Assembly (NCBI GenBank): GCA_002483145.1
Contig: DLHJ01000003.1
Span: forward strand, 62,001 to 126,000
DNA length: 64,000 nucleotides
Direction of reading: 5' to 3'
Origin: Cellvibrio sp. UBA7671
GTDB lineage: Bacteria; Pseudomonadota; Gammaproteobacteria; Pseudomonadales; Cellvibrionaceae
Shown: positions 1-64,000 of the stretch, piece after piece
Layout of the letters: every line of letters starts with the position of its first letter
How positions within the stretch are numbered: position 1 is the stretch's first letter
Notes under the pieces: generated by a model
The model's input: the letters and a program-made list of their open reading frames with translations, nothing else
Told to the model about the DNA's origin: nothing
Databases searched by the model: none
Program-made: the position numbers and the translations under genes

Positions 1-229
1 TAACTACGTCTGCAGACGGAACTTCACCGTTGTCGAGCCAATCCTCAATATTTGCCTGAACACAATGTTCATTGCGCCCAAAATTACTATTATAAGTCTG
101 GGTAGCAGCCAAATCGTTATCGATCGCAAATATGCTTTGAAAATGCCCACAATAGCGCTTATCAACAAACCCAAGCGTCATTCCACCAGCACCGCAAAAC
201 AGATCTATCAACTTATATTTACGTTTCAT
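1..229 (-). CDS. C5-cytosine DNA methyltransferase, N-terminal part (runs off left edge)
   Basis: Reading the minus strand from the ATG at 229 gives 76 open codons to the window edge. Residues 9-16 read DLFCGAGG, the AdoMet-binding motif I of C5-cytosine DNA methyltransferases, in its usual place close to the N-terminus. An acidic stretch near residues 34-39 (FAIDND) fits motif II. The catalytic Pro-Cys motif and the target-recognition region would lie outside the window, so specificity cannot be told. The family transfers a methyl group to C5 of cytosine and is usually part of a restriction-modification system, a phage or a solitary methyltransferase. An SOS-box-like palindrome lies 48 bases upstream. 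The ribosome site is weak (AAGTGATAT). No restriction partner is visible in the window. Confidence 0.88.
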   Translation of the reverse strand, partial: MKRKYKLIDLFCGAGGMTLGFVDKRYCGHFQSIFAIDNDLAATQTYNSNFGRNEHCVQANIEDWLDNGEVPSADVV

Positions 230-276
230 CTATATCACTTTAATTTGAATAAACTTGGCAGGGGAGATTACGAAGG

Positions 277-296
277 CACTGTATAATAATACAGTG
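277..296. promoter_or_regulatory. LexA (SOS) box-like palindrome
   Basis: Two perfect 8-base arms surround a 4-base centre. The core is CTGT, eight A/T bases, ACAG, which is the gammaproteobacterial LexA operator pattern. It ends 48 bases before the methyltransferase start at 229. On the minus strand a TATTAT that could serve as a -10 element lies inside the palindrome, so binding would block the promoter. The nearest plus-strand gene starts about 500 bases away and is a less likely target. Confidence 0.7.
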
Positions 297-320
297 ATTA
301 AATTCCCCTGAGCAACTACT

Positions 321-357
321 TACCAGCCACATTAGATTTTACCAGCCACATTAGATT
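321..357. repeat. 18-bp direct repeat, two copies
   Basis: The sequence TACCAGCCACATTAGATT occurs at 321-338 and again at 340-357 with a single base between. It is a simple tandem duplication in non-coding DNA. No gene lies between 297 and 560, and nothing else is recognised there. Confidence 0.9.
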
Positions 358-560
358 GAATTTTTACCGGATGTATTAATGAATTTAGCCTAAGTTGAGT
401 CGCCCTTTGTACCCTAATGACACCATTTAGCCAACCTCCTTTTGGGGGATTACAATTAACCCATCAATCTATTATTTATTCGACATATGCCCTTTACCAT
501 CAATGCTTAAGTCGTATTCTGGCTTGCGTTGACAACCCCACCCTCATCCCCTAACCTGCC

Positions 561-760
561 CCCGCTGCGGTAAAACCCGCAGCCGGGATTGCAACCCCCG
601 CGCTTCTAACCGGCACGAGACGTGAGTCTTAGTGTCCTCGCACAGCTTTGCCTGTTGTTATGGCGGCTGGGTGAGGCCGCCTTCGGGCGGGCCGGTGTGG
701 TTAGAGCCGGTGGTTGCAACCTCGCTCAGTCCGCCTCCATGAATTGCAACCTCATGAGGC
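561..760 (+). other. GC-rich structured block, possible structured RNA
   Basis: This block is much richer in G+C than its flanks and has strong foldback potential. A hairpin at 561-587 has a perfect 7-bp core (GCTGCGG/CCGCAGC). A second at 675-693 has a UUCG tetraloop closed by GGCCGCC/GGCGGGCC with one bulge. The octamer TTGCAACC occurs three times (589-596, 714-721, 744-751), the middle copy being inside a 10-bp palindrome. The block ends just before the small gene at 792. Layout and composition recall leader or antisense RNAs such as the phage C4 type, but this is inference and no family match was tested. Confidence 0.35.
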
Positions 761-791
761 ATTTGGCAAATCTAACCCTGAGATTTTTATT

Positions 792-1109
792 ATGGATAAT
801 GCAACCTCTTCCCCCGCTTTCCCCAATTCCTGTTCCATCAAACTCGATCAATCCCAATACGCGTTTTTTCAACAATCACGTCTTGAAATTCATTCGCCCG
901 AAGGCAAAGTGCTTACGGTGATGAAAAAGCCTGTGCCGAATAAAACAGATGCCGATGCGGTTTACCAGTTGTGGTGCCAGGCGTGTTTGTTGGAGGTAGT
1001 GTTTGATGAAGTTAGGGACAAGATAAAACTACCGCCGAAGGCGATTAATTCTATTGCGCATGTGATTGACAGGATTGATTTGCATCTTAAACAACAGATG
1101 CGGATGTAG
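792..1109 (+). CDS. Small protein of unknown function (105 aa)
   Basis: The family is not recognised. The reading frame is open further upstream to 714, but the ATG at 792 is preferred because the region before it belongs to the structured GC-rich block. The product is soluble-looking, with no signal peptide or membrane segment. The N-terminal half is polar and the C-terminal half (from about residue 60) is predicted helical with regularly spaced hydrophobic residues. A decayed second copy lies at 1448-1678, which shows that the frame was once a conserved unit and supports it being real. A strong terminator follows eight bases after the stop codon. Confidence 0.6.
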   Translation: MDNATSSPAFPNSCSIKLDQSQYAFFQQSRLEIHSPEGKVLTVMKKPVPNKTDADAVYQLWCQACLLEVVFDEVRDKIKLPPKAINSIAHVIDRIDLHLKQQMRM

Positions 1110-1116
1110 AAAAATT

Positions 1117-1141
1117 AAAGGCGGCTTTTTTGGCCGCCTTT
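1117..1141 (+). terminator. Rho-independent terminator
   Basis: A perfect 9-bp stem (AAAGGCGGC/GCCGCCTTT) encloses a seven-base loop, with T residues at the 3' side. It follows the small gene ending at 1109. Confidence 0.8.
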
Positions 1142-1166
1142 AGTTGATATGAGAGGGAATAACGCT

Positions 1167-1238
1167 TTACTTGTCAGAAGCAGCAGAAGCTAGCTGCCAG
1201 AGCACCAATAACATTATCACTACCACTAAGAATCCCAT
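1167..1238 (-). CDS. 23-residue hydrophobic membrane peptide
   Basis: A 24-codon frame on the minus strand starts at ATG 1238 behind an excellent ribosome site (GGGAGGAGAT directly upstream). The peptide begins MGFLVVVIMLLVLW and continues with small and polar residues ending in a lysine, so it is essentially one transmembrane helix with a short tail. No family is recognised. The strong Shine-Dalgarno sequence at ideal distance is the main support; peptides this short also arise by chance. It could be a small membrane regulator or a toxin-like peptide, but nothing in the sequence decides this. Confidence 0.45.
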   Translation of the reverse strand: MGFLVVVIMLLVLWQLASAASDK

Positions 1239-1447
1239 ATCTCCTCCCAGAGAATTATCTTTCGATGACGTTTGTACAAACATACAAGCAAGTTCAACCT
1301 CTAATGGCTAGCTAGTTTAAGTAATTGTTGGGTCGAGCGACCAGTGGGCGAAGGACATATTTCGTGTGAGATATATCTTACAAGACTCGGCACATCGATC
1401 GTCCGGTAACAGTATTAGCTCACTCGCACTGCATCATTTCCTACGCC

Positions 1448-1678
1448 ATCAAACTCGACCAATCCCAATGCATCTTTTTCCAACAATTTCATCTTGAAAT
1501 TTATTCATCCGATAGCGGAGTGCTTACGGTCATTAGTAAGCTGTGTCGAATAAAGTTGGCGGCGGTGTTTGATGAAGTTCAGTGCAGAATAAAATTACCG
1601 AAGAAAGCGACTATTAGTATCGCGCATTTTGTTGACAGGATTGTTGTGCACCTCCATCAGGCTCTGGAGCAATTTTAA
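1448..1678 (+). pseudogene. Decayed second copy of the 792-1109 gene
   Basis: The DNA is clearly similar to the gene at 792 (for example IKLDQSQ, FFQQ, LEI, VLTV, VFDEV, SIAH and DRI recur in order). It lacks a start codon and has lost a net 45 bases in the middle: one base near position 1541 and about 44 just after. The two losses together restore the frame, so 76 codons remain open to the TAA at 1676. The upstream GC-rich block was not copied. This is best read as a degenerating tandem duplicate. The neighbouring stretch 1239-1447 shows no gene. Confidence 0.75.
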
Positions 1679-1733
1679 CGGCGTTGACGGCAGCATTTGA
1701 ACAGGTACACTCCCGCTCATAACTGCCAGAAAT

Positions 1734-3356
1734 CTAACCCGGCCTTGGCCCTAACCGTTTTTCAGAGCGAGGGGCTTCATTAATGATTTTGTCTCCCAGA
1801 TAACCACGGGCACAAATTTGCCGAATACCTTTCAAGCTTTCACGCGCTTGTGGCCCAATAATTAAAGCATGGGTTCCAGGTGCACCATTAGCTTCCCTGA
1901 AAGTTTCATAACTATACTTCGTTCCTTCCTCATCTATATCCACCTCGGTCTTATAATCAGGAAAAATCAGCACCTTCCCCATTTTATTTATCGCGCTGAT
2001 TGAAGCATCTTCATCTACCCCTCTGGGATACCCTGAAGAATGCTGCAATATATAAATTAAAAAAGCGCCCAGCTGCTCGTCTCCGTTAACCATTTCGATC
2101 AGCTCCACATTGGCAATACGAAATTTCAAGACGTCACGAGGTTCTTTACCTTTCTCTCCGAACTCATTTCGAATACCTTCGGCCGCACCGTCCTCATGAC
2201 CTGTGACCGTATAAAACCCCTGCCCAAGCTCACCTTTGCTGGAGCCGTAGGTTGTATCTATACGTTTCGTCATCCAATCGCCTTTTTTTGATACGTGTGC
2301 CAATTCTGTATGGGTAGCCGGATCCAGTGCCCCTCTATCTGCTATATCCCAGGCCGCCAATCTGTTATACCCGGTTGCCGATTTAGCGCCTGCTAATTTT
2401 TCGGTTGGGTATTGTTCATCCATCAGCGTAAGTGGCGTATCTGTTTCATCATCCAGCTTTAGCCTCAATTTTAATTTGGTTTCAGCGTAGGTTTCGCGAA
2501 CGTTATCCCATTCAACCTCAACATCAGATTTCGCCTGGTCAGTAAAAAACTTCAGCAGTAAATCTTCCCCTTCGGCTTCCAATTGTTTTTTAGTTGCACT
2601 CACCCATTGGCGAAGTTTTTTCGCCTTATCGCCTTTCGCGGTGAAATAATGTTGCACAACACTATTCGCATGCGACGCGGTGTCGATAGATTTTGCCTGC
2701 AAGGTTCGTGCGTGTGTTGAGAGTGCCTTAGCCCCCATAACGTCTGCCTCATGCTCCAAACCCTCATCATCATTAACCTGCACACCCTCTTTCATTTGCA
2801 TAGTAGGTTTTACCCTACCCTGCGCCTGCTGGACGACATGCCATGCCTCATGCGGCAAATGTTGTTCCTGACCTGGGGCCACATGGATATCACTACCCTG
2901 TGCAAAAGCATGGGCATTTAATTGAGCTGGTTGCGATGAGTTGTAATGCACCTTAACGTGATCCATGCTCATGCCTGAGAGGTTTTCGATTCCGCTTTTT
3001 AAATTATCTGGCAAGCCAGTGCGGTTAGGCACGGAGGCCTGATCAGCATTAAGTTGTGGAGGATTTTTCGTATCAGGTTGTTGCTCTGTGAGGCCTACAC
3101 GCTGCGTAGGCTTGGACGCCATCATAGCTGCGGCCTGTTGGTGTGCGTTCACCCGTGCACTATTGTCCATTACAGCTTTTGCTGCTTGCATTTGTTTTAT
3201 ACGAGGACTTGCATTTAAAACTGACTGCAATTTCTGTTGAACCACTGCGTCCGAACGTGCATCCTCAAAAGAGGAATCCAATAATGACGTCAACTGAGGC
3301 TCGCCAATATTGGATTGATTTGCCTTATCTGCTGATGCCGGTACATGCGCTTTCAT
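1734..3356 (-). CDS. DUF4157 (eCIS-core-type) protein with possible ADP-ribosyltransferase-like C-terminus
   Basis: A 540-residue protein; the ATG at 3356 is chosen because AAAAAGG precedes it and the longer frame upstream is Cys-rich and unlike the rest. An Ala/Gln-rich N-terminal region (about residues 45-80) leads into a DUF4157 domain of about residues 110-200 with HEAWH at 169-173 and a later EHEAD. In the family this domain occurs in proteins tied to extracellular contractile injection systems and in large toxins. Residues 200-275 look helical and charged. From about 330 the sequence changes. GELGQGFYT near 375-383, after an upstream H-x-S, resembles the G-x-GFY-T signature of ADP-ribosyltransferase folds such as DUF3990. 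That assignment is inference. There is no signal peptide and no injection-system gene nearby, so delivery and immunity partners are unknown. Confidence 0.7.
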   Translation of the reverse strand: MKAHVPASADKANQSNIGEPQLTSLLDSSFEDARSDAVVQQKLQSVLNASPRIKQMQAAKAVMDNSARVNAHQQAAAMMASKPTQRVGLTEQQPDTKNPPQLNADQASVPNRTGLPDNLKSGIENLSGMSMDHVKVHYNSSQPAQLNAHAFAQGSDIHVAPGQEQHLPHEAWHVVQQAQGRVKPTMQMKEGVQVNDDEGLEHEADVMGAKALSTHARTLQAKSIDTASHANSVVQHYFTAKGDKAKKLRQWVSATKKQLEAEGEDLLLKFFTDQAKSDVEVEWDNVRETYAETKLKLRLKLDDETDTPLTLMDEQYPTEKLAGAKSATGYNRLAAWDIADRGALDPATHTELAHVSKKGDWMTKRIDTTYGSSKGELGQGFYTVTGHEDGAAEGIRNEFGEKGKEPRDVLKFRIANVELIEMVNGDEQLGAFLIYILQHSSGYPRGVDEDASISAINKMGKVLIFPDYKTEVDIDEEGTKYSYETFREANGAPGTHALIIGPQARESLKGIRQICARGYLGDKIINEAPRSEKRLGPRPG

Positions 3357-3486
3357 GGGAATACCTTTTTTGTAAATATGTTTATGCAAAATTGATGATG
3401 CACATTTGAAAATAGGTTTCCCACAGCGCTTTGGATGAAAATAGCAGCATATTTCAAGGCACTGCAACTCCTGCTGAACCGCCGCA

Positions 3487-3903
3487 TTAACCTATTTGTG
3501 CACGGCGCGCTGCCAAATGCTGTAGAAATTCACTTTTTTGCTTGGGTGAAATCATGATGGATTGACCTCGGCCATAATCAATTCGAAGCCGATCTAGCGA
3601 CAGTGCCGGGCTAGAAAATGGGTTGCGAGTGGGCGTAATGCCATTAATTTCTTGAATGGGTATCTGCCACTTGAATGGCCCGCTTTTCACCAGCAGAGCC
3701 GAATCAGTCAATGTATAACAGGTAGTTGTCATAAGCCAAAGCGGAATGCCTGCGCCGATAACAAACGCGGGCAAGGTGGGCAACAGCTCGTCACTATTTC
3801 CCGATATGAGCGACAATAAAAACGGAACGGTGCATAAAATAATCGCTGCGGCCAGAACAACGACCAACCATGTATCGATTTTTGATTTATATACCTGAAC
3901 CAT
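3487..3903 (-). CDS. Bacterial PH-domain-like membrane protein (YyaB/DUF1200 type)
   Basis: A 138-residue protein with two hydrophobic helices (about residues 12-33 and 43-62) followed by a compact beta-rich domain. The region from 'YTLTDSALLVKSGPFKWQI' through 'DRLRIDYGRGQSIMISP' follows the pattern of bacterial pleckstrin-homology-like domains of the YyaB type. There a membrane anchor carries a small domain that reads out into the cytoplasm; its biochemical role is unknown. It lies 44 bases downstream of the NTF2-like gene and reads the same way, so the two may be cotranscribed. The larger DUF4157 gene starts 130 bases further on. Confidence 0.65.
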   Translation of the reverse strand: MVQVYKSKIDTWLVVVLAAAIILCTVPFLLSLISGNSDELLPTLPAFVIGAGIPLWLMTTTCYTLTDSALLVKSGPFKWQIPIQEINGITPTRNPFSSPALSLDRLRIDYGRGQSIMISPKQKSEFLQHLAARRAQIG

Positions 3904-3947
3904 CTACTCCCCTCCGTGCCCACTAAAACAATAAATAGAATCAATAT

Positions 3948-4430
3948 CTAATGATCATAACTTATCACACGCGCCAACTGCCAACCTTCACCTACTTTCC
4001 GCCATATATGCGTAAATTTGAAAATCGCGCAATCCTGCTTGCCATTGTTAAGGCTGCAAAATCTATGCTCCCCGATTTGTAATGCCCCGTAATCTTTAAT
4101 GGGATAAACCTGCAAGCTCTCACGAATCAATTCACGCTGCAGGGTTTTATTATTAGCAAACATGGATTTGGAATTTTCCAGATTTTTCTGGTAATCGGAA
4201 AAGCCGCCTTTATCGTGATAAAACTCGAGGTCTTTAGCAAATAAACTCGATGTAATTTTCAAATCGCGCCGGTTAAACGCATCGAAAAAAAGCGTGTCCA
4301 TTCTGAGAATTTCATTGTAGAGCTCGGTTTGTGAAGACGGAGAACTTCCTTCCGGCGCAGATTGGGTATCGCTTGCAAATGACGTATTGGTAACAAATAG
4401 CAGAGTGAAGATTAACAACAACTTTTCCAT
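3948..4430 (-). CDS. Secreted NTF2/SnoaL-like (DUF4440-type) protein
   Basis: A 160-residue protein with a clear signal peptide (hydrophobic residues 3-17, cleavage likely after TSFAS). The mature part begins with a polar linker and then shows the NTF2-like layout. A helix carries 'DTLFFDAFNRRDLKITSSLFAKDLEFYHDKGG', and the protein ends with strands reading 'FTHIWRKVGEGWQLARVISYDH'. The W-x-L-x-R-V-x-S-Y-D-H ending is typical of DUF4440/SnoaL-like proteins. Such proteins bind small ligands or act as stress-related accessory proteins in the periplasm; no catalytic residues can be assigned. It is divergent from the siderophore operon. Confidence 0.75.
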   Translation of the reverse strand: MEKLLLIFTLLFVTNTSFASDTQSAPEGSSPSSQTELYNEILRMDTLFFDAFNRRDLKITSSLFAKDLEFYHDKGGFSDYQKNLENSKSMFANNKTLQRELIRESLQVYPIKDYGALQIGEHRFCSLNNGKQDCAIFKFTHIWRKVGEGWQLARVISYDH

Positions 4431-4759
4431 AGTTATGCCTCAGGTTGAAAAGGATTGGAGCGTATTTCAGTGAAATACCCTGCTTAGACACAGCAACCAA
4501 TCAACTGGATTCACAAACATGTAGATCGCAGCGAAGAAACCAACTTCATACACCGATACGCTTGTTTTTTTACGGGGTCTTTAAACGAGCGATATCAAGA
4601 GTTTCACGCGAACCTTGTACAGCCCACACCCCACCCGCCCTACTCCTTCAACTTAAATCGATAAAGAACCTTCACGAACTCCGAAATTTTAAGTGCCACT
4701 AATAATGCTGTGTCGCCTAAATCTCTCGCATATCGATTTTCTTACCTATAACCTCCTCA

Positions 4760-4778
4760 AATACGAATAATTCTCATA
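4760..4778. promoter_or_regulatory. Probable Fur box upstream of the siderophore operon
   Basis: This 19-base stretch matches the Fur consensus GATAATGATAATCATTATC at 11 of 19 positions by manual alignment and lies 50 bases before the operon start at 4828. The match is moderate. The function of the downstream genes makes iron control expected. The rest of 4431-4827 holds no gene. Confidence 0.45.
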
Positions 4779-4827
4779 AACATCTGCATTAAATTGTTAT
4801 TTATAGCCATCCAGCAAGGGACAACAA

Positions 4828-6189
4828 ATGTACAACGATGCCATTTATGATTTTGTTGCTGTGGGTGTTGGGCCGTTTAATTTAGGCCTTGCATGCCTGT
4901 CATCAGCCGTTACTGATTTGCGTTGCGTTTTTTTGGATAAAGAAGAGGAATTTAACTGGCATCCAGGCATGCTGATCGGTGGCGTTACCTTGCAAAGCCC
5001 CTTTCTCGCCGATCTGGTTTCCATGGCAGATCCTACCAGCCCGTTCAGTTATTTAAATTACCGAAAGCAACAGGGCAGCCTGTTTAATTTCTATGTGCGT
5101 GAAAATTTTTATTTGGAGCGGCAGGAATTCAACCGGTACTGTCGATGGGCAGTTTCCCGGCTGGACAATATCCGTTTTAACCACCATGTCGAACAAGTGG
5201 TTTATGAACCTGAACAGCGCGTCTATCGGGTAACGGGAATTGAAACCAAATATAAAAAACCTTTTAGTTTCCTGACAAAAAAATTGGTTGTTGGTGTTGG
5301 TATGAAACCGCGCATTCCCGATTGCCTTGGCGCTATTCACCGTGGATTTGAATTACATTCATCACACTATCTGAAGAACAAACCGCAGTTACAGAAACAG
5401 AAAAAAATAACGGTTGTCGGCGGAGGACAGAGCGGTGCAGAAATATTTTATGACTTGCTGAAAGACAGCGAACATTTTGGTTATCAGCTTGATTGGGTGA
5501 CGCGTGCGCCAAGATTTTTCCAAATGGAAACAGCAAAGCTGACGCTGGAAATTTTGTGCGGCGATTACGGTACTTATTTTCATGCGCTGGATAAATCTAC
5601 AAAACAAAAAATTATTGAAGAACAAAAAAGTGTTTACTGCGGTGCAAATCAATCGCTACTCGATGAAATTTACGATTTTCTGGACATGAGCCGACACAGT
5701 AATTTGCCACAAGTCCAATTACTGTCGTGCATGGACCTGATCAAGGTTGAGCCAGATATCAGTGTAGATAAGAGCGTAAATAACCGCGCAAACGGATTCT
5801 TGCTGCAGTTCGCTCATACCCAGACCGGCGAACAGTATCAAACGCATACCGATGGACTGGTTCTATCAAGCGGACACAAGTACGAAGTCCCCGCGTTTAT
5901 GGAAGGTGTTTTTGACCGCATCGAACGCGATGAACAGGGCAAATATCTGCAGAAAGAAAACTGGGCGGTAGATATTCATGGACGGGAAATTTTTATCCAG
6001 AACGCAGGTTTTGAAAGCCACGGTTTGATCAATCAGGATCTGGGAATGTCTTGTTATCGCAATAGCCGCATACTCCGGGAAATTACCGGACGGGATATTT
6101 ATTCCGTCGAGCGCCGCTTCGCATTCCAGAGTTTTGTTCCCGGAAATGAATCCGGTTGGGAAGCTATAGGTAGTGGAGTGCCACGATGA
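4828..6189 (+). CDS. alcA: Diamine N-hydroxylase, AlcA/PvdA/IucD family
   Basis: A 453-residue flavin monooxygenase of the SidA/IucD/PvdA family. GVGPFNLG at residues 13-20 is the FAD-binding motif (with the Pro typical of the family), and VVGGGQSGAE near 196-205 is the NADPH-binding motif. The family hydroxylates the terminal amine of lysine, ornithine or a diamine using FAD, NADPH and oxygen. Next to an AlcB-like acyltransferase and an AlcC-like synthetase, putrescine or cadaverine is the likely substrate, giving the N-hydroxy-diamine for a hydroxamate siderophore. It is the first gene of a five-gene operon behind a probable Fur box. Its TGA overlaps the next ATG. The alc symbol is by analogy to Bordetella; substrate choice cannot be read from sequence. 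Confidence 0.88.
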   Translation: MYNDAIYDFVAVGVGPFNLGLACLSSAVTDLRCVFLDKEEEFNWHPGMLIGGVTLQSPFLADLVSMADPTSPFSYLNYRKQQGSLFNFYVRENFYLERQEFNRYCRWAVSRLDNIRFNHHVEQVVYEPEQRVYRVTGIETKYKKPFSFLTKKLVVGVGMKPRIPDCLGAIHRGFELHSSHYLKNKPQLQKQKKITVVGGGQSGAEIFYDLLKDSEHFGYQLDWVTRAPRFFQMETAKLTLEILCGDYGTYFHALDKSTKQKIIEEQKSVYCGANQSLLDEIYDFLDMSRHSNLPQVQLLSCMDLIKVEPDISVDKSVNNRANGFLLQFAHTQTGEQYQTHTDGLVLSSGHKYEVPAFMEGVFDRIERDEQGKYLQKENWAVDIHGREIFIQNAGFESHGLINQDLGMSCYRNSRILREITGRDIYSVERRFAFQSFVPGNESGWEAIGSGVPR

Positions 6190-7460
6190 CTCTACGCATT
6201 GCCATCCTGATAATGTCTGCGTGCGGCGTTATCAGCGACTCTATTCTCATCGCGTTTTATCCGCAATTTTTTGAACTGCGTTACGGGCTGACCAGCCCGG
6301 TGCATGTGGGGGCTTACATAGCGGCTATTTCGATTGCCGTCATGTGCGCCTTACCTTTTTGGGCAAAACTCACGCGCCGAATTGAAACGCTACACCTGCT
6401 ATGGATAACGCAATTTTTAGCGGGATCACTGGCTATTGCCAGCGCACATGCACCGACAGTACAGGTGTATTGGGTACTGACCATGCTGATGTTCATTATG
6501 AAAGCAAGTTATCTGTTGCTTTTCCCCTACTTGATGCGCGCAGAAAAACCTGAAAATCACGGACTGGTAATTGGCATGGTGGCTGTAGTTGTCCATGTCG
6601 GTGCAATTTTTGGGGCTTCTGTGGGCGGCTCTGTATTGGAACATCTTGGCCCCGAAGCAAGTATGTACTTGATGTCGGCAGGAGATTTTGTGCAGATGGG
6701 CATTTGCTTTTTTCTGATTTTTTCCGTTAGCAAAGCCAGAACAAGCGAAGAGAAAACCAGAGCAAATGATGGCAACCCCGAAATAAATAAAACCAACACG
6801 CAAACGGAAAAAAATGAACCATTGAAACGCCCTCCCGGTGCATGGATTGCACTGGCGAAACTCAGCGGCCTGATGTTGCTGTTCGATATGAGTGCCTATC
6901 TGGTGCGGCCATTCTTTTCTGTCTATTGGGAGTCGATTTACACTTCCGGCAACCAGACTGTTACCGGAATTGTTTTTGCGATACCGGGCATGGTGGCCAT
7001 TATCGGCCTGATCATCAACAAATCATTTTTGAAAAATAAATTTCGCAATCTGGATCATACCGCGGTGAACCTGCTGATCGGTGCAACCGGTTTACTGTTG
7101 CAAGCATCCTCATCGCCCTTGTTTGTACTTATTGGCCGCTGTCTTTATGGGTGGAGCCTGTTTCAAGTTGTCGTCAAGTTGGAAGTCACGCTATTTCGTA
7201 TTAGTCAGCCCGCTTTTTATGACCGCGATTTTGCCGTTACCAATTTTTTCCAGAATTTCGGCGTGCTCCTCGCCTCATTCGCGGCAGGGTATATCGTCAG
7301 TTGGATCGGTGTGCCTATGTCATTCGCGCTGGCTGCCGCTGGATTTATTTTCACTGCCATTATCGACCGAAGTGTATTTGGCGTTGACAGGCATCATCAA
7401 CGCGGACTGGCGGCGCATCAACCACATCAACAAAAAAAGTTTGCCCTGGAGGAAGGATGA
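6186..7460 (+). CDS. MFS transporter, likely siderophore exporter (AlcS-like)
   Basis: A 424-residue membrane protein with about twelve hydrophobic helices and a long polar central loop (about residues 180-215, Lys/Glu/Asn-rich) separating the two six-helix halves, the usual major facilitator layout. It overlaps the hydroxylase gene by four bases (ATGA) and the acyltransferase gene by four bases, so all three are translationally coupled. Placement inside a siderophore biosynthesis operon argues for export of the finished chelator, as AlcS does in Bordetella, where the gene however sits at the end of the cluster. A role in import of the iron complex cannot be excluded. Confidence 0.8.
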   Translation: MTLRIAILIMSACGVISDSILIAFYPQFFELRYGLTSPVHVGAYIAAISIAVMCALPFWAKLTRRIETLHLLWITQFLAGSLAIASAHAPTVQVYWVLTMLMFIMKASYLLLFPYLMRAEKPENHGLVIGMVAVVVHVGAIFGASVGGSVLEHLGPEASMYLMSAGDFVQMGICFFLIFSVSKARTSEEKTRANDGNPEINKTNTQTEKNEPLKRPPGAWIALAKLSGLMLLFDMSAYLVRPFFSVYWESIYTSGNQTVTGIVFAIPGMVAIIGLIINKSFLKNKFRNLDHTAVNLLIGATGLLLQASSSPLFVLIGRCLYGWSLFQVVVKLEVTLFRISQPAFYDRDFAVTNFFQNFGVLLASFAAGYIVSWIGVPMSFALAAAGFIFTAIIDRSVFGVDRHHQRGLAAHQPHQQKKFALEEG

Positions 7461-8035
7461 ATAATTACGTTGAAGAATTTGGCCTGAACCCCTGGATAGA
7501 TATTCGCTTATTGGATGTGGAAAAAGATATCGAAACGGTTCACTCCTGGTTTCTGATGGATTATGCCGCGTTCTGGAATATGCAGAACGCCTCCCTGGAA
7601 GAAACCCGGCACATCTATGCCGAGATACAAAAAGGAAACCACATGGAAGTTTATCTCGGATTTTATAAAAACCGCCCTGCTTTCTTAATGGAATGTTATT
7701 GGCCGGAATTGGATGAGGTTGGCCAACATTATCCGGTGGAGCCGGGCGATATTGGCATGCACTTTATGGTTGGCCCAGCTGAAAATCCTATTCCCGGGTT
7801 CACCCGCGATGTGCTGCGCCACATTATGGCCTTTTTGTTTTTCAAAAAAAATGCCAGACGTGTGGTAGTGGAACCGGATGTGAGAAATGACAAGGTGCAT
7901 AAGTTAAACGCATTTGTCGGTTTCCATTATGACGGCACTGTCCAGCTGGAAAAAAAACAAGCCAGCCTCGGATTTTGTTCAAAAGAAAACTTTATAAACT
8001 CACTACAGAGGGTAAATACCAGTGAATCAATTTAA
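7457..8035 (+). CDS. alcB: GNAT acyltransferase, AlcB/RhbD-like
   Basis: A 192-residue acyltransferase with the AlcB-type GNAT fold. Diagnostic stretches are 'WFLMDYAAFWNM' near the start, 'GDIGMHFMVGP' in the middle, and the acyl-CoA loop with 'RRVVVEPDVRNDKVHKLNAFVGF' near residues 135-157. The family moves an acyl group, commonly succinyl or acetyl from CoA, onto N-hydroxylated lysine or diamines to form the hydroxamate. With the neighbouring hydroxylase and NIS synthetase it would make N-hydroxy-N-succinyl-diamine. It overlaps the upstream MFS gene by four bases and the downstream synthetase gene by 14. Confidence 0.85.
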   Translation: MNNYVEEFGLNPWIDIRLLDVEKDIETVHSWFLMDYAAFWNMQNASLEETRHIYAEIQKGNHMEVYLGFYKNRPAFLMECYWPELDEVGQHYPVEPGDIGMHFMVGPAENPIPGFTRDVLRHIMAFLFFKKNARRVVVEPDVRNDKVHKLNAFVGFHYDGTVQLEKKQASLGFCSKENFINSLQRVNTSESI

Positions 8036-9872
8036 TTATCAACAACCAGAATCCGCCGTAGCGCACCTGTCTCCAGAGTCCTGGGCACTGGCTAATCGCC
8101 ACCTGGTTTGCAAAGCGCTAAGTGAATTCAGCCACGAGCAAATCTTCACCCCCAAATTGATTGAACGTATGGATGGTGGATGGGCGGTTTATCAAATTCA
8201 AGCAGACGAACCCAATTGCAGTTATTTTTTCAATGCGAAGAAAATGTATCTGCGTCACTGGCGGATAGCGAAAGAATCTATCAAACGAGTGGTCGCCGGC
8301 GAGCCGGTTAATTTGGATGCATTGGTGTTGATTAATGATTTTAAAAAAACGCTGGGGATAGCCGAAGAAAAATTGCCTATTTACCTCGATGAAATCAGCA
8401 GCACCTTATACGGCGCTGCATACAAAATGCGAAATTCCGATATTCCCTGTAGCGAGTTGGTTGATGCGGATTACCAAACATTCGAATCGTCCATGACGGA
8501 AGGACACCCAGGCTTCGTCGCCAATAACGGACGGATAGGGTTTGATGCCTATGATTATCAAGCTTACGCACCGGAAACAGGCAGTGATTTCAATATTATC
8601 TGGCTGGCGGTACACCGGGGCCACGCTGAATTTGCCTGCGTGAAAGAGCTTGAATATTACAGCTTTATCAAGCGCGAAATCGGTGCGGAGCTATTTGATA
8701 AGTACATTAACAAACTTGTCACTATGGGTTTAAACAGCGATGACTATTATTTTATGCCGGCGCATCCCTGGCAGTGGTATACCAAGTTAAGTATTGCGTT
8801 TGCTGCTTATGTGGCAAACAGAAAAATTGTTCCATTGGGAATCAGTACCGATAGTTATGCAGCCCAGCAATCCATCAGAACCTATTTCAATAAATCGAAT
8901 ACTGAAAAGAGTTATGTCAAAACTTCGCTCTCCATTTTAAATATGGGATTTATGCGCGGCCTTTCTCCGTACTACATGAAAGGAACGCCCGCTATTAACA
9001 CGGTTTTGCAGGATATTATTGCTAACGATAAAACCCTGAACCGTCTTGGCTTCTCCATTCTGCGCGAAATCGCATCAATTGGTTTCAGAAATTATTACTA
9101 CGAAACCGCGCTCACCAAAGACAGTCCCTACAAAAAAATGTTTTCCGGGCTCTGGCGTGAGAGCCCCATTCCATTGCTGAAAGACGAGGAGCGGTTGATG
9201 ACCATGACGGCTCTTTTGCACGTGGATTATGACGGTAGGGCGCTGATCGCAGAATTGATAGAGCGTTCTGGTTTATCGCCAGAGGCCTGGTTGACACAAT
9301 ATTTTGATGCTTTCTTACAACCGCTTTTGCATTGTTTTTATGCGCACGATTTAGTGTTTATGCCGCACTGCGAAAATCTGATTGTGGTGCTCGATGGCTA
9401 CACCCCAAAACGGGTGTTTATGAAAGATCTGGCGGAAGAATGTGTCATTTTGAACAAGGATGCCAAAGTTCCTGAAGACGCTGCGCGGATGGTGGTGGAC
9501 GTACCGGAAGATTACAAACTGCTGGGTATTTTTATCGATGTATTCGATGGCGTATTCCGTTTTATGTCACACATTCTGGAAGAAAGCGGAACCATTGAAG
9601 AAGAGCAGTATTGGCGGCTAGTGGCGCGATGCGCACAAACTTATCAGGCGCAGCATCCGGAGTTAACACATAAATTCCAGCGCTATGATTTTTTTGCACC
9701 GACATTTATGCATTCTTGCCTGAACCGTTTGCAGCTTAAAAATAATTTGCAAATGATCAATCTCGCCGACCCTGCTTCCAGCTTGATTATGGCCGAACCA
9801 CTCAGTAATCCGGTTGCGCAATTTGCGGATGAAAAACAAACCGTTTATCGCCAAAAAGAAGCTGCATGCTGA
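8022..9872 (+). CDS. alcC: NRPS-independent siderophore synthetase, IucA/IucC family (AlcC/DesD-like)
   Basis: A 616-residue synthetase of normal family length. It starts with GTG at 8022 (GAGGG about nine bases upstream), inside the end of the acyltransferase gene. Recognisable IucA/IucC stretches include 'EGHPGFVANNGRIGFD' near residues 160-175 (nucleotide-binding region), 'PAHPWQW' near 246-252, and 'HCENLIVVLDG' near 447-457. The family uses ATP to condense a carboxylate with an amine. AlcC/DesD types join and cyclise N-hydroxy-N-succinyl-diamine units into dihydroxamate macrocycles such as putrebactin, bisucaberin or alcaligin. Together with the preceding genes this points to a macrocyclic dihydroxamate. 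The enzyme is cytosolic. Confidence 0.9.
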   Translation: MNQFNYQQPESAVAHLSPESWALANRHLVCKALSEFSHEQIFTPKLIERMDGGWAVYQIQADEPNCSYFFNAKKMYLRHWRIAKESIKRVVAGEPVNLDALVLINDFKKTLGIAEEKLPIYLDEISSTLYGAAYKMRNSDIPCSELVDADYQTFESSMTEGHPGFVANNGRIGFDAYDYQAYAPETGSDFNIIWLAVHRGHAEFACVKELEYYSFIKREIGAELFDKYINKLVTMGLNSDDYYFMPAHPWQWYTKLSIAFAAYVANRKIVPLGISTDSYAAQQSIRTYFNKSNTEKSYVKTSLSILNMGFMRGLSPYYMKGTPAINTVLQDIIANDKTLNRLGFSILREIASIGFRNYYYETALTKDSPYKKMFSGLWRESPIPLLKDEERLMTMTALLHVDYDGRALIAELIERSGLSPEAWLTQYFDAFLQPLLHCFYAHDLVFMPHCENLIVVLDGYTPKRVFMKDLAEECVILNKDAKVPEDAARMVVDVPEDYKLLGIFIDVFDGVFRFMSHILEESGTIEEEQYWRLVARCAQTYQAQHPELTHKFQRYDFFAPTFMHSCLNRLQLKNNLQMINLADPASSLIMAEPLSNPVAQFADEKQTVYRQKEAAC

Positions 9873-10000
9873 GATTTGTGACTTTGCTGTCGCGCACGAA
9901 GGATGAAGCCAATCAACTGATTCCTGAATGCGCGGTAGGTGTCGATACTGAATCATCCGTATGGATTACGCGCTACAGGCCACATTATTTTATTGATTAG
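9866..10000 (+). CDS. Possible 44-residue small ORF between the synthetase and Rieske genes
   Basis: An ATG at 9866 overlaps the stop codon region of the synthetase gene (ATGCTGA) and opens a 44-codon frame that fills most of the 139-base gap before the next gene. The peptide is mixed polar and hydrophobic with no membrane helix or known motif. Tight overlap suggests translational coupling, but there is no independent ribosome site and no family is recognised. It may simply be chance coding in an intergenic gap. Confidence 0.3.
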   Translation: MLRFVTLLSRTKDEANQLIPECAVGVDTESSVWITRYRPHYFID

Positions 10001-10011
10001 AGGGGCAAACA

Positions 10012-11190
10012 ATGGGCAGGTCAATGTACAAGTTGTTGGATAATGTGGATCGATACTCCGCCAGTTACAACGATATATGGCTCGTTCCCGAAGAGCAGTT
10101 GGCGCTGCCCATTGAAGCCTACTGTTCAGAAGAAATATTCCGCCAGGAGCAAGAAAAAATATTTTCCAGCGCATCAATTTATGTAGGGCATGAAGCCATG
10201 GTACCCAACATCGGTGATTGGCATGCCCTGCCGCACGAAGAAAACTCGCGCGTACTTATCAGGAATGAAAATGGGGTCGAACTTATTTCCAATGTTTGCC
10301 GGCACCGGCAGGCCATTATGTTGGGCGGTACACCAGACCCTGACAATATTCGCCGGGGTAAATTGGAATCGACAGGCAACCGTATTTTTTGCCCCATACA
10401 CGCCTGGAGCTACGATCAAACCGGGAAGCTATTAAACGCACCGAAATTCGCAAAACAACCGCCTTGCGCAAATCTGCAACGGTTTCCATTAAGCAATGTG
10501 TCCGGCTTATTGTTCGAGGGGAAACGCAACCCTGCTGCAGATATGGCAACTCTGTTTGCCATGCCGGAATTCGACTTCAGTGATTATGTGTTGGGACATG
10601 TGGAGCCGCATTCGTGCGCCTACAACTGGAAAACGTTTCTTGAAATTTATAACGATGATTATCACATCGCCGCATTTCACCCGGGGCTGAGCCGCTACGT
10701 TAATAGCAAAGGTTTGAAATGGGATTACGGTGACTGGTTTAGCATGCAGCGGATTGGTGTCTCGCCCAACCTGAACCGTGCAGGCACAAAAACCTATGAG
10801 GCCTGGCACACCGACTTACTCTCCTACAATCAGGGATTAACACCTGAGTTTGGCGCGATCTGGGCAACCTATTACCCCACACACATGATTGAAGTTTTCC
10901 CTTACGCACTGGTGTTATCCACGCTCTATCCGAAATCTGTGCACAGCACGTTGAATGTTGTGGAGTTTTATTATCCAGAAAAATTACTGGAACAATATCC
11001 GGACCTCGCTGAATCCCACCGCAAAGCCTACATGGAAACGGCTCTTGAAGACGACGAAATTGCTGAACGTGTCGAAGCCGGACGACGGGCGTTATATCGA
11101 CTCGGCGTGAATGAAGTGGGGCCTTATCAAACTCCCATGGAAGATGGTATTCGCCACTTTCACGGATGGTATAGATCGTTGATGAAATGA
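10012..11190 (+). CDS. alcE: Rieske non-heme iron oxygenase (AlcE-like)
   Basis: A 392-residue oxygenase alpha-subunit-like protein. The Rieske [2Fe-2S] site is C-R-H near residue 92 and C-P-I-H near 129-132, with normal spacing. The mononuclear iron site is seen in 'EIYNDDYHIAAFHPG' near residues 213-227 (D/E-x-H-x4-H pattern). Rieske oxygenases insert oxygen into unactivated C-H bonds. In the Bordetella alcaligin cluster the AlcE protein is of this kind, and alcaligin carries backbone hydroxyls that putrebactin lacks, so hydroxylation of the diamine backbone is the likely job here. No ferredoxin or reductase partner is nearby. The ATG at 10012 has GAGGGG seven bases upstream; another ATG at 10024 is possible. 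A terminator follows. Confidence 0.85.
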   Translation: MGRSMYKLLDNVDRYSASYNDIWLVPEEQLALPIEAYCSEEIFRQEQEKIFSSASIYVGHEAMVPNIGDWHALPHEENSRVLIRNENGVELISNVCRHRQAIMLGGTPDPDNIRRGKLESTGNRIFCPIHAWSYDQTGKLLNAPKFAKQPPCANLQRFPLSNVSGLLFEGKRNPAADMATLFAMPEFDFSDYVLGHVEPHSCAYNWKTFLEIYNDDYHIAAFHPGLSRYVNSKGLKWDYGDWFSMQRIGVSPNLNRAGTKTYEAWHTDLLSYNQGLTPEFGAIWATYYPTHMIEVFPYALVLSTLYPKSVHSTLNVVEFYYPEKLLEQYPDLAESHRKAYMETALEDDEIAERVEAGRRALYRLGVNEVGPYQTPMEDGIRHFHGWYRSLMK

Positions 11191-11209
11191 CATGTGCGAT
11201 GAAAAAGCT

Positions 11210-11251
11210 AGCAGAATGAGCCCAATCGAGATGAGCTCAAACTGCTTTTTT
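11210..11251. terminator. Bidirectional Rho-independent terminator between convergent operons
   Basis: The stem AGCAG-aa-TGAGC pairs with GCTCA-aa-CTGCT, a 10-bp stem with a symmetric AA/AA internal loop. Six T residues follow on the plus strand. On the minus strand a run of five T residues begins three bases after the stem. It separates the siderophore operon from the PepSY gene. Confidence 0.8.
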
Positions 11252-11254
11252 AAT

Positions 11255-12544
11255 TTAAGAACGCTGAACTCCGCCAGGTAATTCAGCAGCTACTTCCTGA
11301 CCAACTTTCCGTGCATTACGCGCTTTGTATCTTTTATGCCAGATAATCACTCCTGTGATACTCAGCATCGCAATAACCAAGCCCATTATTGAAATCAGGA
11401 TGCGCCCGGGCAACCCGAGAATACGACCTGAGTGCAACGGGAATTGAGCTTGTACAAACAGGTCAGCCGCAGTCCCTTTCCAAGGGGTAAAGTCACCGAG
11501 CAGCTCGCCACTTTTTGCATCCAAAAATACGGCTTTATGCCCGACACCACCAGCACCATGCCCCTCTGCTGCAGAAAAAAACTCAATCCGGTATATGCCA
11601 AATTCGCGTGAGTACCAGACACTGTTTACTGGTTGGGACCACCCCTTGTCTGCTCCCGCTTGTTGCCCCAAGGCGATAGCCTGAGTGAAGCCGTAACCCG
11701 GTTCGATAGGGTTGTCGTGATCTGATGGAGTACGTTGATCAAAAGGGGTTGGGGTCACATCGGACACCATCGACATCACCGGGAAAAATACTTCCCGATA
11801 CAGATTCAGGGAGAAACCCGTGAAGGCGATGACAAACAACAGCACCCAGGTCCAGAGGCCGAAAGCGCGATGCAGGTCGAAATTCAATTTGGTTGGGCCG
11901 CCGCTCCAGCGAATCTTCCACGCCGGTTTCCAGCGTTGCCAATAGCTGCCGCTGCTATCGCCAATGACGGGTGATGCCACTTGAGCGCTGCGTTTGCGTC
12001 TGGGTAAAGTCAGGTAAAACCCGATAAAACAATCGATGGTCCAGGTCAGGGCAACCACACCGAGCAACCAAATACCCCAGTGATCAGTGCCCATAAACTC
12101 GGGAATGTGCAAGCTAAAATGCAATTTGTAGAGAAAGGAGACGAAGTTTTCGGTGGTGATCGGCCAAACCGCGCCCCACTCCCTTTTACCCAATATCTCG
12201 CCCGACACCGGATCGACATATACCTGGTTAAAACCTGGCTCATATAGCTCTGCGGTTTCCGGGTTAACCCTGGGTTCCACCCAATAGTAATAGGCGTGCC
12301 CGGGCTCAACCGATAACTCGTAGTAGGTTACCTGTACTTGGGGATATTGCCGCTCCACCTGTTCGGCCAAATCTGTCGCACTCTGCGGGCTGCCAACCGT
12401 GGTGGCATCCAGCAAGTGCGGATTCAGCCAATCATCCAGCTCGTGATCCCAGGAAATAATGGCACCGGTCAACCCGGTAATAACCAGAAATCCGGCAATC
12501 GCGAGCCCGAAATAACGGTGAAGCAAGGTAAAGAAAGTGCGCAT
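11255..12544 (-). CDS. PepSY-associated TM protein, probable ferric-siderophore reductase-type
   Basis: A 429-residue inner-membrane protein of the PepSY_TM family. The start 'FFTLLHRYFGLAIAGFLVITGLTGAIISWDHELDDWLNP' is the standard first helix. Further helices lie near residues 150-175 and 225-250 and at the C-terminal end ('LGLPGRILISIMGLVIAMLSITGVIIW'), and large periplasmic PepSY-type loops lie between. Conserved His residues in the helices suggest heme binding. Family members next to siderophore receptors are thought to reduce ferric siderophore in or at the periplasm. It starts 16 bases after the TonB receptor gene ends and is certainly cotranscribed with it. Confidence 0.83.
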   Translation of the reverse strand: MRTFFTLLHRYFGLAIAGFLVITGLTGAIISWDHELDDWLNPHLLDATTVGSPQSATDLAEQVERQYPQVQVTYYELSVEPGHAYYYWVEPRVNPETAELYEPGFNQVYVDPVSGEILGKREWGAVWPITTENFVSFLYKLHFSLHIPEFMGTDHWGIWLLGVVALTWTIDCFIGFYLTLPRRKRSAQVASPVIGDSSGSYWQRWKPAWKIRWSGGPTKLNFDLHRAFGLWTWVLLFVIAFTGFSLNLYREVFFPVMSMVSDVTPTPFDQRTPSDHDNPIEPGYGFTQAIALGQQAGADKGWSQPVNSVWYSREFGIYRIEFFSAAEGHGAGGVGHKAVFLDAKSGELLGDFTPWKGTAADLFVQAQFPLHSGRILGLPGRILISIMGLVIAMLSITGVIIWHKRYKARNARKVGQEVAAELPGGVQRS

Positions 12545-12560
12545 AGATTTGTCTCTTTAA

Positions 12561-14672
12561 TTAATAGCGCCAGGTAATAGAACCCATTACATTGCGTGGC
12601 GCGCCGTAGTTGGCCTGCCCCCACTGTGGACTCAACAGGTATTTTTCATCGCCCGCGTTATTCACATTCAGCGCTAAAGTCAGGTTTGTTGTGACGGCAT
12701 AGCGGGCAAAAAGATCCACGAGGGCGAGATCGCCCTGCACCTGGGTATCGCCGTAATAGAGCTCATTCTGCCAGTTCACCCCTGCGCCCACACGCAAGCC
12801 TGAAATTGCCGCCACATTGTAAGCCGTCGCCAACTTAAACTGATGAGTCGGAATAAAGCGGCGGGTATCTTTGCCGTTATCGTCCTGGACATTGACGTGG
12901 GTGTAACCAGTGCTGATATTCAAACCAGCTAACACTTCACCGGCCAGCTCCACTTCAAATCCGTCACTGTCAAACCCGACACCGCGATAGATATTTAAAC
13001 CGGATGTGGTATCGCGGGTTACCCATTCGCCAAAGTTTTCCTGTCTGGATTCAAACATTGCCAAAGTGAGGACAGCGTTACCGGCAAAAACTTCTTGCTT
13101 AACACCGATTTCAGAACTCTCTCCGCGCACTGCGCCCAAGAGCGCCAAGTCGGCATCAACCCAAGTCTGGGGATTGAACACTTCGCTGTAGCTGGCGTAA
13201 AGCATAGTGCCCTGAAGAATTTCGTAGGTAATACCGGCATATGGCACAGTCTCGTCGTCGGACGCCGCCTGCGGAGCACCGTAACTAATACCGTCTTGTT
13301 CGATATCCACTGTGCGGGCACCCAACAGAACGGAAAGCGCATCGGTGAGGTTCAGGCGAGTCGATACATAGTAGGAATCTTGCGTCTGATCTATGTAGGT
13401 GGACTGGGATGCAGCATCGTAAACATCAAATTCCGGCAACGCCGTTTTGCCCTCAGCCCAGGCTGCACCCACAGGGTTGTAATTCCATTCATCGGTGTAA
13501 ATGGAGCGCCCGGTCAGGGTGATATCCGCCAGATTAATACCGGCCACCAACTCGTGCTCTTGCCCCAGGAATGAAAAAGACCCGCTGACAAACAGATCGA
13601 CGATTTCTTCTTCGTCTGCGGCCTGATAGAGGCTGGCGTGCGCCAGTAATCCCGCTTCAGTCACAGGATCAGGTGCGCCCGCCAGATAAAGTGATGTCCA
13701 CTCGCTATCCAGATCGTTGCGCGTGAAAACCGCTTTCGCCGTCCAGTTCGCGCCCAAGCCCTGTTCCAGCTCAGCGAAGCTGCGGGTTTGCTCAACATCC
13801 TGATAGGCCCAGTCCGGGGCGGTATTAGTGGATACATCGTAATCGGTCAGGGAGCCATCGCTGTAAAACAGCGGCAAGGCGCCGGATGAATTGCCATCGC
13901 TGTGGCTGTCGTTGATGCTATGGCCCAGGGTGAAACGCGTGCTATCGGTGATTGCGCCACTGACGATGCCATAGAACACAGTCAATTCTTTGCCGTAGCG
14001 ATCCAGATAGGAATCCCCATCTTGCTTGGCCATCACCAATCGCCCATTGAGCTTGTCAGCAATAATCGGCCCAGAGATATCGCCATCCAAGCGATATTGG
14101 TTCCAGCTACCGGCTGAGCCAACCAGCGACGCTTGCGTTTCGACAGTGGGGCGTTTGCGCAAATAGTTAATAGTCGCGGAGGGATTGGCGAGGCCGGTGA
14201 TCAAGCCAGTCGCGCCTTTTACCACTTCAACTTGTTCGTAAATGGCCGTGTCTTCGTGACCCTGTGTCAGGCCGTAAGAGAAGGGAACACCCATGCCATC
14301 GGTTTGAAAGTTAACGATGTCAAAGCCGCGCGCCGTGTAATAAGTGCGACCGGTCTCTACTTGCTCAACGGTGACACCGGGAACATAGGCCAAGAGCGAA
14401 TTCACCTCGCGCAGGGAAAAGTCATCGATCTGGTCGCGGGAAATTACCGACACCACCTGTGGGGTTTCCAGCACAGTCAGGTTCAGTTTGGTTGCGGTTT
14501 TGGTTTTATCGGCCTCGCCGTAAACATAGGTAGTTTCAATCTCGCCTTTGCTGGCGTCGCCGTAAGGCTGGTTAGATGCTCCCGATTGCTGGTTGGTTTG
14601 CGCTATGGCACCAGCTCCCCAAATAACACCCGCAACAGACAACGCTAAAGCGCTGCGAGATAACTTACGCAT
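12561..14672 (-). CDS. TonB-dependent siderophore receptor
   Basis: A 703-residue outer-membrane receptor. The ATG at 14672 is chosen because TTAGGAG sits five bases upstream; a GTG six bases earlier is not needed. A signal peptide ends near AIA|Q. The TonB box is in 'GEIETTYVYGEADKT', followed by the plug domain ('LETPQVVSVISRDQIDDF', 'VEQVEVVKGATGLI') and a 22-strand barrel ending in aromatic Tyr ('NVMGSITWRY'). There is no N-terminal STN signalling domain, so it is of the FhuE/FoxA kind rather than a FecA/FpvA transducer. It presumably imports the ferric form of the siderophore made by the neighbouring operon. Two overlapping Fur boxes lie 88-118 bases upstream. Confidence 0.92.
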   Translation of the reverse strand: MRKLSRSALALSVAGVIWGAGAIAQTNQQSGASNQPYGDASKGEIETTYVYGEADKTKTATKLNLTVLETPQVVSVISRDQIDDFSLREVNSLLAYVPGVTVEQVETGRTYYTARGFDIVNFQTDGMGVPFSYGLTQGHEDTAIYEQVEVVKGATGLITGLANPSATINYLRKRPTVETQASLVGSAGSWNQYRLDGDISGPIIADKLNGRLVMAKQDGDSYLDRYGKELTVFYGIVSGAITDSTRFTLGHSINDSHSDGNSSGALPLFYSDGSLTDYDVSTNTAPDWAYQDVEQTRSFAELEQGLGANWTAKAVFTRNDLDSEWTSLYLAGAPDPVTEAGLLAHASLYQAADEEEIVDLFVSGSFSFLGQEHELVAGINLADITLTGRSIYTDEWNYNPVGAAWAEGKTALPEFDVYDAASQSTYIDQTQDSYYVSTRLNLTDALSVLLGARTVDIEQDGISYGAPQAASDDETVPYAGITYEILQGTMLYASYSEVFNPQTWVDADLALLGAVRGESSEIGVKQEVFAGNAVLTLAMFESRQENFGEWVTRDTTSGLNIYRGVGFDSDGFEVELAGEVLAGLNISTGYTHVNVQDDNGKDTRRFIPTHQFKLATAYNVAAISGLRVGAGVNWQNELYYGDTQVQGDLALVDLFARYAVTTNLTLALNVNNAGDEKYLLSPQWGQANYGAPRNVMGSITWRY

Positions 14673-14759
14673 AACCACTCCTAAATAACGCTTGTTTCAG
14701 GCTGAATCGCCCCGGAAAAACATGTGAAATGTTGATATAAACGCAATACTAAATCATCA

Positions 14760-14790
14760 GCAAATGAGAATCAATATCACAATCATTATC
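14760..14790. promoter_or_regulatory. Two overlapping Fur boxes
   Basis: By manual alignment with the 19-bp Fur consensus, 14760-14778 matches at 15 of 19 positions and 14772-14790 at 14 of 19. The two sites are shifted by 12 bases. They lie upstream of the TonB receptor on the minus strand and could also act on a plus-strand transcript towards 15000. Confidence 0.8.
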
Positions 14791-14994
14791 AACATAATCA
14801 TAAAACATGCTTCCCGTTGTCTGCGCATGGAGTCTTGGGAGAGCCGCGGGGACAAAGAGTCAGTCTTAGGTTCGCCAACACGGATGTCACCCCAGTTCAC
14901 ATTTCTTGAATCGCCCGCCCCTAATAACTAGTCATCTATGCGTTTTTACGCGGATGAGTAGAGTAAATCGCCCTCTTAATTAGTATCTGCAACA

Positions 14995-15028
14995 GGTCAG
15001 CCGCGGTGTTTGCCGCGTTTTTTTGACC
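14995..15028 (+). terminator. Orphan terminator-like hairpin
   Basis: The stem CGCGG/CCGCG (15002-15006 and 15013-15017) is followed by seven T residues, and an outer GGTCA/TGACC pair encloses the whole. No plus-strand gene ends before it; the nearest upstream gene reads leftwards. It therefore ends an unannotated plus-strand transcript from the 14.8-15.0 kb region, acts as an attenuator for the glycosidase gene at 15143, or is accidental. Confidence 0.5.
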
Positions 15029-15039
15029 GCATAAGTAAC

Positions 15040-15073
15040 CGATTACATATAAATCCGATAAATATTGTAATCG
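15040..15073. promoter_or_regulatory. Inverted repeat, possible operator of the glycosidase gene
   Basis: CGATTACA (15040-15047) and TGTAATCG (15066-15073) form perfect 8-base arms separated by 18 A/T-rich bases, 70 bases before the start codon at 15143. The spacing suits a dimeric regulator or looping half-sites. The regulator is unknown. Confidence 0.4.
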
Positions 15074-15142
15074 TATTCAATTGGTGAATAGGCATTTATA
15101 TGCCCTCCGTATCGATCATAAAAATAATCTCTAGAGGTATCT

Positions 15143-18100
15143 ATGCATAAGCAATTTGCAAAGTGGTTTCCCGCTTCTGTGCTTGCGCTGAGTCTCTGCT
15201 CACCGGCGGCTCTGGCAGGGTTTAGTGTGCAAGGCGGTAAATTGGTAGAAGGTAACGGTGTTCCGTTTGTGATGCGCGGGGTTAACCACGCTCACGTTTG
15301 GTACAAAGACACCACGCCCCAGGCGCTGCGCGATATAGCTGCCACTGGCTCCAACACCGTCCGCATCGTATTGGCTAATGGCACTGGTGGATTGGGTGGT
15401 CGAGTGGGCGGCGCGGAAGTCGCGCAGGTCATCCAATGGTGTAAAGACAACAAACTGATCGCGGTGCTGGAGGTGCATGACGCCACCGGTTACGGCGATG
15501 GAGGCAATGCAGAGAACCCGCTCAATACCGTTAATTACTGGTTGAGTTCTGACATCCGCAGTGCACTCAACAATCAGGAAGATTACGTCATCATCAACAT
15601 CGCCAACGAGCCTTTGGGCAATAACCGGGCGGGCGAATGGATCTCATTACAAACTCAATCTATCCAAAGAATGCGTCAGGCGGGCATCAAACACACCATC
15701 ATGGTGGATGCGCCTAACTGGGGGCAGGATTGGTCAAACACCATGCGCAATAATGCAACCACAGTGTTCAATGCCGACAGCGAGCGTAACACCGTGTTTT
15801 CCGTGCATATGTACGAGAGTTACGGCAACTCCTCTGCCGTTCAAAGCTATTTGCAGGATTTTAAAAATAAGAATCTGCCCGTGGTCGTGGGCGAATTTGG
15901 CGCCGACCACAAGGGCGCCAATGTCGACGAAGATGCCATTATGGCGGTCAGCCAACAGCTGGGCTTCGGTTATTTAGGTTGGTCCTGGTCGGGCAACAAC
16001 GCCGAAACCAAATCGCTGGATATCGTCAATAATTTCAACGTGAATAGCCTCAGCTCCTGGGGTAACCGGTTGATCAACGGTACTAACGGCATTAAGCAAA
16101 CCTCCAAATTGGCGACGATTTTCGGCGGCCAATCCAGCTCCAGTAGCGCATCGTCTACGGTTCCAAATATCGCCTTTGGCAAACCGGCCAGCGCTTCTTC
16201 ATTTGAAGGCGCAGGTTATGAGGCAGCAAAAGCCTTTGATAACAATGGCGCGACCCGTTGGGCTTCGGCACTGACAGCGGGAACCGCCAGTTTGTCGGTG
16301 GACTTGGGGGCTTACTACGACATTACCGGCCTGCGCTTGAGCTGGGAGGCGGCCTATGCCAGTGGCTACAACATCCAGATCTCCAGCGACAATGTGAACT
16401 GGACCAACCTGTTCAGCAAAACCAATGGCAGCGGTGGGGTAGAGAACATCAGCATCACCGGCCAAGGTCGCTACCTGCGCATCAATATGACCACCAAGGC
16501 CAATCCGGCTTGGGGCTACTCACTCTGGGATATAGCGATTTTTGGCACAGGGGCGAACGGTTTTAGTTCAAGCGCCCCCTCAAGCATCTCGTCCAGCAAA
16601 TCATCCAGCAGCTCGAGTATCACAAACGCCACGGGCCGTTTGGTAAGCCAGAATGGTCGCTTGCGCACCCTCAACGGCCGGCTGGTAAATGAGCGCGGTC
16701 AGGCATTCCAGTTGCGCGGCATGAGCACCCATGGTTTGCACTGGTATCCCCAGTTCGTGAACTCCAGCAGCTTCAAATGGTTGCGGGATGACTGGAATTC
16801 CAACGTCGTACGCTTGGCGATGTACACCAAAGAAGGCGGCTACCTCGATAATCCCGCCGTACTGGATACACTTTGGAAAGGTATTGATGCCGCCATCGCC
16901 AACGACCTTTATGTGATTGTGGATTGGCATATTTTGAGCGACGGTAACCCGCTGACTCACAAAGAACAGGCCAAAACCTTCTTCCAACGAGTCACCGCCA
17001 AATACGGCAATATCCCCAACATTATTTATGAAATTGCCAACGAACCTAACGGGGTAGATTGGGAATCCTCGATCAAACCCTATGCCAACGAAGTGATTCC
17101 GGTGATTCGCGCCGGTGCTCCCGATGCTTTTGTGATTGTGGGAACCGCCGTGTGGAGCCAGCGCCTGGATCAGGTGGTTGCCAGCCCGCTTACCTTCAAC
17201 AATGTGGCTTACGCCCTGCACTTTTACGCCTGCTCGCCGGAACATCAGGAACCACTGCGCGCCATAGTGCGGGCGGCGGCCGATGCGAAGTTGCCAATCG
17301 TCTCAACCGAATGGGGCAACAGTGAGTACACGGGCAACGGCAGCATCTGCCCGGATCAAACCAATATCTGGCTAAACCTGCTGGATTCCTATGGCATTAG
17401 CTGGGTTAACTGGTCGCTGTCAGACAAGAATGAAACCTCTGCGGCACTCAGGGCTGGCGCTAGTGGAACCGGCGGCTGGAGCAGCGCGCAACTGAGCGAT
17501 TCCGGCAACTTCGTGCGCAACCGTTTGCGCTCTTACGGAGTGAACGTGCCCTCGTCCAGCTCGTCCAGCAGTATCAGTTCTTCGCTTCCACCTTCCAGCT
17601 CCAGCAGCTCGATTATTTCTACCAGCCCGCTCACCTGTGTGGTCACTCAAACTGGCAGTTGGCAAGGCGGTTATCAGTTGGATGTGAAAGTCACCAACAC
17701 CGGCGCTGCGGTGCAAAACTGGACGGTTTACCTGAATTATCCGCAAACCGCTGCGATCACCAACAGTTGGAACGCCACCCTGACCGGCAGCGGAACCAAC
17801 CGGGTTACCGCAACCAATGTGAGCTACAACGGCAACCTGGGTTCAGGTGCATCAACCACCTTTGGTTTGACCGGCAATACCTCCGGCGCGCTGATTCTGC
17901 CAAGCTGTTCCGGCCAGCCGGTGGTGGTGACCTCATCGTCCGGGCCATCCAGCTCGGTTGCACCCAGCTCGCGCTCGTCGGTTGTACCCAGCAGTTCAGG
18001 TGTGACAACGACCTCCAGCTCAATTCCTTCCACTAGCTCTTCAATTGCACCCAGCTCTCGCTCAAGTTCATCAGTATCGAGTGTTGCACCGGGTGTACGT

Positions 18101-19342
18101 CTGGATAACCCGTTCGTAGGCGCCCAGTGGTACCGGGACCCAGTCTGGTCAGATAAGGCGCAGGCAGAACCCGGTGGTTCGAAGATCTCCGGCTACAACA
18201 CCGCCGTATGGATGGACCGCATCGGGGCTATTGCACCGACCGACGGCAGCTGGGGCCTGCGCGATCACCTGGATGCCGCGCTGGACCAAAATGCCAACGT
18301 GATTCAGGTAGTGGTGTATGACCTGCCCAACCGCGATTGCCATGCGCTGGCGTCCAACGGTGAGTTAAGACAAGGCGCTGAGGGTTCAAACCGCTATCGC
18401 ACTGAATACATTGATGCTTTAGCAGCAATTTTTGCCGATCCCAAATATCGCGACCTGCGCATCATCGCGATTATTGAGCCGGACTCGCTCCCCAATCTGG
18501 TGACCAACCTGAGCACACCCGCCTGCCAACAAGCGGCTGACGCGACCCATGGTTATGTCGCCAATACCCGTTACACCCTAAGCAAGTTGTACGCGATTCC
18601 GAACGTCTACAGCTATGTGGATATTGGTCACTCCGGCTGGTTAGGTTGGAGCGAGAATTTCGGCAAGGCCGTAACCTTGATAGGCGACGCGATCAAGGGC
18701 GCAACGGGCGGCGTTAACTCCATCGCCGGATTTGTCTCCAACACCTCTGGCTACACACCTTTGTACGAGCCCTTCCTGGATTCGCTGGCCAATAGCACCT
18801 TCCCCGGTGGTAGCAGCCAAACCCGTCAAGCCAAATTCTACGAGTGGAACCCGCACTTCAGCGAAGTCTCCTTCGTGCAGGCGTGGCGTTCGGCGATGAT
18901 CTCGGCGGGCTTCCCATCCTCCATAGGTATGTTGGTGGATACCTCGCGCAACGGCTGGGGTGGTACTAACCGTCCAATTGCGCGCTCTACCAGCAGTGTG
19001 CTGGACACCTTTGTCGATCAATCGCGTATTGACCGCCGCGCGCATCGCGGCAACTGGTGCAACCAGCCCGGCGGTGTGGGCGAGCGCCCGCAAGTTGCTC
19101 CTCTGGCCGGTATTGACGCCTATGTATGGGTAAAACCACCAGGCGAATCAGACGGCGCGGCCTCGCTGGCATTGTCATACGACCCGCAAGATCCAGCCAA
19201 AGGTTTTGACCGCAACTGCGATCCCACCTTCACCAATGCTGCCGGTACCACTACCGGCGCACTGGCCAACGCACCCGTTGCTGGCCGTTGGTTCAAAGAA
19301 GGATTTCAGGTGCTCTTGAAAAACGCCTATCCACCCTTGTAG
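15143..19342 (+). CDS. Trimodular secreted enzyme: GH5 mannanase - CBM32-like - GH5 endoglucanase - CBM2 - GH6 cellulase
   Basis: A 1399-residue secreted enzyme with a signal peptide cleaved near residue 25. Residues 26-330 are a GH5 subfamily 8-type beta-mannanase (GVNHAHVWYKD; acid/base E156 in IANEP, nucleophile E251 in VVGEFG). Residues 340-468 are an F5/8 type C (CBM32-like) module. After a Ser linker, residues 497-800 are a GH5 subfamily 2-like endoglucanase (acid/base E634 in EIANEPNG, nucleophile E723 in STEWGN). Residues 830-923 are a CBM2 cellulose-binding module. After a long Ser linker, residues 986-1399 are a GH6 module with VVYDLPNRDC (D1065) and IEPDSL (D1114), the expected catalytic aspartates. 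All catalytic residues are intact. The protein should attack mannan and cellulose together at the plant cell wall. Start: GAGG six bases before ATG. The three-enzyme combination is unusual. Confidence 0.92.
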   Translation: MHKQFAKWFPASVLALSLCSPAALAGFSVQGGKLVEGNGVPFVMRGVNHAHVWYKDTTPQALRDIAATGSNTVRIVLANGTGGLGGRVGGAEVAQVIQWCKDNKLIAVLEVHDATGYGDGGNAENPLNTVNYWLSSDIRSALNNQEDYVIINIANEPLGNNRAGEWISLQTQSIQRMRQAGIKHTIMVDAPNWGQDWSNTMRNNATTVFNADSERNTVFSVHMYESYGNSSAVQSYLQDFKNKNLPVVVGEFGADHKGANVDEDAIMAVSQQLGFGYLGWSWSGNNAETKSLDIVNNFNVNSLSSWGNRLINGTNGIKQTSKLATIFGGQSSSSSASSTVPNIAFGKPASASSFEGAGYEAAKAFDNNGATRWASALTAGTASLSVDLGAYYDITGLRLSWEAAYASGYNIQISSDNVNWTNLFSKTNGSGGVENISITGQGRYLRINMTTKANPAWGYSLWDIAIFGTGANGFSSSAPSSISSSKSSSSSSITNATGRLVSQNGRLRTLNGRLVNERGQAFQLRGMSTHGLHWYPQFVNSSSFKWLRDDWNSNVVRLAMYTKEGGYLDNPAVLDTLWKGIDAAIANDLYVIVDWHILSDGNPLTHKEQAKTFFQRVTAKYGNIPNIIYEIANEPNGVDWESSIKPYANEVIPVIRAGAPDAFVIVGTAVWSQRLDQVVASPLTFNNVAYALHFYACSPEHQEPLRAIVRAAADAKLPIVSTEWGNSEYTGNGSICPDQTNIWLNLLDSYGISWVNWSLSDKNETSAALRAGASGTGGWSSAQLSDSGNFVRNRLRSYGVNVPSSSSSSSISSSLPPSSSSSSIISTSPLTCVVTQTGSWQGGYQLDVKVTNTGAAVQNWTVYLNYPQTAAITNSWNATLTGSGTNRVTATNVSYNGNLGSGASTTFGLTGNTSGALILPSCSGQPVVVTSSSGPSSSVAPSSRSSVVPSSSGVTTTSSSIPSTSSSIAPSSRSSSSVSSVAPGVRLDNPFVGAQWYRDPVWSDKAQAEPGGSKISGYNTAVWMDRIGAIAPTDGSWGLRDHLDAALDQNANVIQVVVYDLPNRDCHALASNGELRQGAEGSNRYRTEYIDALAAIFADPKYRDLRIIAIIEPDSLPNLVTNLSTPACQQAADATHGYVANTRYTLSKLYAIPNVYSYVDIGHSGWLGWSENFGKAVTLIGDAIKGATGGVNSIAGFVSNTSGYTPLYEPFLDSLANSTFPGGSSQTRQAKFYEWNPHFSEVSFVQAWRSAMISAGFPSSIGMLVDTSRNGWGGTNRPIARSTSSVLDTFVDQSRIDRRAHRGNWCNQPGGVGERPQVAPLAGIDAYVWVKPPGESDGAASLALSYDPQDPAKGFDRNCDPTFTNAAGTTTGALANAPVAGRWFKEGFQVLLKNAYPPL

Positions 19343-19394
19343 CCCCCCGGTCTTTCTTGCGCTGGCATTTTGCTCGCGCTTGATTGGCTTTCTT

Positions 19395-19421
19395 GAGCTT
19401 GCCCAGGGACGGGCTCTTTTT
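19395..19421 (+). terminator. Weak terminator candidate between the two mannanase genes
   Basis: GAGC...GCTC with an inner CC/GG pair and a three-base bulge, followed by five T residues. The stem is short, so some read-through into the GH26 gene is likely. Confidence 0.3.
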
Positions 19422-19478
19422 AATCTTCCCGGCCGCCCGCTGTAGAACAGGGCGGCGCATAAACAGGCAGACACTATT

Positions 19479-21299
19479 ATGAAAAAACCATTTCTTGCAG
19501 GATTCATTATCAGCGCCGCCAGCAGCCTGCTGGCGAATAGCGCGCTTGCCCAAAGTAGTTGTGGCCAGACACCGGCTGATCCGGATGCAAACCTGCAGGC
19601 CAAAAACCTGCTTTGCTACCTGAAAAATAACAGTTTTATCTCCGGCCAAACCGATATGCCCGATGCCGATAAAGTCCAACAGTGGACCGGGCGTTACCCC
19701 GCAATCATCGCGTTCGATTTTTATCGCTACACCGACGGCGATACCTCTGAAACGCAAAAGGCCATCGATTTTGCCAAAATCAAAAAAGGCATAGTGGCCT
19801 TTCAATGGCATTGGAAATGCCCGCGCGGTGGCGAGTACTACACCGATTGCGCTTTTGATCAGGACATGAATAACCCCAACTCCAAGCTGTATCAGGATAT
19901 CGACGTAGTTGCGCGCGAACTGAAAAAAATGGGCGATGCGGGTGTGCCGGTATTGTTCCGCCCGCTCCATGAAGCTAACGATAATTTCATGTGGTGGGCC
20001 AAAAAAGGCGCCGACAATTACAAGCGTTTGTGGAAGCTGATTTACGATCGCGTCAACGCGCAGGGCGTGAATAATGTGCTTTGGGTATTCAATGGCATGG
20101 CCAGCACCGGCGGCTATCGCAGTAATATGCGCGACTGGTACCCCGGCGATAACATGGTGGACTCGGTCACTTCGGATTACTACCAAAGCTGGACTGACTA
20201 CAACACGCTCAAAGCCATCGGCAACAATAAAATCGTCGGCATCGCCGAAACCTTTAACGCACTCAATCCCGCTAACGAACCGCCCTTTTCATTTTCAATC
20301 GTTTGGGCATTTCGCGATTGTTATCGCACCCAGGGGCAACCCAGCTCTGGCGATGTAAAAGGTTGCGAAAACTCCTGGCGCACCGCCATGAGTAACAGCA
20401 AAACCATCTCCATCGATCAGTTGCCGGATTTCTCCGCCACCAGCAGCTCCAGCTCGTCCGCCGGACCGGTTAATTTAGCGCTGGGTAAGGCAGCAGTTGC
20501 CAGCTCCACAGAAGGTGCGGGTTACGAGGCCGCCAAATTGGTTGATGACAATGGGGCGACCCGTTGGGCATCGGCATTAAATGCGGCGAATGCATCGGTG
20601 ACGATTGATTTGGGCAGCTATTACGACTTGTCCGGCGCGCGCCTGCAATGGGAGGCCGCTTACGCTACCGCGTATAACATTCAAATTTCTACGGACAATG
20701 TGAATTTTTCCAACCCCATTTTTAGCAAAAATAATGGCGCGGGCGGCATTGAAAATCTGTCGTTCGTTGGGCAAGGACGCTACCTGCGCATCAACCTGAC
20801 CGGCAAAGCCAATCCCAACTGGGGCTATTCGCTGTGGGAGGTCTCAGTCTTTGGCGATTCGACCACTGCCTCCTCGGTGAGCAGCGCAGCTTCTTCGAAC
20901 AGCATAAGTTCAGCGGCGATTAGTTCATCGGTAGCGAGCAGCTCATCAAGAGCAGCCAGCTCTTCTGTCGCCAGTAGCGCATCCAGTGCTGCGCCCAGCC
21001 AATTTACCTGCACGGTTACACGTACGGGCAGTTGGTCGGGCGGCTACCAGGCAGATGTGCGGGTTACTAACACAGGAGCTGCGGTAAATGGATGGAAGGT
21101 TTATTTAAATTTTGCGCAAAATGCACAAATCACCAGCGGCTGGAACGCAACACTGGCGGGTAACGGTACCACTAAAGTGACTGCAACCAACGTAAGTTAT
21201 AACGGTACTTTGGCGAGCGGCGCATCCACCAACTTTGGCTTTACCGGAAATACTGGCGCTAATTTTTCATTGCCTGGCTGCTCTGGCACAAGCAACTAA
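19479..21299 (+). CDS. Secreted GH26 beta-mannanase with CBM32-like and CBM2 modules
   Basis: A 606-residue protein with a signal peptide (cleavage after ALA near residue 24). Residues 25-320 form a GH26 catalytic module: acid/base E165 in RPLHEAND and nucleophile E257 in GIAETFN, with 'VAFQWHW' as in known GH26 mannanases. Residues 330-458 are an F5/8 type C module very similar to that of the preceding 1399-residue enzyme. Residues 460-505 are a Ser/Ala linker, and 508-604 a CBM2 cellulose-binding module, again close to the upstream protein's. It should cut beta-1,4-mannan while anchored to cellulose. It lies 136 bases after the upstream enzyme in the same direction, and the two may be partly cotranscribed. 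A strong terminator follows. Confidence 0.93.
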   Translation: MKKPFLAGFIISAASSLLANSALAQSSCGQTPADPDANLQAKNLLCYLKNNSFISGQTDMPDADKVQQWTGRYPAIIAFDFYRYTDGDTSETQKAIDFAKIKKGIVAFQWHWKCPRGGEYYTDCAFDQDMNNPNSKLYQDIDVVARELKKMGDAGVPVLFRPLHEANDNFMWWAKKGADNYKRLWKLIYDRVNAQGVNNVLWVFNGMASTGGYRSNMRDWYPGDNMVDSVTSDYYQSWTDYNTLKAIGNNKIVGIAETFNALNPANEPPFSFSIVWAFRDCYRTQGQPSSGDVKGCENSWRTAMSNSKTISIDQLPDFSATSSSSSSAGPVNLALGKAAVASSTEGAGYEAAKLVDDNGATRWASALNAANASVTIDLGSYYDLSGARLQWEAAYATAYNIQISTDNVNFSNPIFSKNNGAGGIENLSFVGQGRYLRINLTGKANPNWGYSLWEVSVFGDSTTASSVSSAASSNSISSAAISSSVASSSSRAASSSVASSASSAAPSQFTCTVTRTGSWSGGYQADVRVTNTGAAVNGWKVYLNFAQNAQITSGWNATLAGNGTTKVTATNVSYNGTLASGASTNFGFTGNTGANFSLPGCSGTSN

Positions 21300-21325
21300 T
21301 ACTACCGATTTGCTTTACTTGATCA

Positions 21326-21358
21326 CGGTCGCACACATCTGTGTGTGACCGTTTTTTT
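21326..21358 (+). terminator. Strong Rho-independent terminator
   Basis: CGGTCGCACAC pairs with GTGTGTGACCG (one G-U pair) around a tiny loop and is followed by seven T residues. It ends the GH26 mannanase transcript ahead of the convergent AraC-type gene. Confidence 0.9.
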
Positions 21359-21368
21359 GTGCGCAAAA

Positions 21369-22541
21369 TTATTCTGTCAAAGCCGTAGATGAACGTGCGT
21401 TGCGCCGATATTCACTCGGCGTACATCCGGTAGCCCGCTTAAAGATCCGCTGAAAAGATGACTGGCTGTTGAATCCGGATTTATAAATAATGTCGAGGAT
21501 GGAAACATCATCCATGTCCGGTGTGCTGAGCAAACGCTTGGCTTCCTCGACGCGCAAACCGTTAATAAAATCAAAAAAATTCAGTTGGTAATGGGTGTGC
21601 AGAATCGCGGACAACACCCGTGGTTTAAGGCCTGCAGCTTCCGCGAAGCGGTCGAGGTTGATGTTATTTTCCAGATATATTTTTTGTTCGTTAATCGCGC
21701 GCTCAACCAATGCTATTTTGGAATCATCCAGCGGTTGGTTGCCAATTTTTTTAACATCGTATTGGGTTACGTTCAATAACTCTTTGGCGTTAATCAAACC
21801 CAAAACCAATAGTGCATTGAGTTGAACGACGACGAGATAATCCTCCATATTGCCGATGACGTCATTCACTTCCTCACTCAGGAAATTGCCTACCACATAT
21901 TGGAAAAACGCCCAGCTCCAGTGGGTGACAAAACTCCACAATACAAAATAATCCAATTTAAACTTAGCGGGTGATACCACCGAATAAAGATGGTGTTGTT
22001 GTTCATGCAAACGGCGGATAACGGAGAAGCAGGCCACTATATACACAATCGGCAAGCAGCGAATAATGGTCCATGCAAAGCGCGCTGCCGCCTCGCGCTC
22101 GGCAGGCATTTCTGTTTTTAAAATCCAGGAGACACCGTCTACATCAAATACAATCAAGACCAGCGTCACCAAACCAAAAGGCGATAGATGCAACCAAATT
22201 TTCCACTGTTTGAAATCAATAGTTTCGATCAATGAGCGAAAATAAAAATATAAACAGGGCCCTTGCAATAACAACGCGAAAGCAGTGAACACGGGCGCAA
22301 CCAAGGTGGTGTTGATCCAGAGCACGCGCAGTTGGTCATTCCAGGAGAGCAGCGTCACCACCACCCAAATAGCGTTCAGCACAAAAAAGAATGACAAAAG
22401 CATGCGCGACTGGGGTCTTGCAGTCGGCAACACTTTAAGTAGCCCAACTAAAAACAGGCACTCAATAAACGTGAGAATTAGGACCGCGTCGTGAAGATTG
22501 AGAAAATTTGCATTCATTATTATTAATATCCAAAACGTCAT
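21369..22541 (-). CDS. AraC-family regulator with seven-helix membrane N-terminus
   Basis: A 390-residue protein. Residues 1-245 contain about seven hydrophobic helices, so the sensor part is in the inner membrane. The C-terminal 110 residues are an AraC/XylS DNA-binding domain with two helix-turn-helix units; the second, 'VSILDIIYKSGFNSQSSFQRIFKRATGCTPSEYRRNA', matches the family signature well. Regulators of this layout respond to unknown envelope or extracellular signals. Its position facing the mannanase genes suggests, without proof, a link to polysaccharide use. Two ATGs are possible (22541 or 22517); neither has an ideal ribosome site. Confidence 0.82.
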   Translation of the reverse strand: MTFWILIIMNANFLNLHDAVLILTFIECLFLVGLLKVLPTARPQSRMLLSFFFVLNAIWVVVTLLSWNDQLRVLWINTTLVAPVFTAFALLLQGPCLYFYFRSLIETIDFKQWKIWLHLSPFGLVTLVLIVFDVDGVSWILKTEMPAEREAAARFAWTIIRCLPIVYIVACFSVIRRLHEQQHHLYSVVSPAKFKLDYFVLWSFVTHWSWAFFQYVVGNFLSEEVNDVIGNMEDYLVVVQLNALLVLGLINAKELLNVTQYDVKKIGNQPLDDSKIALVERAINEQKIYLENNINLDRFAEAAGLKPRVLSAILHTHYQLNFFDFINGLRVEEAKRLLSTPDMDDVSILDIIYKSGFNSQSSFQRIFKRATGCTPSEYRRNARSSTALTE

Positions 22542-22655
22542 TCCAGCACTGCCATAAACGGCAACTTCCGTAATCCGGGATGTAGCGCAATGTCATATTA
22601 AGATGTAGGCTTTGGTAAAACAATGAGATAAACCTGTAACAGGAAGATCATCCTC

Positions 22656-23414
22656 ATGGCCGACAAGCGCCAAAGTATTCGCGCAGCTTTTTTGAAGGCG
22701 ACATTTAGTTTTTTGGGGTATATCGCCAGTTGCGACGGACAAATCAACCGTGAGGAAGTGAATCGCATTAAAGTCCATATGAAAAAGATGCACTTGTCCG
22801 AGGATGAGCAGCGCAATGCGCTGCTGTTATTCAAATCTGGCACTGCACCCGACTTTAATGCGAGTCAGGCCTTGGTGGAGTTTCGCGCAGCAACAACCCC
22901 CAAACTGATCCAGATTTTATTGGTGCACCTGCTCACCATGGCGCGTGCTGATGGGTTCCTGATGGAAAAAGAGCTGCATGCGCTGCTGTGGGTCGCACGG
23001 GAACTTGGTTACAAAAGCATAGTGTTCAATCACTTGTTAAAAATGATTTACGAGCAAGACCAACTCGCCCTGAGCCGCAATCCGCCGCAGCCTGCACAAC
23101 CCGATACCTACAGTGCACCACAACCTGAGCCAAATAAAGAACAGAAAAAAGCAAACACCAACGCCCATCAACCAACTGGCAATCGCCATCAGGACCTACA
23201 CAAGGCCTACAAAATACTGGGTGTGACGACTGAGATGACTGAAGATGAAATCCGGCGAGCCTATAAAAAACTGGCGAGCCAGCTCCATCCCGATAAATTA
23301 ATGAGTCAGGGTCTGGCGCAAGAACAAATGCATATAGCCACCGAACGTTTTAAACGGGTTCAGGCTGCCTATTCTTTTATTAAGAAACATCGCTCAATCT
23401 ACTCCGCCCGTTAA
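22656..23414 (+). CDS. TerB-like plus J-domain co-chaperone (DjlA-like, without membrane helix)
   Basis: A 252-residue protein. Residues 10-135 form a TerB-like helical domain ('GYIASCDGQINREEVNRI' and 'MARADGFLMEKELHAL', each with an acidic metal-binding-like loop). A Pro/Gln-rich linker (about 145-180) leads to a C-terminal J domain (185-250) with the HPD tripeptide in 'QLHPDKLMSQG'. DjlA of enterobacteria has the same TerB and J arrangement but also an N-terminal membrane helix, which is missing here. The J domain would stimulate DnaK ATPase activity. Ribosome site AGGAAG precedes the ATG. The divergent gap to the AraC gene is 114 bases. Confidence 0.85.
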   Translation: MADKRQSIRAAFLKATFSFLGYIASCDGQINREEVNRIKVHMKKMHLSEDEQRNALLLFKSGTAPDFNASQALVEFRAATTPKLIQILLVHLLTMARADGFLMEKELHALLWVARELGYKSIVFNHLLKMIYEQDQLALSRNPPQPAQPDTYSAPQPEPNKEQKKANTNAHQPTGNRHQDLHKAYKILGVTTEMTEDEIRRAYKKLASQLHPDKLMSQGLAQEQMHIATERFKRVQAAYSFIKKHRSIYSAR

Positions 23415-23772
23415 ATTGGCGCTGCCAATCACCCCCTCGGTATTTTCTAAAAAAAGAGCTGACGCATAAGCCTGTCTCTCTCAAAAAAAATTGTAGAAAT
23501 ATCGGTGTAACCGAAATCATTTGCTCATCACTAGCACACTAGTTCACCAGCCTCGAACGATTTACACACGCAATTGATTGATAAGCATATTGAAATATTG
23601 TATGTTTTAATTATGGTAATATTGACTACAAGATAGATTGATCACAATAGCTGTGCTTCCTGGATGATTTGTCAGGTGTATTCACATAGTGAGGATCGAT
23701 TTGGAGGCGCAGAGAATTTTTGATGCCGCTTTTTAGCGATATATAGGCGTAATTTTATTATTTGGAAATCAA

Positions 23773-24423
23773 ATGCTCAGCGTATCAGTCTACGATCTTA
23801 TAAAAGTCAAAATCGCATCCATGGAATATGCACCCGGCAGCAATTTCTCGGAAATGGAATTAGCCAATGAGCTGGGCATACCTCGAGGAAAAGTAAGGGA
23901 AGCGTTTAATTTGCTGTCGCAAGATAAGTTGGTTCAGGTTATCCCGCAAAGATGCACCACTATCTGCAAACTGGAGCTGGGAAATATTTTAGATTCGATC
24001 TTTATCGTCAGGTCAATACTGATTGCGATCGTTAAAGATGTGCATCTCGCCTATCTTGACAAGACCTTGCCGTTGTCGCGATTACGGGAAAATTTATTAG
24101 CTCTGGAAAAGAACAACAATTTTTCAGAGGTAGCATTTTTCAAGCTCGATCACGACTTTCATCTAACACTGTCGGAGTTAAGTGGATTCCCGCGTTTAAA
24201 TAAAATTATTTTTAAAGAAAAACTAAATATTGATAGAACCTTGAGGCTATCGGTAAAACGGCAGGCAGATTACGTAACCATCCTCAGGATTTATGGGAAA
24301 GTGATTGACACTTTACTGGCAGGTGCGCCCGACAAATCAATTAAGGCCCTGTGCGAATTAGCCAGCATGCTTGAGACATGCGCAAATGCCGCAGTCAAAA
24401 ATCATCCGCATTTGTTTAAATAA
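23773..24423 (+). CDS. GntR-family transcriptional regulator (FadR/FCD type)
   Basis: A 216-residue regulator. Residues 5-70 form a winged helix ('ELANELGIPRGKVREAFNLLSQDKLVQVIPQR'), and the rest is an all-helical FCD effector domain. The metal or ligand residues of FCD domains are suggested by 'FFKLDHDFHLTLSELSG' (D and H) near residue 130. Such proteins repress genes for sugar-acid or organic-acid metabolism until the ligand binds. The esterase gene follows 72 bases downstream and is a possible target, though nothing in the sequence proves this. The 358-base upstream gap (23415-23772) is A/T-rich and contains no gene. Confidence 0.82.
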   Translation: MLSVSVYDLIKVKIASMEYAPGSNFSEMELANELGIPRGKVREAFNLLSQDKLVQVIPQRCTTICKLELGNILDSIFIVRSILIAIVKDVHLAYLDKTLPLSRLRENLLALEKNNNFSEVAFFKLDHDFHLTLSELSGFPRLNKIIFKEKLNIDRTLRLSVKRQADYVTILRIYGKVIDTLLAGAPDKSIKALCELASMLETCANAAVKNHPHLFK

Positions 24424-24494
24424 GCTTATAAAAAAATAAAAGCACGTTTTTTTCCTCTCAACTATAAAAATGTTTGTTAATCGGAGTCCTCCCT

Positions 24495-25421
24495 ATGCAG
24501 CGGCAATTTATTCGTTTTTTTCAATCGTTAGTCTTGGGTTTTTGCCTGGTCAGTAGCGCAGCATTTGCCCAGGATGGAAAAATGTACCCCATAGAAGCGC
24601 CGAAAGAACCTGGCGCTATTCCTCTGGGTACAGGCGGTGTCGATGATCAACCGGCGAAAGAATCCTGGTTTCGCCAATGGGGCGACCCTATGGCGAGAAA
24701 TATTTCAACGGCAACATTAACGCCCTTTCTCGCCGACCCCAAAAAAGCAACCGGCACCAGCGTCATAGTTGCACCCGGTGGCGGGTTTATGTGGCTGTCG
24801 ATGGGCAATGAGGGCTGGGAAGTTGCTGAAGCACTTGCAGCGCGCGGCATCAATGCATTTGTATTGAAATACCGGTTGCAACCAACCGCTGACTCATTGG
24901 AAGCATTTGAAACACAAATGACCCAGCGATTTGCAGAAGCAGCAAAAAATTCGAGCGATAAAACGCCGCGTGCAAGACCCGGTGGAAACCTTGAAAACCA
25001 ATTGGAAGATGCGGAAGCCGCCTATGCGCTAATTGAGAGCCGCGCTAAAGAGTGGAATGTCGATATGAAGAAAATTGGCATGATGGGCTTTTCTGCTGGA
25101 GCAGGCTTAACCATGGCAACCACACTGCAATCGAAAAAAGTAAAGCTGGCTTTTATTGCGCCTATCTACGGCGGCATGAACGCGGTTGAAGTGCCCAAAA
25201 ACGCACCACCCATGTTCGCGGCAATCGCGGTTGATGATTTCCTTTTCCATGGTGAATTCGGATTAATAAAATCCTGGTATGACGCCAAGGTTCCAGTGGA
25301 ATTTCACCTGTACCAAAACGGTGGACATGGTTTTGGATTAGGCAATCCGGATCGCACTAGTAACAAATGGTTCGATGCGTTTATGCATTGGCTGGATGTG
25401 AATAAATTTATCCAACATTAA
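24495..25421 (+). CDS. Secreted alpha/beta hydrolase, probable carbohydrate esterase
   Basis: A 308-residue protein from the ATG at 24495 (GGAG eight bases upstream; a TTG 21 bases earlier is unlikely). A signal peptide ends at AFA|Q near residue 25. The fold is alpha/beta hydrolase: oxyanion loop 'VAPGGGF', nucleophile elbow G-F-S-A-G, acidic residue in 'AVDDFLFHG', and catalytic His in 'NGGHGFGLG' near the C-terminus. The layout matches BD-FAE/Axe-type esterases that remove acetyl or feruloyl groups from hemicellulose. That substrate is inferred from the surrounding xylanase and mannanase genes. A hairpin terminator follows the stop. Confidence 0.8.
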   Translation: MQRQFIRFFQSLVLGFCLVSSAAFAQDGKMYPIEAPKEPGAIPLGTGGVDDQPAKESWFRQWGDPMARNISTATLTPFLADPKKATGTSVIVAPGGGFMWLSMGNEGWEVAEALAARGINAFVLKYRLQPTADSLEAFETQMTQRFAEAAKNSSDKTPRARPGGNLENQLEDAEAAYALIESRAKEWNVDMKKIGMMGFSAGAGLTMATTLQSKKVKLAFIAPIYGGMNAVEVPKNAPPMFAAIAVDDFLFHGEFGLIKSWYDAKVPVEFHLYQNGGHGFGLGNPDRTSNKWFDAFMHWLDVNKFIQH

Positions 25422-25433
25422 GATCATTCAATT

Positions 25434-25473
25434 AACGGAGCGGGCTTCTCTGTAAGCCTGCTCCGTTGTGTTA
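25434..25473 (+). terminator. Terminator-like hairpin after the esterase gene
   Basis: A long stem (AACGGAGCGGGCTT with AAGCCTGCTCCGTT, one G-U pair) encloses a 6-base loop. The downstream T-tract is broken (GTGTTAG), so it may be a weaker or processing-type end. Confidence 0.6.
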
Positions 25474-26044
25474 GCCTGCAATACAAATCCCCTCCTATAG
25501 ATTACGCTGATTATCCACTTCACATTTCGCGCGCAAGCTATTTAACGCCTGTTATCCTTTTTTAAAATTTAAATAATAATTTTTAGTCAATTTTTACTTG
25601 CTTCAAAATCGGTAACTATTAATCTGGCTGACATAGACGCGGCATTAACTGCACACAATCACACCTGCAAAAAAATATTCACATTTCAAAACTAAAAATT
25701 GCGCAAAAATTTTTACCTTTAAATAATTTTTCCCTGGCAATGCTTTTTGATTATGCCTGGCACTTAAATAGTAGAACCAGATCATAAAAAAACACTTCCC
25801 ATGCCCGATTTGTAGAACCAGTTTGCTAAACCGACACTTTTGTAAAAAACCCCAATATCCATATAAACATACAATATTTAAAATTCATGCGGTCGAGACA
25901 GATCGCCAGCCACAATTCTCCAGCTGACCCGCACATAACAACAGCATTCCAACTCTCGATTAAAAAAACCTGCTCCTACCGATCAGGATGCGTCAACACA
26001 CCAGTTTCCATTCATCCGCAATGGAAGCCCTTCGGAGATCAATA
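25474..26044. other. A/T-rich intergenic region upstream of the xylanase gene
   Basis: No gene over this 570-base stretch. The decamer GTAGAACCAG occurs twice, at 25771 and 25812 (41 bases apart). No regulator site is recognised. The region ends with a good ribosome site at 26034-26037 serving the leader ORF at 26045. Confidence 0.5.
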
Positions 26045-26104
26045 ATGACATTAACTACCCGGCAGTTTAATCACGCTTATTCATGTGGAGGTAATTCCCA
26101 ATGA
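26045..26104 (+). CDS. Possible 19-residue leader ORF coupled to the xylanase gene
   Basis: An ATG at 26045 has GGAG exactly seven bases upstream. It opens a 19-codon frame whose TGA (26102-26104) overlaps the xylanase ATG (26101). The peptide is polar with no evident motif or run of one amino acid. Both the leader and the main gene have their own ribosome sites (GGAGG at 26087-26091 for the xylanase), so coupling is possible but not required. Confidence 0.35.
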
Positions 26105-28905
26105 AATTGACAACACTAAAAAAAATGGTCGGCCTTTCGGCTTTGGGGCTCGCCACTTTGTGTTCCACCTCGGTAAATTCTCAAACACTGAGCAGCAATT
26201 CCACTGGCACCAACAATGGTTTTTTTTATTCATTCTGGAAAGATTCCGGCAGTGCAACCATGACGTTATACGGCAGTGGCCGCTATGCATCGCAATGGAA
26301 TAACAGCACCAATAACTGGGTTGGCGGTAAAGGTTGGAATCCCGGCAATAGCTCAAGAGTCATTAGCTACAGCGGAAATTACGGCGGGAGCAACAGTCAA
26401 AATACTTATCTTGCACTCTACGGTTGGACACGCAGTCCATTGATCGAATATTACGTGATTGAAAGTTACGGTTCGTACAATCCCGCGAGTTGTTCTGGTG
26501 GTACTGATTACGGCAGCTTCCAAAGCGATGGTGCAACCTATAACGTACGCCGTTGCTTGCGTACGCAACAGCCTTCTATCGATGGAACCCAAACCTTTTA
26601 TCAATATTTCAGTGTAAGAAATCCTAAAAAGGGATTCGGCAATATTTCCGGCACCATTACGTTTGCGAACCACGCTAATTTTTGGGCGAGCAAAGGATTA
26701 AACCTGGGCAACCATGATTACCAGATCGTGGCGACTGAGGGTTATCAAAGCACCGGTAGTTCCGACATCACCGTTAGCCAAGGCCCTATCAATGGTGGCA
26801 GCAGCAGTGTTGCGAATAACTCTTCAAGCGCGAATAGCAGCGCCACGAGTATTGGCGCAGGTAGCGTTGTCGTACGCGCACGCGGTGTTACTGGAACAGA
26901 ACATATTTATCTCAGAGTGGGCGGCGTGAATGTTGGCAGCTGGACGTTAACCACCAGTTACCAAAATTATGTTTACACCGGTGCTGCATCCGGCGATATC
27001 AACATCGAGTACGACAATGATTCTGGCAGCCGCGATGTGCAAGTCGATTACATCCAGGTGAATGGTGAAACTCGCCAAGCGGAAGATATGACTTACAACA
27101 CTGCGCTTTACGCGAATGGGTCTTGCGGTGGCGGTGGCAATAGTGAATTGATGCACTGCAATGGAGTTATTGGATTTGGTTCAACCACAGATTGTTTCAG
27201 CGGAAACTGTGGTGGAGGTATTAGCAGCACTGCTAGCAGCATCAACGCCACAAGCAGCGCACGCAGTAGTATCACAGCAACCAGCAGCAGTGTTGTCACT
27301 ACAAGCAGCAGCGCAAATCAATGCCAATGTAACTGGTACGGTACTTTGTACCCAAGTTGTATAACTACGCAGAGCGGTTGGGGCTGGGAAAATAACAAAA
27401 GCTGCATCAGCAATACCACCTGTAACAGCCAGCCGACGAATCAGGGCGGCCTGGTGTGTAACACCGCCAGCTCGGTAAGAAGTTCGTCCAGTGCGATCAG
27501 TTCATCTCGCTTCAGCAGTTCATCAAGCGTGATGAGCTCGTCCAGTGTGCTTAGCTCATCAAGTTCAAGCCGCGTTTCCAGCTCGAGCAGTTCACGCGCG
27601 GCAGAAACATTTGTCTATGCCATTAACGCAGGAAATTCATCGGCGGCAACATTAAATGGCGTCGTGTATCAGCCTGATCGCTTTGCGTCTGGCGGTACAA
27701 CACAAACGGTGACGGATGGAATTGCGGGAGTGACAGAAGACGCACTTTATCAATCCGAACGTTACGGCACTTACAGTTATGAAATTCCGGTGAGCAACGC
27801 TACTTATAATGTTGTGCTGCATTTTGCCGAGCTGTATCACAACGGTGCAGGTGCGCGCGCATTTAATATCAGTGTTGAAGGGCAAGCTGTACTTTCCGAT
27901 TTTGATTTATTCGGTTTGGTTGGCCGTAACACTGCCTATGATCAACGCGTTAATAATATCGCCGTGACCGATGGCAAGCTGACAATCAACCTTACAACAA
28001 TTGTCGATAACGCCACCCTCAGCGGATTTGCGATTTATTCAACCAATGGCGGAACCTTCACCGGCTCAACCGAACCCGAATGCACTACCGCAGATCGTCA
28101 GACACCCACTGCCATCGACTACAACAGAGCGGTAACGCGGCAAGAACAAAAGAATCCACCATCGGGTGCTTTTGGTTATGCCATCGAACATGCAACGCAA
28201 ACCCTATCGAATCACACGATTTATCGTCCGGACTTGAATCGCGCGAATAATATCCCGATTGTGGTGTGGGGTAATGGCGCCTGCTCGAATGTCGGTACCG
28301 AACAAGCCGATTTCCTGTTGCAAATTGCGTCCAATGGCTATCTGGTTATCGCCAATGGCGGACCTTTTGGTTCAGGCTCCAACGACCAACATGAAACAGA
28401 ACTTGTTAAGGCAATTGATTGGGCGGTGAAAGAAAACAGCCGCAAGTGCAGTCAGTATTACGGCAAACTTAATGTCGATAAAATTGCGACTATGGGTTGG
28501 TCCTGTGGTGGTGGTATGGCGCACTTCGCCGCCGTAGACCCACGTGTGGATACCGCAGTCGCATTGAACAGCGGCCTCGGTATTTACGGTGATAGATTCA
28601 GTTACTACCCGCGCTTCCACTCACCCATCGCCATTTTTAACGGCGACTCACGCGATGTTGCTTACAATCCAGGATTACAGGAATACAGCGAAGTGAACAA
28701 TGTCCCTGTGTATCACGCCAATTATCCACAAGGCCATGGCGATGCCTATTTTCAGGATAACGGTGGCGAATTCGGGATAGTTGCCGTAGGTTGGTTAAAT
28801 TGGATGTTAAAAGATGACCTGACGGGTTCAGGTAAAGGTATGTTCATCGGGACTAACTGCCGCTTGTGTCGCTCGCCTTGGGTGAGCAAATACAAAGGGT
28901 TTTAA
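26101..28905 (+). CDS. Secreted GH11 xylanase - CBM60-like - CBM10 - malectin-like - esterase fusion
   Basis: A 934-residue multimodular enzyme with a signal peptide of about 27 residues. Residues 28-229 are a GH11 xylanase (nucleophile E116 in PLIEYYVIE, acid/base E213 in VATEGYQS). Residues 250-365 resemble CBM60 (Asp-rich '[20 protein letters not shown]', calcium-type xylan binding). Residues 405-453 are a Cys-rich CBM10 ('[11 protein letters not shown]'). A Ser linker leads to a malectin/CBM57-like module at 501-648. Residues 659-934 are an alpha/beta hydrolase with nucleophile S801 in GWSCGGG and likely His H879 in QGHGD. Cleavage of xylan and removal of ester side groups in one protein is the likely role. 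In Cellvibrio-type xylanases the same GH11-CBM60-CBM10 start is known with a different esterase, so the malectin-esterase end looks like module exchange. Confidence 0.9.
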
Positions 28906-28928
28906 TCCGGAACATCACACCCTCTAAC

Positions 28929-28960
28929 AACGCCCCGCAGCCAAGCTGCGGGGCGTTTTT
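28929..28960 (+). terminator. Strong Rho-independent terminator
   Basis: A perfect 13-bp stem (AACGCCCCGCAGC/GCTGCGGGGCGTT) has a 3-base loop and T residues after it. It ends the xylanase transcript. Confidence 0.95.
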
Positions 28961-29152
28961 GCAACTATATGCCCCGTGTTAAACCTGCCCGGTTCACAAA
29001 CTCATACAACAAAAATAACCCTGCGCCAGACTTGTATTGCCCCCCGCTTATCGCATAAGGTCACCCCTTCCAAAATCCCGCATTACTGCCTTATTCGCCC
29101 CGGCTTATCAAGAGGCGCATAACGCTTTCATAATAAAAAGGAAATTCTCACC

Positions 29153-31588
29153 ATGAATGAAGACCTAAAGATCGAAAAATTTCAGGAGGAAGTTTTCCCG
29201 CAGGAGCTGTTAGAAGTGGCAAAACGGCGAGCTAATCGCGCTGAAAACCAGAGTGCAGACTCCCTGAAAAATACTTTTACCACCGACAATGATCTGGTTG
29301 GACTTGCCTGCTCCGGCGGCGGTATTCGCTCTGCATCATTTTGTTTGGGCGTGATCCAACATCTCATCAGCCACAAGCTTTTTTCCAAAATCGATTATCT
29401 GTCCACTGTGTCCGGCGGTGGTTACATTGGCAGTTGTGTCAGTGCGCTGGCCAAAGATAATTCAGACAATCTACATCTGTTAACCGATAAAAATGGCCGC
29501 AATGAACCCGATGCCTTGAACCATATTCGCAATTACAGTGAATATCTGCGCGCGGGTGGATTTATGAATGGCCTTAGGACCCCCGTTTTATTTGTAGAAG
29601 GGGTTCTGCGCAGCGTATTGACCTTTTTTCCGCTCGTTATTCTGGCGGTATTTGCCACCGAATTATTTTTGGAAATGATTGGCCACTTCAGCGCGGAAAT
29701 TCAATTTTTCTTTCCGCTGCTGCTGGGAATATTACCGCTGATTGGCGGTTTTATACTTCGTCCTTTGTATAAAGATAAGCTGAGCTGGTGCGGGCGCGAC
29801 CGCGCCGATGGCCGTTTGGTCATCTACACCGTCATCGCACTCACTGCGATTTTAACAATCCCGCTGCTGCATTTCCTGCGCAATATTGTTGGCTACAACG
29901 CCACCACTTTATTGATCGATATTAATCACTTTGTAAAAACCCAAGCCAATGGCATCGCCATCACCGGTGTGGTGCTATTGCTGGCATTTGTGGTGGGCTA
30001 TATAAAACTACGGGCAAAATTAATTCTTATACTCAGCAGTTTGCTGGCGCCGGTATTGCTGGTATTAATCTATCTTTTCTTTTGCATCCAGGCAGTCAAT
30101 TCGCCCTTCAGTTATCACCAGGGTGATAAATTGAGCGATAAAGTGGGCTTGAATTACGCAGGCAATGCGTCGGGAGTACTCGACTACTATGAGCAAAACA
30201 TCGCCTACCAGCCCTATGTGTTTGATGCCGCCGTTGCAGCGCAACTGCAGACATTGCTATTGCCGATCCTCACGAGCAAATATATTGATACCCAAGGCTG
30301 TGCAGTAACCGCTTATGGCAATAACACTATTCATTTTGATTGCCCACCCACACACTGGACACATATTTTTACTACCGAAAGACAAGCTGAAATCGACGTA
30401 GTAATTGCCGATGAGCTAAGTCTGGGTTTTCTACTGCGCCAAATGGGATGGGAGAAATTGGCCAGCGCGTTACACCTGCCCGCCAACAAAACCATGCTGC
30501 GTGTTAACCAATTGCAATTGTCACGCGGGCATGCCGAATGGTGGATTTATCTGATGGGGCTGGCCGTGTGGCTGTACAACTTTATCTGCATCAGTATTAA
30601 CCGTTTTTCATTGCATCCATTCTATCGCGATAGGTTGAGCCGCACTTTTTTAATTAGCCCAAAAGATAAAAAGCTTGTACACGTTGATCAATTAAAAATG
30701 AGCGAGTTAAACGGCGCCAACAGTAGCGCGCCCTATCACATCATTAATACCACATTAAATTTACAGGGCAGCTCCAACCCACAATTGCGCTCGCGCCGGT
30801 CAATCCCTTTTATTTTGACCAAGCATTATTGCGGCAGCGATTTTACCGGTTACTGCCCCACTACCGCATTGGAGACAGCAGACAAACACTTTAACCTGGG
30901 CACCGCTGTGGCTATTTCAGCAGCGGCGGTTTCACCCAACATGGGTGTGGGCACTATTAATCCATTGCGCTTTTTGCTTACCCTGTTAAACCTGCGCTTG
31001 AATTATTGGTTACCCAACCCCGGGAAATTCAACCAAAAAGGTAAAAAATATAATTTCCGTTTCCGCCCACCAGGGCTGCCCTATTTGATACGGGAAGCGT
31101 TCGGATTTGCCAGCGAGCGCACCGCTTATATCAATTGTTCCGACGGTGGGCATTTGGAAAACTTAGGGGTTTACGAATTGCTCAAGCGGCAATGTAAAAC
31201 CATTATTTGTATTGACGCTGAAGCGGATCCCACATTAGCTTTCGCTGGCCTCATTACATTGCAGCGTTACGCCGCAATTGATTTCGGGATCAATATTAAA
31301 TTGGATGTGTCCGCCATACGTCCGGCTGATCGCATCTCCGCCAGTAATTTTGCTGAAGGTATTATTGAATACAGCAACGGCGAGATTGGGCGCTTGTTGT
31401 ATTTGAAGCTGGCATTTACCGGGCGCGAACCGGAATATTTGCATTACTATCGCAATGCCAATCCCCTGTATCCACACGAAGCGACCAGCGACCAATATTT
31501 TGAAGAAACCCAATTTGAGGTTTATCGTGCACTGGGGCATTTTGTGGCGCATTCTGCAGCGGATAACCTGAAGAATTTGCTGCGCTAA
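29153..31588 (+). CDS. Membrane-bound patatin-like phospholipase
   Basis: An 811-residue protein. The N-terminal part carries the patatin oxyanion motif SGGGIRS (about residues 54-60) and the nucleophile Ser87 in STVSGGG. The partner Asp is D664 in SDGGHLENLG, far downstream. Between these halves lie about six hydrophobic helices (residues 145-320 and one near 460-480), so the catalytic domain is split by a membrane insertion, as in other large patatin-like membrane proteins. The family hydrolyses lipid acyl esters. It stands alone between the xylanase terminator and moeA, whose start is 46 bases after its stop, so cotranscription with moeA is possible though functionally unrelated. Confidence 0.83.
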   Translation: MNEDLKIEKFQEEVFPQELLEVAKRRANRAENQSADSLKNTFTTDNDLVGLACSGGGIRSASFCLGVIQHLISHKLFSKIDYLSTVSGGGYIGSCVSALAKDNSDNLHLLTDKNGRNEPDALNHIRNYSEYLRAGGFMNGLRTPVLFVEGVLRSVLTFFPLVILAVFATELFLEMIGHFSAEIQFFFPLLLGILPLIGGFILRPLYKDKLSWCGRDRADGRLVIYTVIALTAILTIPLLHFLRNIVGYNATTLLIDINHFVKTQANGIAITGVVLLLAFVVGYIKLRAKLILILSSLLAPVLLVLIYLFFCIQAVNSPFSYHQGDKLSDKVGLNYAGNASGVLDYYEQNIAYQPYVFDAAVAAQLQTLLLPILTSKYIDTQGCAVTAYGNNTIHFDCPPTHWTHIFTTERQAEIDVVIADELSLGFLLRQMGWEKLASALHLPANKTMLRVNQLQLSRGHAEWWIYLMGLAVWLYNFICISINRFSLHPFYRDRLSRTFLISPKDKKLVHVDQLKMSELNGANSSAPYHIINTTLNLQGSSNPQLRSRRSIPFILTKHYCGSDFTGYCPTTALETADKHFNLGTAVAISAAAVSPNMGVGTINPLRFLLTLLNLRLNYWLPNPGKFNQKGKKYNFRFRPPGLPYLIREAFGFASERTAYINCSDGGHLENLGVYELLKRQCKTIICIDAEADPTLAFAGLITLQRYAAIDFGINIKLDVSAIRPADRISASNFAEGIIEYSNGEIGRLLYLKLAFTGREPEYLHYYRNANPLYPHEATSDQYFEETQFEVYRALGHFVAHSAADNLKNLLR

Positions 31589-31634
31589 ATTTATTGCAAC
31601 GACACTCAATCTACATCCAGTACAGGAGCAAACT

Positions 31635-32858
31635 GTGGATCACTGCGTTCAACCCGGCCTGCTGCCAATCGAAGAGGCACTCGCGCGTATTTGCAATCAA
31701 TTAAATCCCGTGCAGGAAGCTGAGACGATTGGGTTGCACTCTGCATTGGATCGTGTGCTGGCTGCACCTATTACCGCTCCGATCAACGTCCCTGCTGGCG
31801 ATAATTCCGCGATGGACGGCTACGCCCTGCGCACGCAGGATTGCACCGCAGCACTGAATGTTATCGGCCAGTCGCTCGCTGGCCATCCATTTACCGGCGC
31901 GCTCGGCAGCAATCAAGCAGTGCGCATTATGACCGGGGCGTTAGTGCCCGCCGGTGCCGATACAGTGGTGATGCAGGAGAATGTGCAGCGCACTGGCGAT
32001 CACATCACCCTCACACAATTGCCTGAAGCGGGCGAAAATATTCGGCGTGCAGGTGAGGACATTAAATCAGGTAGCCAGGTGTTAGCAGCAGGGCAGCGTT
32101 TATCTGCGCTGGATATTGGTTTGCTCGCATCGCTCGGAATAGCGCAAGTGACGGTGGTGCGCCGCCTGCGTGTGGCAATTCTCACCACCGGCGATGAATT
32201 GTTGCCCGCGGGCGCGACACCCGAGCAAGGGAAAATTTATGATAGCAATCGCCCCCTGCTCGCTGCGCTCTTAACACGCATGCCAATTGATCTGATCGAT
32301 TTGGGAATAATTGCTGACGATCTCCCCGCTCTGCGCAGCGCATTTACTACCGCCATGCAGTGGGCCGATGTGGTGATTTCTACCGGAGGCGTTTCGGTGG
32401 GCGATGCGGACTATACCAAAGACGTACTTGCAGAATTAGGTGAAATTGATTTTTGGAAAATTGCGATGAAACCGGGCAAGCCTTTTGCGTTTGGCCGCTT
32501 GGGGCAAGGTTGGTTTTTTGGTTTGCCGGGTAATCCGGTTTCTACTGCAGTGACTTATCACCAATTAGTCGTACCTGGCTTGCGCCATTTGGCAGGGGAG
32601 ACAATCTCACCACCGCAAATGCTCAGCGCTATTGCCGGTCATGCATTAAAAAAACAACCGGGGCGCACCGATTTCCAACGCGGAATTCTCTCCAGCAATA
32701 ACGGCATCACCACGGTGATTAGTGCAGGCTTGCAAAGCTCCGGCGTATTGAGCGCGATGGCGCAAGCCAATTGTTATATCCGCCTTGAAGCGGAGCGCGG
32801 GTCGGTAGCGGAGGGGGAGACTGTTAACGTCATTCCCTTTGACAGGTTTATTCGCTAG
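31635..32858 (+). CDS. moeA: Molybdopterin molybdenumtransferase MoeA
   Basis: A 407-residue protein of normal length. It starts with GTG at 31635 behind AGGAG at six bases. Characteristic stretches: 'NSAMDGYALR' in domain III, 'IMTGALVPAGADTVVMQE', 'TGDELLPAG', 'GGVSVGDADYTKDVL' with the active-site acidic residues, 'MKPGKPFAFG' and 'FGLPGNPVS'. MoeA inserts molybdate into adenylylated molybdopterin to give molybdenum cofactor in the cytosol. No other moa/mog genes are in the window. The reverse-strand yqj-type genes converge on it. Confidence 0.95.
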   Translation: MDHCVQPGLLPIEEALARICNQLNPVQEAETIGLHSALDRVLAAPITAPINVPAGDNSAMDGYALRTQDCTAALNVIGQSLAGHPFTGALGSNQAVRIMTGALVPAGADTVVMQENVQRTGDHITLTQLPEAGENIRRAGEDIKSGSQVLAAGQRLSALDIGLLASLGIAQVTVVRRLRVAILTTGDELLPAGATPEQGKIYDSNRPLLAALLTRMPIDLIDLGIIADDLPALRSAFTTAMQWADVVISTGGVSVGDADYTKDVLAELGEIDFWKIAMKPGKPFAFGRLGQGWFFGLPGNPVSTAVTYHQLVVPGLRHLAGETISPPQMLSAIAGHALKKQPGRTDFQRGILSSNNGITTVISAGLQSSGVLSAMAQANCYIRLEAERGSVAEGETVNVIPFDRFIR

Positions 32859-32886
32859 GAAAACTTCCCTGATTGTTTAAATTGTT

Positions 32887-33159
32887 CTACGGATTTTTAT
32901 TTTTAAATAAGCGCAGCAAGGTAAAAGCATTTACCAAAAGACCCGGGTAGCGCACCGATAATTGCCGCACGGCAAGTTCAGTTAATAATTTCAAACCTGT
33001 GCGCCCAGAGAGAAAACGCATTGTGGCGCTGCGTGGGAACTGCTGTTCAGCAGCGGCAGATTCACACAACTGCTCAATAATTTGTTGCCTTTGTAAACGT
33101 AATTGTTGCTGCAACAAACAGCGTCGTGCGCTCAGGCTTGGCTCAACAGGTAAACTCAT
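32887..33159 (-). CDS. YqjK-like small protein
   Basis: A 90-residue protein starting at ATG 33159, which overlaps the stop of the YqjE-like gene (ATGA). A longer frame to 33261 exists but lies inside that gene. The first 55 residues are rich in Gln, Arg, Leu and Glu and are probably helical or coiled; the last 30 are mildly hydrophobic. Size and position directly after yqjE match yqjK of the enterobacterial yqjD-yqjE-yqjK cluster; sequence similarity was not tested. Function unknown. Confidence 0.6.
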   Translation of the reverse strand: MSLPVEPSLSARRCLLQQQLRLQRQQIIEQLCESAAAEQQFPRSATMRFLSGRTGLKLLTELAVRQLSVRYPGLLVNAFTLLRLFKNKNP

Positions 33160-33524
33160 AACTGGCTCCGTATTAGCGCCAAATCGGCGGCAACTTCCTC
33201 GCGCGTAGCAGCAAAAGTCGCTGAACCGCGTGCAGCAAGGCAAGTAAAACGATAAGCGCACACACCGAATCCCACAGTGTAAAGTGCAAGCATCACCGCG
33301 ATTGTATGAATGCGATAGTCAGAAGTCCAGGTGAGTGCAACAGCAAAAATCCCGACAAACAACAGCGCACAAAATAGGAAGATGAACCCCAGCAGGGAAA
33401 TAGCGAGCAACTGCTGTAACCGCTGCCGCTCTTCCGCCCACTCGACACTCATAAGCTGCCCATGCAGCTCCAGCCGGGTCATCACGATTTTAGCCATTGA
33501 GCGCAGGCGCTTAATTATTTCCAT
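33156..33524 (-). CDS. YqjE-like / phage-holin-family membrane protein
   Basis: A 122-residue protein from the ATG at 33524 (GGAG nine bases upstream). The N-terminal third is amphipathic and helical ('MAKIVMTRLELHGQLMSVEWAEE'), followed by two transmembrane helices (about residues 42-65 and 72-95) and a charged C-terminal tail. This is the layout of the YqjE/holin-superfamily III-like proteins found beside YqjD. Role unknown; the neighbours suggest an inner-membrane stress function linked to ribosome anchoring by YqjD. It overlaps the downstream YqjK-like gene by four bases. Confidence 0.75.
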   Translation of the reverse strand: MEIIKRLRSMAKIVMTRLELHGQLMSVEWAEERQRLQQLLAISLLGFIFLFCALLFVGIFAVALTWTSDYRIHTIAVMLALYTVGFGVCAYRFTCLAARGSATFAATREEVAADLALIRSQL

Positions 33525-33592
33525 GGATGTTCTACTCCAATGTGTAATCACTCAAACGCGGTGACTAAGGGATATTGCACATCCTTGATATC

Positions 33593-33619
33593 AAAAAAAA
33601 TGCATTCAAAAGAATGCAT
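33593..33619 (-). terminator. Rho-independent terminator of the YqjD-like gene
   Basis: On the minus strand GATGCATTC-tttt-GAATGCAT is followed by eight T residues. It sits between the YqjD-like and YqjE-like genes, so the latter need their own promoter or read-through. Confidence 0.85.
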
Positions 33620-33646
33620 CCTTGTTAATCACTGCCGGCGGAATAT

Positions 33647-34003
33647 TTACGAGCGACGCGCCAACAAATAACCGAGCAACAAACCTACCGCAGCACTGGC
33701 ACCTATGGCATTCCACGGCTGTTCATGTACGTAGGTATTAGTGGTTTCTGCAGTTTTACGTGCGCGATTAACAATTGTTTCGCCCATATCCTCTACAGTG
33801 GTTTTAGCTGATGCAATGCGTTGGTTCAATTTGGCTTTAGCGCGGTTTAATTCATCGCCAGTGAGATTGGTAGTCGCTTTAATGAGATCCTCTATGTCAG
33901 CCACAAAACTGTGAAACTCACGTGCAACACCTGAACTCGCGTCACCTACACTGGTGTCTTTGCTATTGGCGTTCGAAGCGGGATTATTTTGAGTAACTTG
34001 CAT
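33647..34003 (-). CDS. DUF883 ElaB/YqjD-family protein
   Basis: A 118-residue protein with the standard DUF883 layout. It has a polar N-terminal tail, a long amphipathic helix (about residues 28-90: 'VADIEDLIKATTNLTGDELNRAKAKLNQRI', 'MGETIVNRARKTAETTNTYVHEQPW'), then one C-terminal transmembrane segment with a Gly motif ('IGASAAVGLLLGYLLARRS'). YqjD and ElaB are tail-anchored inner-membrane proteins that bind ribosomes in stationary phase. The gene lies with YqjE- and YqjK-like genes as in enterobacteria, separated by a terminator. Confidence 0.9.
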   Translation of the reverse strand: MQVTQNNPASNANSKDTSVGDASSGVAREFHSFVADIEDLIKATTNLTGDELNRAKAKLNQRIASAKTTVEDMGETIVNRARKTAETTNTYVHEQPWNAIGASAAVGLLLGYLLARRS

Positions 34004-34178
34004 AATTAATTCCTAATAATAAGTTGTTTAAATAAGTATTCATTTCGTCCACCACAATCAGGTAATGCTCAATGCTTACCTCAACCGGGAACAGAATACT
34101 GATATTAATCCGCAAGCCCACCTTCGTCTGTTCGCCAGCGCACTCATCCGCTGCAATTCACCTAACCCGTTCGCCCAA

Positions 34179-34256
34179 TCCATTTACCTATCCCATTTAC
34201 TTATCCCATTTAACTAACCAATTCACCTAACCAATTCACCTAACCAATTCCCTTAA
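34179..34256. repeat. 13-bp tandem repeat, six units
   Basis: Six consecutive 13-base units fit the pattern YCMATTYAMYTAW (for example CCAATTCACCTAA, present twice exactly). The last three units are nearly identical and the first three more divergent. An isolated related unit lies at 34153-34165. It is inside the 470-base non-coding gap between the YqjD-like and BON genes (34004-34473). No gene or known regulatory site was seen in the rest of that gap. Confidence 0.85.
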
Positions 34257-34473
34257 CTAATAGCAGGGTGCGCCAGCGCACCGAAAAATGCGGCGCCCGC
34301 TGTTAACGTGTCTTTATCCGCTAATTCGCCTGTCCCACACACTGCAATTCAAGGTGTAGCCCAGAGAAGCTTCAACTGAAGGATCAGGTTATCCCCCCTA
34401 CCTATTAATACGCATTTTTGTAGCGGCATAACCTTTCGATTTATTAACCCTAACCGGGTTCTTGGAGAAACAC

Positions 34474-35295
34474 TTGAAAAACTCATTACATAAATTACTC
34501 ACTCCCGCTGTCGCGTTTTCGCTGATCATTATGAGCAGCGCTTGTTTCTCCGCTACACCCTCGCAAGAGGTGGTTAATGCGCGTCAGGAAACACAGATCT
34601 GGACAACTTATGCACTCAGCCCTTATTTGCGCGCAAACGATATCAAAGTATCAGTTGATGCAGGCAAGGCAACTTTAACCGGTACCGTAGAAGAAGATGT
34701 GAATAAGGATTTGGCTACCGCCATCGCAAAAGGCGTAACCGGCATTAAAGATGTCGATAACAAAATTGAAGTGCTGGCCGATTACAAACCTGCCGCAACG
34801 GGACGCGGTTATGGTGATCACATTGATGACCTTACTATCACCAGCACCGTGAAATCAAAATTGCTGTGGAGTAAATACACCGATAGCCAATCCATTGAAG
34901 TGGAAACGAATGCTGGCAAGGTGACGCTCGTTGGCACCGCCGACACAGAAGAAGCTAAAGCGCTCGCTGGCCGTTTGGCAACCGGCACACACGGTGTTAC
35001 ATCGGTAGACAACAAACTCGTCGTCAATAAAACCCCCGGCGTTACCGGAATGGCCAAAGCATCCACGAAAGAAATGAGTAAAACCATTTCTGATAGCTGG
35101 ATTACCACCAAACTGAAATCGACTTATATGTACTCGCGCAATGTGAATGGCTCTGACATCAACGTTAGCACCAACGCCGGTGTCGTCACCTTGAGCGGCA
35201 AACTCGATAGCGGTGTTGAACGCGCACTCGCCATTGAGCTTGCACAAAATATTCGCGGCGTAAAAAGCGTTCAATCAAAAGAATTGATTAATTAA
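34474..35295 (+). CDS. Periplasmic protein with three BON domains (OsmY-like)
   Basis: A 273-residue protein. The start is taken as TTG at 34474 because GGAG lies exactly six bases upstream; an in-frame TTG at 34462 overlaps that ribosome site and is unlikely. A signal peptide ends near CFSA. Three BON domains follow (about residues 30-95, 108-175, 200-270), each ending in the G-V/I-x-x-V-x-N/S pattern ('GVTGIKDVDNKIEV', 'GTHGVTSVDNKLVV', 'NIRGVKSVQSKELI'). BON domains bind membranes or lipids; OsmY-type proteins protect against osmotic and envelope stress. It is followed by a DUF4398 lipoprotein and an OmpA-like lipoprotein. Confidence 0.88.
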   Translation: MKNSLHKLLTPAVAFSLIIMSSACFSATPSQEVVNARQETQIWTTYALSPYLRANDIKVSVDAGKATLTGTVEEDVNKDLATAIAKGVTGIKDVDNKIEVLADYKPAATGRGYGDHIDDLTITSTVKSKLLWSKYTDSQSIEVETNAGKVTLVGTADTEEAKALAGRLATGTHGVTSVDNKLVVNKTPGVTGMAKASTKEMSKTISDSWITTKLKSTYMYSRNVNGSDINVSTNAGVVTLSGKLDSGVERALAIELAQNIRGVKSVQSKELIN

Positions 35296-35332
35296 TCGCA
35301 ACAAAACCGCCCACCCACTAAAGGTAAACATC

Positions 35333-35749
35333 ATGAATCCATTAACACACACTACTACTGCCAGAGGTCCACGGATGTCAATCCTGCACCTCATGGCGCT
35401 AGGCACAAGCTTATTACTGCTCGCCGCTTGCGCATCAAAACCACTGCCACCAACGCAAGAAATTAGCGCTGCCGAACAATCCCTGACCGATGCAGAACAG
35501 GCGCGTGTTGCCGAATATGCATTACCGGAAATGCAGGAAGCGCGCGAACAATTGAGCGCTTCACGCGCGGCAGTATTAAAGGAAGATATGGTACTGGCAA
35601 AACGTTTGGCCCAGCAGGCGAGTATGAATATCAAACTCGCGGCCGCTAAAGCAGAACTTGCCAAAGCCGAAGAAGTGAATACGGATATGACTAAAAACAT
35701 TGATGTTCTTAAAGAAGAAATGCAGCGTAAAACAGGGGATGCACAATGA
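35333..35749 (+). CDS. DUF4398 lipoprotein
   Basis: A 138-residue protein with a lipobox LLAAC, lipidated Cys near residue 33. The mature part is one long Ala/Glu/Lys-rich helical region ('AEQSLTDAEQARVAEYALPEMQEAREQL', 'VLAKRLAQQASMNIKLAAAKAELAKAEEVN'), as in DUF4398 proteins that form a helical stalk in the periplasm. Two starts are possible: 35333 (AAAGG eight bases upstream) and 35375 (GAGG upstream, which gives a more normal signal peptide). Its last codons overlap the OmpA-like gene (ATGA), so the two are coupled. Confidence 0.85.
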   Translation: MNPLTHTTTARGPRMSILHLMALGTSLLLLAACASKPLPPTQEISAAEQSLTDAEQARVAEYALPEMQEAREQLSASRAAVLKEDMVLAKRLAQQASMNIKLAAAKAELAKAEEVNTDMTKNIDVLKEEMQRKTGDAQ

Positions 35750-36612
35750 AATCATTAAAACTGAACTCCACCAAAAACTCGCTGCGTTTGCGCACGCCGA
35801 TATTGATCGCTTTCACCAGCCTGTTAATTCTAGGCGGTTGCGCCAGCGCACCTAAAACACCTGAGGGTGCCGTTGTTGCGCGTGAAAAACTCACGCAGCT
35901 GCAAAATGACCCGGCGCTCGCAAGCAAGGTGTCGGTCGCCATCCGCAACGCGGACACAGCCGTAAAAGAAGCGGAAATTCCGCGTAAAGATAAAGCGCTC
36001 TCTGACCACTTGGTGTTTGTTGCTGCGCGTGAAGTAGATGTCGCCTGGGCGCAAGCCAAAACGCGACAACTGGAAGACCAGCGCGCCGGCTTGACTGAAC
36101 AACGCAATACTGAGCGATTGGATTCGCGCACCCGTGAAGCCGATCGCGCGCAGGACGCCGCTGAACAAGCCCGTCTTGATGCCGATATGGCACGCGAAGA
36201 CAGCGATGCATTGCGTCGCCAAATTGCCGAGCTGAATGCAAAAGAAACCGAACGCGGTTTAGTGGTGACACTGGGCGATATGCTGTTTGAAACCGGCAAT
36301 TCACAATTGAAAGGCAATGCGGCAGAAAACCTGGCGAAATTATCCAGCTTTCTTAAAGCCTATCCTGAGCGCACGCTGATGATTGAAGGCCACACCGACA
36401 ACGTGGGCAGTGAAGAGAGTAATTTATCGCTCTCGCAACGCCGCGCCGAATCAGTTCGCACCTATCTATTAGAGCAAGGCATCAGTACCAGTCGCCTGGG
36501 CGCTTATGGCAAGGGAGAAAATTCACCCGTCGCAAGCAACGATTCAGTTTCCGGGCGCGCATTGAATCGCCGCGTGGAAGTGATCATCGCGAATGCAACA
36601 GCTGCACAATAA
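35746..36612 (+). CDS. OmpA-family peptidoglycan-binding lipoprotein
   Basis: A 288-residue protein. A hydrophobic signal with lipobox LGGC at about residue 31 is followed by a DUF4398-like helical segment (about residues 40-160, charged and repetitive) and a C-terminal OmpA/MotB domain (170-285). Peptidoglycan-binding residues are seen in 'IEGHTDNVGSEESNLSLSQRRAESVRTYL' and 'RALNRRVEVII'. It should link the outer membrane to the cell wall. It is coupled to the upstream DUF4398 lipoprotein by an ATGA overlap. Many beta/gammaproteobacteria carry such pairs. Confidence 0.9.
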   Translation: MKSLKLNSTKNSLRLRTPILIAFTSLLILGGCASAPKTPEGAVVAREKLTQLQNDPALASKVSVAIRNADTAVKEAEIPRKDKALSDHLVFVAAREVDVAWAQAKTRQLEDQRAGLTEQRNTERLDSRTREADRAQDAAEQARLDADMAREDSDALRRQIAELNAKETERGLVVTLGDMLFETGNSQLKGNAAENLAKLSSFLKAYPERTLMIEGHTDNVGSEESNLSLSQRRAESVRTYLLEQGISTSRLGAYGKGENSPVASNDSVSGRALNRRVEVIIANATAAQ

Positions 36613-36616
36613 AACA

Positions 36617-36652
36617 CTCGCCTGATCGATGCACTAACATCGGTCAGGTGAG
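36617..36652 (+). terminator. Hairpin after the OmpA-family gene
   Basis: A 15-bp stem with two G-U pairs (CTCGCCTGATCGATG and CATCGGTCAGGTGAG) around a 6-base loop. No T-run follows directly, so it may stabilise the mRNA end rather than terminate. Confidence 0.45.
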
Positions 36653-36684
36653 ACTATTCATTATTAAAAATTGAGGAAAAGTAT

Positions 36685-36843
36685 ATGAGCGTAGGAACAA
36701 TTTTATTAATTGTGTTGATTTTAATGTTGATAGGTGCGATTCCCAGTTGGCCGCACAGCCGCAGCTGGGGCTATGGCCCGAGTGGTGGTTTAGGTTTGGT
36801 GGTAGTGATCATACTGGTATTGGTATTAATGGGTCGACTGTAA
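36685..36843 (+). CDS. DUF3309 family small membrane protein
   Basis: A 52-residue protein with ribosome site GAGGAAAA before the ATG. It has two hydrophobic helices around a central 'IPSWPHSRSWGYGPSGG', which is the hallmark of DUF3309 (P-x-W-P-x-S-x-x-W-G-Y-x-P-S-G-G). Function unknown; family members are common next to stress and envelope genes such as those here. Confidence 0.88.
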   Translation: MSVGTILLIVLILMLIGAIPSWPHSRSWGYGPSGGLGLVVVIILVLVLMGRL

Positions 36844-36865
36844 TATTTTTGGAGGCAAGTGCACC

Positions 36866-36985
36866 ATGTTTCGGCAAAGTTTTTTCAATCGCTATCCGCG
36901 TATGGTTCTTAGCCTTATTACAATAATGACGTTAGGTATTATCGGCTTGGGTATTCTGGCGCTTAGCGCTGGATACCTTGGTTAA
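36866..36985 (+). CDS. 39-residue single-helix membrane peptide
   Basis: GGAGG ten bases upstream of the ATG at 36866. The peptide has a basic N-terminus (two Arg and aromatic residues) followed by one hydrophobic helix of about 24 residues, an inside-to-out orientation by the positive-inside rule. It follows DUF3309 by 22 bases and is probably cotranscribed. No family recognised. The 164 bases from 36986 to the catalase-type terminator hold no gene. Confidence 0.5.
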   Translation: MFRQSFFNRYPRMVLSLITIMTLGIIGLGILALSAGYLG

Positions 36986-37149
36986 TCCAGCACTCGATTA
37001 TTGTCATTCTGTATCTCGTTTATTGTTTGAATATTTATCTCCGTTTTTATTTTTATCTGCTTATCAATATTTTAAATTCCATTCTGGTTGTGCATTGACT
37101 TGCTCCGAGCGCAACAGCATACCCAAGCGATACATTCGCAGTAAGTGGT

Positions 37150-37187
37150 AAAAAAAATGTGCGCATGGGCTAAACCCAGCGCACATT
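37150..37187 (-). terminator. Rho-independent terminator of the catalase-like gene
   Basis: On the minus strand AATGTGCGC and TGGG pair with CCCA and GCGCACATT (one bulged base) and are followed by eight T residues, 17 bases after the stop codon. Confidence 0.9.
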
Positions 37188-37203
37188 ACTTGACGGTTAT
37201 TTA

Positions 37204-39174
37204 TCAGGCGACTATGGCACCCATATCTGGACGTTCACTAAAACGGTGAGCGGCTACGGCATCGATAAATGACCTCACAAAATCGTCGGTTGGCGTATTG
37301 GGACCAGCGGTAATAACACCTGGCCCTTTAAATACATCCGACATGACTGATGAGCGCGCTGCACGAGTAATTAACATACCGCCCTCGTTGCTCGCAGCGA
37401 TTGCCTTGCCATGCTTATAAGCTTCTTTGACAAACAGCACTGCGTTGGCATCCTTACAGAGAGCTTCAACACTACGGTGCCCACCGGGAATGTAGACTGC
37501 ATCGAACATCACCGACCCGACGGTGGCGAGGCTCTTATCAATCTGCAGCGCACGCCCCTGACTGCATTTAACTTCACCAAGGCGCGAGCCAATTATTTTT
37601 ACACTTGCGCCACCGGCCACCAATTCCTCGCGCAATGCAATGAGGCGCGCACCTTCGAATCCATTGCCAACCAATACCGCAACACACCGACCGACGAGAA
37701 CATTCTTGCGTGTGTGCGCCATACTCAATGACGACTCTATAAATTCAATGTTCGCAACCGATAAAGATTCAGAGACCGGCAGAGTGATCCCCAAACCCTC
37801 AGCGACACGTGCAGCCAATGTGTTATCTACCTGCATCAGGTTAGCAACCATACGTTCGCGTATTTCTGGCACGCTCACCTTGGCCAATTCAAAACAAAAT
37901 GCCGCAACCATATGGTTCTGCTCCCACGCTGACTGGCTGCGCCAAAACAGCGCGGCTTGCGTAAAGCGGTCACTGAATAATTGATTGGTTGCCAGTTTTT
38001 TTTCACTTGATAGCGTTTCTGGAAAGTTAACAGGATCGCCGACCGCCAAATATTTTTGCATTGGGTTTTCAACGGAATAAAGTTCGCAACTTGAGCTGTC
38101 GGAATTCCTGAATGCGCGCAACTGGATGTCGCGTTTAAGCTTATCAATCATCGTACGCGAACGGTTAAGTGGTAATTCTGTAAAATTGGCGCTGCAAAGA
38201 CGCGACATTTGTATATCGGAATCAGAAAATGCTTTTACGGAGTGTTCGTTATTGAGTTCAATTCCAGGAACCAGATTGTCTGTATGAAAAGCTACCTGCT
38301 CAATTTCATCAAAATAGTTTTCCGGATTTTGGTTCAGAGTGAGCTTGCCGACAATACGCACAGGCACCAGGGATTCCGGAATCAATTTAGTCGCATCCTG
38401 CAGATCAAAATCAAATTTGTAGCGATCTTCTTCCAGAACTATCTGCAAACCCAATTCCCATTCGGGAAAGTGCCCTTGATCGATTAACTCCCACAGATGG
38501 CGCAAATGAAAATCAGCATCCTTGGCTGCCAGTTTTACCGCCTCATCCCACACCAATGAATGCACTCCCAGCACTGGCTTCCAATGAAATTTCACCCAAT
38601 AGGATTTGCCGCGCGCGTTAACAAAGCGAAACGTATGCACACCAAAACCTTCCATCATTGCGAAGCTGCGCGGCAGCGCGCGATCCGACATAGTCCACAT
38701 AACTTTATGCATGGATTCCGGGTTCAGTGAAATAACATCCCAAAATCGGTTATGCGCGGATGAAACATGGGGCGCCTGGTTATCCGTTTCCGGTTTTGCC
38801 GCGTGAATCAGGTCGGCGAAGGTTGCACCATACTGGCTATACATCACCGGCAGGTTACTGCCGACTAAATCAAAATTCCCCTCACCAGTAAAGAAGCGCA
38901 CCGCAAAACCACGCGGAGTGCGCGTGCAGTCACCCGAACCACGCACGCTGGCAAGGGTAGAAAAACGTACAAAGACCGGGGTAGTAGTGGCAGGGTCCTG
39001 TAGAAACACTGCTTTGGTGTATTGACATTGGGACTCATACAGCTGAAATATTCCATGCGCCGCTGCAGCACGGGTATTGATTCTGCGTTCGGGCTCAAAA
39101 CGCATTATTTTTTCGCTCAATGCGTGCCCTTCAACCATCTTGATTGCCTGGGTATCACCCTTGAAATTTGCCAT
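37204..39174 (-). CDS. Large-subunit catalase homologue lacking distal His and proximal Tyr
   Basis: A 656-residue protein homologous over its whole length to clade 2 (HPII/KatE-type) catalases, including a C-terminal DJ-1/PfpI-like domain (about residues 495-650). Conserved catalase segments are easy to see: 'TPVFVRFSTLASVRGSGD', 'PRGFAVRFFTGEGNFDLVGSNLPV' with the distal Asn, and 'NQNPENYFDEIEQVAFHTDNLVPGIE'. But the distal active-site His, normally in V-H-A-R-G-x-x-A-H-G, is Asn33 (R-R-I-N-T-R-A-x-A-A-H-G). The heme-ligating Tyr, normally F-S-Y-x-D-T-Q, is Asp318 (F-S-D-S-D-I-Q). Both codons were checked in the DNA. The frame is intact and a good terminator follows, so it is not an obvious pseudogene. 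Normal catalase activity is not expected. What it does instead is unknown. Confidence 0.88.
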   Translation of the reverse strand: MANFKGDTQAIKMVEGHALSEKIMRFEPERRINTRAAAAHGIFQLYESQCQYTKAVFLQDPATTTPVFVRFSTLASVRGSGDCTRTPRGFAVRFFTGEGNFDLVGSNLPVMYSQYGATFADLIHAAKPETDNQAPHVSSAHNRFWDVISLNPESMHKVMWTMSDRALPRSFAMMEGFGVHTFRFVNARGKSYWVKFHWKPVLGVHSLVWDEAVKLAAKDADFHLRHLWELIDQGHFPEWELGLQIVLEEDRYKFDFDLQDATKLIPESLVPVRIVGKLTLNQNPENYFDEIEQVAFHTDNLVPGIELNNEHSVKAFSDSDIQMSRLCSANFTELPLNRSRTMIDKLKRDIQLRAFRNSDSSSCELYSVENPMQKYLAVGDPVNFPETLSSEKKLATNQLFSDRFTQAALFWRSQSAWEQNHMVAAFCFELAKVSVPEIRERMVANLMQVDNTLAARVAEGLGITLPVSESLSVANIEFIESSLSMAHTRKNVLVGRCVAVLVGNGFEGARLIALREELVAGGASVKIIGSRLGEVKCSQGRALQIDKSLATVGSVMFDAVYIPGGHRSVEALCKDANAVLFVKEAYKHGKAIAASNEGGMLITRAARSSVMSDVFKGPGVITAGPNTPTDDFVRSFIDAVAAHRFSERPDMGAIVA

Positions 39175-39720
39175 TCAACTATCCTCGTAGAAACTTTTAA
39201 TGCCACGCTCTTCATACCAAACAGTTAAAAATCAAATAAGGCAAAAAAACATTCCTAGTGTAAAAATATCCAGATTCAAATAATGCCTGATATTCATATT
39301 ACAAACTGATGTGCCAAATTATCGCGTCTACCCGATAAAATCGGCATTTTTTAACTAAAAACTTTTAAAAAAACCGTGATTGGCATCGCGAAAAAAATTA
39401 ACTAATAATTAATAAAATCCGCTAGTGAAAACCGTTGCGATAGTAACAGCAACATATGAACAAAATAAGAATCACATCTGCAAATGTGATTGTACTCACA
39501 CCACTGTAAATCAAATGAATTAGAACTGCAGAATCCATAAAATAATGGCGTTTAAGAAAGACCATCCACATCGCACAATGTGCAACGAGACGATAAAAAG
39601 AAATGAAATCTGTGCGGTATCATCCAATCCAACTATTTTTCCAAACAAAAATCCTGCATTCAGCTTTGATTCAGAAAACAATTAAAAACTTCAATATTGT
39701 CACCGAAAAATACATTTGCC
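39175..39720. other. A/T-rich intergenic region
   Basis: About 545 bases upstream of the catalase-like gene and downstream of the BON lipoprotein gene, both on the minus strand. It is very A/T-rich. No gene, RNA or clear operator was recognised. Confidence 0.5.
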
Positions 39721-40071
39721 TTAATTTTGCTCTTTTATCCCCAGCACATCTTCCACTGACTCAACACCTGCCACGCCCCTTGCAGTTCTTACGGCGAGAT
39801 CATGCTGTGCTTGATTATCCACAATGCCGCGTAAACTCACCTCACCATTGCTAACCATTACGGCAATATCAACATCAGCCAAGGATTCTTGCTCGGCCAG
39901 TGCTACTTTTACGGCGTGCGCCAATTCCATATCGACTACCTCTGCAGTCACACTGGCCAGAGTATCTTCTGAGCTGACAATACCCTCAGATTTATCGCAA
40001 CCACAAAACCCCATTACCAATACGGCAATAACGGCTACATTCAAACCCAGTGATCGCTGCCGCTTGGTCAT
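39721..40071 (-). CDS. BON-domain lipoprotein
   Basis: A 116-residue protein. A signal peptide ends in GFCGC, a plausible lipobox with Cys near residue 25, so the protein is probably lipid-anchored. The mature part has one BON domain (about residues 48-112), with 'VSNGEVSLRGIVDNQAQHDLAVRTARGVAGVESVEDVL' fitting the family closely. It belongs with the three-BON protein at 34474 as a periplasmic envelope-stress protein. Confidence 0.85.
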   Translation of the reverse strand: MTKRQRSLGLNVAVIAVLVMGFCGCDKSEGIVSSEDTLASVTAEVVDMELAHAVKVALAEQESLADVDIAVMVSNGEVSLRGIVDNQAQHDLAVRTARGVAGVESVEDVLGIKEQN

Positions 40072-40270
40072 TTAATGTTATCTCCATTTACCGTTAACGA
40101 GTCATCGTAGAGGCAAGCATTAGACTACCTGACTCGTCGGTTTTCCGTGCGATACCGAACCCAAGGCACATATCTTGATGCCATTTGAGGCTATTGCTAT
40201 ATATCTTTCCTGCATAATTGGATGTAGCCTAGGGCTGCAGGACTCCTTTTCCCAATCCGCGAGAACTATC

Positions 40271-40387
40271 ATGAGCAAAGCACAAGACAGCAAAAAGGAA
40301 ACCAAGAAACCCGCCGCTAAGACAGCAAAAGAAAAACAGGAAGCAAAAAAGGCCAAGAAAGCAGAGAATGCACGTAAAGAGTTTTAA
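40271..40387 (+). CDS. 38-residue Lys/Ala-rich peptide
   Basis: Short frame from the ATG at 40271. Almost half the residues are Lys, with Ala, Glu and Gln filling in ('KKETKKPAAKTAKEKQEAKKAKKAE'), so it is highly basic and helical or disordered. Such peptides resemble histone-H1-like tails or nucleic-acid-binding fragments. The ribosome site is weak. Compositional bias means it could be chance, but nothing overlaps it. Confidence 0.4.
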   Translation: MSKAQDSKKETKKPAAKTAKEKQEAKKAKKAENARKEF

Positions 40388-40512
40388 TCGTGCTATTTAG
40401 CGATGCCAATTATTTATGTGCGCGCTACAGAAATTCTTGAACGATATATCCAGCATTCGAATAAAGAAGAGCAGACTAATGTCATTCGCATTAGCCTGCA
40501 TTCCATTTAAAC

Positions 40513-40662
40513 TTACGGCTGCAAATACTCGCGCTCGGATTCGCTGCAAAAAAAGTAACCGGCAGTGTGAGGGCAGTCAGTAGTTAAGCCGTATATTACA
40601 AAAGCAAAAAAAAGTACGCCTACAACAGCTACTGCTATTTTTAATCCTTTTGTCAGATGCAT
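40513..40662 (-). CDS. 49-residue single-pass membrane protein
   Basis: Starts at ATG 40662 with GGAG seven bases upstream. A short basic N-terminus leads into one hydrophobic helix (about residues 8-26), followed by a polar tail with two Cys (about residues 30 and 39) in 'TDCPHTAGYFFCSESE'. The tail would lie in the periplasm, where the two Cys could form a disulfide. It is 16 bases after the ferritin-like gene and probably cotranscribed. Family not recognised. Confidence 0.5.
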   Translation of the reverse strand: MHLTKGLKIAVAVVGVLFFAFVIYGLTTDCPHTAGYFFCSESEREYLQP

Positions 40663-40678
40663 TGTCAGCTCCGGTTTT

Positions 40679-41251
40679 TCAGTTGATAACAAACTCACTT
40701 ACGTTTGATTTAGGGAAATCATCTAACCAATCCGCCAACTCATCTGCATGCGACTCTTCCATTGCTAAAATTTCCTCGAGCATACGGCTGGTGGTAGGAT
40801 CGTCATTGCCAAGGTATTGGATCAGGTCGCGATAGCTGTCAATCGCAACACGCTCGGCGATCAAATTCTCCCTGATCATTTCAACCAAAGAATTGGCAGA
40901 AGCAAACTTGACATGGCTGCGTGTATTAAGTCCATCGGGTGAAAAGTTTGGCTCGCCTCCCAATTGCACAATACGCGCAGCGATCATATCGGCGTGCGCC
41001 AATTCTTCGCTAGCGTGCACTAAAAATTCCTGTGCAATACCTTTGGCGTGAATGCCGCGCGCCATGAAGTGATGTGAGCGATAGCGCAGCACACAAATCA
41101 ATTCAGTTGCCAAGGCTTCATTGAGATAATAAAGAACCTCATCAACATTAGCGGAATAACCTGCAGTAACCGCACCCTGCTCTAAATTCTCCAGCGCTTG
41201 ATCGCGCAAGCTTTCTACAATGTTTTCATTGGGTTTAATTTTCATGATCAT
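40679..41251 (-). CDS. Ferritin-like (bacterioferritin-type) protein
   Basis: A 190-residue four-helix-bundle protein. Iron-type ligands are suggested by Glu in 'LNEALATELICVLRY', E-x-x-H in 'EELAHADMIAARI', Glu in 'ENLIAERVAIDSYRDLI', and E-x-x-H in 'MEESHADELADWL'. These form the four-helix E/ExxH pattern of di-iron ferritins. 'VQLGGEP' after the second helix is typical of bacterioferritin-like proteins. It should oxidise and store iron or protect from oxidative stress. The ribosome site AGGAAAT precedes the first ATG; a second ATG two codons later is possible. Confidence 0.85.
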   Translation of the reverse strand: MIMKIKPNENIVESLRDQALENLEQGAVTAGYSANVDEVLYYLNEALATELICVLRYRSHHFMARGIHAKGIAQEFLVHASEELAHADMIAARIVQLGGEPNFSPDGLNTRSHVKFASANSLVEMIRENLIAERVAIDSYRDLIQYLGNDDPTTSRMLEEILAMEESHADELADWLDDFPKSNVSEFVIN

Positions 41252-41459
41252 ATTTCCTGAAGATGTACCCCAGCTTGCCCTGCGGAAAATATTGAGTCGG
41301 TGCGCAACCGCACAAACGGGGTCTCAATAGCGACAAACAGGTGCTTTGTGGTGTACCGAACAGAGGCATGTGAATTGATTCGACAAACTAGGGAAGCGAG
41401 ATTGTACGGCACCTGTCTCGCGCCCTTGTTGGCGCCGCAGTGCTATATGGAAGAATTAA

Positions 41460-42188
41460 ATGCACCAGCCATCGGACTCGCAAAAACCACAGCCATTGGA
41501 ACCAGCAACCAACCGATTATTGCAAGGATTGCCACCAAAATTGCGCGATCATTTACTCAACTCTTGTGAACTGGTTAATCTACAATTTGGCACGATTTTG
41601 TGCGAAGCAGAACGTCCGTTTAAATACGTGTACTTCCCTCTTACAGCATTTATTTCTTTAGTTACCCTTATTGACGGGCATCAACCGCTTGAGGTGGGTT
41701 TAATCGGCAATGAAGGTATGCTGGGCTCAACATTGTCACTGGGTATTCCCACTGCGCCACTGCGCGCCCTTGTGCAAGGTTCGGGCAAATCATTGCGCCT
41801 GAGTGCGGCACAATTGCGCCGCGAACTTCATGCGGCACCGGCACTGGTTAACCAATTGAACCGTTATGTGTATGTGCAGCATGAACAATTAGCAAAAACA
41901 ACAGCATGTATTCATTTCCATGAAACAGAACCGCGGCTCGCACGTTGGTTATTAATGACGCATGACCGCACACATGCTGACCAATTGCATTTAACACAGG
42001 AATTCCTTGCAGATATGCTCGGTGTACGTCGCAGTAGCGTTACCGTCGCGGCAGGTGCTTTACAAACGAAAAAAATAATCCACTACAGTCGAGGCGAAAT
42101 AATAATTCTCGACCGCAAAGGTTTGGAATCTGCAGCCTGCGAATGCTACAACATGATGATTCGGGATTATGAAAATATATTTTCATAA
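41460..42188 (+). CDS. Crp/Fnr-family transcriptional regulator
   Basis: A 242-residue protein: cyclic-nucleotide-binding-like sensor domain (about residues 25-145) and C-terminal winged helix (155-235) with the recognition segment 'LTQEFLADMLGVRRSSVTVAAGALQ'. There is no N-terminal Cys cluster, so it is not an oxygen-sensing FNR. The cAMP-binding Arg/Glu pattern is also not evident, so the signal is unknown. A paralogue lies at 62806. The C-terminal 'CECYNMM' is shared in kind by the paralogue ('CECYAVV'), a trait of this Crp subgroup. It is divergent from the ferritin gene. Confidence 0.85.
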   Translation: MHQPSDSQKPQPLEPATNRLLQGLPPKLRDHLLNSCELVNLQFGTILCEAERPFKYVYFPLTAFISLVTLIDGHQPLEVGLIGNEGMLGSTLSLGIPTAPLRALVQGSGKSLRLSAAQLRRELHAAPALVNQLNRYVYVQHEQLAKTTACIHFHETEPRLARWLLMTHDRTHADQLHLTQEFLADMLGVRRSSVTVAAGALQTKKIIHYSRGEIIILDRKGLESAACECYNMMIRDYENIFS

Positions 42189-42235
42189 GGAATGGCACAG
42201 CAAACCTGCAAACCTGCAAACAATCTTTAATGACT

Positions 42236-43978
42236 TTAACCACTTCGCGCGATTGGGCATGGATTAGATGGGCTTATATCAGCGCGGTAAAACTGGTAAT
42301 TATTTCGCCCATAGGTTTTAGCGCAATACATAGCAGCATCCGCGTGTTGAAATAAACTCTCCACATCGTTGCCATCGTCAGGATAGATGCTCACACCAAT
42401 ACTCAAGGTCACGTCTAATTCACACTCATGGATAGTATGTGGTGCTGCAAATGCAGTAATCAGTTTTTCGGCAACTTGTGCTGCATCCTGACGTTGAGCT
42501 ATTTCTGTCAGCAATACTACAAACTCATCCCCTCCCTGACGGCACACAGTATCGGTAGCACGCACAACATCCGTCATACGTTTTGCAACTGACTGCAGTA
42601 ATTTGTCACCTACAGCATGACCGAGCGTGTCGTTGACAAGCTTAAAGTTATCCAAATCTATAAACAGTAGTGCGACTTGCTTTTTCTTGCGCTGGGCTAA
42701 CCCCACTGCACGGGTTAAACGTTCGGTCAGGAGTGCGCGGTTAGCGAGTCCGGTAAGGAAATCGTGCTGCGCCATATGCAACATTTTTTGTGCCATTGCG
42801 CGCGTTTCGCTGACATCGTGAAACACAATGACCGCACCTGTCACCTGGTTATCGCGGTTGTGTATAGGAGCAATCGAATCTTCGATAGGTGATTCAGTAC
42901 CGTCTCGACGCACCAGCAAACAATTCGTCGGCAACTTTACGGTGGTATCCGCTGTAAGTGCGCGTGCGATAGGATTTTCTGGCGTCTTGCGCGTTTCAGC
43001 GTCGATTAGGGTAAACACTTTTTCCAGCGGCAACCCCAAGGCATCTTTTAGCGTCCAGCCCGTCATTGTTTCTGCAACACGATTTAAATAACTGACTTTA
43101 CCGGCAAGATTAGTGGTAAGCACACCATCGCCTATCGAATTCAAGGTAACCTGCGCGCGCTCTTGCTGCTCAAAAACTGTTTCTTCCGATAAACGCAAAA
43201 TCATCTCAATGGATTTTCGGTCGCTGATATCTTCGACAATTTGCACAAAACCTTGCGATTTTTTTCCTTCGCCACCTGTACGAATTGCAGCGGCATTTAA
43301 ACGTGTCCAGATTACTGATTTATCTTTACGCAAAAAACGCACTTCGGCGATAAAAGGGGTTTGGCAGCGCACCGCATCGCCCCACTCTGAAATAGCCTGC
43401 AAGCGATCATCAGGATGAATGGCGCTGGTCCAATTAGTACCGAGCGTCTCCTCAAGGGTTTGCCCGGAGATGGTGTGATAAGCGGCGTTAGTGTAAATGC
43501 AGTTTCCCTGTGCATCCGACACAAAAATGCCGAGCGGCGATGCATCGCTCATCGCCCGAAAACGTTCATCGCTTTCATGCAATGCGATACGCGATACTTT
43601 TCGCTCCAAAATATATTTCAGCGCACGCGGTAGCCAATGTGCATCGATATGACCTTTAGCAAAATAATCGTGTGCTCCGCGCTTCATGGCCGCGCGCATT
43701 AACTTGTCATCACTCGCCGCGCTCAACACTAAAATCAACGCATCAGGTGCAGCAGCAATCACTTTATCGAATACATCCAAACCTTTGCCGTCGGGTAGCG
43801 CAAGATCCAGCAAAATAACCTCAATGGAGTTTTGAGCAAGATGCTTCAACGCATCTGCAAGTGAGGTCACCCACTCCACCATAAACGCAGTGCCGTCGTC
43901 GCGCAGCGCATCTTTTATCAATTTGGCATCAGCGGGATTGCTCTCAATTAGCAATAAATGGGTCGCGGGGATCATCAT
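42236..43978 (-). CDS. REC-PAS-PAS-GGDEF diguanylate cyclase
   Basis: A 580-residue signalling protein. Residues 5-125 are a receiver domain (phospho-acceptor D58 in LLDLALPDG), followed by two PAS domains (about 138-260 and 270-385). The C-terminal part (400-565) is a GGDEF domain with intact GGDEF near residue 478 and an inhibitory-site R-A-T-D five residues before it. It should make cyclic di-GMP, with product inhibition, under control of a partner kinase and of PAS ligands; no kinase is adjacent. There is no membrane segment. It lies 128 bases downstream of ndvB on the same strand. Confidence 0.92.
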   Translation of the reverse strand: MMIPATHLLLIESNPADAKLIKDALRDDGTAFMVEWVTSLADALKHLAQNSIEVILLDLALPDGKGLDVFDKVIAAAPDALILVLSAASDDKLMRAAMKRGAHDYFAKGHIDAHWLPRALKYILERKVSRIALHESDERFRAMSDASPLGIFVSDAQGNCIYTNAAYHTISGQTLEETLGTNWTSAIHPDDRLQAISEWGDAVRCQTPFIAEVRFLRKDKSVIWTRLNAAAIRTGGEGKKSQGFVQIVEDISDRKSIEMILRLSEETVFEQQERAQVTLNSIGDGVLTTNLAGKVSYLNRVAETMTGWTLKDALGLPLEKVFTLIDAETRKTPENPIARALTADTTVKLPTNCLLVRRDGTESPIEDSIAPIHNRDNQVTGAVIVFHDVSETRAMAQKMLHMAQHDFLTGLANRALLTERLTRAVGLAQRKKKQVALLFIDLDNFKLVNDTLGHAVGDKLLQSVAKRMTDVVRATDTVCRQGGDEFVVLLTEIAQRQDAAQVAEKLITAFAAPHTIHECELDVTLSIGVSIYPDDGNDVESLFQHADAAMYCAKTYGRNNYQFYRADISPSNPCPIARSG

Positions 43979-44106
43979 GACAAAACATCACCCAATACAG
44001 GAAAGATGCATGAGATTAATGCGATAGGCCGTTGATGTCAGTGCGCTGACGTACGGAGATGATTTTGGCGATAAAGGGTGAGAATAAATAAAGCGGATCG
44101 CATTAT

Positions 44107-47100
44107 TTAACCTGAACCGAGTCTCACCTCCACTCGTCGCTCCCTCCCATCTTCTACCAACGGAATTCCCGTACCTTCCAATGCGACACCATCAAGCAGG
44201 ATTTTGCTTTCACCCCCATCACGCTGAATGATTTCAATACGATAAACCGTATTACCAAACCGATAATCCAGGCTGTAACCCGGCCAGTCTTTTGGTAAGC
44301 AGGGTTTAATGTGCAGCTCCGTACCTTGGCGAGTGATGCCGAGCAGGGATTCCACCATCAGACGATACAACCAACCCGCCGAGCCGGTGTACCAACTCCA
44401 GCCGCCGCGCCCGGTATGGGGGGCGATGGCGTAGACGTCGGCAGCGACGACATAGGGTTCGGCTTTGTAAAGCGCGACCGCAGCGGCACTGTTGCCATGG
44501 TTTACAGGGTTGATGATGTTGAACAGCTCCCAGGCGCGTTGGCTATCGCCCAATTCGGCGAACGCCATGGTCGCCCAGATGGCGGCGTGGGTGTACTGGC
44601 CGCCGTTTTCGCGCACGCCTGGTACATAACCCTTGATATAGCCGGGGTTCATGGCGGATTTATCGAACGGCGGATCGAGCAGTTGGATAATGCCCTGATC
44701 GCGGCGCACCAAATGCTTGTCGAGCGAGGCCATGGCTTGGCGCGCGCGCATGGGATCGCCCGCCCCTGAAAGCACCGACCAGCTTTGGGCGATGGAATCG
44801 ATCCGACACTCATCGTTAACGGCTGAACCTAGAGCGACACCATCGTCGAACCAGGCGCGGCGGAACCAGGCGCCGTCCCAGGCGTATTGGTCGATATTGT
44901 GTTGCAACAGTTTTGCCTCGTGCATACAGCGATCAGCAAAGACCAGATCGTGGCGTTGATGCGCGATCTTGGCGAAGGCGAGCAGCACTTTGTAGAGCAT
45001 AAAACCGAGCCAGACGCTCTCGCCTTTGCCGTGGATGCCGACCAGATTCATGCCGTCATTCCAATCGCCCGAGCCCATCAGCGGCATGCCGCGCTCGCCA
45101 AAGCGCAGACCGTGTTCGATGGCGCGCTGGCAATGTTGATAGAGGCTACCGGTGTCGGTGCTCTGCCCCGGCAAGTCGTAGTAGGACTCTTCATCCTCAT
45201 TGAGCAAACGCCCGGTGAGGTAATGCAATTGTTCGTCGAGTACACCGGTATCGCCAGTGTTTTGCACGTAGTGGCAAGTCACCAACGGCAGCCAGAGGTA
45301 GTCGTCCGAACAGCGGGTGCGCACGCCGCGCCCTTGAGGAGGATGCCACCAATGTTGCACATCGCCTTCGTGATATTGGCGCTGGGCGGCGCGCAATAAT
45401 TGCGCGCGCATCATGCCCGGTTGAGTGTGGGCGAGAGCCATAGTGTCTTGCAATTGATCACGATACCCGTAGGCGCCGCCGGATTGGTAATAACCGCTGC
45501 GCGCCCAGAGGCGACAGGCTAATGTCTGGTAGAGCAGCCAACCGTTGGCGAGCACATTGAAGGCAGGATCAGGGGTTTTGACTTGCACAGCACCGAGGGT
45601 GCGCGTCCAGTATTCGTGCACTTTAGCGAGCGCGGCGCGAGCCGAACCCAGATGACGCATCCGCTGTGCCAACGCGCGAGCCTGTTCGATATCCTGCCCC
45701 GCGCCGAGGCGGAAAATAATCTCGCGCGACTCTCCCTCGCCCAATTCAAACGGTACCTGGATGGCGCCGCAGGGATCCAACCCTGCGCCTAAACGCCCTG
45801 AAAGCCGCGCACGCGTGAGCGCATCCGGGTTGCCGAGCGAACCGTTGCGACCGAGGAATTCGGTGCGGTCGCCGGTTAAGGTGCGGGAGTTGTCGTCCAC
45901 ATCAAAAAAGCAGGCGCGCCCGCCAAATTCGCTGTTGTAGGCATTGCGGGCAAAGAGTGCGCCACTCGCAGAATCGATTTCAGTCACCGTATGCAACGCG
46001 GATTTGGTGCGCAAGTCGCCCAATACCCACTCCACGTATCCCGTTGCAGATAAGCGCCTCCTGCGGCCGGATAGGTTAGTGACTTTGAGTACGGAGAATT
46101 TGACCGACTCTTCCAAATCGACATAGACCCAGAGTTGCGAGCAGACATCATCTTCCGTGTGTTCAAACACACTGTAACCAAACCCGTGCCGGGTGACGTA
46201 AGGCGTATGGCCGCGTTTGGGCAAAGGTGTGGGCGACCAGAAATGGCCGGTGTCTTCATCGCGCAGGTAAATTGCTTCGCCGCCGGAGCTGCCCACGGGA
46301 TCATCGCACCAAGGCGTCAACCGATATTCATGCGCATTTTCGCTCCAGGTATAGGCGAGGCCGCTCTCTGAAATCACGGTACCAAAGTTAGGGTTGGCGA
46401 TAACGTTGACCCAAGGCAGCGGTGTCACTTGCGCTTGGGTAGTGGTAATGATGTATTCACGGCCGTCGGCGGTAAAACCGCCGAGCGGATTGGTGAGGAT
46501 CAAATCCGCACGCGGAGCGATTTGTTGGGGACGGTTAGCCTCAACCGCCGGTTTGCGATTCGGCACCAAGCGCGCAACTTTCTTCTCTGCCAACCCTTTC
46601 CAATTGACCTGCTCCGCCAAACTGCCATTGGCACCGTCGATAATCGCCCGCGCCACAGATTGCAGCAGGATGCGGTCTTCATGGGAAATCTGTTCCGCCG
46701 AGCGCACAAAAATACCGCCGGGGCGGTCAATCGCATGGCTTTCGCTGCCAGTGGCGATCAAACCCATAATCTGGTCCTGCAGGCGCTGGCGGTAGCCGAT
46801 GTGGTCTTCATTCCAGATCACCAGATCGACCGACAAGCCTTTCAATCGCCAGTAGGCGTGGCATTGGATCAACTGCCGCGCCAGCTCGATGTGTTCACTG
46901 GTGGCGATTTTTAACAACACGATGGGCAGGTCACCGGAGATGGCATAGCCCCACAAACCTGACTGCCCGCGCCGGTTCTGGACCAACACACTCGCCTCGG
47001 CCCGCAGGGCGGAGTGAGCGTAGAGCACGGCGCTGGCCAAGCGGCGATAAATCTGTGCATCGGCCTCGCTGGCGTTGATCTGGCGGAGTGTGACACCGCT

Positions 47101-50100
47101 ATGAGTCGCGGCAAGGTCAAACACCCGATCGGCCAAATGGCGATCCTGATAACGGCCGACCAGGGTCATGCAAGACTCGCGGTTGTCGGCAGTGCCACTC
47201 ACCAGATCGAGCGTCGCCACCTGCCCGGCTTCCAGAGTTATGCGGCAGCGAATGGCAACAATCGGGTCCAGCACCGAGCCTTGGCTACCTGAGAGTTCAC
47301 CGCCATCGGTAACGGCTTGCGGCGCCATCAAGGTGCGGCCGCGGCCGGTAAAGCGCAACCGGTCAGTCTCGTAAGAAAACTGATCCACTGGACTGCCATT
47401 CGGTGAGAGCAGATGAAACATCCAGGGCGTATGCTCACCCACGGAACGCGGGCGACGGGTGCAAAGTAACGCACGTCGCTCGGGCAGCATTTCCGTCTGC
47501 ACAAACAAATTGCCAAAGGCGGTTTGGGTCGCATCGGCCGCCGGTAACGCCAGCACCACTTCGGCATAGCTGGTGAGTTCCAGGGTCCGGGTGCGCGACG
47601 AACGGTTGGTGATGCGCAGGCGACGCAGTTCGATATCGTCCTCGGGGGAGACGACCAGTTCGGTATAGGTTTCGATGTCGTGGTCGCGACGGCGGAATTC
47701 GGCGCGGCCTTCCGAGAACATCGCCTCGTAATTGTCAGCGCGCTTGAGTGTGGGTTGATGGCTTGCCGACCAGAACTCGCTGGTGGTGGTATCGCGCAGG
47801 TAGACAAACATGCCCCAGTTGTCGCGCGTGGCATCTTCGCGCCAACGGATCACCGCCAGATCTTTCCAGCGGCTGTAACCACCACCGGCGTTGGTGACCA
47901 TCACCTGGTAGCGGCCGTTGGATAACAACTGGACTTCCGGCGTGGGGGTATCCGCCTCCAAAGGCGCGTAGATGGCGGTTTCGACCTGATCAAATAGGGC
48001 GGCGCCATCGGCATGGTCAGCCACATGGGTGTGCAATACCGATGCTTTGGGTATGCGCTCCTGCAACAACAGCAAGGTCGCCTGTAACAGCGGGTCAGCT
48101 TCAAACCGGCGCTGCATGGGGCGATCCAACAACAGATAGGCGAGCGCCAGGAGACTCATGCCCTGGTGGTGAACCATAAACGAGCGCACACAGGCGCTGG
48201 TCTGGCCACGCGCCAAGCGCGAGGGGGTGTAATCCACCGCTTCATAAAACCCGAAGCGCCCTTCCACGCCATTGCCGGCGAGCCATTCCAGATTTTCGCA
48301 GGCTGCTTCGGGCGCGACCATCAAGGCCATCACCGAGGCATAAGGGGAGATAACCGTATCCTCCGCCAAGCCGCGTTTGAAGCCCAACCCGGGTACACCA
48401 AAGGCGTGATACTGGTAATTCAAGCTGGCATCAAAGGTGTGATAACCGGATTCCGAGATCCCCCAGGGCAGATTGCGCTGCTTGCCATAGGCGATCTGGC
48501 GGCCAACGGCGGCGCGACAGGTTTGGTCAAGCAAAGTGCCGTCGTAACTGGGCATCACCAGCATCGGCATCAGGTACTCAAACATGGAGCCGCTCCAGGA
48601 CATCAACACTGGCTCGCCCTCCGCCATGGTGCGCAACCGCCCCAAAGCAAACCAACTCTCTTGCGGTACCTGGCCCTGGGCGATAGCGACGAAATTACAC
48701 AGACGCGCCTCCGAGGCGAGCAGGTCGTAAAAGCTGTTGTCGCGGCGATAATCGTCGAGGTTGTAACCTACGGCGATGAGGTGGCGGGTGCGGTCGTACA
48801 GGAAGTCGTACTCCATCGCCGCAAACTCATTGGCCTGTGCGGCCAGCTCCATACAGGTGGCGATGCGCTCATTGGCACGCTGGCTGGCAGTGACTATCAA
48901 GCCGCGCAATTCGAGCAACCATTCCCGTTCGGCCACCGTACCGGGCCGCAACAATTGTGCATCCAATAGCGGCACCAGCCCCAGGTTGTAGGTAGTCAAC
49001 AGGCGCAGGCTGGGAATCCGGTTCAAGTCGATCCCGGGGGTGAAATGCGCGAGGGTGGCCACAAACCCACCCAGTACAGGTGGCGGGGCGCGCAGCCCTA
49101 ACCAGGGAGCAAAAAATAATAATTCATCGAGCGCGGAGCGGCTCTGTTGGGCAAGTGCTGCCCCCCAGGTTTTAGCTTCATGGGCAAGCCCCACATGATC
49201 AATCACCGGAGCGCCGAGCATATCGTTCAGAAGCGCTCCGCTCACCGCCAGTTTGACGTTAGGCTGCACGGCTAGATAGGCATTGATACTCACTGCCGCG
49301 TTCATAACCCCTTCCAGGCAATGCAAGAGCGCCGGCAAATTGTTGATACGCTCGGCGTGGGTGTGAGCACAAGCAGAATTCAACAAGCTGCGCAGGCGGA
49401 TGATCGCCGCCTCTACCACATGCGGCAGATCGTCCAGCATATGCGCAAACTGCAAACTATCGGTGAGCACCGCGAGGGTATCGGCCAAGCCATGGAAGAC
49501 ACGTTCGTGGGGAATCGTCTGATCAGGCAGCGCCACTAACCCGGCGCGCAGGGTGAGCAGATGCCCGGCGAGGTTGCCGCTGTCCACCGCCGAAATGTAG
49601 CGCGGTGGCAATGGCCGTAAGGTGAGCGTGTCGTACCAATTAAAAAAATGGCCGCGATGGCGCTCCAGCTTGCCCATACTGCCAAAGGTATTGGCCGTGC
49701 GTTCGAGCAACAGGTTGGCGGAGATAAAACCAAAATCGTAAGCCGATAGATTGCCCAGCAGCGCCAGCCCGATATTCGTTGGCGAGGTGCGATGCGCAAT
49801 CACCGGGCCGGGATTTTCCTGAAAGTTATCGGGCGGTAACCAATTGTCTTCAGCCACCACAAAACGTTCAAAATAAGCCCAGGTTTTACGGGCGATTTTG
49901 CGCAAAAACTGCGTCTGCTGCCCGGATAAACTCGCCTCTTTCCGCTCCAGCGGCAGACCTAGCCACCACACACTGAAGGGTGCGATAAACCACAACACCA
50001 ACAGCGGCGCTGCGCTGGGCAAGGCGGTGGGTTGCAATATCACCAGCGCAGCAGTTACCGCCAGAGCAATCGCCGGCGCCGACCACAGCAGGTCCCAACT

Positions 50101-52977
50101 CGCCAGCAAACTGCCCTTGGTTTTGCGTTCCTGCTCAGCCGAAGCACACCACTCCAGCAGCAATCCCGGTGCACACCACAAGCGCCACAGGCTGCGCAGA
50201 ATCGCCGTCAAACTAAAACAGGCTTCATGGGGCAAACAGCTAATACGGAACAGCGCCTGCAGAAAATGGCGCCGCGCATTGGCAAATACGGCGGCCAAAT
50301 GTTCCGCCAGAAATATCTCGCGCGGCTTGCGCAGTGCATCGACCACGGTAACCAGCATCGGTGGCAACAGGATGATGCCCAGTGCAGCAAGCGTCCAAAG
50401 TTCGGGGGCGGGCAACAGTGTCCAACCGATCAACAGCAGCAACAGCAATGCCACGGGTGCAAGGCTGCGCAGCAAATTGTCGGCGATTTTCCAGCGCGAC
50501 AAAGCCGACAGCGGATTCGCCAGCCGCTGGCCATTGGCGCCCGGTACGCGCGGCCACAACCAACTGGCAATTTGCCAATCGCCGCGCATCCAGCGCTCCC
50601 GCCGAGCGACATCCAACTCGTAGCGAGCGGGCGAATCTTCGTAGAGATGAACATCGCTCAGTAAGCCCGCGCGCGCATAACAGCCCTCGAGTAAATCGTG
50701 ACTCAGGATGCGGTTGTCAGGGAAACGCCCACCGAGCACTTGTTCGAAGGCGTCCAGATCATAAATGCCCTTGCCGATAAAAGAGCCTTCGCCAAACACA
50801 TCCTGATACACATCCGATACCGAGCGGGTGTAAGGATCAATCCCCGCTTCACCACCGTAGAGCTGCACATAGCGCGAGCAATTGGCGGCCGATAGCGTCG
50901 CCGCCATACGCGGCTGCAAGATGCCGTAACCACGGCGGATTACATGATGCTCAGGGTCGTATACCGGGCGATTCAGCGGGTGCGCCATAGTGCCAACACA
51001 CTGGCGGGCAGCATCGCGCGGTAGCTGGGTATCTGTATCCAGCGTGATCACGTAGCGCAGTTTGGGCAGCGCTGTGATGTCGCCAACAATCAGTGAAAAT
51101 GCTTCCGAATGCCCACGCCCTTCGCGCAACAGCTGGTTTAAATCAGCGAGCTTGCCGCGTTTGCGTTCATAACCCATCCAGCGTTTGACGGTAGGGTTCC
51201 ACAGGCGCGGGCGATGGAAAAGGAAGAAGCGATTGCTGGCACTGCTGGATGGATAGGCTTTGTTGAGCCGCTCAATACCTGCGCGCGCGCGCGCTAACAA
51301 TGGCTCATCAGCCGGTAAGGTTTCACTGTCCGCATCGCCAAAATCGGTGAGCAAACCAAAATATAACTGCTCATCGCGGTTGCCCAGGAAGCGCACTTCC
51401 AGCGCCTCCAACAAGTCATCGATACCCTGGGTGCTGGTGAGCAGCGTTGGCACCACCACAAGTGTCGCCAATTCTTCGGGAATACCTTGCACAAAATCCA
51501 GGCGCGGCAAACGCTTGGGTTTTACCACCAAGGTAACTACCCAATTGACCAGCGCCGAGGCGAGTGAGGTTGAAGCGATCAAGGCGAGCAAGGTCAATAC
51601 ACCTAGCTGCCAATTGCTAATGTTGTAACTCTGCGCCACCAGGAAAAATCCGGCTGTGGTGAGCAATACCAGTGACACTATTGCCCCAAGATACAGGGGC
51701 AAACGCACATGGGAACAACCGCGCCGGAATCGCTCTGCCAGTGGTAAACGCACCGCAACCGCGCGCTCCAATTGCGGCAAACCGCGATCAACCAGGTAGT
51801 AACCAACATGGCGCGTATGCGCGTCAGGTGTATCGCCCGCATGCTGCGCCAGTTCGATCGCCACGCGCGCAATACCCGCTTCAGAAATTTTGCTGCGCTT
51901 GGCAAGCCGGTCGATCACATGGCGATATTCATCGCGCGTCGCAAAATCCATGCGGCGATAAATGCCGTCCCTGTCCTCCAACAAAATCTGCTCGACGATG
52001 CTCATGGTTTCCACAAACACGCGCCAATCGTAAGCACCTAAAAAACGCAAACTGCCGATACTGTTGCTAATCGACACCTGATCAACCGCCTGCTGCTGGG
52101 TTTCCGCCTGCACCATTTGCTCAATGGTCAAACTCTCCTCCGCCAAGCGCTGTTCAATCCAGGTCAGCGGCAACGCGAGTGCGGGGCCATGCCCTTGCAA
52201 ACGGCGCACTAATTCAGCGATAAACGCACTCACCATCGGCGGGTTAGAACGCGCCATATCGGCAATCACCACAATCAGATTTTTCGGATCGCTCTCGGCC
52301 ACTTCCACCATCTGGCTCGCCCATTCGCGCGCCTGATTCAAATAGCTGCGCGCATGGGTAATACGCAAACTCACACGGCGCAAATTTTCAATCAGTGCGA
52401 GGCGCAACATGATCGGAATTGCCCAGAGTTCACCCAGTGTTAGTGGTGTGACGGTTTGATAAGCCGCAACAAAACGGCTGAGGATTTCAGCATCAATGCG
52501 GCCATCACCATGGGCGATAGCAGCGAGCGCCAAATCGTAAACGCGCGGCAACCCGGCAGATCGCCCCGCGCTTAAACGCGGCAATTCACGGCTGTAATTT
52601 TTGGGGAAATGGCGCTTGGCTGTGCGGATTTGTTCTTCAATCATGTAAAAGTTGTCGAGCAACCATTCACCCGCAGGCGCGATGCGCGAACGCGCTTTTA
52701 CTGCAGCCGCGAGCAACTCGCAGCCGCTAATCAACACCTGCTCGTTTTCATCCAAGCGCGTCAGCAAACGGTCGCGCGTGCGCGCCTTACTCAGGCTGTG
52801 CTCACTCGCCAGCACTTTGCCGAAATGTTCCATCTGGTCGGCACTGAATAACTCCGCGCGCAGTGGATTGAGATCTTCCGGACGCTGTGCGCGCCGGTCG
52901 TACACCCGGCTGCGCCAGGAACTGATACCCGAAGTGAAAAAGCGGGACAAGGTTTTACCCCAGTTTGCGTTCTGCAT
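44107..52977 (-). CDS. ndvB: Cyclic beta-1,2-glucan synthase NdvB
   Basis: About 2956 residues, normal for the family. The start is taken at ATG 52977; an earlier in-frame start at 53010 lacks support. The N-terminal 400 residues are helical. Membrane helices lie near 425-490, 850-900 and 985-1020, around a glucosyltransferase (GT84) domain. That domain has 'ITLDTDTQLPRDAARQ' near residue 640-655 and the Q/R-x-x-R-W-like 'RRERWMRGDW' near 800. The central part holds the chain-length-controlling region, and the C-terminal third is a GH94 phosphorylase-like domain with 'MGSGDWNDGMNLVG' (catalytic Asp) near 2640. The enzyme makes and cyclises beta-1,2-glucan into the periplasm, important for osmotic adaptation and host interaction. 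Many antisense frames here reflect high GC and are not genes. Confidence 0.95.
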   Translation of the reverse strand: MQNANWGKTLSRFFTSGISSWRSRVYDRRAQRPEDLNPLRAELFSADQMEHFGKVLASEHSLSKARTRDRLLTRLDENEQVLISGCELLAAAVKARSRIAPAGEWLLDNFYMIEEQIRTAKRHFPKNYSRELPRLSAGRSAGLPRVYDLALAAIAHGDGRIDAEILSRFVAAYQTVTPLTLGELWAIPIMLRLALIENLRRVSLRITHARSYLNQAREWASQMVEVAESDPKNLIVVIADMARSNPPMVSAFIAELVRRLQGHGPALALPLTWIEQRLAEESLTIEQMVQAETQQQAVDQVSISNSIGSLRFLGAYDWRVFVETMSIVEQILLEDRDGIYRRMDFATRDEYRHVIDRLAKRSKISEAGIARVAIELAQHAGDTPDAHTRHVGYYLVDRGLPQLERAVAVRLPLAERFRRGCSHVRLPLYLGAIVSLVLLTTAGFFLVAQSYNISNWQLGVLTLLALIASTSLASALVNWVVTLVVKPKRLPRLDFVQGIPEELATLVVVPTLLTSTQGIDDLLEALEVRFLGNRDEQLYFGLLTDFGDADSETLPADEPLLARARAGIERLNKAYPSSSASNRFFLFHRPRLWNPTVKRWMGYERKRGKLADLNQLLREGRGHSEAFSLIVGDITALPKLRYVITLDTDTQLPRDAARQCVGTMAHPLNRPVYDPEHHVIRRGYGILQPRMAATLSAANCSRYVQLYGGEAGIDPYTRSVSDVYQDVFGEGSFIGKGIYDLDAFEQVLGGRFPDNRILSHDLLEGCYARAGLLSDVHLYEDSPARYELDVARRERWMRGDWQIASWLWPRVPGANGQRLANPLSALSRWKIADNLLRSLAPVALLLLLLIGWTLLPAPELWTLAALGIILLPPMLVTVVDALRKPREIFLAEHLAAVFANARRHFLQALFRISCLPHEACFSLTAILRSLWRLWCAPGLLLEWCASAEQERKTKGSLLASWDLLWSAPAIALAVTAALVILQPTALPSAAPLLVLWFIAPFSVWWLGLPLERKEASLSGQQTQFLRKIARKTWAYFERFVVAEDNWLPPDNFQENPGPVIAHRTSPTNIGLALLGNLSAYDFGFISANLLLERTANTFGSMGKLERHRGHFFNWYDTLTLRPLPPRYISAVDSGNLAGHLLTLRAGLVALPDQTIPHERVFHGLADTLAVLTDSLQFAHMLDDLPHVVEAAIIRLRSLLNSACAHTHAERINNLPALLHCLEGVMNAAVSINAYLAVQPNVKLAVSGALLNDMLGAPVIDHVGLAHEAKTWGAALAQQSRSALDELLFFAPWLGLRAPPPVLGGFVATLAHFTPGIDLNRIPSLRLLTTYNLGLVPLLDAQLLRPGTVAEREWLLELRGLIVTASQRANERIATCMELAAQANEFAAMEYDFLYDRTRHLIAVGYNLDDYRRDNSFYDLLASEARLCNFVAIAQGQVPQESWFALGRLRTMAEGEPVLMSWSGSMFEYLMPMLVMPSYDGTLLDQTCRAAVGRQIAYGKQRNLPWGISESGYHTFDASLNYQYHAFGVPGLGFKRGLAEDTVISPYASVMALMVAPEAACENLEWLAGNGVEGRFGFYEAVDYTPSRLARGQTSACVRSFMVHHQGMSLLALAYLLLDRPMQRRFEADPLLQATLLLLQERIPKASVLHTHVADHADGAALFDQVETAIYAPLEADTPTPEVQLLSNGRYQVMVTNAGGGYSRWKDLAVIRWREDATRDNWGMFVYLRDTTTSEFWSASHQPTLKRADNYEAMFSEGRAEFRRRDHDIETYTELVVSPEDDIELRRLRITNRSSRTRTLELTSYAEVVLALPAADATQTAFGNLFVQTEMLPERRALLCTRRPRSVGEHTPWMFHLLSPNGSPVDQFSYETDRLRFTGRGRTLMAPQAVTDGGELSGSQGSVLDPIVAIRCRITLEAGQVATLDLVSGTADNRESCMTLVGRYQDRHLADRVFDLAATHSGVTLRQINASEADAQIYRRLASAVLYAHSALRAEASVLVQNRRGQSGLWGYAISGDLPIVLLKIATSEHIELARQLIQCHAYWRLKGLSVDLVIWNEDHIGYRQRLQDQIMGLIATGSESHAIDRPGGIFVRSAEQISHEDRILLQSVARAIIDGANGSLAEQVNWKGLAEKKVARLVPNRKPAVEANRPQQIAPRADLILTNPLGGFTADGREYIITTTQAQVTPLPWVNVIANPNFGTVISESGLAYTWSENAHEYRLTPWCDDPVGSSGGEAIYLRDEDTGHFWSPTPLPKRGHTPYVTRHGFGYSVFEHTEDDVCSQLWVYVDLEESVKFSVLKVTNLSGRRRRLSATGYVEWVLGDLRTKSALHTVTEIDSASGALFARNAYNSEFGGRACFFDVDDNSRTLTGDRTEFLGRNGSLGNPDALTRARLSGRLGAGLDPCGAIQVPFELGEGESREIIFRLGAGQDIEQARALAQRMRHLGSARAALAKVHEYWTRTLGAVQVKTPDPAFNVLANGWLLYQTLACRLWARSGYYQSGGAYGYRDQLQDTMALAHTQPGMMRAQLLRAAQRQYHEGDVQHWWHPPQGRGVRTRCSDDYLWLPLVTCHYVQNTGDTGVLDEQLHYLTGRLLNEDEESYYDLPGQSTDTGSLYQHCQRAIEHGLRFGERGMPLMGSGDWNDGMNLVGIHGKGESVWLGFMLYKVLLAFAKIAHQRHDLVFADRCMHEAKLLQHNIDQYAWDGAWFRRAWFDDGVALGSAVNDECRIDSIAQSWSVLSGAGDPMRARQAMASLDKHLVRRDQGIIQLLDPPFDKSAMNPGYIKGYVPGVRENGGQYTHAAIWATMAFAELGDSQRAWELFNIINPVNHGNSAAAVALYKAEPYVVAADVYAIAPHTGRGGWSWYTGSAGWLYRLMVESLLGITRQGTELHIKPCLPKDWPGYSLDYRFGNTVYRIEIIQRDGGESKILLDGVALEGTGIPLVEDGRERRVEVRLGSG

Positions 52978-53066
52978 AATTAAAACCTTGGGGGAAGATG
53001 GTTCTACCAAGCTTGGGCAATTCGCGGGGGGCTGTCTGTTCGTTAGCGAGCTTTGGCTTTTACATG

Positions 53067-53294
53067 CTAGTGATATAGACGCTCTATGCGACGCAACTGC
53101 ACACGGACATGATTTTTATTCGGTTCATTGCGATGGCTGTGATGAGATTTTTTTTCGTCATCATCATAGCTTTGTGAATCCTGCGCATATTTATGCACAC
53201 GGGCATCAGATCGACGCGGTTGCGCGCCTAATTCATGGAAAGATTTTTCACTCTGAACATGATTGTTTTTATTGCTATGGGTATCTCTTTTCAT
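53067..53294 (-). CDS. 75-residue hydrophilic protein of unknown function
   Basis: Strongly polar, rich in His, Asn, Lys, Asp and Ser, with no hydrophobic segment. The upstream sequence GGTGGACTGAG gives a possible ribosome site. It lies in the same direction as ndvB, 90 bases upstream. No family is recognised, and composition alone cannot exclude a chance frame. Confidence 0.4.
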   Translation of the reverse strand: MKRDTHSNKNNHVQSEKSFHELGAQPRRSDARVHKYAQDSQSYDDDEKKSHHSHRNEPNKNHVRVQLRRIERLYH

Positions 53295-53521
53295 TTCTCA
53301 GTCCACCTGTGAATTTACTGACTATTATTAAGCGTTAATAAATAATTCAGAAAAAGTGTGCGCCAGAAAACAGATCGCACGCGCAAACAATAAGGTGGGA
53401 ATTTACAAAGATCAGTGCGCTAACCCGCATAAGCAAAACAATGGGAGAGTGTGTGTTTTCGTACAGACATGAACAGTGCCAGTTTATATGTTAGCGATTC
53501 ACAAACTGATGGGAGCTTGAA

Positions 53522-54553
53522 ATGGAAACACAATTTGCACAACGCCCGGACAATAATTACCGCGAAGGCATCATTAGCACTCAGCCAGAAAATAACAGCG
53601 CCGTTGCATGGTGTGCTGTGTTTGCCGGTGCAGTCGCTTCTGCGGCCTTGTCGTTAATTTTATTATTACTCGGCACCGGTTTTGGATTAACGCTGGTGTC
53701 CCCCTGGTCGAGCGAAGGAATTAGCAGCACGAGTTTTGGTGTGTCGAGTATTGTTGGTATCACCTTGATATCGGTAGCCGCATCAGCGCTTGGCGGTTAT
53801 CTCGCTGGCCGATTAAGAACCCGCTGGCTCAACACTCATAACGACGAAGTCTATTTTCGCGATACCGCACACGGATTTTTATCTTGGGCAGTAGCCACAC
53901 TCGGTACCGCCGCCTTACTCACTTCCGTCATTAGCGGCATCATGGGCAGCGGTGTTAAGGCGGGTGCAGCAGTAGCTGGTGGCGCAGCGACGGCGGCCAC
54001 CAGTGCGATTGCAAGTGGCACGGCGGCAGCGCTGGCTTCAGATAACAGTGAAGGCGATACCACCTTGCCATACCTGTTGGACACACTGCTGCGCAAAGAT
54101 CCAAACACTGCTGCAGATACTTCCCCGCAACAGCCGGTCACTTCACCCGACCCTGTCGATGGTGCCCCCGCTACCGAACCAGCACCAGCACCACAAGCAA
54201 ATGAAAATACCACTGCTGCGGAAAACGATGCAGCCAAAGGCGAACTCATGCGTATTTTTGTTCACGCAGTAGCAACTGATTCGCTGCCACAAAACGATGT
54301 GGAATACGCGGGGCAACTTGTGGCACAAGTAACTGGCACAGATCAACAAACCGCTGAAAAACGCGTCGCAGACAGCTTCAACACATTAAGAGAAAAATTA
54401 GACGAAGCTGAAACCGCCGCACTCGCTGCCGCTGACAAAGCACGTGAAGTAACAGCCTATACATCGCTGTGGTTATTTATTTCATTATTAAGTGGTGCGT
54501 TTATCGCGAGCTTAATGGCCATATACGGCGGACGCCAACGCGATCTTAATTAA
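53522..54553 (+). CDS. Multi-pass membrane protein with Ala/Pro-rich linker
   Basis: A 343-residue protein. A polar N-terminus leads to hydrophobic helices near residues 30-55, 70-95 and 120-140. An Ala/Gly-rich helix lies at 145-165, then a long Asp/Pro/Ala/Gln-rich loop (175-235). A helical segment that may be a small soluble domain (240-295) and a last membrane helix (about 310-330) follow. Similar proteins are found as hypothetical membrane proteins in many proteobacteria; no function is known. The ribosome site is weak. A 23-residue conserved-looking peptide follows 26 bases downstream. Confidence 0.7.
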   Translation: METQFAQRPDNNYREGIISTQPENNSAVAWCAVFAGAVASAALSLILLLLGTGFGLTLVSPWSSEGISSTSFGVSSIVGITLISVAASALGGYLAGRLRTRWLNTHNDEVYFRDTAHGFLSWAVATLGTAALLTSVISGIMGSGVKAGAAVAGGAATAATSAIASGTAAALASDNSEGDTTLPYLLDTLLRKDPNTAADTSPQQPVTSPDPVDGAPATEPAPAPQANENTTAAENDAAKGELMRIFVHAVATDSLPQNDVEYAGQLVAQVTGTDQQTAEKRVADSFNTLREKLDEAETAALAAADKAREVTAYTSLWLFISLLSGAFIASLMAIYGGRQRDLN

Positions 54554-54579
54554 CAATATTTTTTCTTAAGGAGAAAAAT

Positions 54580-54651
54580 ATGCGCTCAATACTCTTGTAC
54601 TTTCTCGGCATCCCAATTCCTATCATTATCCTTATCGCCATACTCTTGTAA
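54580..54651 (+). CDS. 23-residue membrane peptide (MRSILL...IPIPIIIL type)
   Basis: Excellent ribosome site (AAGGAG, six bases to ATG). The peptide has a single Arg after Met, then an almost purely hydrophobic helix with the core 'GIPIPIIILI'. Very short proteins of this pattern are, from memory, recurrent in proteobacteria next to envelope genes, which would explain the retained pattern; this was not checked. It is immediately followed by a terminator, so it ends the 53522 operon. Confidence 0.65.
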   Translation: MRSILLYFLGIPIPIIILIAILL

Positions 54652-54664
54652 TTAAAAAAAATAG

Positions 54665-54694
54665 CCCGGAGGCAATTCGCTTCCGGGATTTTTT
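54665..54694 (+). terminator. Rho-independent terminator
   Basis: CCCGGA/TCCGGG stem with an inner GC pair followed by six T residues, 14 bases after the micropeptide stop. Confidence 0.88.
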
Positions 54695-55162
54695 ATTGCC
54701 ACCCGAAATTTTTCTCAAGATCAAACTACTCCTACCTCCAGCTCTCCCACTCGCTCACATGCTTCAGATAAGCCTAACAACTTGGCTCCGCGCTTAATGC
54801 CAGCTGGCAAGCTTTGAATCGCTTACTGCGCAGACCCTTCGCGTGGGGAATATGTAATGGGCGGTAATTACATCGGTAGCGGAGATCTGTTATTTAGCTC
54901 ACCTACCCTTCGATGCTCATTTACGTTCTTTACCATGCTCAAAAGCACTACCAAGATAAAAACTAATCCTTTATAGTCAACGGCTTAGCGTGTTGACCAG
55001 GGTAAATACCTTGCCCCCACAAGGTAAATAATGCGCATGCCCGTTTTTCACCAGTCGTTGTTTGACGCAACCGAGCTGAATTTTTATTTAAATCAGTTGC
55101 TTAGGCAGATTTTTTATAAAAATCAGAAATGAGAAAACGCGCATGCGCGGTATACAAATGTT
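54695..55162. other. Intergenic region with one weak small ORF
   Basis: No confident gene. A 33-codon frame (55031-55132, plus strand) with AAGG upstream reads as a soluble peptide of unknown nature. A GCCTAAC that resembles an attC outer box lies near 54772, but no matching partner was found. The left border of the cassette region is therefore uncertain. Confidence 0.35.
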
Positions 55163-55636
55163 ATGCATCACAGTGAGGGTCTATCTTTGAATTTTCAGCT
55201 ATTGGGTGGAATTTTTTTCATGGCTCTATCTTTAGCTATGTTTTTTCATTCAGTTAGAGAGTTAAATAAAGCTAAAAGTAGTATTAATTGGGTAAAAACA
55301 TTAGGAAAAATTAAACAGGTTCGGTTATATGGAGTACGCATTGTGAATGGAAGCCGAAAAAATGCTGAAACCCTAGACTTAGAATATGAATATATTGCAA
55401 ATGAAAAATCATACAAATCTAGTCGAATTGCGTTTTACACACTTCATTTCCCTGATTCATATAATTTTTCATTAGGTAAAATTGTTGGTGAAAATATAAA
55501 TGTATACTATAACCCTGAAAATCATGGTGAATCTGTTCTAATCGTTGGCGCTCAAAGCGGAAAAGAATTTAGTGGGCATTACCTAAGCATTATCTGTTTT
55601 ATTATTGGCGTCATTACCTTAATTTTTTCTTTTTAA
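55163..55636 (+). CDS. DUF3592-type membrane protein, likely integron cassette gene
   Basis: A 157-residue protein with a membrane helix at each end (about residues 10-28 and 135-155) and a beta-rich middle. 'VKTLGKIKQVRLYG', 'LEYEYIANEKSYKSSRIAF' and 'NVYYNPENHGESVLIVG' match the DUF3592 layout. Function unknown. The gene is clearly more A/T-rich than the ndvB region and ends only seven bases before an attC-like element, as cassette genes do. Confidence 0.7.
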   Translation: MHHSEGLSLNFQLLGGIFFMALSLAMFFHSVRELNKAKSSINWVKTLGKIKQVRLYGVRIVNGSRKNAETLDLEYEYIANEKSYKSSRIAFYTLHFPDSYNFSLGKIVGENINVYYNPENHGESVLIVGAQSGKEFSGHYLSIICFIIGVITLIFSF

Positions 55637-55642
55637 AGCTTA

Positions 55643-55696
55643 GCATAACAAGCCGCTCCAGCACCGCACACTTCGTGTGCTCGACAGGTTGTAAGG
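55643..55696. repeat. Partial attC-like site directly after the DUF3592 gene
   Basis: It starts with ATAACAAG and ends with GTTGTAAGG, the same right end as the next full site. The central part is only a short hairpin (GCACAC-ttc-GTGTGC). It is about 54 bases against about 130 for the full site, so it is either a short attC or a deleted one. Confidence 0.5.
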
Positions 55697-55976
55697 TAAT
55701 ATTTTAGTGTTGTAATCGCACTTGGTCGGTGTTATGACGAAAAGCGTTTGCAGTTTCTATTGCATCACCTGCCGTCCGGTCTAACCTGTGGTCGAGTGCT
55801 GAAAGTTCACGTGGGTTTCACTGCCGTGCTAAATTCGCCGCAGTGTTAGTGAAATTTGAAATTGAATTAAAGTTAATCGCGCTCGGATACAGCTCCATCA
55901 AGTCCGCGCGTTGAACAAAATAATTGAGTGCGGTTTTCGTAAGAGTTTGCACTTTGTAGAAACAACTAAAGTCCAG

Positions 55977-56110
55977 CTTACAACAAGGCGTTGAATACGC
56001 GCACTGCGTGCGCTGGACAGTTTTTAAGTCGCAGCTTTGTGGTTTTGCTGCGCAAAAGTAACCCACAAAGCCGCAACTTAAAAACTGCCGTTGTACACGG
56101 CGTTGTAAGG
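55977..56110. repeat. attC-like recombination site
   Basis: Outer boxes CTTACAAC (55977) and GTTGTAAG (56102) are inverted complements. Inside, a 25-base arm (56018-56042) pairs with 56063-56087 at 23 of 25 positions. An imperfect palindrome of about 130 bases with 7-8-base boxes at the ends is the structure of integron attC sites of the large, VCR-like kind. Confidence 0.7.
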
Positions 56111-56389
56111 TAATATTTTAGTTTTTTTCGCACTTGGTTGGTGTTGTGAATAAAAGCGTTTGTAGTTTCTATTGCATCACCTGCCGTCCGGTCTAACCTG
56201 TGGTCGAGTGCTGAAAGTTCACGTAGGTTTAAATATCGTGCTAAATTCGCCGCAGTGTTAGTGAAAGCAGAAATTGAATTAAAGTGAATCGTGCTTGGCT
56301 ACAGCTCCATCAAGTCTGCGCGTCGAACAAAATAATTTGGTGTGGTTTTCGTAAGAGTTTGCGCGCTGTAGCAGCACCGGTTCGTCCGG

Positions 56390-56515
56390 CTTACAACAAG
56401 GCGTTGAATCCGCGCACTGCGTGCGCTGGGACAGTTTGTAAGTCGCGCATTTGGTGAATCGTTGCGGAAAGGTTATCGCAAGCGCAACTTACAAACTGCC
56501 CATTAACTAAGCGTT
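56390..56515. repeat. attC-like site interrupted by the IS element
   Basis: It begins CTTACAACAAGGCG like the previous site. Its inner arms 56432-56448 and 56482-56498 pair at 16 of 17 positions. The site runs to AAGCGTT at 56515 and resumes after the insertion sequence as GTTAGGC at 58331-58337, which is the canonical attC core box. The rest of the core thus lies beyond the element. Confidence 0.65.
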
Positions 56516-58330
56516 GAAGCTGTAGAAAAACCCCACAATTCGATTCAATTTCATTAAAATAGCGCAATCTCACAGGAGTGCGCTTATGCCAAAGTTTATT
56601 CCTTACAATCATGATCAAAACGCAATGGTAGTGATTAATTTTCGCGATCAGTTGCAACCTGGCACTTTCGAGCATGCCATTCACTACTTGATTCACGAGA
56701 AGCTTGATCTTTCTATCTTTGATTACGCTTATCGCAATAAAGATGGCGGCCGACCTGCGTATAACCCGGCTATTTTATTGAGCGTTGTGCTGTTCGCTTA
56801 CTCCAAAGGCATTACTTCCAGCCGCGAAATAGAATGGTGCTGCACCAACAATATTATTTTCAAAGCGCTCTCCTGCGATACCGTTCCCCACTTTACCACC
56901 ATCGCCAGTTTTATCAGTAGCCACCCTCAAGCAATCGAATCCTTGTTTGAACAAATCCTGTTGGTGTGCCATGAACAAGGTTTATTGGGCAATGAACTGT
57001 TTGCGATTGACGGCTGCAAAATGCCCTCGAATGCATCGAAGGAATGGTCTGGAACCTTTAAAGAATTGCAGCAGAAGCGTGCCAAATTAAAAAAATTGAT
57101 TCGCCACCATATGCGTGAGCACAGACGTATCGATAAAACCGAATCTGCCGATGCAGAAAAGCAAAAGCGCACAACTCAAACCATTGAAACGTTGAGTAAA
57201 GCGCACGATAAAATTGATAAATTCCTAAAGACAGCAACCCCAAGGATGGGGCAAGCAAAACGTCCGACTGAAGTAAAAAGCAATATTACCGATAATGAAT
57301 CAGCCAAGATGACGACCAGTAAAGGTACCATCCAGGGCTATAACGGTATTGCGACGGTTGATAAAAAGCACCAGATCGTTATTGATGCACAAGCCTTTGG
57401 TGCAGGCCAGGAACACCACACCTTACAGCCTGTTATTGAGCGTATTAAGGTTCGCTATCAAAAATTGAAAATTGCGCGCAATATCTATCGGAAGAACGTA
57501 TTGGTCACTGCTGATACTGGTTTTGCGAATGAAGCCAATATGGAATATCTCCACGATAATAAAATTAATGCCTATGTTCCCGATAATAAATTTCGCAGTC
57601 GCGACCCCAAATTTGCAGATCAGAAAACGAAATATGGCAAGCGTCAACCCATTAAGAAAATACAAACCCGTTATAAAGAGGTCATTCCTGCCAGTGAATT
57701 CCACTTGGATGCGCAGACAAAAACTTGCATTTGTCCTACAGGGGAAACCATGTGGTTAAAGCGCGAAGGGACGGATCGTTATGGCAAACATCAAAAGTTG
57801 TACTTTGAAGGAAGGCTCAGCAAGTGTCGGGTATGCCCGTTAAAAACGCAGTGCATGCAAAATCCGGATTCAGCTAATCACCGTAGCGGCCATGGTCGGC
57901 AGGTATCTTTTATTATTGATAAGGAAAGAAAAAACAAATACACAGAATGGATGAAGGTGCGGGTAGATAGCGAATTGGGGAAAATGGTTTATAGTCATCG
58001 GATGTCCACTGTTGAGCCTGTGTTCGCTAATATAGGTACAAACAAAGGGCTAAAACGCTTCAGCTTGCGAGGCAGGGCCAAAGTTCAGGGGCAATGGCAG
58101 CTGTTTTGTATAATTCACAATATTGAAAAGCTGGCGAATTACGGTAATTTGACTAGAGCAAAGCGAAAATAGCAGTTAATAGCGGTTGATTTGACGTTTT
58201 TTGATTGCATTGCGTTAGTTGAGCAAGATTGATTGAAAATCAGAAAATAATTGGGCAAAAGTTAGTCAATTAAATATTAATCAATTGGCTGCAGGAAAAA
58301 TTAGTGGTTATTAGGTTTTTCTACGGCTTC
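56516..58330 (+). mobile_element. IS1182-family-like insertion sequence
   Basis: Terminal inverted repeats of 17 bases (GAAGCTGTAGAAAAACC at the left, its complement with one T/C change at 58314-58330) enclose one transposase gene. The flanks AAGCGTT and GTTAGGC share GTT, a possible short target duplication. The element is about 1.8 kb and looks intact. Confidence 0.8.
56586..58172 (+). CDS. IS1182-family transposase
   Basis: A 528-residue DDE transposase with an intact frame. The N-terminal part ('GGRPAYNPAILLSVVLFAYSKGITSSREIEW') is the DUF772 domain typical of IS1182/IS5-like transposases. The catalytic part includes 'LFAIDGCKMPSNASKEWSGT' (first Asp), 'LVTADTGFANEANMEYL' (second Asp) and 'YSHRMSTVEPVFANIGTNKGLKRFSLRG' (Glu). 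A Cys cluster ('CRVCPLKTQCMQNPDSANHR') lies near residue 418, as in many IS1182 members. The ribosome site CAGGAG precedes the ATG. There is no sign of frameshift, so the element may be active. Confidence 0.92.
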   Translation: MPKFIPYNHDQNAMVVINFRDQLQPGTFEHAIHYLIHEKLDLSIFDYAYRNKDGGRPAYNPAILLSVVLFAYSKGITSSREIEWCCTNNIIFKALSCDTVPHFTTIASFISSHPQAIESLFEQILLVCHEQGLLGNELFAIDGCKMPSNASKEWSGTFKELQQKRAKLKKLIRHHMREHRRIDKTESADAEKQKRTTQTIETLSKAHDKIDKFLKTATPRMGQAKRPTEVKSNITDNESAKMTTSKGTIQGYNGIATVDKKHQIVIDAQAFGAGQEHHTLQPVIERIKVRYQKLKIARNIYRKNVLVTADTGFANEANMEYLHDNKINAYVPDNKFRSRDPKFADQKTKYGKRQPIKKIQTRYKEVIPASEFHLDAQTKTCICPTGETMWLKREGTDRYGKHQKLYFEGRLSKCRVCPLKTQCMQNPDSANHRSGHGRQVSFIIDKERKNKYTEWMKVRVDSELGKMVYSHRMSTVEPVFANIGTNKGLKRFSLRGRAKVQGQWQLFCIIHNIEKLANYGNLTRAKRK

Positions 58331-58427
58331 GTTAGGCAATACACTAATGAACTTCTTCGCAAGAAAATTAATTCCTATTCACTTGATAGGAACAGAAGTC
58401 TGATGAATGCTCGAAGGAACACAAAAA

Positions 58428-58721
58428 ATGCCTACCGCTAACGAAAATCCAAAAATGAACAGTAATTTTCTTATTAGTTCAATTCTGCTTTCTCTATTTG
58501 TGGGCTGGCTCTGCAACAGAAGTTATGAATTGTTGCCGGGATTAATTTCAGTATTCTTCGGTGGTGCTGTAGTGTGGTTTTTTCTTGCATCTCCGTTTAT
58601 GTATAGGTACTACACTCATAAATTAACTTTCATTCGTTATATTTCAATGGGTATAGCAATAGTGCTATTTTTAACACTCCAAAGAACGGTAATTCCTTGG
58701 CTAAATCAATTGGCCATATAA
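58428..58721 (+). CDS. Small membrane protein, possible cassette gene
   Basis: A 97-residue protein from the ATG at 58428 (AAGGA upstream; an earlier ATG at 58407 lacks a ribosome site). Three hydrophobic helices (about residues 13-30, 37-55 and 68-88). No family recognised. It is A/T-rich and follows the attC core GTTAGGC at 58331 by 97 bases, the position of a cassette gene. No attC site was found after it, so the cassette may be the last and have lost its end. Confidence 0.5.
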   Translation: MPTANENPKMNSNFLISSILLSLFVGWLCNRSYELLPGLISVFFGGAVVWFFLASPFMYRYYTHKLTFIRYISMGIAIVLFLTLQRTVIPWLNQLAI

Positions 58722-59088
58722 ATGCCATACAAGCGACTGTGGTAAAAATCGATACCTGTAACGCAAATTTAGCTTGCTTACCACTCGCATTTATCCCGCA
58801 CCATGGCATTTAAAATCGTCATCCTCTGCACTGCTTGCGCCCTGACTCGCAAGAGCGAATGAAAAAATCGATTTCGGCAATCCGTGTATTAAGACGCCAA
58901 GCGCTTAATCTCTTGCGTGATATCTGGCATCTCATCACCCATTTAATAACAACACCTTCTAAATATGCTACAAGAGATTGCTCCTGCCTTAATCTGAAAT
59001 AACTCGCGTTTAAAATCTGTTTTCCACGTTGTACTCGGTGTCAGGCCTTAGGCTTGGCGTTATTTTTTTATAAATATAAGGATCATCT
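58722..59088. other. Intergenic region
   Basis: No gene, attC site or terminator recognised in these 367 bases. The ribosome site AAGGATC for the metzincin gene lies at its right end. Confidence 0.5.
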
Positions 59089-62000
59089 ATGTGTATTAAC
59101 AATCTGGCGATTAAAAGATGCTACGCATTTTTTAAGTCGCTTCACTCATCCAATCAAACGATACTATTTTTCTGCACACTATTTTTTTTCTCACTCTCTA
59201 CTCATGCAGCGATTGTCACCTTTGACGTTGCTATTACGGCGCAAGGTCAAGAGACGCGTAGTTTTGAACAACGCACTTACTCTGGCCACTTTCCTTATTT
59301 TGATATTCGCGGCGGCACTTTTGGTGGATGGCCTTCACGCACTGAGTCGGTAGAGTTTTGTGTGCCGACTGAAGTTCGCCAACAATGTACGATTGATACC
59401 AGCAGAAGTTCCGGCATAGGCGGGCCAGGTTATGGTATCGATGTACTGAGCATAAACTCTCCCGGCGGTGACCCGGTTCAATCCTATTCTTTAAATTCCA
59501 CGACTATGTGTTTGACCTCAACGGTCACTGTTCGCGCTAAACGATTGCAGCGTGGCTGGTACGAAGGCAATCACCAGATTTACGTCACTTGCCCGGTGCG
59601 TGCGAATTGGTCAAACACTGAAACCAAAGGCACATTCACACTCGATAGTGCGAGCGGCTACAGTTACATCACCAATTACACTGGCCCGATTGGCTCACCC
59701 CAGGCGTTACCCGGCACAGCAACTGTGAATGCTGTGAACGGATACACAGTGACACTGTTAAATAAAAATCCCGCGAATGCAGTAGTGACCTCAGGTATGT
59801 TTCAAAATACACCGGCACAAGGCAACAACGGCCCACGTTTGTACGCACTGTTTGCCGCCAATGATGTGATGGCGCGCGGTATGGAAGTAACACAAGGCGT
59901 ACAAAATCTGAATAACGATATGCCCTTAGTCGCATGGCGCAGAACCTATGTGCGCGTGTATGCAAGCGCAACGAATGCGGTAACCGATATCAATGCCGAA
60001 CTACGCGCATTCAGAAATGGTGTTGAGTTAGGGGGATCGCCCATTACTCCCGAAAATACAATTCCAGTGCGCAGTACTGGTATAGACAGAACGCAATTGA
60101 ACCATGCATTTTTATTTAAATTACCACCGCAGTGGACAGCGGCAGGCAATATTGAATTGCGCACAACAGTTAATCCAACCGGACTAAATGTTGATGCCAA
60201 CAGCATTAACAACACCTGGAGTGACTCTCTGCAATTCCAGAATGCGGCGATGAATGTTCACGTGGATGTGCCTTTGCGTATCCACCAAAATGGTGATCGC
60301 GATCAGCCTTATTTTATTTACGAAAACACATCGACAACCTTTTATCCCATCGTGTCCAACCTCACACGCATGCACCCAATTCCCGGACAAATCCATTTGG
60401 ATTGTGGCATGAGGGCACTGCGCCCCACCATTGGACAATGGGATGTTTCTTCAAGCGGTGACTGGGGCAAAATGCTGTGGCGCGTGTCGCTGGCCAGATT
60501 CCTGAATGGTTGTGGAATTTCCGGTTCTTATTGGCATGGCATGGTACATCCTCTGCTGAACAACCCCACCAATAACGGTATTGCTTACGGCGGCAAACAA
60601 AGTTCAGTGACGCTCATGTCAGGCCAATTTAATGAGTGGGCCATGCCGCGCGGAGCTACGTTTGCGCATGAGCTAGGCCATAACAAAGGGCTTGATCATG
60701 TGTGCGCTATCGGCAGCCCCGACGACATGGACTCCGGTTATCCTTACAACGATCCTTGTTTGATGGCACAAGGTGCAGCGTCATTTTTTACAAATGGCAA
60801 CGACGGCTATTTTATGATGGATGTGTATCACGACTACTGGGGATTAAATGAGCCTGCGATTCTGGGTAATTCTCCTGGTGTTGCATTCCCTGCCAATCGC
60901 CGCGCATTTCCGATGATGAGTTACAGTGCGCCGCGTTGGATATCGCCTTACAGTTATTGCAAACTGTTGAATGAGCAAGGCATCAATTGCAATAAAGCCT
61001 TAATCAGCGGCCGCAACAAAAAAACGGATAACGATGCGATTGTAAAAAACCATAGTGACTCACCGCATGGTGTAGCCGCGGATCGCAATCCTGGAGCGCC
61101 GGCTGTGCCACCTTACACTCAAGCGTATCCGATAGCTGCAGCAGTGTTACCAGCGAACTTTATACCAGCACTGGTACGCACGAATATGCCTGCATACCTA
61201 TTAGTGAGTGGTCATTACAATGTGAGCAAACCAACACTCGACAGCTTTCAGGTAATGAAACTCACGAGTTTGCCGGGCGTGGCAGGCATAGAAGAAACCA
61301 ATAAACTGCAAACCGCATTGCGTGCAAAAAACACCAGCGTGTATACCAATGTGGTGGTGCTCAACCAATACAACAATGCAACGTCGCGCAGCTTATTAAA
61401 GGCTGATATTGTCAGTGATTTTAATATCTCCGACGATGACTCCGGCATGCCGGATCGATTCATTACTGGCTTGGTAGAATTAGCGTCAGGTGCAACCTAT
61501 TTTGAGTTGGCCTACGGTCCGAACGTGATTGCCAATTACGCAATATCGAACAACGCACCGACAATTAGCATCACGCCATTTTCAGAAGCTGAGTTGACAG
61601 CGAATTCACAGCTTCGTTGGACTGCACAGGACGCCGATAATAATCCACTCTCATTCACTCTCTATTATCGCCCCAATGCCGCGACAAACTGGCAACTTGT
61701 AGATACCGACATTACCGCTAACGTTTACACCATGCGCGATAATTTGCCGGCCACTGAAACCAATCCTTTGCGTTTTTATGCAGGCAGCCCGGCCGGGCAG
61801 TTCCGTGTGGTGGCATTCGATGGATTCCACACTGTAGCGGCTGATTCCAATCCAATTAGAGTCCCCTACAACGCACCGCGAGTGGCGATTATGCAAGGTG
61901 ATGGATTAAGTATTAAACCAGGGCAAACGTTATATTTAAACGGTTCGGCTACTGACACCGAAGATGGTCCGATTCCATCGGTTAGTGAAATCCAGAACGC

Positions 62001-62676
62001 GATGTTAAATGGAACGCTCAATGCGTCTACTAAATTGCGCTGGACGTCCAATATCAATGGCCACTTGGGCTATGGTTCGCAATTGACTACCCGTGCGTTG
62101 TCGCAAGGTATTCATACCATCACCTTGTCGGTTACTGACAACAGTGGAGCTGTGGGTAGTGCGCGAATTACCGTGTACGTCGGAGTGGACAAAACAAGTA
62201 TTACAAAAAATATTGCGCTTACAGCAACCGCTACTGCGTCATCTACTTATTGCCCCTCGCCCACAACGCCGCTGCATTGTTATTACGCCTCACGTATCAA
62301 CGATGGCAGCACCAGTACCACACTCGGTGGCGTGGATAGCTGGGTTAACGTGGGTGGCGGTTTGCCCCAGTGGGTGGAGCTGCGCTGGCCGAACAAGGTG
62401 GCGATAATCAGTACCGAGCTTTATACGTCCGCTGGTTATCCAATCCAGGATTACGATTTACAGTATTGGAATGGCATTGAGTGGGTAGCGTTTAATCAGG
62501 TTCGCGGAAATACCGCCTTGCAAAACGCTTACACACTACCGACGACTGTTACGACTGACCGTGTTCGCGTGTTGGGGCTTAAAGGACCTGGAGTCCAATT
62601 AAGTCATGTCCGCGTGAACGAATTAATCGTGAATGGTTATGTGTTGGGTGCTACAGGTACCGGCCCTGCATTATGA
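59089..62676 (+). CDS. Large secreted metzincin-type zinc protease with C-terminal F5/8C-like module
   Basis: An 1195-residue protein with a signal peptide of about 42 residues (long polar N-region, hydrophobic core ending THA). Residues 45-235 are beta-rich and unassigned. The catalytic region is around residues 400-650 with the metzincin zinc motif HELGHNKGLDH (H527, E528, H531, H537). The Met-turn may be 'RAFPMMSYSAPRW' about 75 residues later. After this come Ig/PKD-like modules (about 820-1040) and a discoidin (F5/8 type C)-like module (about 1045-1190) with 'VELRWPNKVAIISTELYTSAG'. Expected role: extracellular proteolysis with carbohydrate or surface binding. It stands alone, with its own ribosome site (AAGGATC) and terminator. 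Confidence 0.83.
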   Translation: MCINNLAIKRCYAFFKSLHSSNQTILFFCTLFFFSLSTHAAIVTFDVAITAQGQETRSFEQRTYSGHFPYFDIRGGTFGGWPSRTESVEFCVPTEVRQQCTIDTSRSSGIGGPGYGIDVLSINSPGGDPVQSYSLNSTTMCLTSTVTVRAKRLQRGWYEGNHQIYVTCPVRANWSNTETKGTFTLDSASGYSYITNYTGPIGSPQALPGTATVNAVNGYTVTLLNKNPANAVVTSGMFQNTPAQGNNGPRLYALFAANDVMARGMEVTQGVQNLNNDMPLVAWRRTYVRVYASATNAVTDINAELRAFRNGVELGGSPITPENTIPVRSTGIDRTQLNHAFLFKLPPQWTAAGNIELRTTVNPTGLNVDANSINNTWSDSLQFQNAAMNVHVDVPLRIHQNGDRDQPYFIYENTSTTFYPIVSNLTRMHPIPGQIHLDCGMRALRPTIGQWDVSSSGDWGKMLWRVSLARFLNGCGISGSYWHGMVHPLLNNPTNNGIAYGGKQSSVTLMSGQFNEWAMPRGATFAHELGHNKGLDHVCAIGSPDDMDSGYPYNDPCLMAQGAASFFTNGNDGYFMMDVYHDYWGLNEPAILGNSPGVAFPANRRAFPMMSYSAPRWISPYSYCKLLNEQGINCNKALISGRNKKTDNDAIVKNHSDSPHGVAADRNPGAPAVPPYTQAYPIAAAVLPANFIPALVRTNMPAYLLVSGHYNVSKPTLDSFQVMKLTSLPGVAGIEETNKLQTALRAKNTSVYTNVVVLNQYNNATSRSLLKADIVSDFNISDDDSGMPDRFITGLVELASGATYFELAYGPNVIANYAISNNAPTISITPFSEAELTANSQLRWTAQDADNNPLSFTLYYRPNAATNWQLVDTDITANVYTMRDNLPATETNPLRFYAGSPAGQFRVVAFDGFHTVAADSNPIRVPYNAPRVAIMQGDGLSIKPGQTLYLNGSATDTEDGPIPSVSEIQNAMLNGTLNASTKLRWTSNINGHLGYGSQLTTRALSQGIHTITLSVTDNSGAVGSARITVYVGVDKTSITKNIALTATATASSTYCPSPTTPLHCYYASRINDGSTSTTLGGVDSWVNVGGGLPQWVELRWPNKVAIISTELYTSAGYPIQDYDLQYWNGIEWVAFNQVRGNTALQNAYTLPTTVTTDRVRVLGLKGPGVQLSHVRVNELIVNGYVLGATGTGPAL

Positions 62677-62731
62677 GAAATGTTCAATGGTGTGATGAGA
62701 CAGTACGCCATTGAATAAACACTTACTGATT

Positions 62732-62756
62732 ACCCGGCCACCGGCCGGGTTTTTTA
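62732..62756 (+). terminator. Rho-independent terminator
   Basis: ACCCGGCC/GGCCGGGT stem, 3-base loop, and a T-run. It ends the protease transcript. Confidence 0.95.
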
Positions 62757-62805
62757 TTTGACGACCACAACTGCTTTTATTAAATATGCCGCTGAACAAA
62801 CACCG

Positions 62806-63618
62806 TCAACTAACCCCCAGCAACCGCTGTGTCTCCTTCCGCACTACCGCATAACACTCGCAAGAACATTTCTCCAAATCTTTGCGATTAATCACTGAAA
62901 TATGTCCGCGCCTGTAACTAATACAACCAATATCCTGCAAGCTGGCCGCAGCGGCGGTGACACTTTCGCGACGCACGCCGAGCATGTTGGCGACTAATTC
63001 TTGCGTGAGTACAAATTCGCCCGAGGTGATTCGATCTAACGTGAGCAATAGCCAGCGGCTGAGTTGTTGCTCAACGGAATGGTGGCGATTGCACGCGGCA
63101 GTCTGTGATACCTGGGTAATTAACGCCTGGGTGTAACGCAACAAAATTTGTTGCAGTTTTCCGTTGCGATTAAATTCCGTTTTTAATTGCGATCGCTCCA
63201 AACGATAAGCGTAACCGCTGGTGTGAACCATAGCGGAACTGGGCGTGGTATTGCCGCCGGTAAATAGCGAAATGCCCACCATACCTTCATTACCGACGCC
63301 GGAAATTTCTGATGATGCGCCCGAGGCAGTTACATAGTGCAATGACACTATGGCGCTGGTGGGAAAATACGCATGCTGCAATTGCGTATTAGGCTCGTAA
63401 AGCATGTCACCGAGGCGCAAGGGCACCAGTTCCAAATGTTCTGACAGCGACGCCATGTCAGCCGCAGGTAAAGTGCCCAACAAATAATTCAGGCTGGGAT
63501 TCTGCGCCTTTTCAGCGGCAAGGATGAACGCACCTTTGGGTTTTGCTGCGGCGGAATTCGCGGCCGCAGACTTGCGTAAATCCGGATTAAGAACTGGCGG
63601 TATTATTGATACTGGCAT
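62806..63618 (-). CDS. Crp/Fnr-family transcriptional regulator
   Basis: A 270-residue paralogue of the regulator at 41460. The first 40 residues are a low-complexity Ala/Lys/Pro extension. The cNMP-type sensor domain is about 50-165 ('FPTSAIVSLHYV', 'VGNEGMVGISLF'), and the winged helix 185-260 has 'LTQELVANMLGVRRESVTAAAASLQ'. The tail 'KCSCECYAVV' matches the paralogue's Cys-rich end. No cAMP or Fe-S ligands are evident. Its start overlaps the preceding PAS gene by 32 bases, so they are cotranscribed and the PAS protein may feed the same signal. Confidence 0.85.
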   Translation of the reverse strand: MPVSIIPPVLNPDLRKSAAANSAAAKPKGAFILAAEKAQNPSLNYLLGTLPAADMASLSEHLELVPLRLGDMLYEPNTQLQHAYFPTSAIVSLHYVTASGASSEISGVGNEGMVGISLFTGGNTTPSSAMVHTSGYAYRLERSQLKTEFNRNGKLQQILLRYTQALITQVSQTAACNRHHSVEQQLSRWLLLTLDRITSGEFVLTQELVANMLGVRRESVTAAAASLQDIGCISYRRGHISVINRKDLEKCSCECYAVVRKETQRLLGVS

Positions 63619-64000
63619 TGCTGTACACCATTTGTTTGCATTCCACGCCTATGCCGCGATAACCAATAAAACGGCATGATTGATCGAACATAGGTTCGCC
63701 ACTCACGCGGTAATGCTGCTGTGAACCATCGGGATAAGTGCGACTGAATGCGAAATCGATAAAAGGTTGGCGAGCCTCTATGGCCGCATGTAATTGCGCG
63801 CGCTCTGCTGCATCCCAACCTTCGTGAGTATTTTCGTTGGCGCTGCCATCGAGGGTATCAACGCGGATGCCAAGCATATCCAGCACCGGGCCTGACACTT
63901 TTGTGAAATAGCCGTGTTCATCCTGCTCCCAATACCAGTCCGAGGCTAGCTCGGTCAGGCTGCGAAACCGCGCTTCACTTTCACGCAACTCCGCCGTGCG
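63587..64000 (-). CDS. PAS-domain protein, C-terminal part (runs off right edge)
   Basis: The frame is open to the window edge (upstream codons read R-T-A-E before 'LRESEARFRSLTELASDWYWEQDEHGYF'), so this is the tail of a longer protein. It holds one complete PAS/PAC domain. The protein stops 15 residues after 'FIGYRGIGVE', where a kinase, GGDEF or another PAS would normally follow. Either the PAS is the last domain of a sensor, or an output domain has been lost where the Crp/Fnr gene now begins. The start lies outside the window. Confidence 0.75.
   Translation of the reverse strand, partial: RTAELRESEARFRSLTELASDWYWEQDEHGYFTKVSGPVLDMLGIRVDTLDGSANENTHEGWDAAERAQLHAAIEARQPFIDFAFSRTYPDGSQQHYRVSGEPMFDQSCRFIGYRGIGVECKQMVYSNASINNTASS

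What the first reader, a model, noticed from the sequence alone, without database searches (positions are those of the whole stretch)
37204..39174. Full-length large catalase without its catalytic His and heme-ligand Tyr
Asn33 replaces the distal His and Asp318 replaces the proximal Tyr, while the rest of the fold, the distal Asn and the DJ-1-like domain are kept and the frame is undamaged. Loss of both key residues with retention of the gene points to a new role, perhaps heme-free binding, a regulatory partner of another catalase, or a function of the DJ-1-like domain.
Basis: partly seen in the sequence, partly recalled or inferred. Interest (0 to 1): 0.8.

Follow-up and report, generated by a model that had tools for sequence, protein, structure and literature searches.

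The report
Dead catalase keeping its chaperone-like tail
A Cellvibrio-type bacterium keeps an intact gene for a large catalase that has lost the residues needed to break down hydrogen peroxide, while its tail domain is now guarded by evolution more strictly than its enzyme core, which suggests the protein was kept for another job, most likely protecting other proteins under stress.

Summary
The 656-aa minus-strand frame at 37204-39174 is an intact large-subunit (KatE/HPII-type) catalase with Asn33 at HPII His128 and Asp318 at HPII Tyr415. The distal Asn is not kept: Ser106 stands at HPII Asn201. Arg411 and Phe206 are also lost.

It is not a pseudogene, and the His loss is not a sequencing error. 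An ortholog in a second Cellvibrio genome, in the same gene order, shares the His->Asn, Asn->Ser and Arg411 losses but keeps the Tyr. A neutral rate (omega = 1) is strongly rejected.

The new result is a reversal of constraint. In 190 of 190 pairs among 20 relatives that keep the catalytic residues, the barrel is more conserved than the C-terminal half of the DJ-1/Hsp31-like domain. In the Cellvibrio pair it is the reverse (70% against 92%), with 38 consecutive identical residues despite 18 synonymous codon differences.

Best reading: a pseudo-catalase kept as a scaffold for its Hsp31-derived domain, probably a stress chaperone. The chaperone step is inferred from published work on Neurospora catalases. 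Five cysteines shared by the pair hint at redox control. Intact katE and katG-type genes remain elsewhere. Only two members are known.

The parts
37204..39174 (-). Catalase-like gene, 656 codons plus stop; large-subunit catalase architecture without the catalytic residues
39182..39186 (-). GAGGA, ribosome-binding-site-like, 7 nt before the ATG; the stretch ACGAGGATAGTTGAATGG is identical in the sister
   Evidence: read directly
38185..39099 (-). Catalase beta-barrel, residues 26-330; relaxed but still under purifying selection (tip omega about 0.15 against 0.05 in relatives)
39076..39078 (-). Codon AAT, Asn33 at HPII His128; AAT also in the sister
38857..38859 (-). Codon AGT, Ser106 at HPII Asn201; AGC in the sister
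38221..38223 (-). Codon GAT, Asp318 at HPII Tyr415; TAT (Tyr) in the sister
37207..37692 (-). C-terminal DJ-1/Hsp31-like domain, residues 495-656
37207..37524 (-). C-terminal half of that domain, residues 551-656: 97 of 106 identical to the sister, tip omega about 0.02
37285..37398 (-). Residues 593-630, 38 consecutive residues identical in both Cellvibrio proteins; holds 10 of the 11 shared derived changes of residues 551-656
39721..40071 (-). BON-domain (OsmY-like) small lipoprotein-like gene, upstream neighbour
40679..41251 (-). DPS-like ferritin-fold gene, upstream neighbour
35746..36612 (+). OmpA-family lipoprotein gene, downstream neighbour, convergent

Best explanation
It is a pseudo-catalase: a large-subunit catalase that arose inside a clade keeping the catalytic residues, lost its distal His and Asn and the Arg411 element on the way to the common ancestor of two Cellvibrio lineages, and in the window lineage also lost the proximal heme ligand. 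Catalase activity must be absent and, in the window protein, normal heme ligation too. The gene is kept by selection that now falls mainly on the C-terminal half of the DJ-1/Hsp31-derived domain, with the barrel kept as a scaffold. Proposed mechanism: the barrel still assembles and presents pairs of C-terminal domains, which hold partly unfolded proteins, so the chaperone side activity reported for large catalases has become the main job, in a stress locus with DPS-like, BON/OsmY-like and OmpA-like genes. Shown here: loss of the residues, common origin, purifying selection, reversal of constraint. Inferred: no activity, little or no heme, oligomer, chaperone function.
For: Residues. The same His->Asn change made in HPII gives an inactive variant (passage of PMC9687031; structure 1gg9 'HIS128ASN VARIANT'). 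Sister L031 shares N33, S106 and the Arg411 loss in the same gene order. The pair is a 100/100 clade with a long stem (0.67) inside a 13-row clade (100/99) whose other 11 rows keep His, Asn and Tyr. Omega = 1 on the two tips is rejected: 2dlnL about 136 barrel, 137 C-half, 306 residues 26-656. Reversal: C-half more conserved than barrel only in this pair; 190 of 190 control pairs show the opposite; difference ratio 0.29 against a control minimum of 1.81; Fisher p 9e-11 to 3.5e-9 against four chosen pairs. Tip omega: barrel 0.15 against 0.05 background, C-half 0.017-0.019 against 0.166. 38 identical residues with 18 of 38 codons differing synonymously exclude DNA-level conservation or recent exchange. 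Invariant columns changed: barrel 38 and 39 of 154, DJ-1 domain 0 and 1 of 13. Chaperone activity of the C-terminal domain, 85% lost on removing the last 17 residues, is reported for Neurospora CAT-3 (PMC10135305, abstract, Results and Discussion read; also abstract of PMC9137513). Model 2 (pLDDT 71.8, pTM 0.76) matches KatE over the whole length, TM 0.81. Catalase function is covered elsewhere: katE with His, Asn and Tyr on C11 and a katG-type double-peroxidase frame.
Against: No experiment; the chaperone role rests on fungal proteins. Only two sequences form the subfamily, and the sister is from a draft MAG (85% complete, 6% contamination; its contig has runs of N). Synonymous sites are near saturation and the stem branch hit its upper bound in several fits, so omega values are rough; one-class likelihoods differed by 1 to 5 units between because of the bounds. 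The helical region shows no significant shift (2dlnL 0.96). The barrel still evolves at omega about 0.15, so it retains some role. The locus is absent in at least two other Cellvibrio genomes, so it is dispensable in the genus.
Confidence: 0.5

Rival explanations
1. The C-terminal half has gained a new specific binding or catalytic site (a small ligand or a protein partner) rather than a general chaperone role; the barrel is only a scaffold.
For: The constraint is focal: residues 593-630, at the expected nucleophile-elbow region and the following loop, changed on the stem (10 of 11 shared derived changes of residues 551-656) and then froze. A general holdase surface would be expected to tolerate more change.
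Against: The usual DJ-1 nucleophile Cys appears absent: N596 falls near profile position 100-101 of TIGR01382 (spans; Cys position recalled), so DJ-1-type glyoxalase/protease chemistry is unlikely. No co-conserved partner gene was identified.
Confidence: 0.22
2. It still binds heme or porphyrin and works as a non-catalase heme protein (sensor, carrier or sink) or through the remaining pocket.
For: The sister keeps the proximal Tyr; R165, S167 and R422 equivalents are kept in both. HPII H128N was crystallised with H2O2 seen at the active site (passage).
Against: The window has Asp in place of the Tyr ligand; Arg411 and Phe206 are gone in both; the sister has also lost R125 and F214 equivalents; barrel omega is about three times the background on the tips.
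Confidence: 0.12
3. It is a regulatory or stabilising partner that mixes with the active KatE.
For: Both genomes that carry it also carry a KatE that keeps His, Asn and Tyr.
Against: It is only 43-44% identical to that KatE, comes from a different branch of the tree, and the barrel, whose surfaces would have to match, is the part that drifts.
Confidence: 0.08
4. It is a paralog on the way to becoming a pseudogene.
For: Lineage-specific loss of the Tyr, N-terminal and internal deletions; faster protein change (dN 0.19) than five neighbours (0.08-0.22) apart from the BON gene.
Against: Frame intact in two lineages although dS is about 2; indels between them are in frame; omega = 1 rejected by 2dlnL 136 or more; C-half omega about 0.02; start region and RBS-like stretch identical.
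Confidence: 0.04
5. Sequencing or assembly error at the key codons.
For: Tyr->Asp is one base (TAT/GAT) and is not shared by the sister.
Against: His->Asn (AAT in both), Asn->Ser and the Arg411 loss are shared by an independent assembly, and 38 of 154 invariant barrel columns are changed.
Confidence: 0.02

Closest known systems
E. coli HPII (KatE) and eKatE (PDB 1gge, 6lfk), clade 2 large-subunit catalases
   Same: Same domain order and predicted fold over nearly the whole length.
   Different: Distal His and Asn, proximal Tyr, Arg411 and Phe206 lost; about 90 N-terminal residues shorter.
KatE clade of Methylobacter, Burkholderiales and Pseudomonas peli (L032-L041, L048)
   Same: Nearest relatives found, 51-57% identical; same C-terminal tail ER.D...IVA in most.
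   Different: All 11 keep His, Asn and Tyr; their barrel is the conserved part and the DJ-1 half the variable part.
HPII H128N laboratory variant (PDB 1gg9)
   Same: Same substitution at the same position; reported inactive.
   Different: A single designed change with an otherwise normal pocket; here the pocket has eroded in nature.
C-terminal chaperone domain of Neurospora CAT-1/CAT-3, and Hsp31
   Same: Homologous domain (CAT-1 is the best solved match of the isolated domain, 1.3e-12); reported chaperone activity (PMC10135305, PMC9137513).
   Different: There the domain accompanies an active catalase; here it is the most constrained part of an inactive one. Activity not tested here.

Membership tests
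Monofunctional heme catalase, large-subunit clade | Catalase barrel, helical and C-terminal flavodoxin-like domains in one chain | tested here: met
Monofunctional heme catalase, large-subunit clade | Distal His (HPII 128) | tested here: not met
   N33; 46 of 46 relatives have His
Monofunctional heme catalase, large-subunit clade | Distal Asn (HPII 201) | tested here: not met
   S106; 45 of 46 relatives have Asn
Monofunctional heme catalase, large-subunit clade | Proximal heme-ligand Tyr (HPII 415) | tested here: not met
   D318 in the window (46 of 46 relatives Tyr); Tyr kept in the sister L031
Monofunctional heme catalase, large-subunit clade | Arg next to the proximal Tyr (HPII 411) | tested here: not met
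   deleted in MAFFT; K314 opposite it in HMMER; no Arg in either alignment
Monofunctional heme catalase, large-subunit clade | Heme content and catalase activity | not testable with these tools
   needs purified protein
DJ-1/PfpI/Hsp31 superfamily | Domain homology | tested here: met
   PF01965 1.1e-15; solved DJ-1/PfpI family matches such as 1oi4 5.6e-7
DJ-1/PfpI/Hsp31 superfamily | Nucleophile-elbow Cys | tested here: inconclusive
   N596 lies near profile position 100-101 of TIGR01382 by the spans; Cys position recalled; a direct alignment with the genome's own DJ-1 proteins failed
Large-catalase C-terminal chaperone | Prevents aggregation of client protein | not testable with these tools
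   reported for CAT-3 (PMC10135305); not tested here
Pseudogene | Broken frame or omega near 1 | tested here: not met
   intact frame, omega = 1 on the tips rejected

The most novel reading that the evidence does not exclude
A heme-free large catalase turned into a redox-switched chaperone: the enzyme core is a passive scaffold, the Hsp31-like domain carries a re-shaped client or ligand site (residues 593-630), and five cysteines shared by the two Cellvibrio proteins and absent from their 11 nearest relatives (C50, C83, C327, C497, C537; 5 of 70 shared derived residues against a Cys fraction of 0.5% in relatives, post hoc P 3.9e-5) sense oxidants and control it. This would be a catalase that answers peroxide by protecting proteins rather than by destroying peroxide.
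Probability: 0.18. Interest if true: 0.85.

Novelty: new variant of a known kind. Interest (0 to 1): 0.6.

Why it matters
Large catalases are described as a catalase fused to an Hsp31-derived chaperone domain, but the two functions are hard to separate because they sit in one chain. A natural protein in which the catalase half has eroded while the C-terminal half became the most constrained part is a natural separation of the two, and makes the claim that the tail has a selected function of its own directly testable. It also warns that a strong catalase Pfam match, and an automatic 'catalase HPII' label, need not mean catalase activity.

Tried and rejected
Pseudogene and sequencing error: tested and rejected. 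DNA-level conservation or recent gene exchange of the tail: rejected, synonymous sites differ (pS 0.756 in residues 551-656; 18 of 38 codons). Foreign GC: none, gene 0.491 against window 0.491.

Wider distribution. Genus: 15 of 21 genomes have a match at 1e-60, two of them of the derived kind. Family: 2 of 144 at 1e-175. Order: 1 of 390 (own) at 1e-175. Class: 2 of 369, and phylum: 2 of 398, at 1e-185, in both cases own and G600, whose protein keeps His, Asn and Tyr. The samples are drawn evenly and can overlap, so rarity is a sample statement. Named genomes: 21 loci, of which 18 cover the distal-His column, 1 Asn and 17 His. Viral contigs: none. Plasmids: 311 records, all under 60% identity, their residues not inspected.

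The second (48 rows, pLDDT 71.8) is low exactly at 107-118 and 309-400, so the pocket and cysteine geometry were not judged. VIA-align was not run. The idea that the DPS-like neighbour and the DJ-1 domain are linked through the fusion protein 3fse (a hit of the C-terminal domain) was dropped: the DPS-like protein's listed matches do not include 3fse (best 60 of 88). Aligning the C-terminal domain with the genome's own DJ-1 proteins failed: wrong frames were picked and nothing matched. Mapping to CAT-3 Q652 was not done. Rows left out: the 22-row alignment dropped duplicates (L002, L004, L005, L019), partial loci (L046, L047, L049), small catalases and most other Cellvibrio KatE rows; the 48-row one also left out L022, L027, L030, L080 and L003.

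Literature: no paper on a catalase pseudoenzyme was found in three searches (listings only, 2 listed of 3, 2 of 2 and 25 of 32). Subscription papers are mostly not held.

Full report
What is there. The ORF 37204-39174 on the minus strand encodes 656 aa from an ATG with no internal stop. A GAGGA stretch lies 7 nt upstream, and the 18 bases ACGAGGATAGTTGAATGG are identical in the sister genome. The protein has the catalase barrel, the catalase-related helical region and the C-terminal DJ-1-like domain. It matches the NCBI HPII model below that model's cut-off (688 of 1102 bits). In the alignment with the KatE structure 6lfk, Asn33 is opposite position 128, Ser106 opposite 201 and Asp318 opposite 415. 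Titles of solved variants (HIS128ASN, ASN201HIS, F413Y) agree with this numbering; Tyr415 as ligand is recalled. So distal His, distal Asn and proximal Tyr are all gone. Phe206 and Arg411 are gone too. In a 48-row alignment the 46 relatives other than the sister have His 46 of 46, Asn 45 of 46 (the exception is a Virgibacillus protein), Phe206 46 of 46 and Tyr 46 of 46.

Is it shared? The named-genome scan gave 21 loci; 18 cover the distal-His column, 17 with His and one, L031, with Asn. L031 is the contig DQHS01000230.1 of a Cellvibrio MAG; the same contig appears as G010:C156 in the window's genus (13408 bases both), which is why I call the host Cellvibrio-type. L031 is 69% identical to the window protein and shares Asn33, Ser106, the Arg411 loss and loss of Phe206 and Pro215, but keeps the Tyr and has lost two further pocket residues, R125 and F214. 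Gene order is the same in both: OmpA-like, catalase-like, BON, DPS-like, Crp-type regulator, GGDEF protein, cyclic-glucan-synthase-sized gene. Two other Cellvibrio genomes have the OmpA-like and BON genes with no catalase-like gene between them (G019/L065 and G007/L066), so the gene was gained in one branch or lost in others. Larger samples of the family, order, class and phylum gave no third member at the thresholds used.

Where it came from. In a protein tree of 22 rows the two Cellvibrio proteins form a 100/100 clade on a long stem (0.67), inside a clade (100/99) of Methylobacter, Methylotenera, Burkholderiales/Betaproteobacteria and Pseudomonas proteins that all keep His, Asn and Tyr. It is thus descended from a lineage with an intact pocket, and is not a copy of the genome's own KatE (43-44% identical), which keeps all three residues. 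A katG-type frame with two peroxidase domains is also present.

Selection. Between the two Cellvibrio genes synonymous sites are near saturation (dS about 2, whole gene) while omega is about 0.1. In a codon model on 16 sequences, omega = 1 on the two tips is rejected (2dlnL about 136 for the barrel, 137 for residues 551-656, 306 for residues 26-656). These fits are approximate: the stem branch reached its bound in several, and one-class likelihoods changed by 1 to 5 units with the bounds.

The reversal. In all 190 pairs among 20 relatives that keep the pocket, the barrel (residues 26-330) is more conserved than residues 551-656. The lowest ratio of C-half to barrel difference is 1.81; in the Cellvibrio pair it is 0.29 (215 of 305 against 97 of 106 identical; Fisher p between 9e-11 and 3.5e-9 against four chosen control pairs). 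Tip omega is 0.15 for the barrel (background 0.05) and 0.017-0.019 for the C-half (background 0.166); with tips and stem together the figures are 0.115 against 0.047 and 0.047 against 0.142, 2dlnL 17.8 and 17.7. The helical region shows no significant shift. Residues 593-630 are 38 of 38 identical between the two although 18 of the 38 codons differ synonymously (the call printed 46 columns, 8 of them gaps in both). In 55 control pairs the median identity there is 0.54 and the maximum 0.92. Of the 11 shared derived changes in residues 551-656, 10 lie in 599-629: that patch changed before the split and then froze.

Cysteines. Five cysteines (C50, C83, C327, C497, C537) are in both Cellvibrio proteins and in none of the 11 nearest relatives (at C537 one more distant row, L043, also has Cys). 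They are 5 of 70 shared derived residues, against a Cys fraction of 0.53% in relatives (binomial P 3.9e-5, found after the fact), while private changes hold 1 Cys in 117 and 0 in 123. Total Cys (8) is not extreme: one relative, L016, has 10. The model is not good enough to say which are close in space.

How it most likely works. Loss of the distal His alone abolishes activity in HPII: the H128N variant is called inactive in a passage of the review PMC9687031. With Asp at the ligand position, normal heme ligation is not expected. The only part whose protein sequence became more constrained is the Hsp31-derived tail. That tail has chaperone activity of its own in Neurospora catalases and acts best as a dimer; removing its last 17 residues costs 85% of the activity (PMC10135305, abstract, Results and Discussion read; PMC9137513, abstract only). 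The simplest account is that the barrel is kept as a scaffold that presents tails, and the tail is the working part. Shown: residue loss, origin, purifying selection, reversal of constraint. Inferred: inactivity, heme loss, oligomer, chaperone function. A specific new ligand or partner site in 593-630 is the main rival.

What it is called. By defining residues it is not a catalase; by descent and fold it is a large-subunit catalase. I file it as a pseudoenzyme variant of that family. Three library searches listed no paper on such a protein (listings only), which is weak evidence of absence because most subscription papers are not held.

Noticed in passing
L044 (Virgibacillus alimentarius, NZ_JFBD01000019.1), 7965-9836: Another large catalase with an altered distal site: the G-N-N motif is replaced by A-L-S, so the distal Asn is lost while His and Tyr are kept.
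   Followed up: partly
window 53522-54553: A 343-aa protein with no Pfam match at 0.001 has relatives beside katE in L033, L035, L036, L040, L048 and L052, and beside the katE of another Cellvibrio genome (L067), a possible stress-linked companion of katE.
   Followed up: partly
L067 8340-10259 (genome G007): In a Cellvibrio genome lacking the pseudo-catalase, a katE that keeps His, Asn and Tyr sits in the same island, between the cyclic-glucan-synthase-sized gene and the 343-aa gene.
   Followed up: partly
L031 6031-6567: A 178-aa ORF, PRC-barrel-like by eye, lies between the DPS-like and BON genes in the sister genome; the window shows only a short DNA match there.
   Followed up: no
window 56586-58172: Transposase (DDE_Tnp_1_6 with DUF772) in the island.
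   Followed up: no
L003 (G000:C15:468950-469774): A third catalase-fold gene in the same genome, a single-domain 374-aa frame with weak similarity (92.9 bits).
   Followed up: partly
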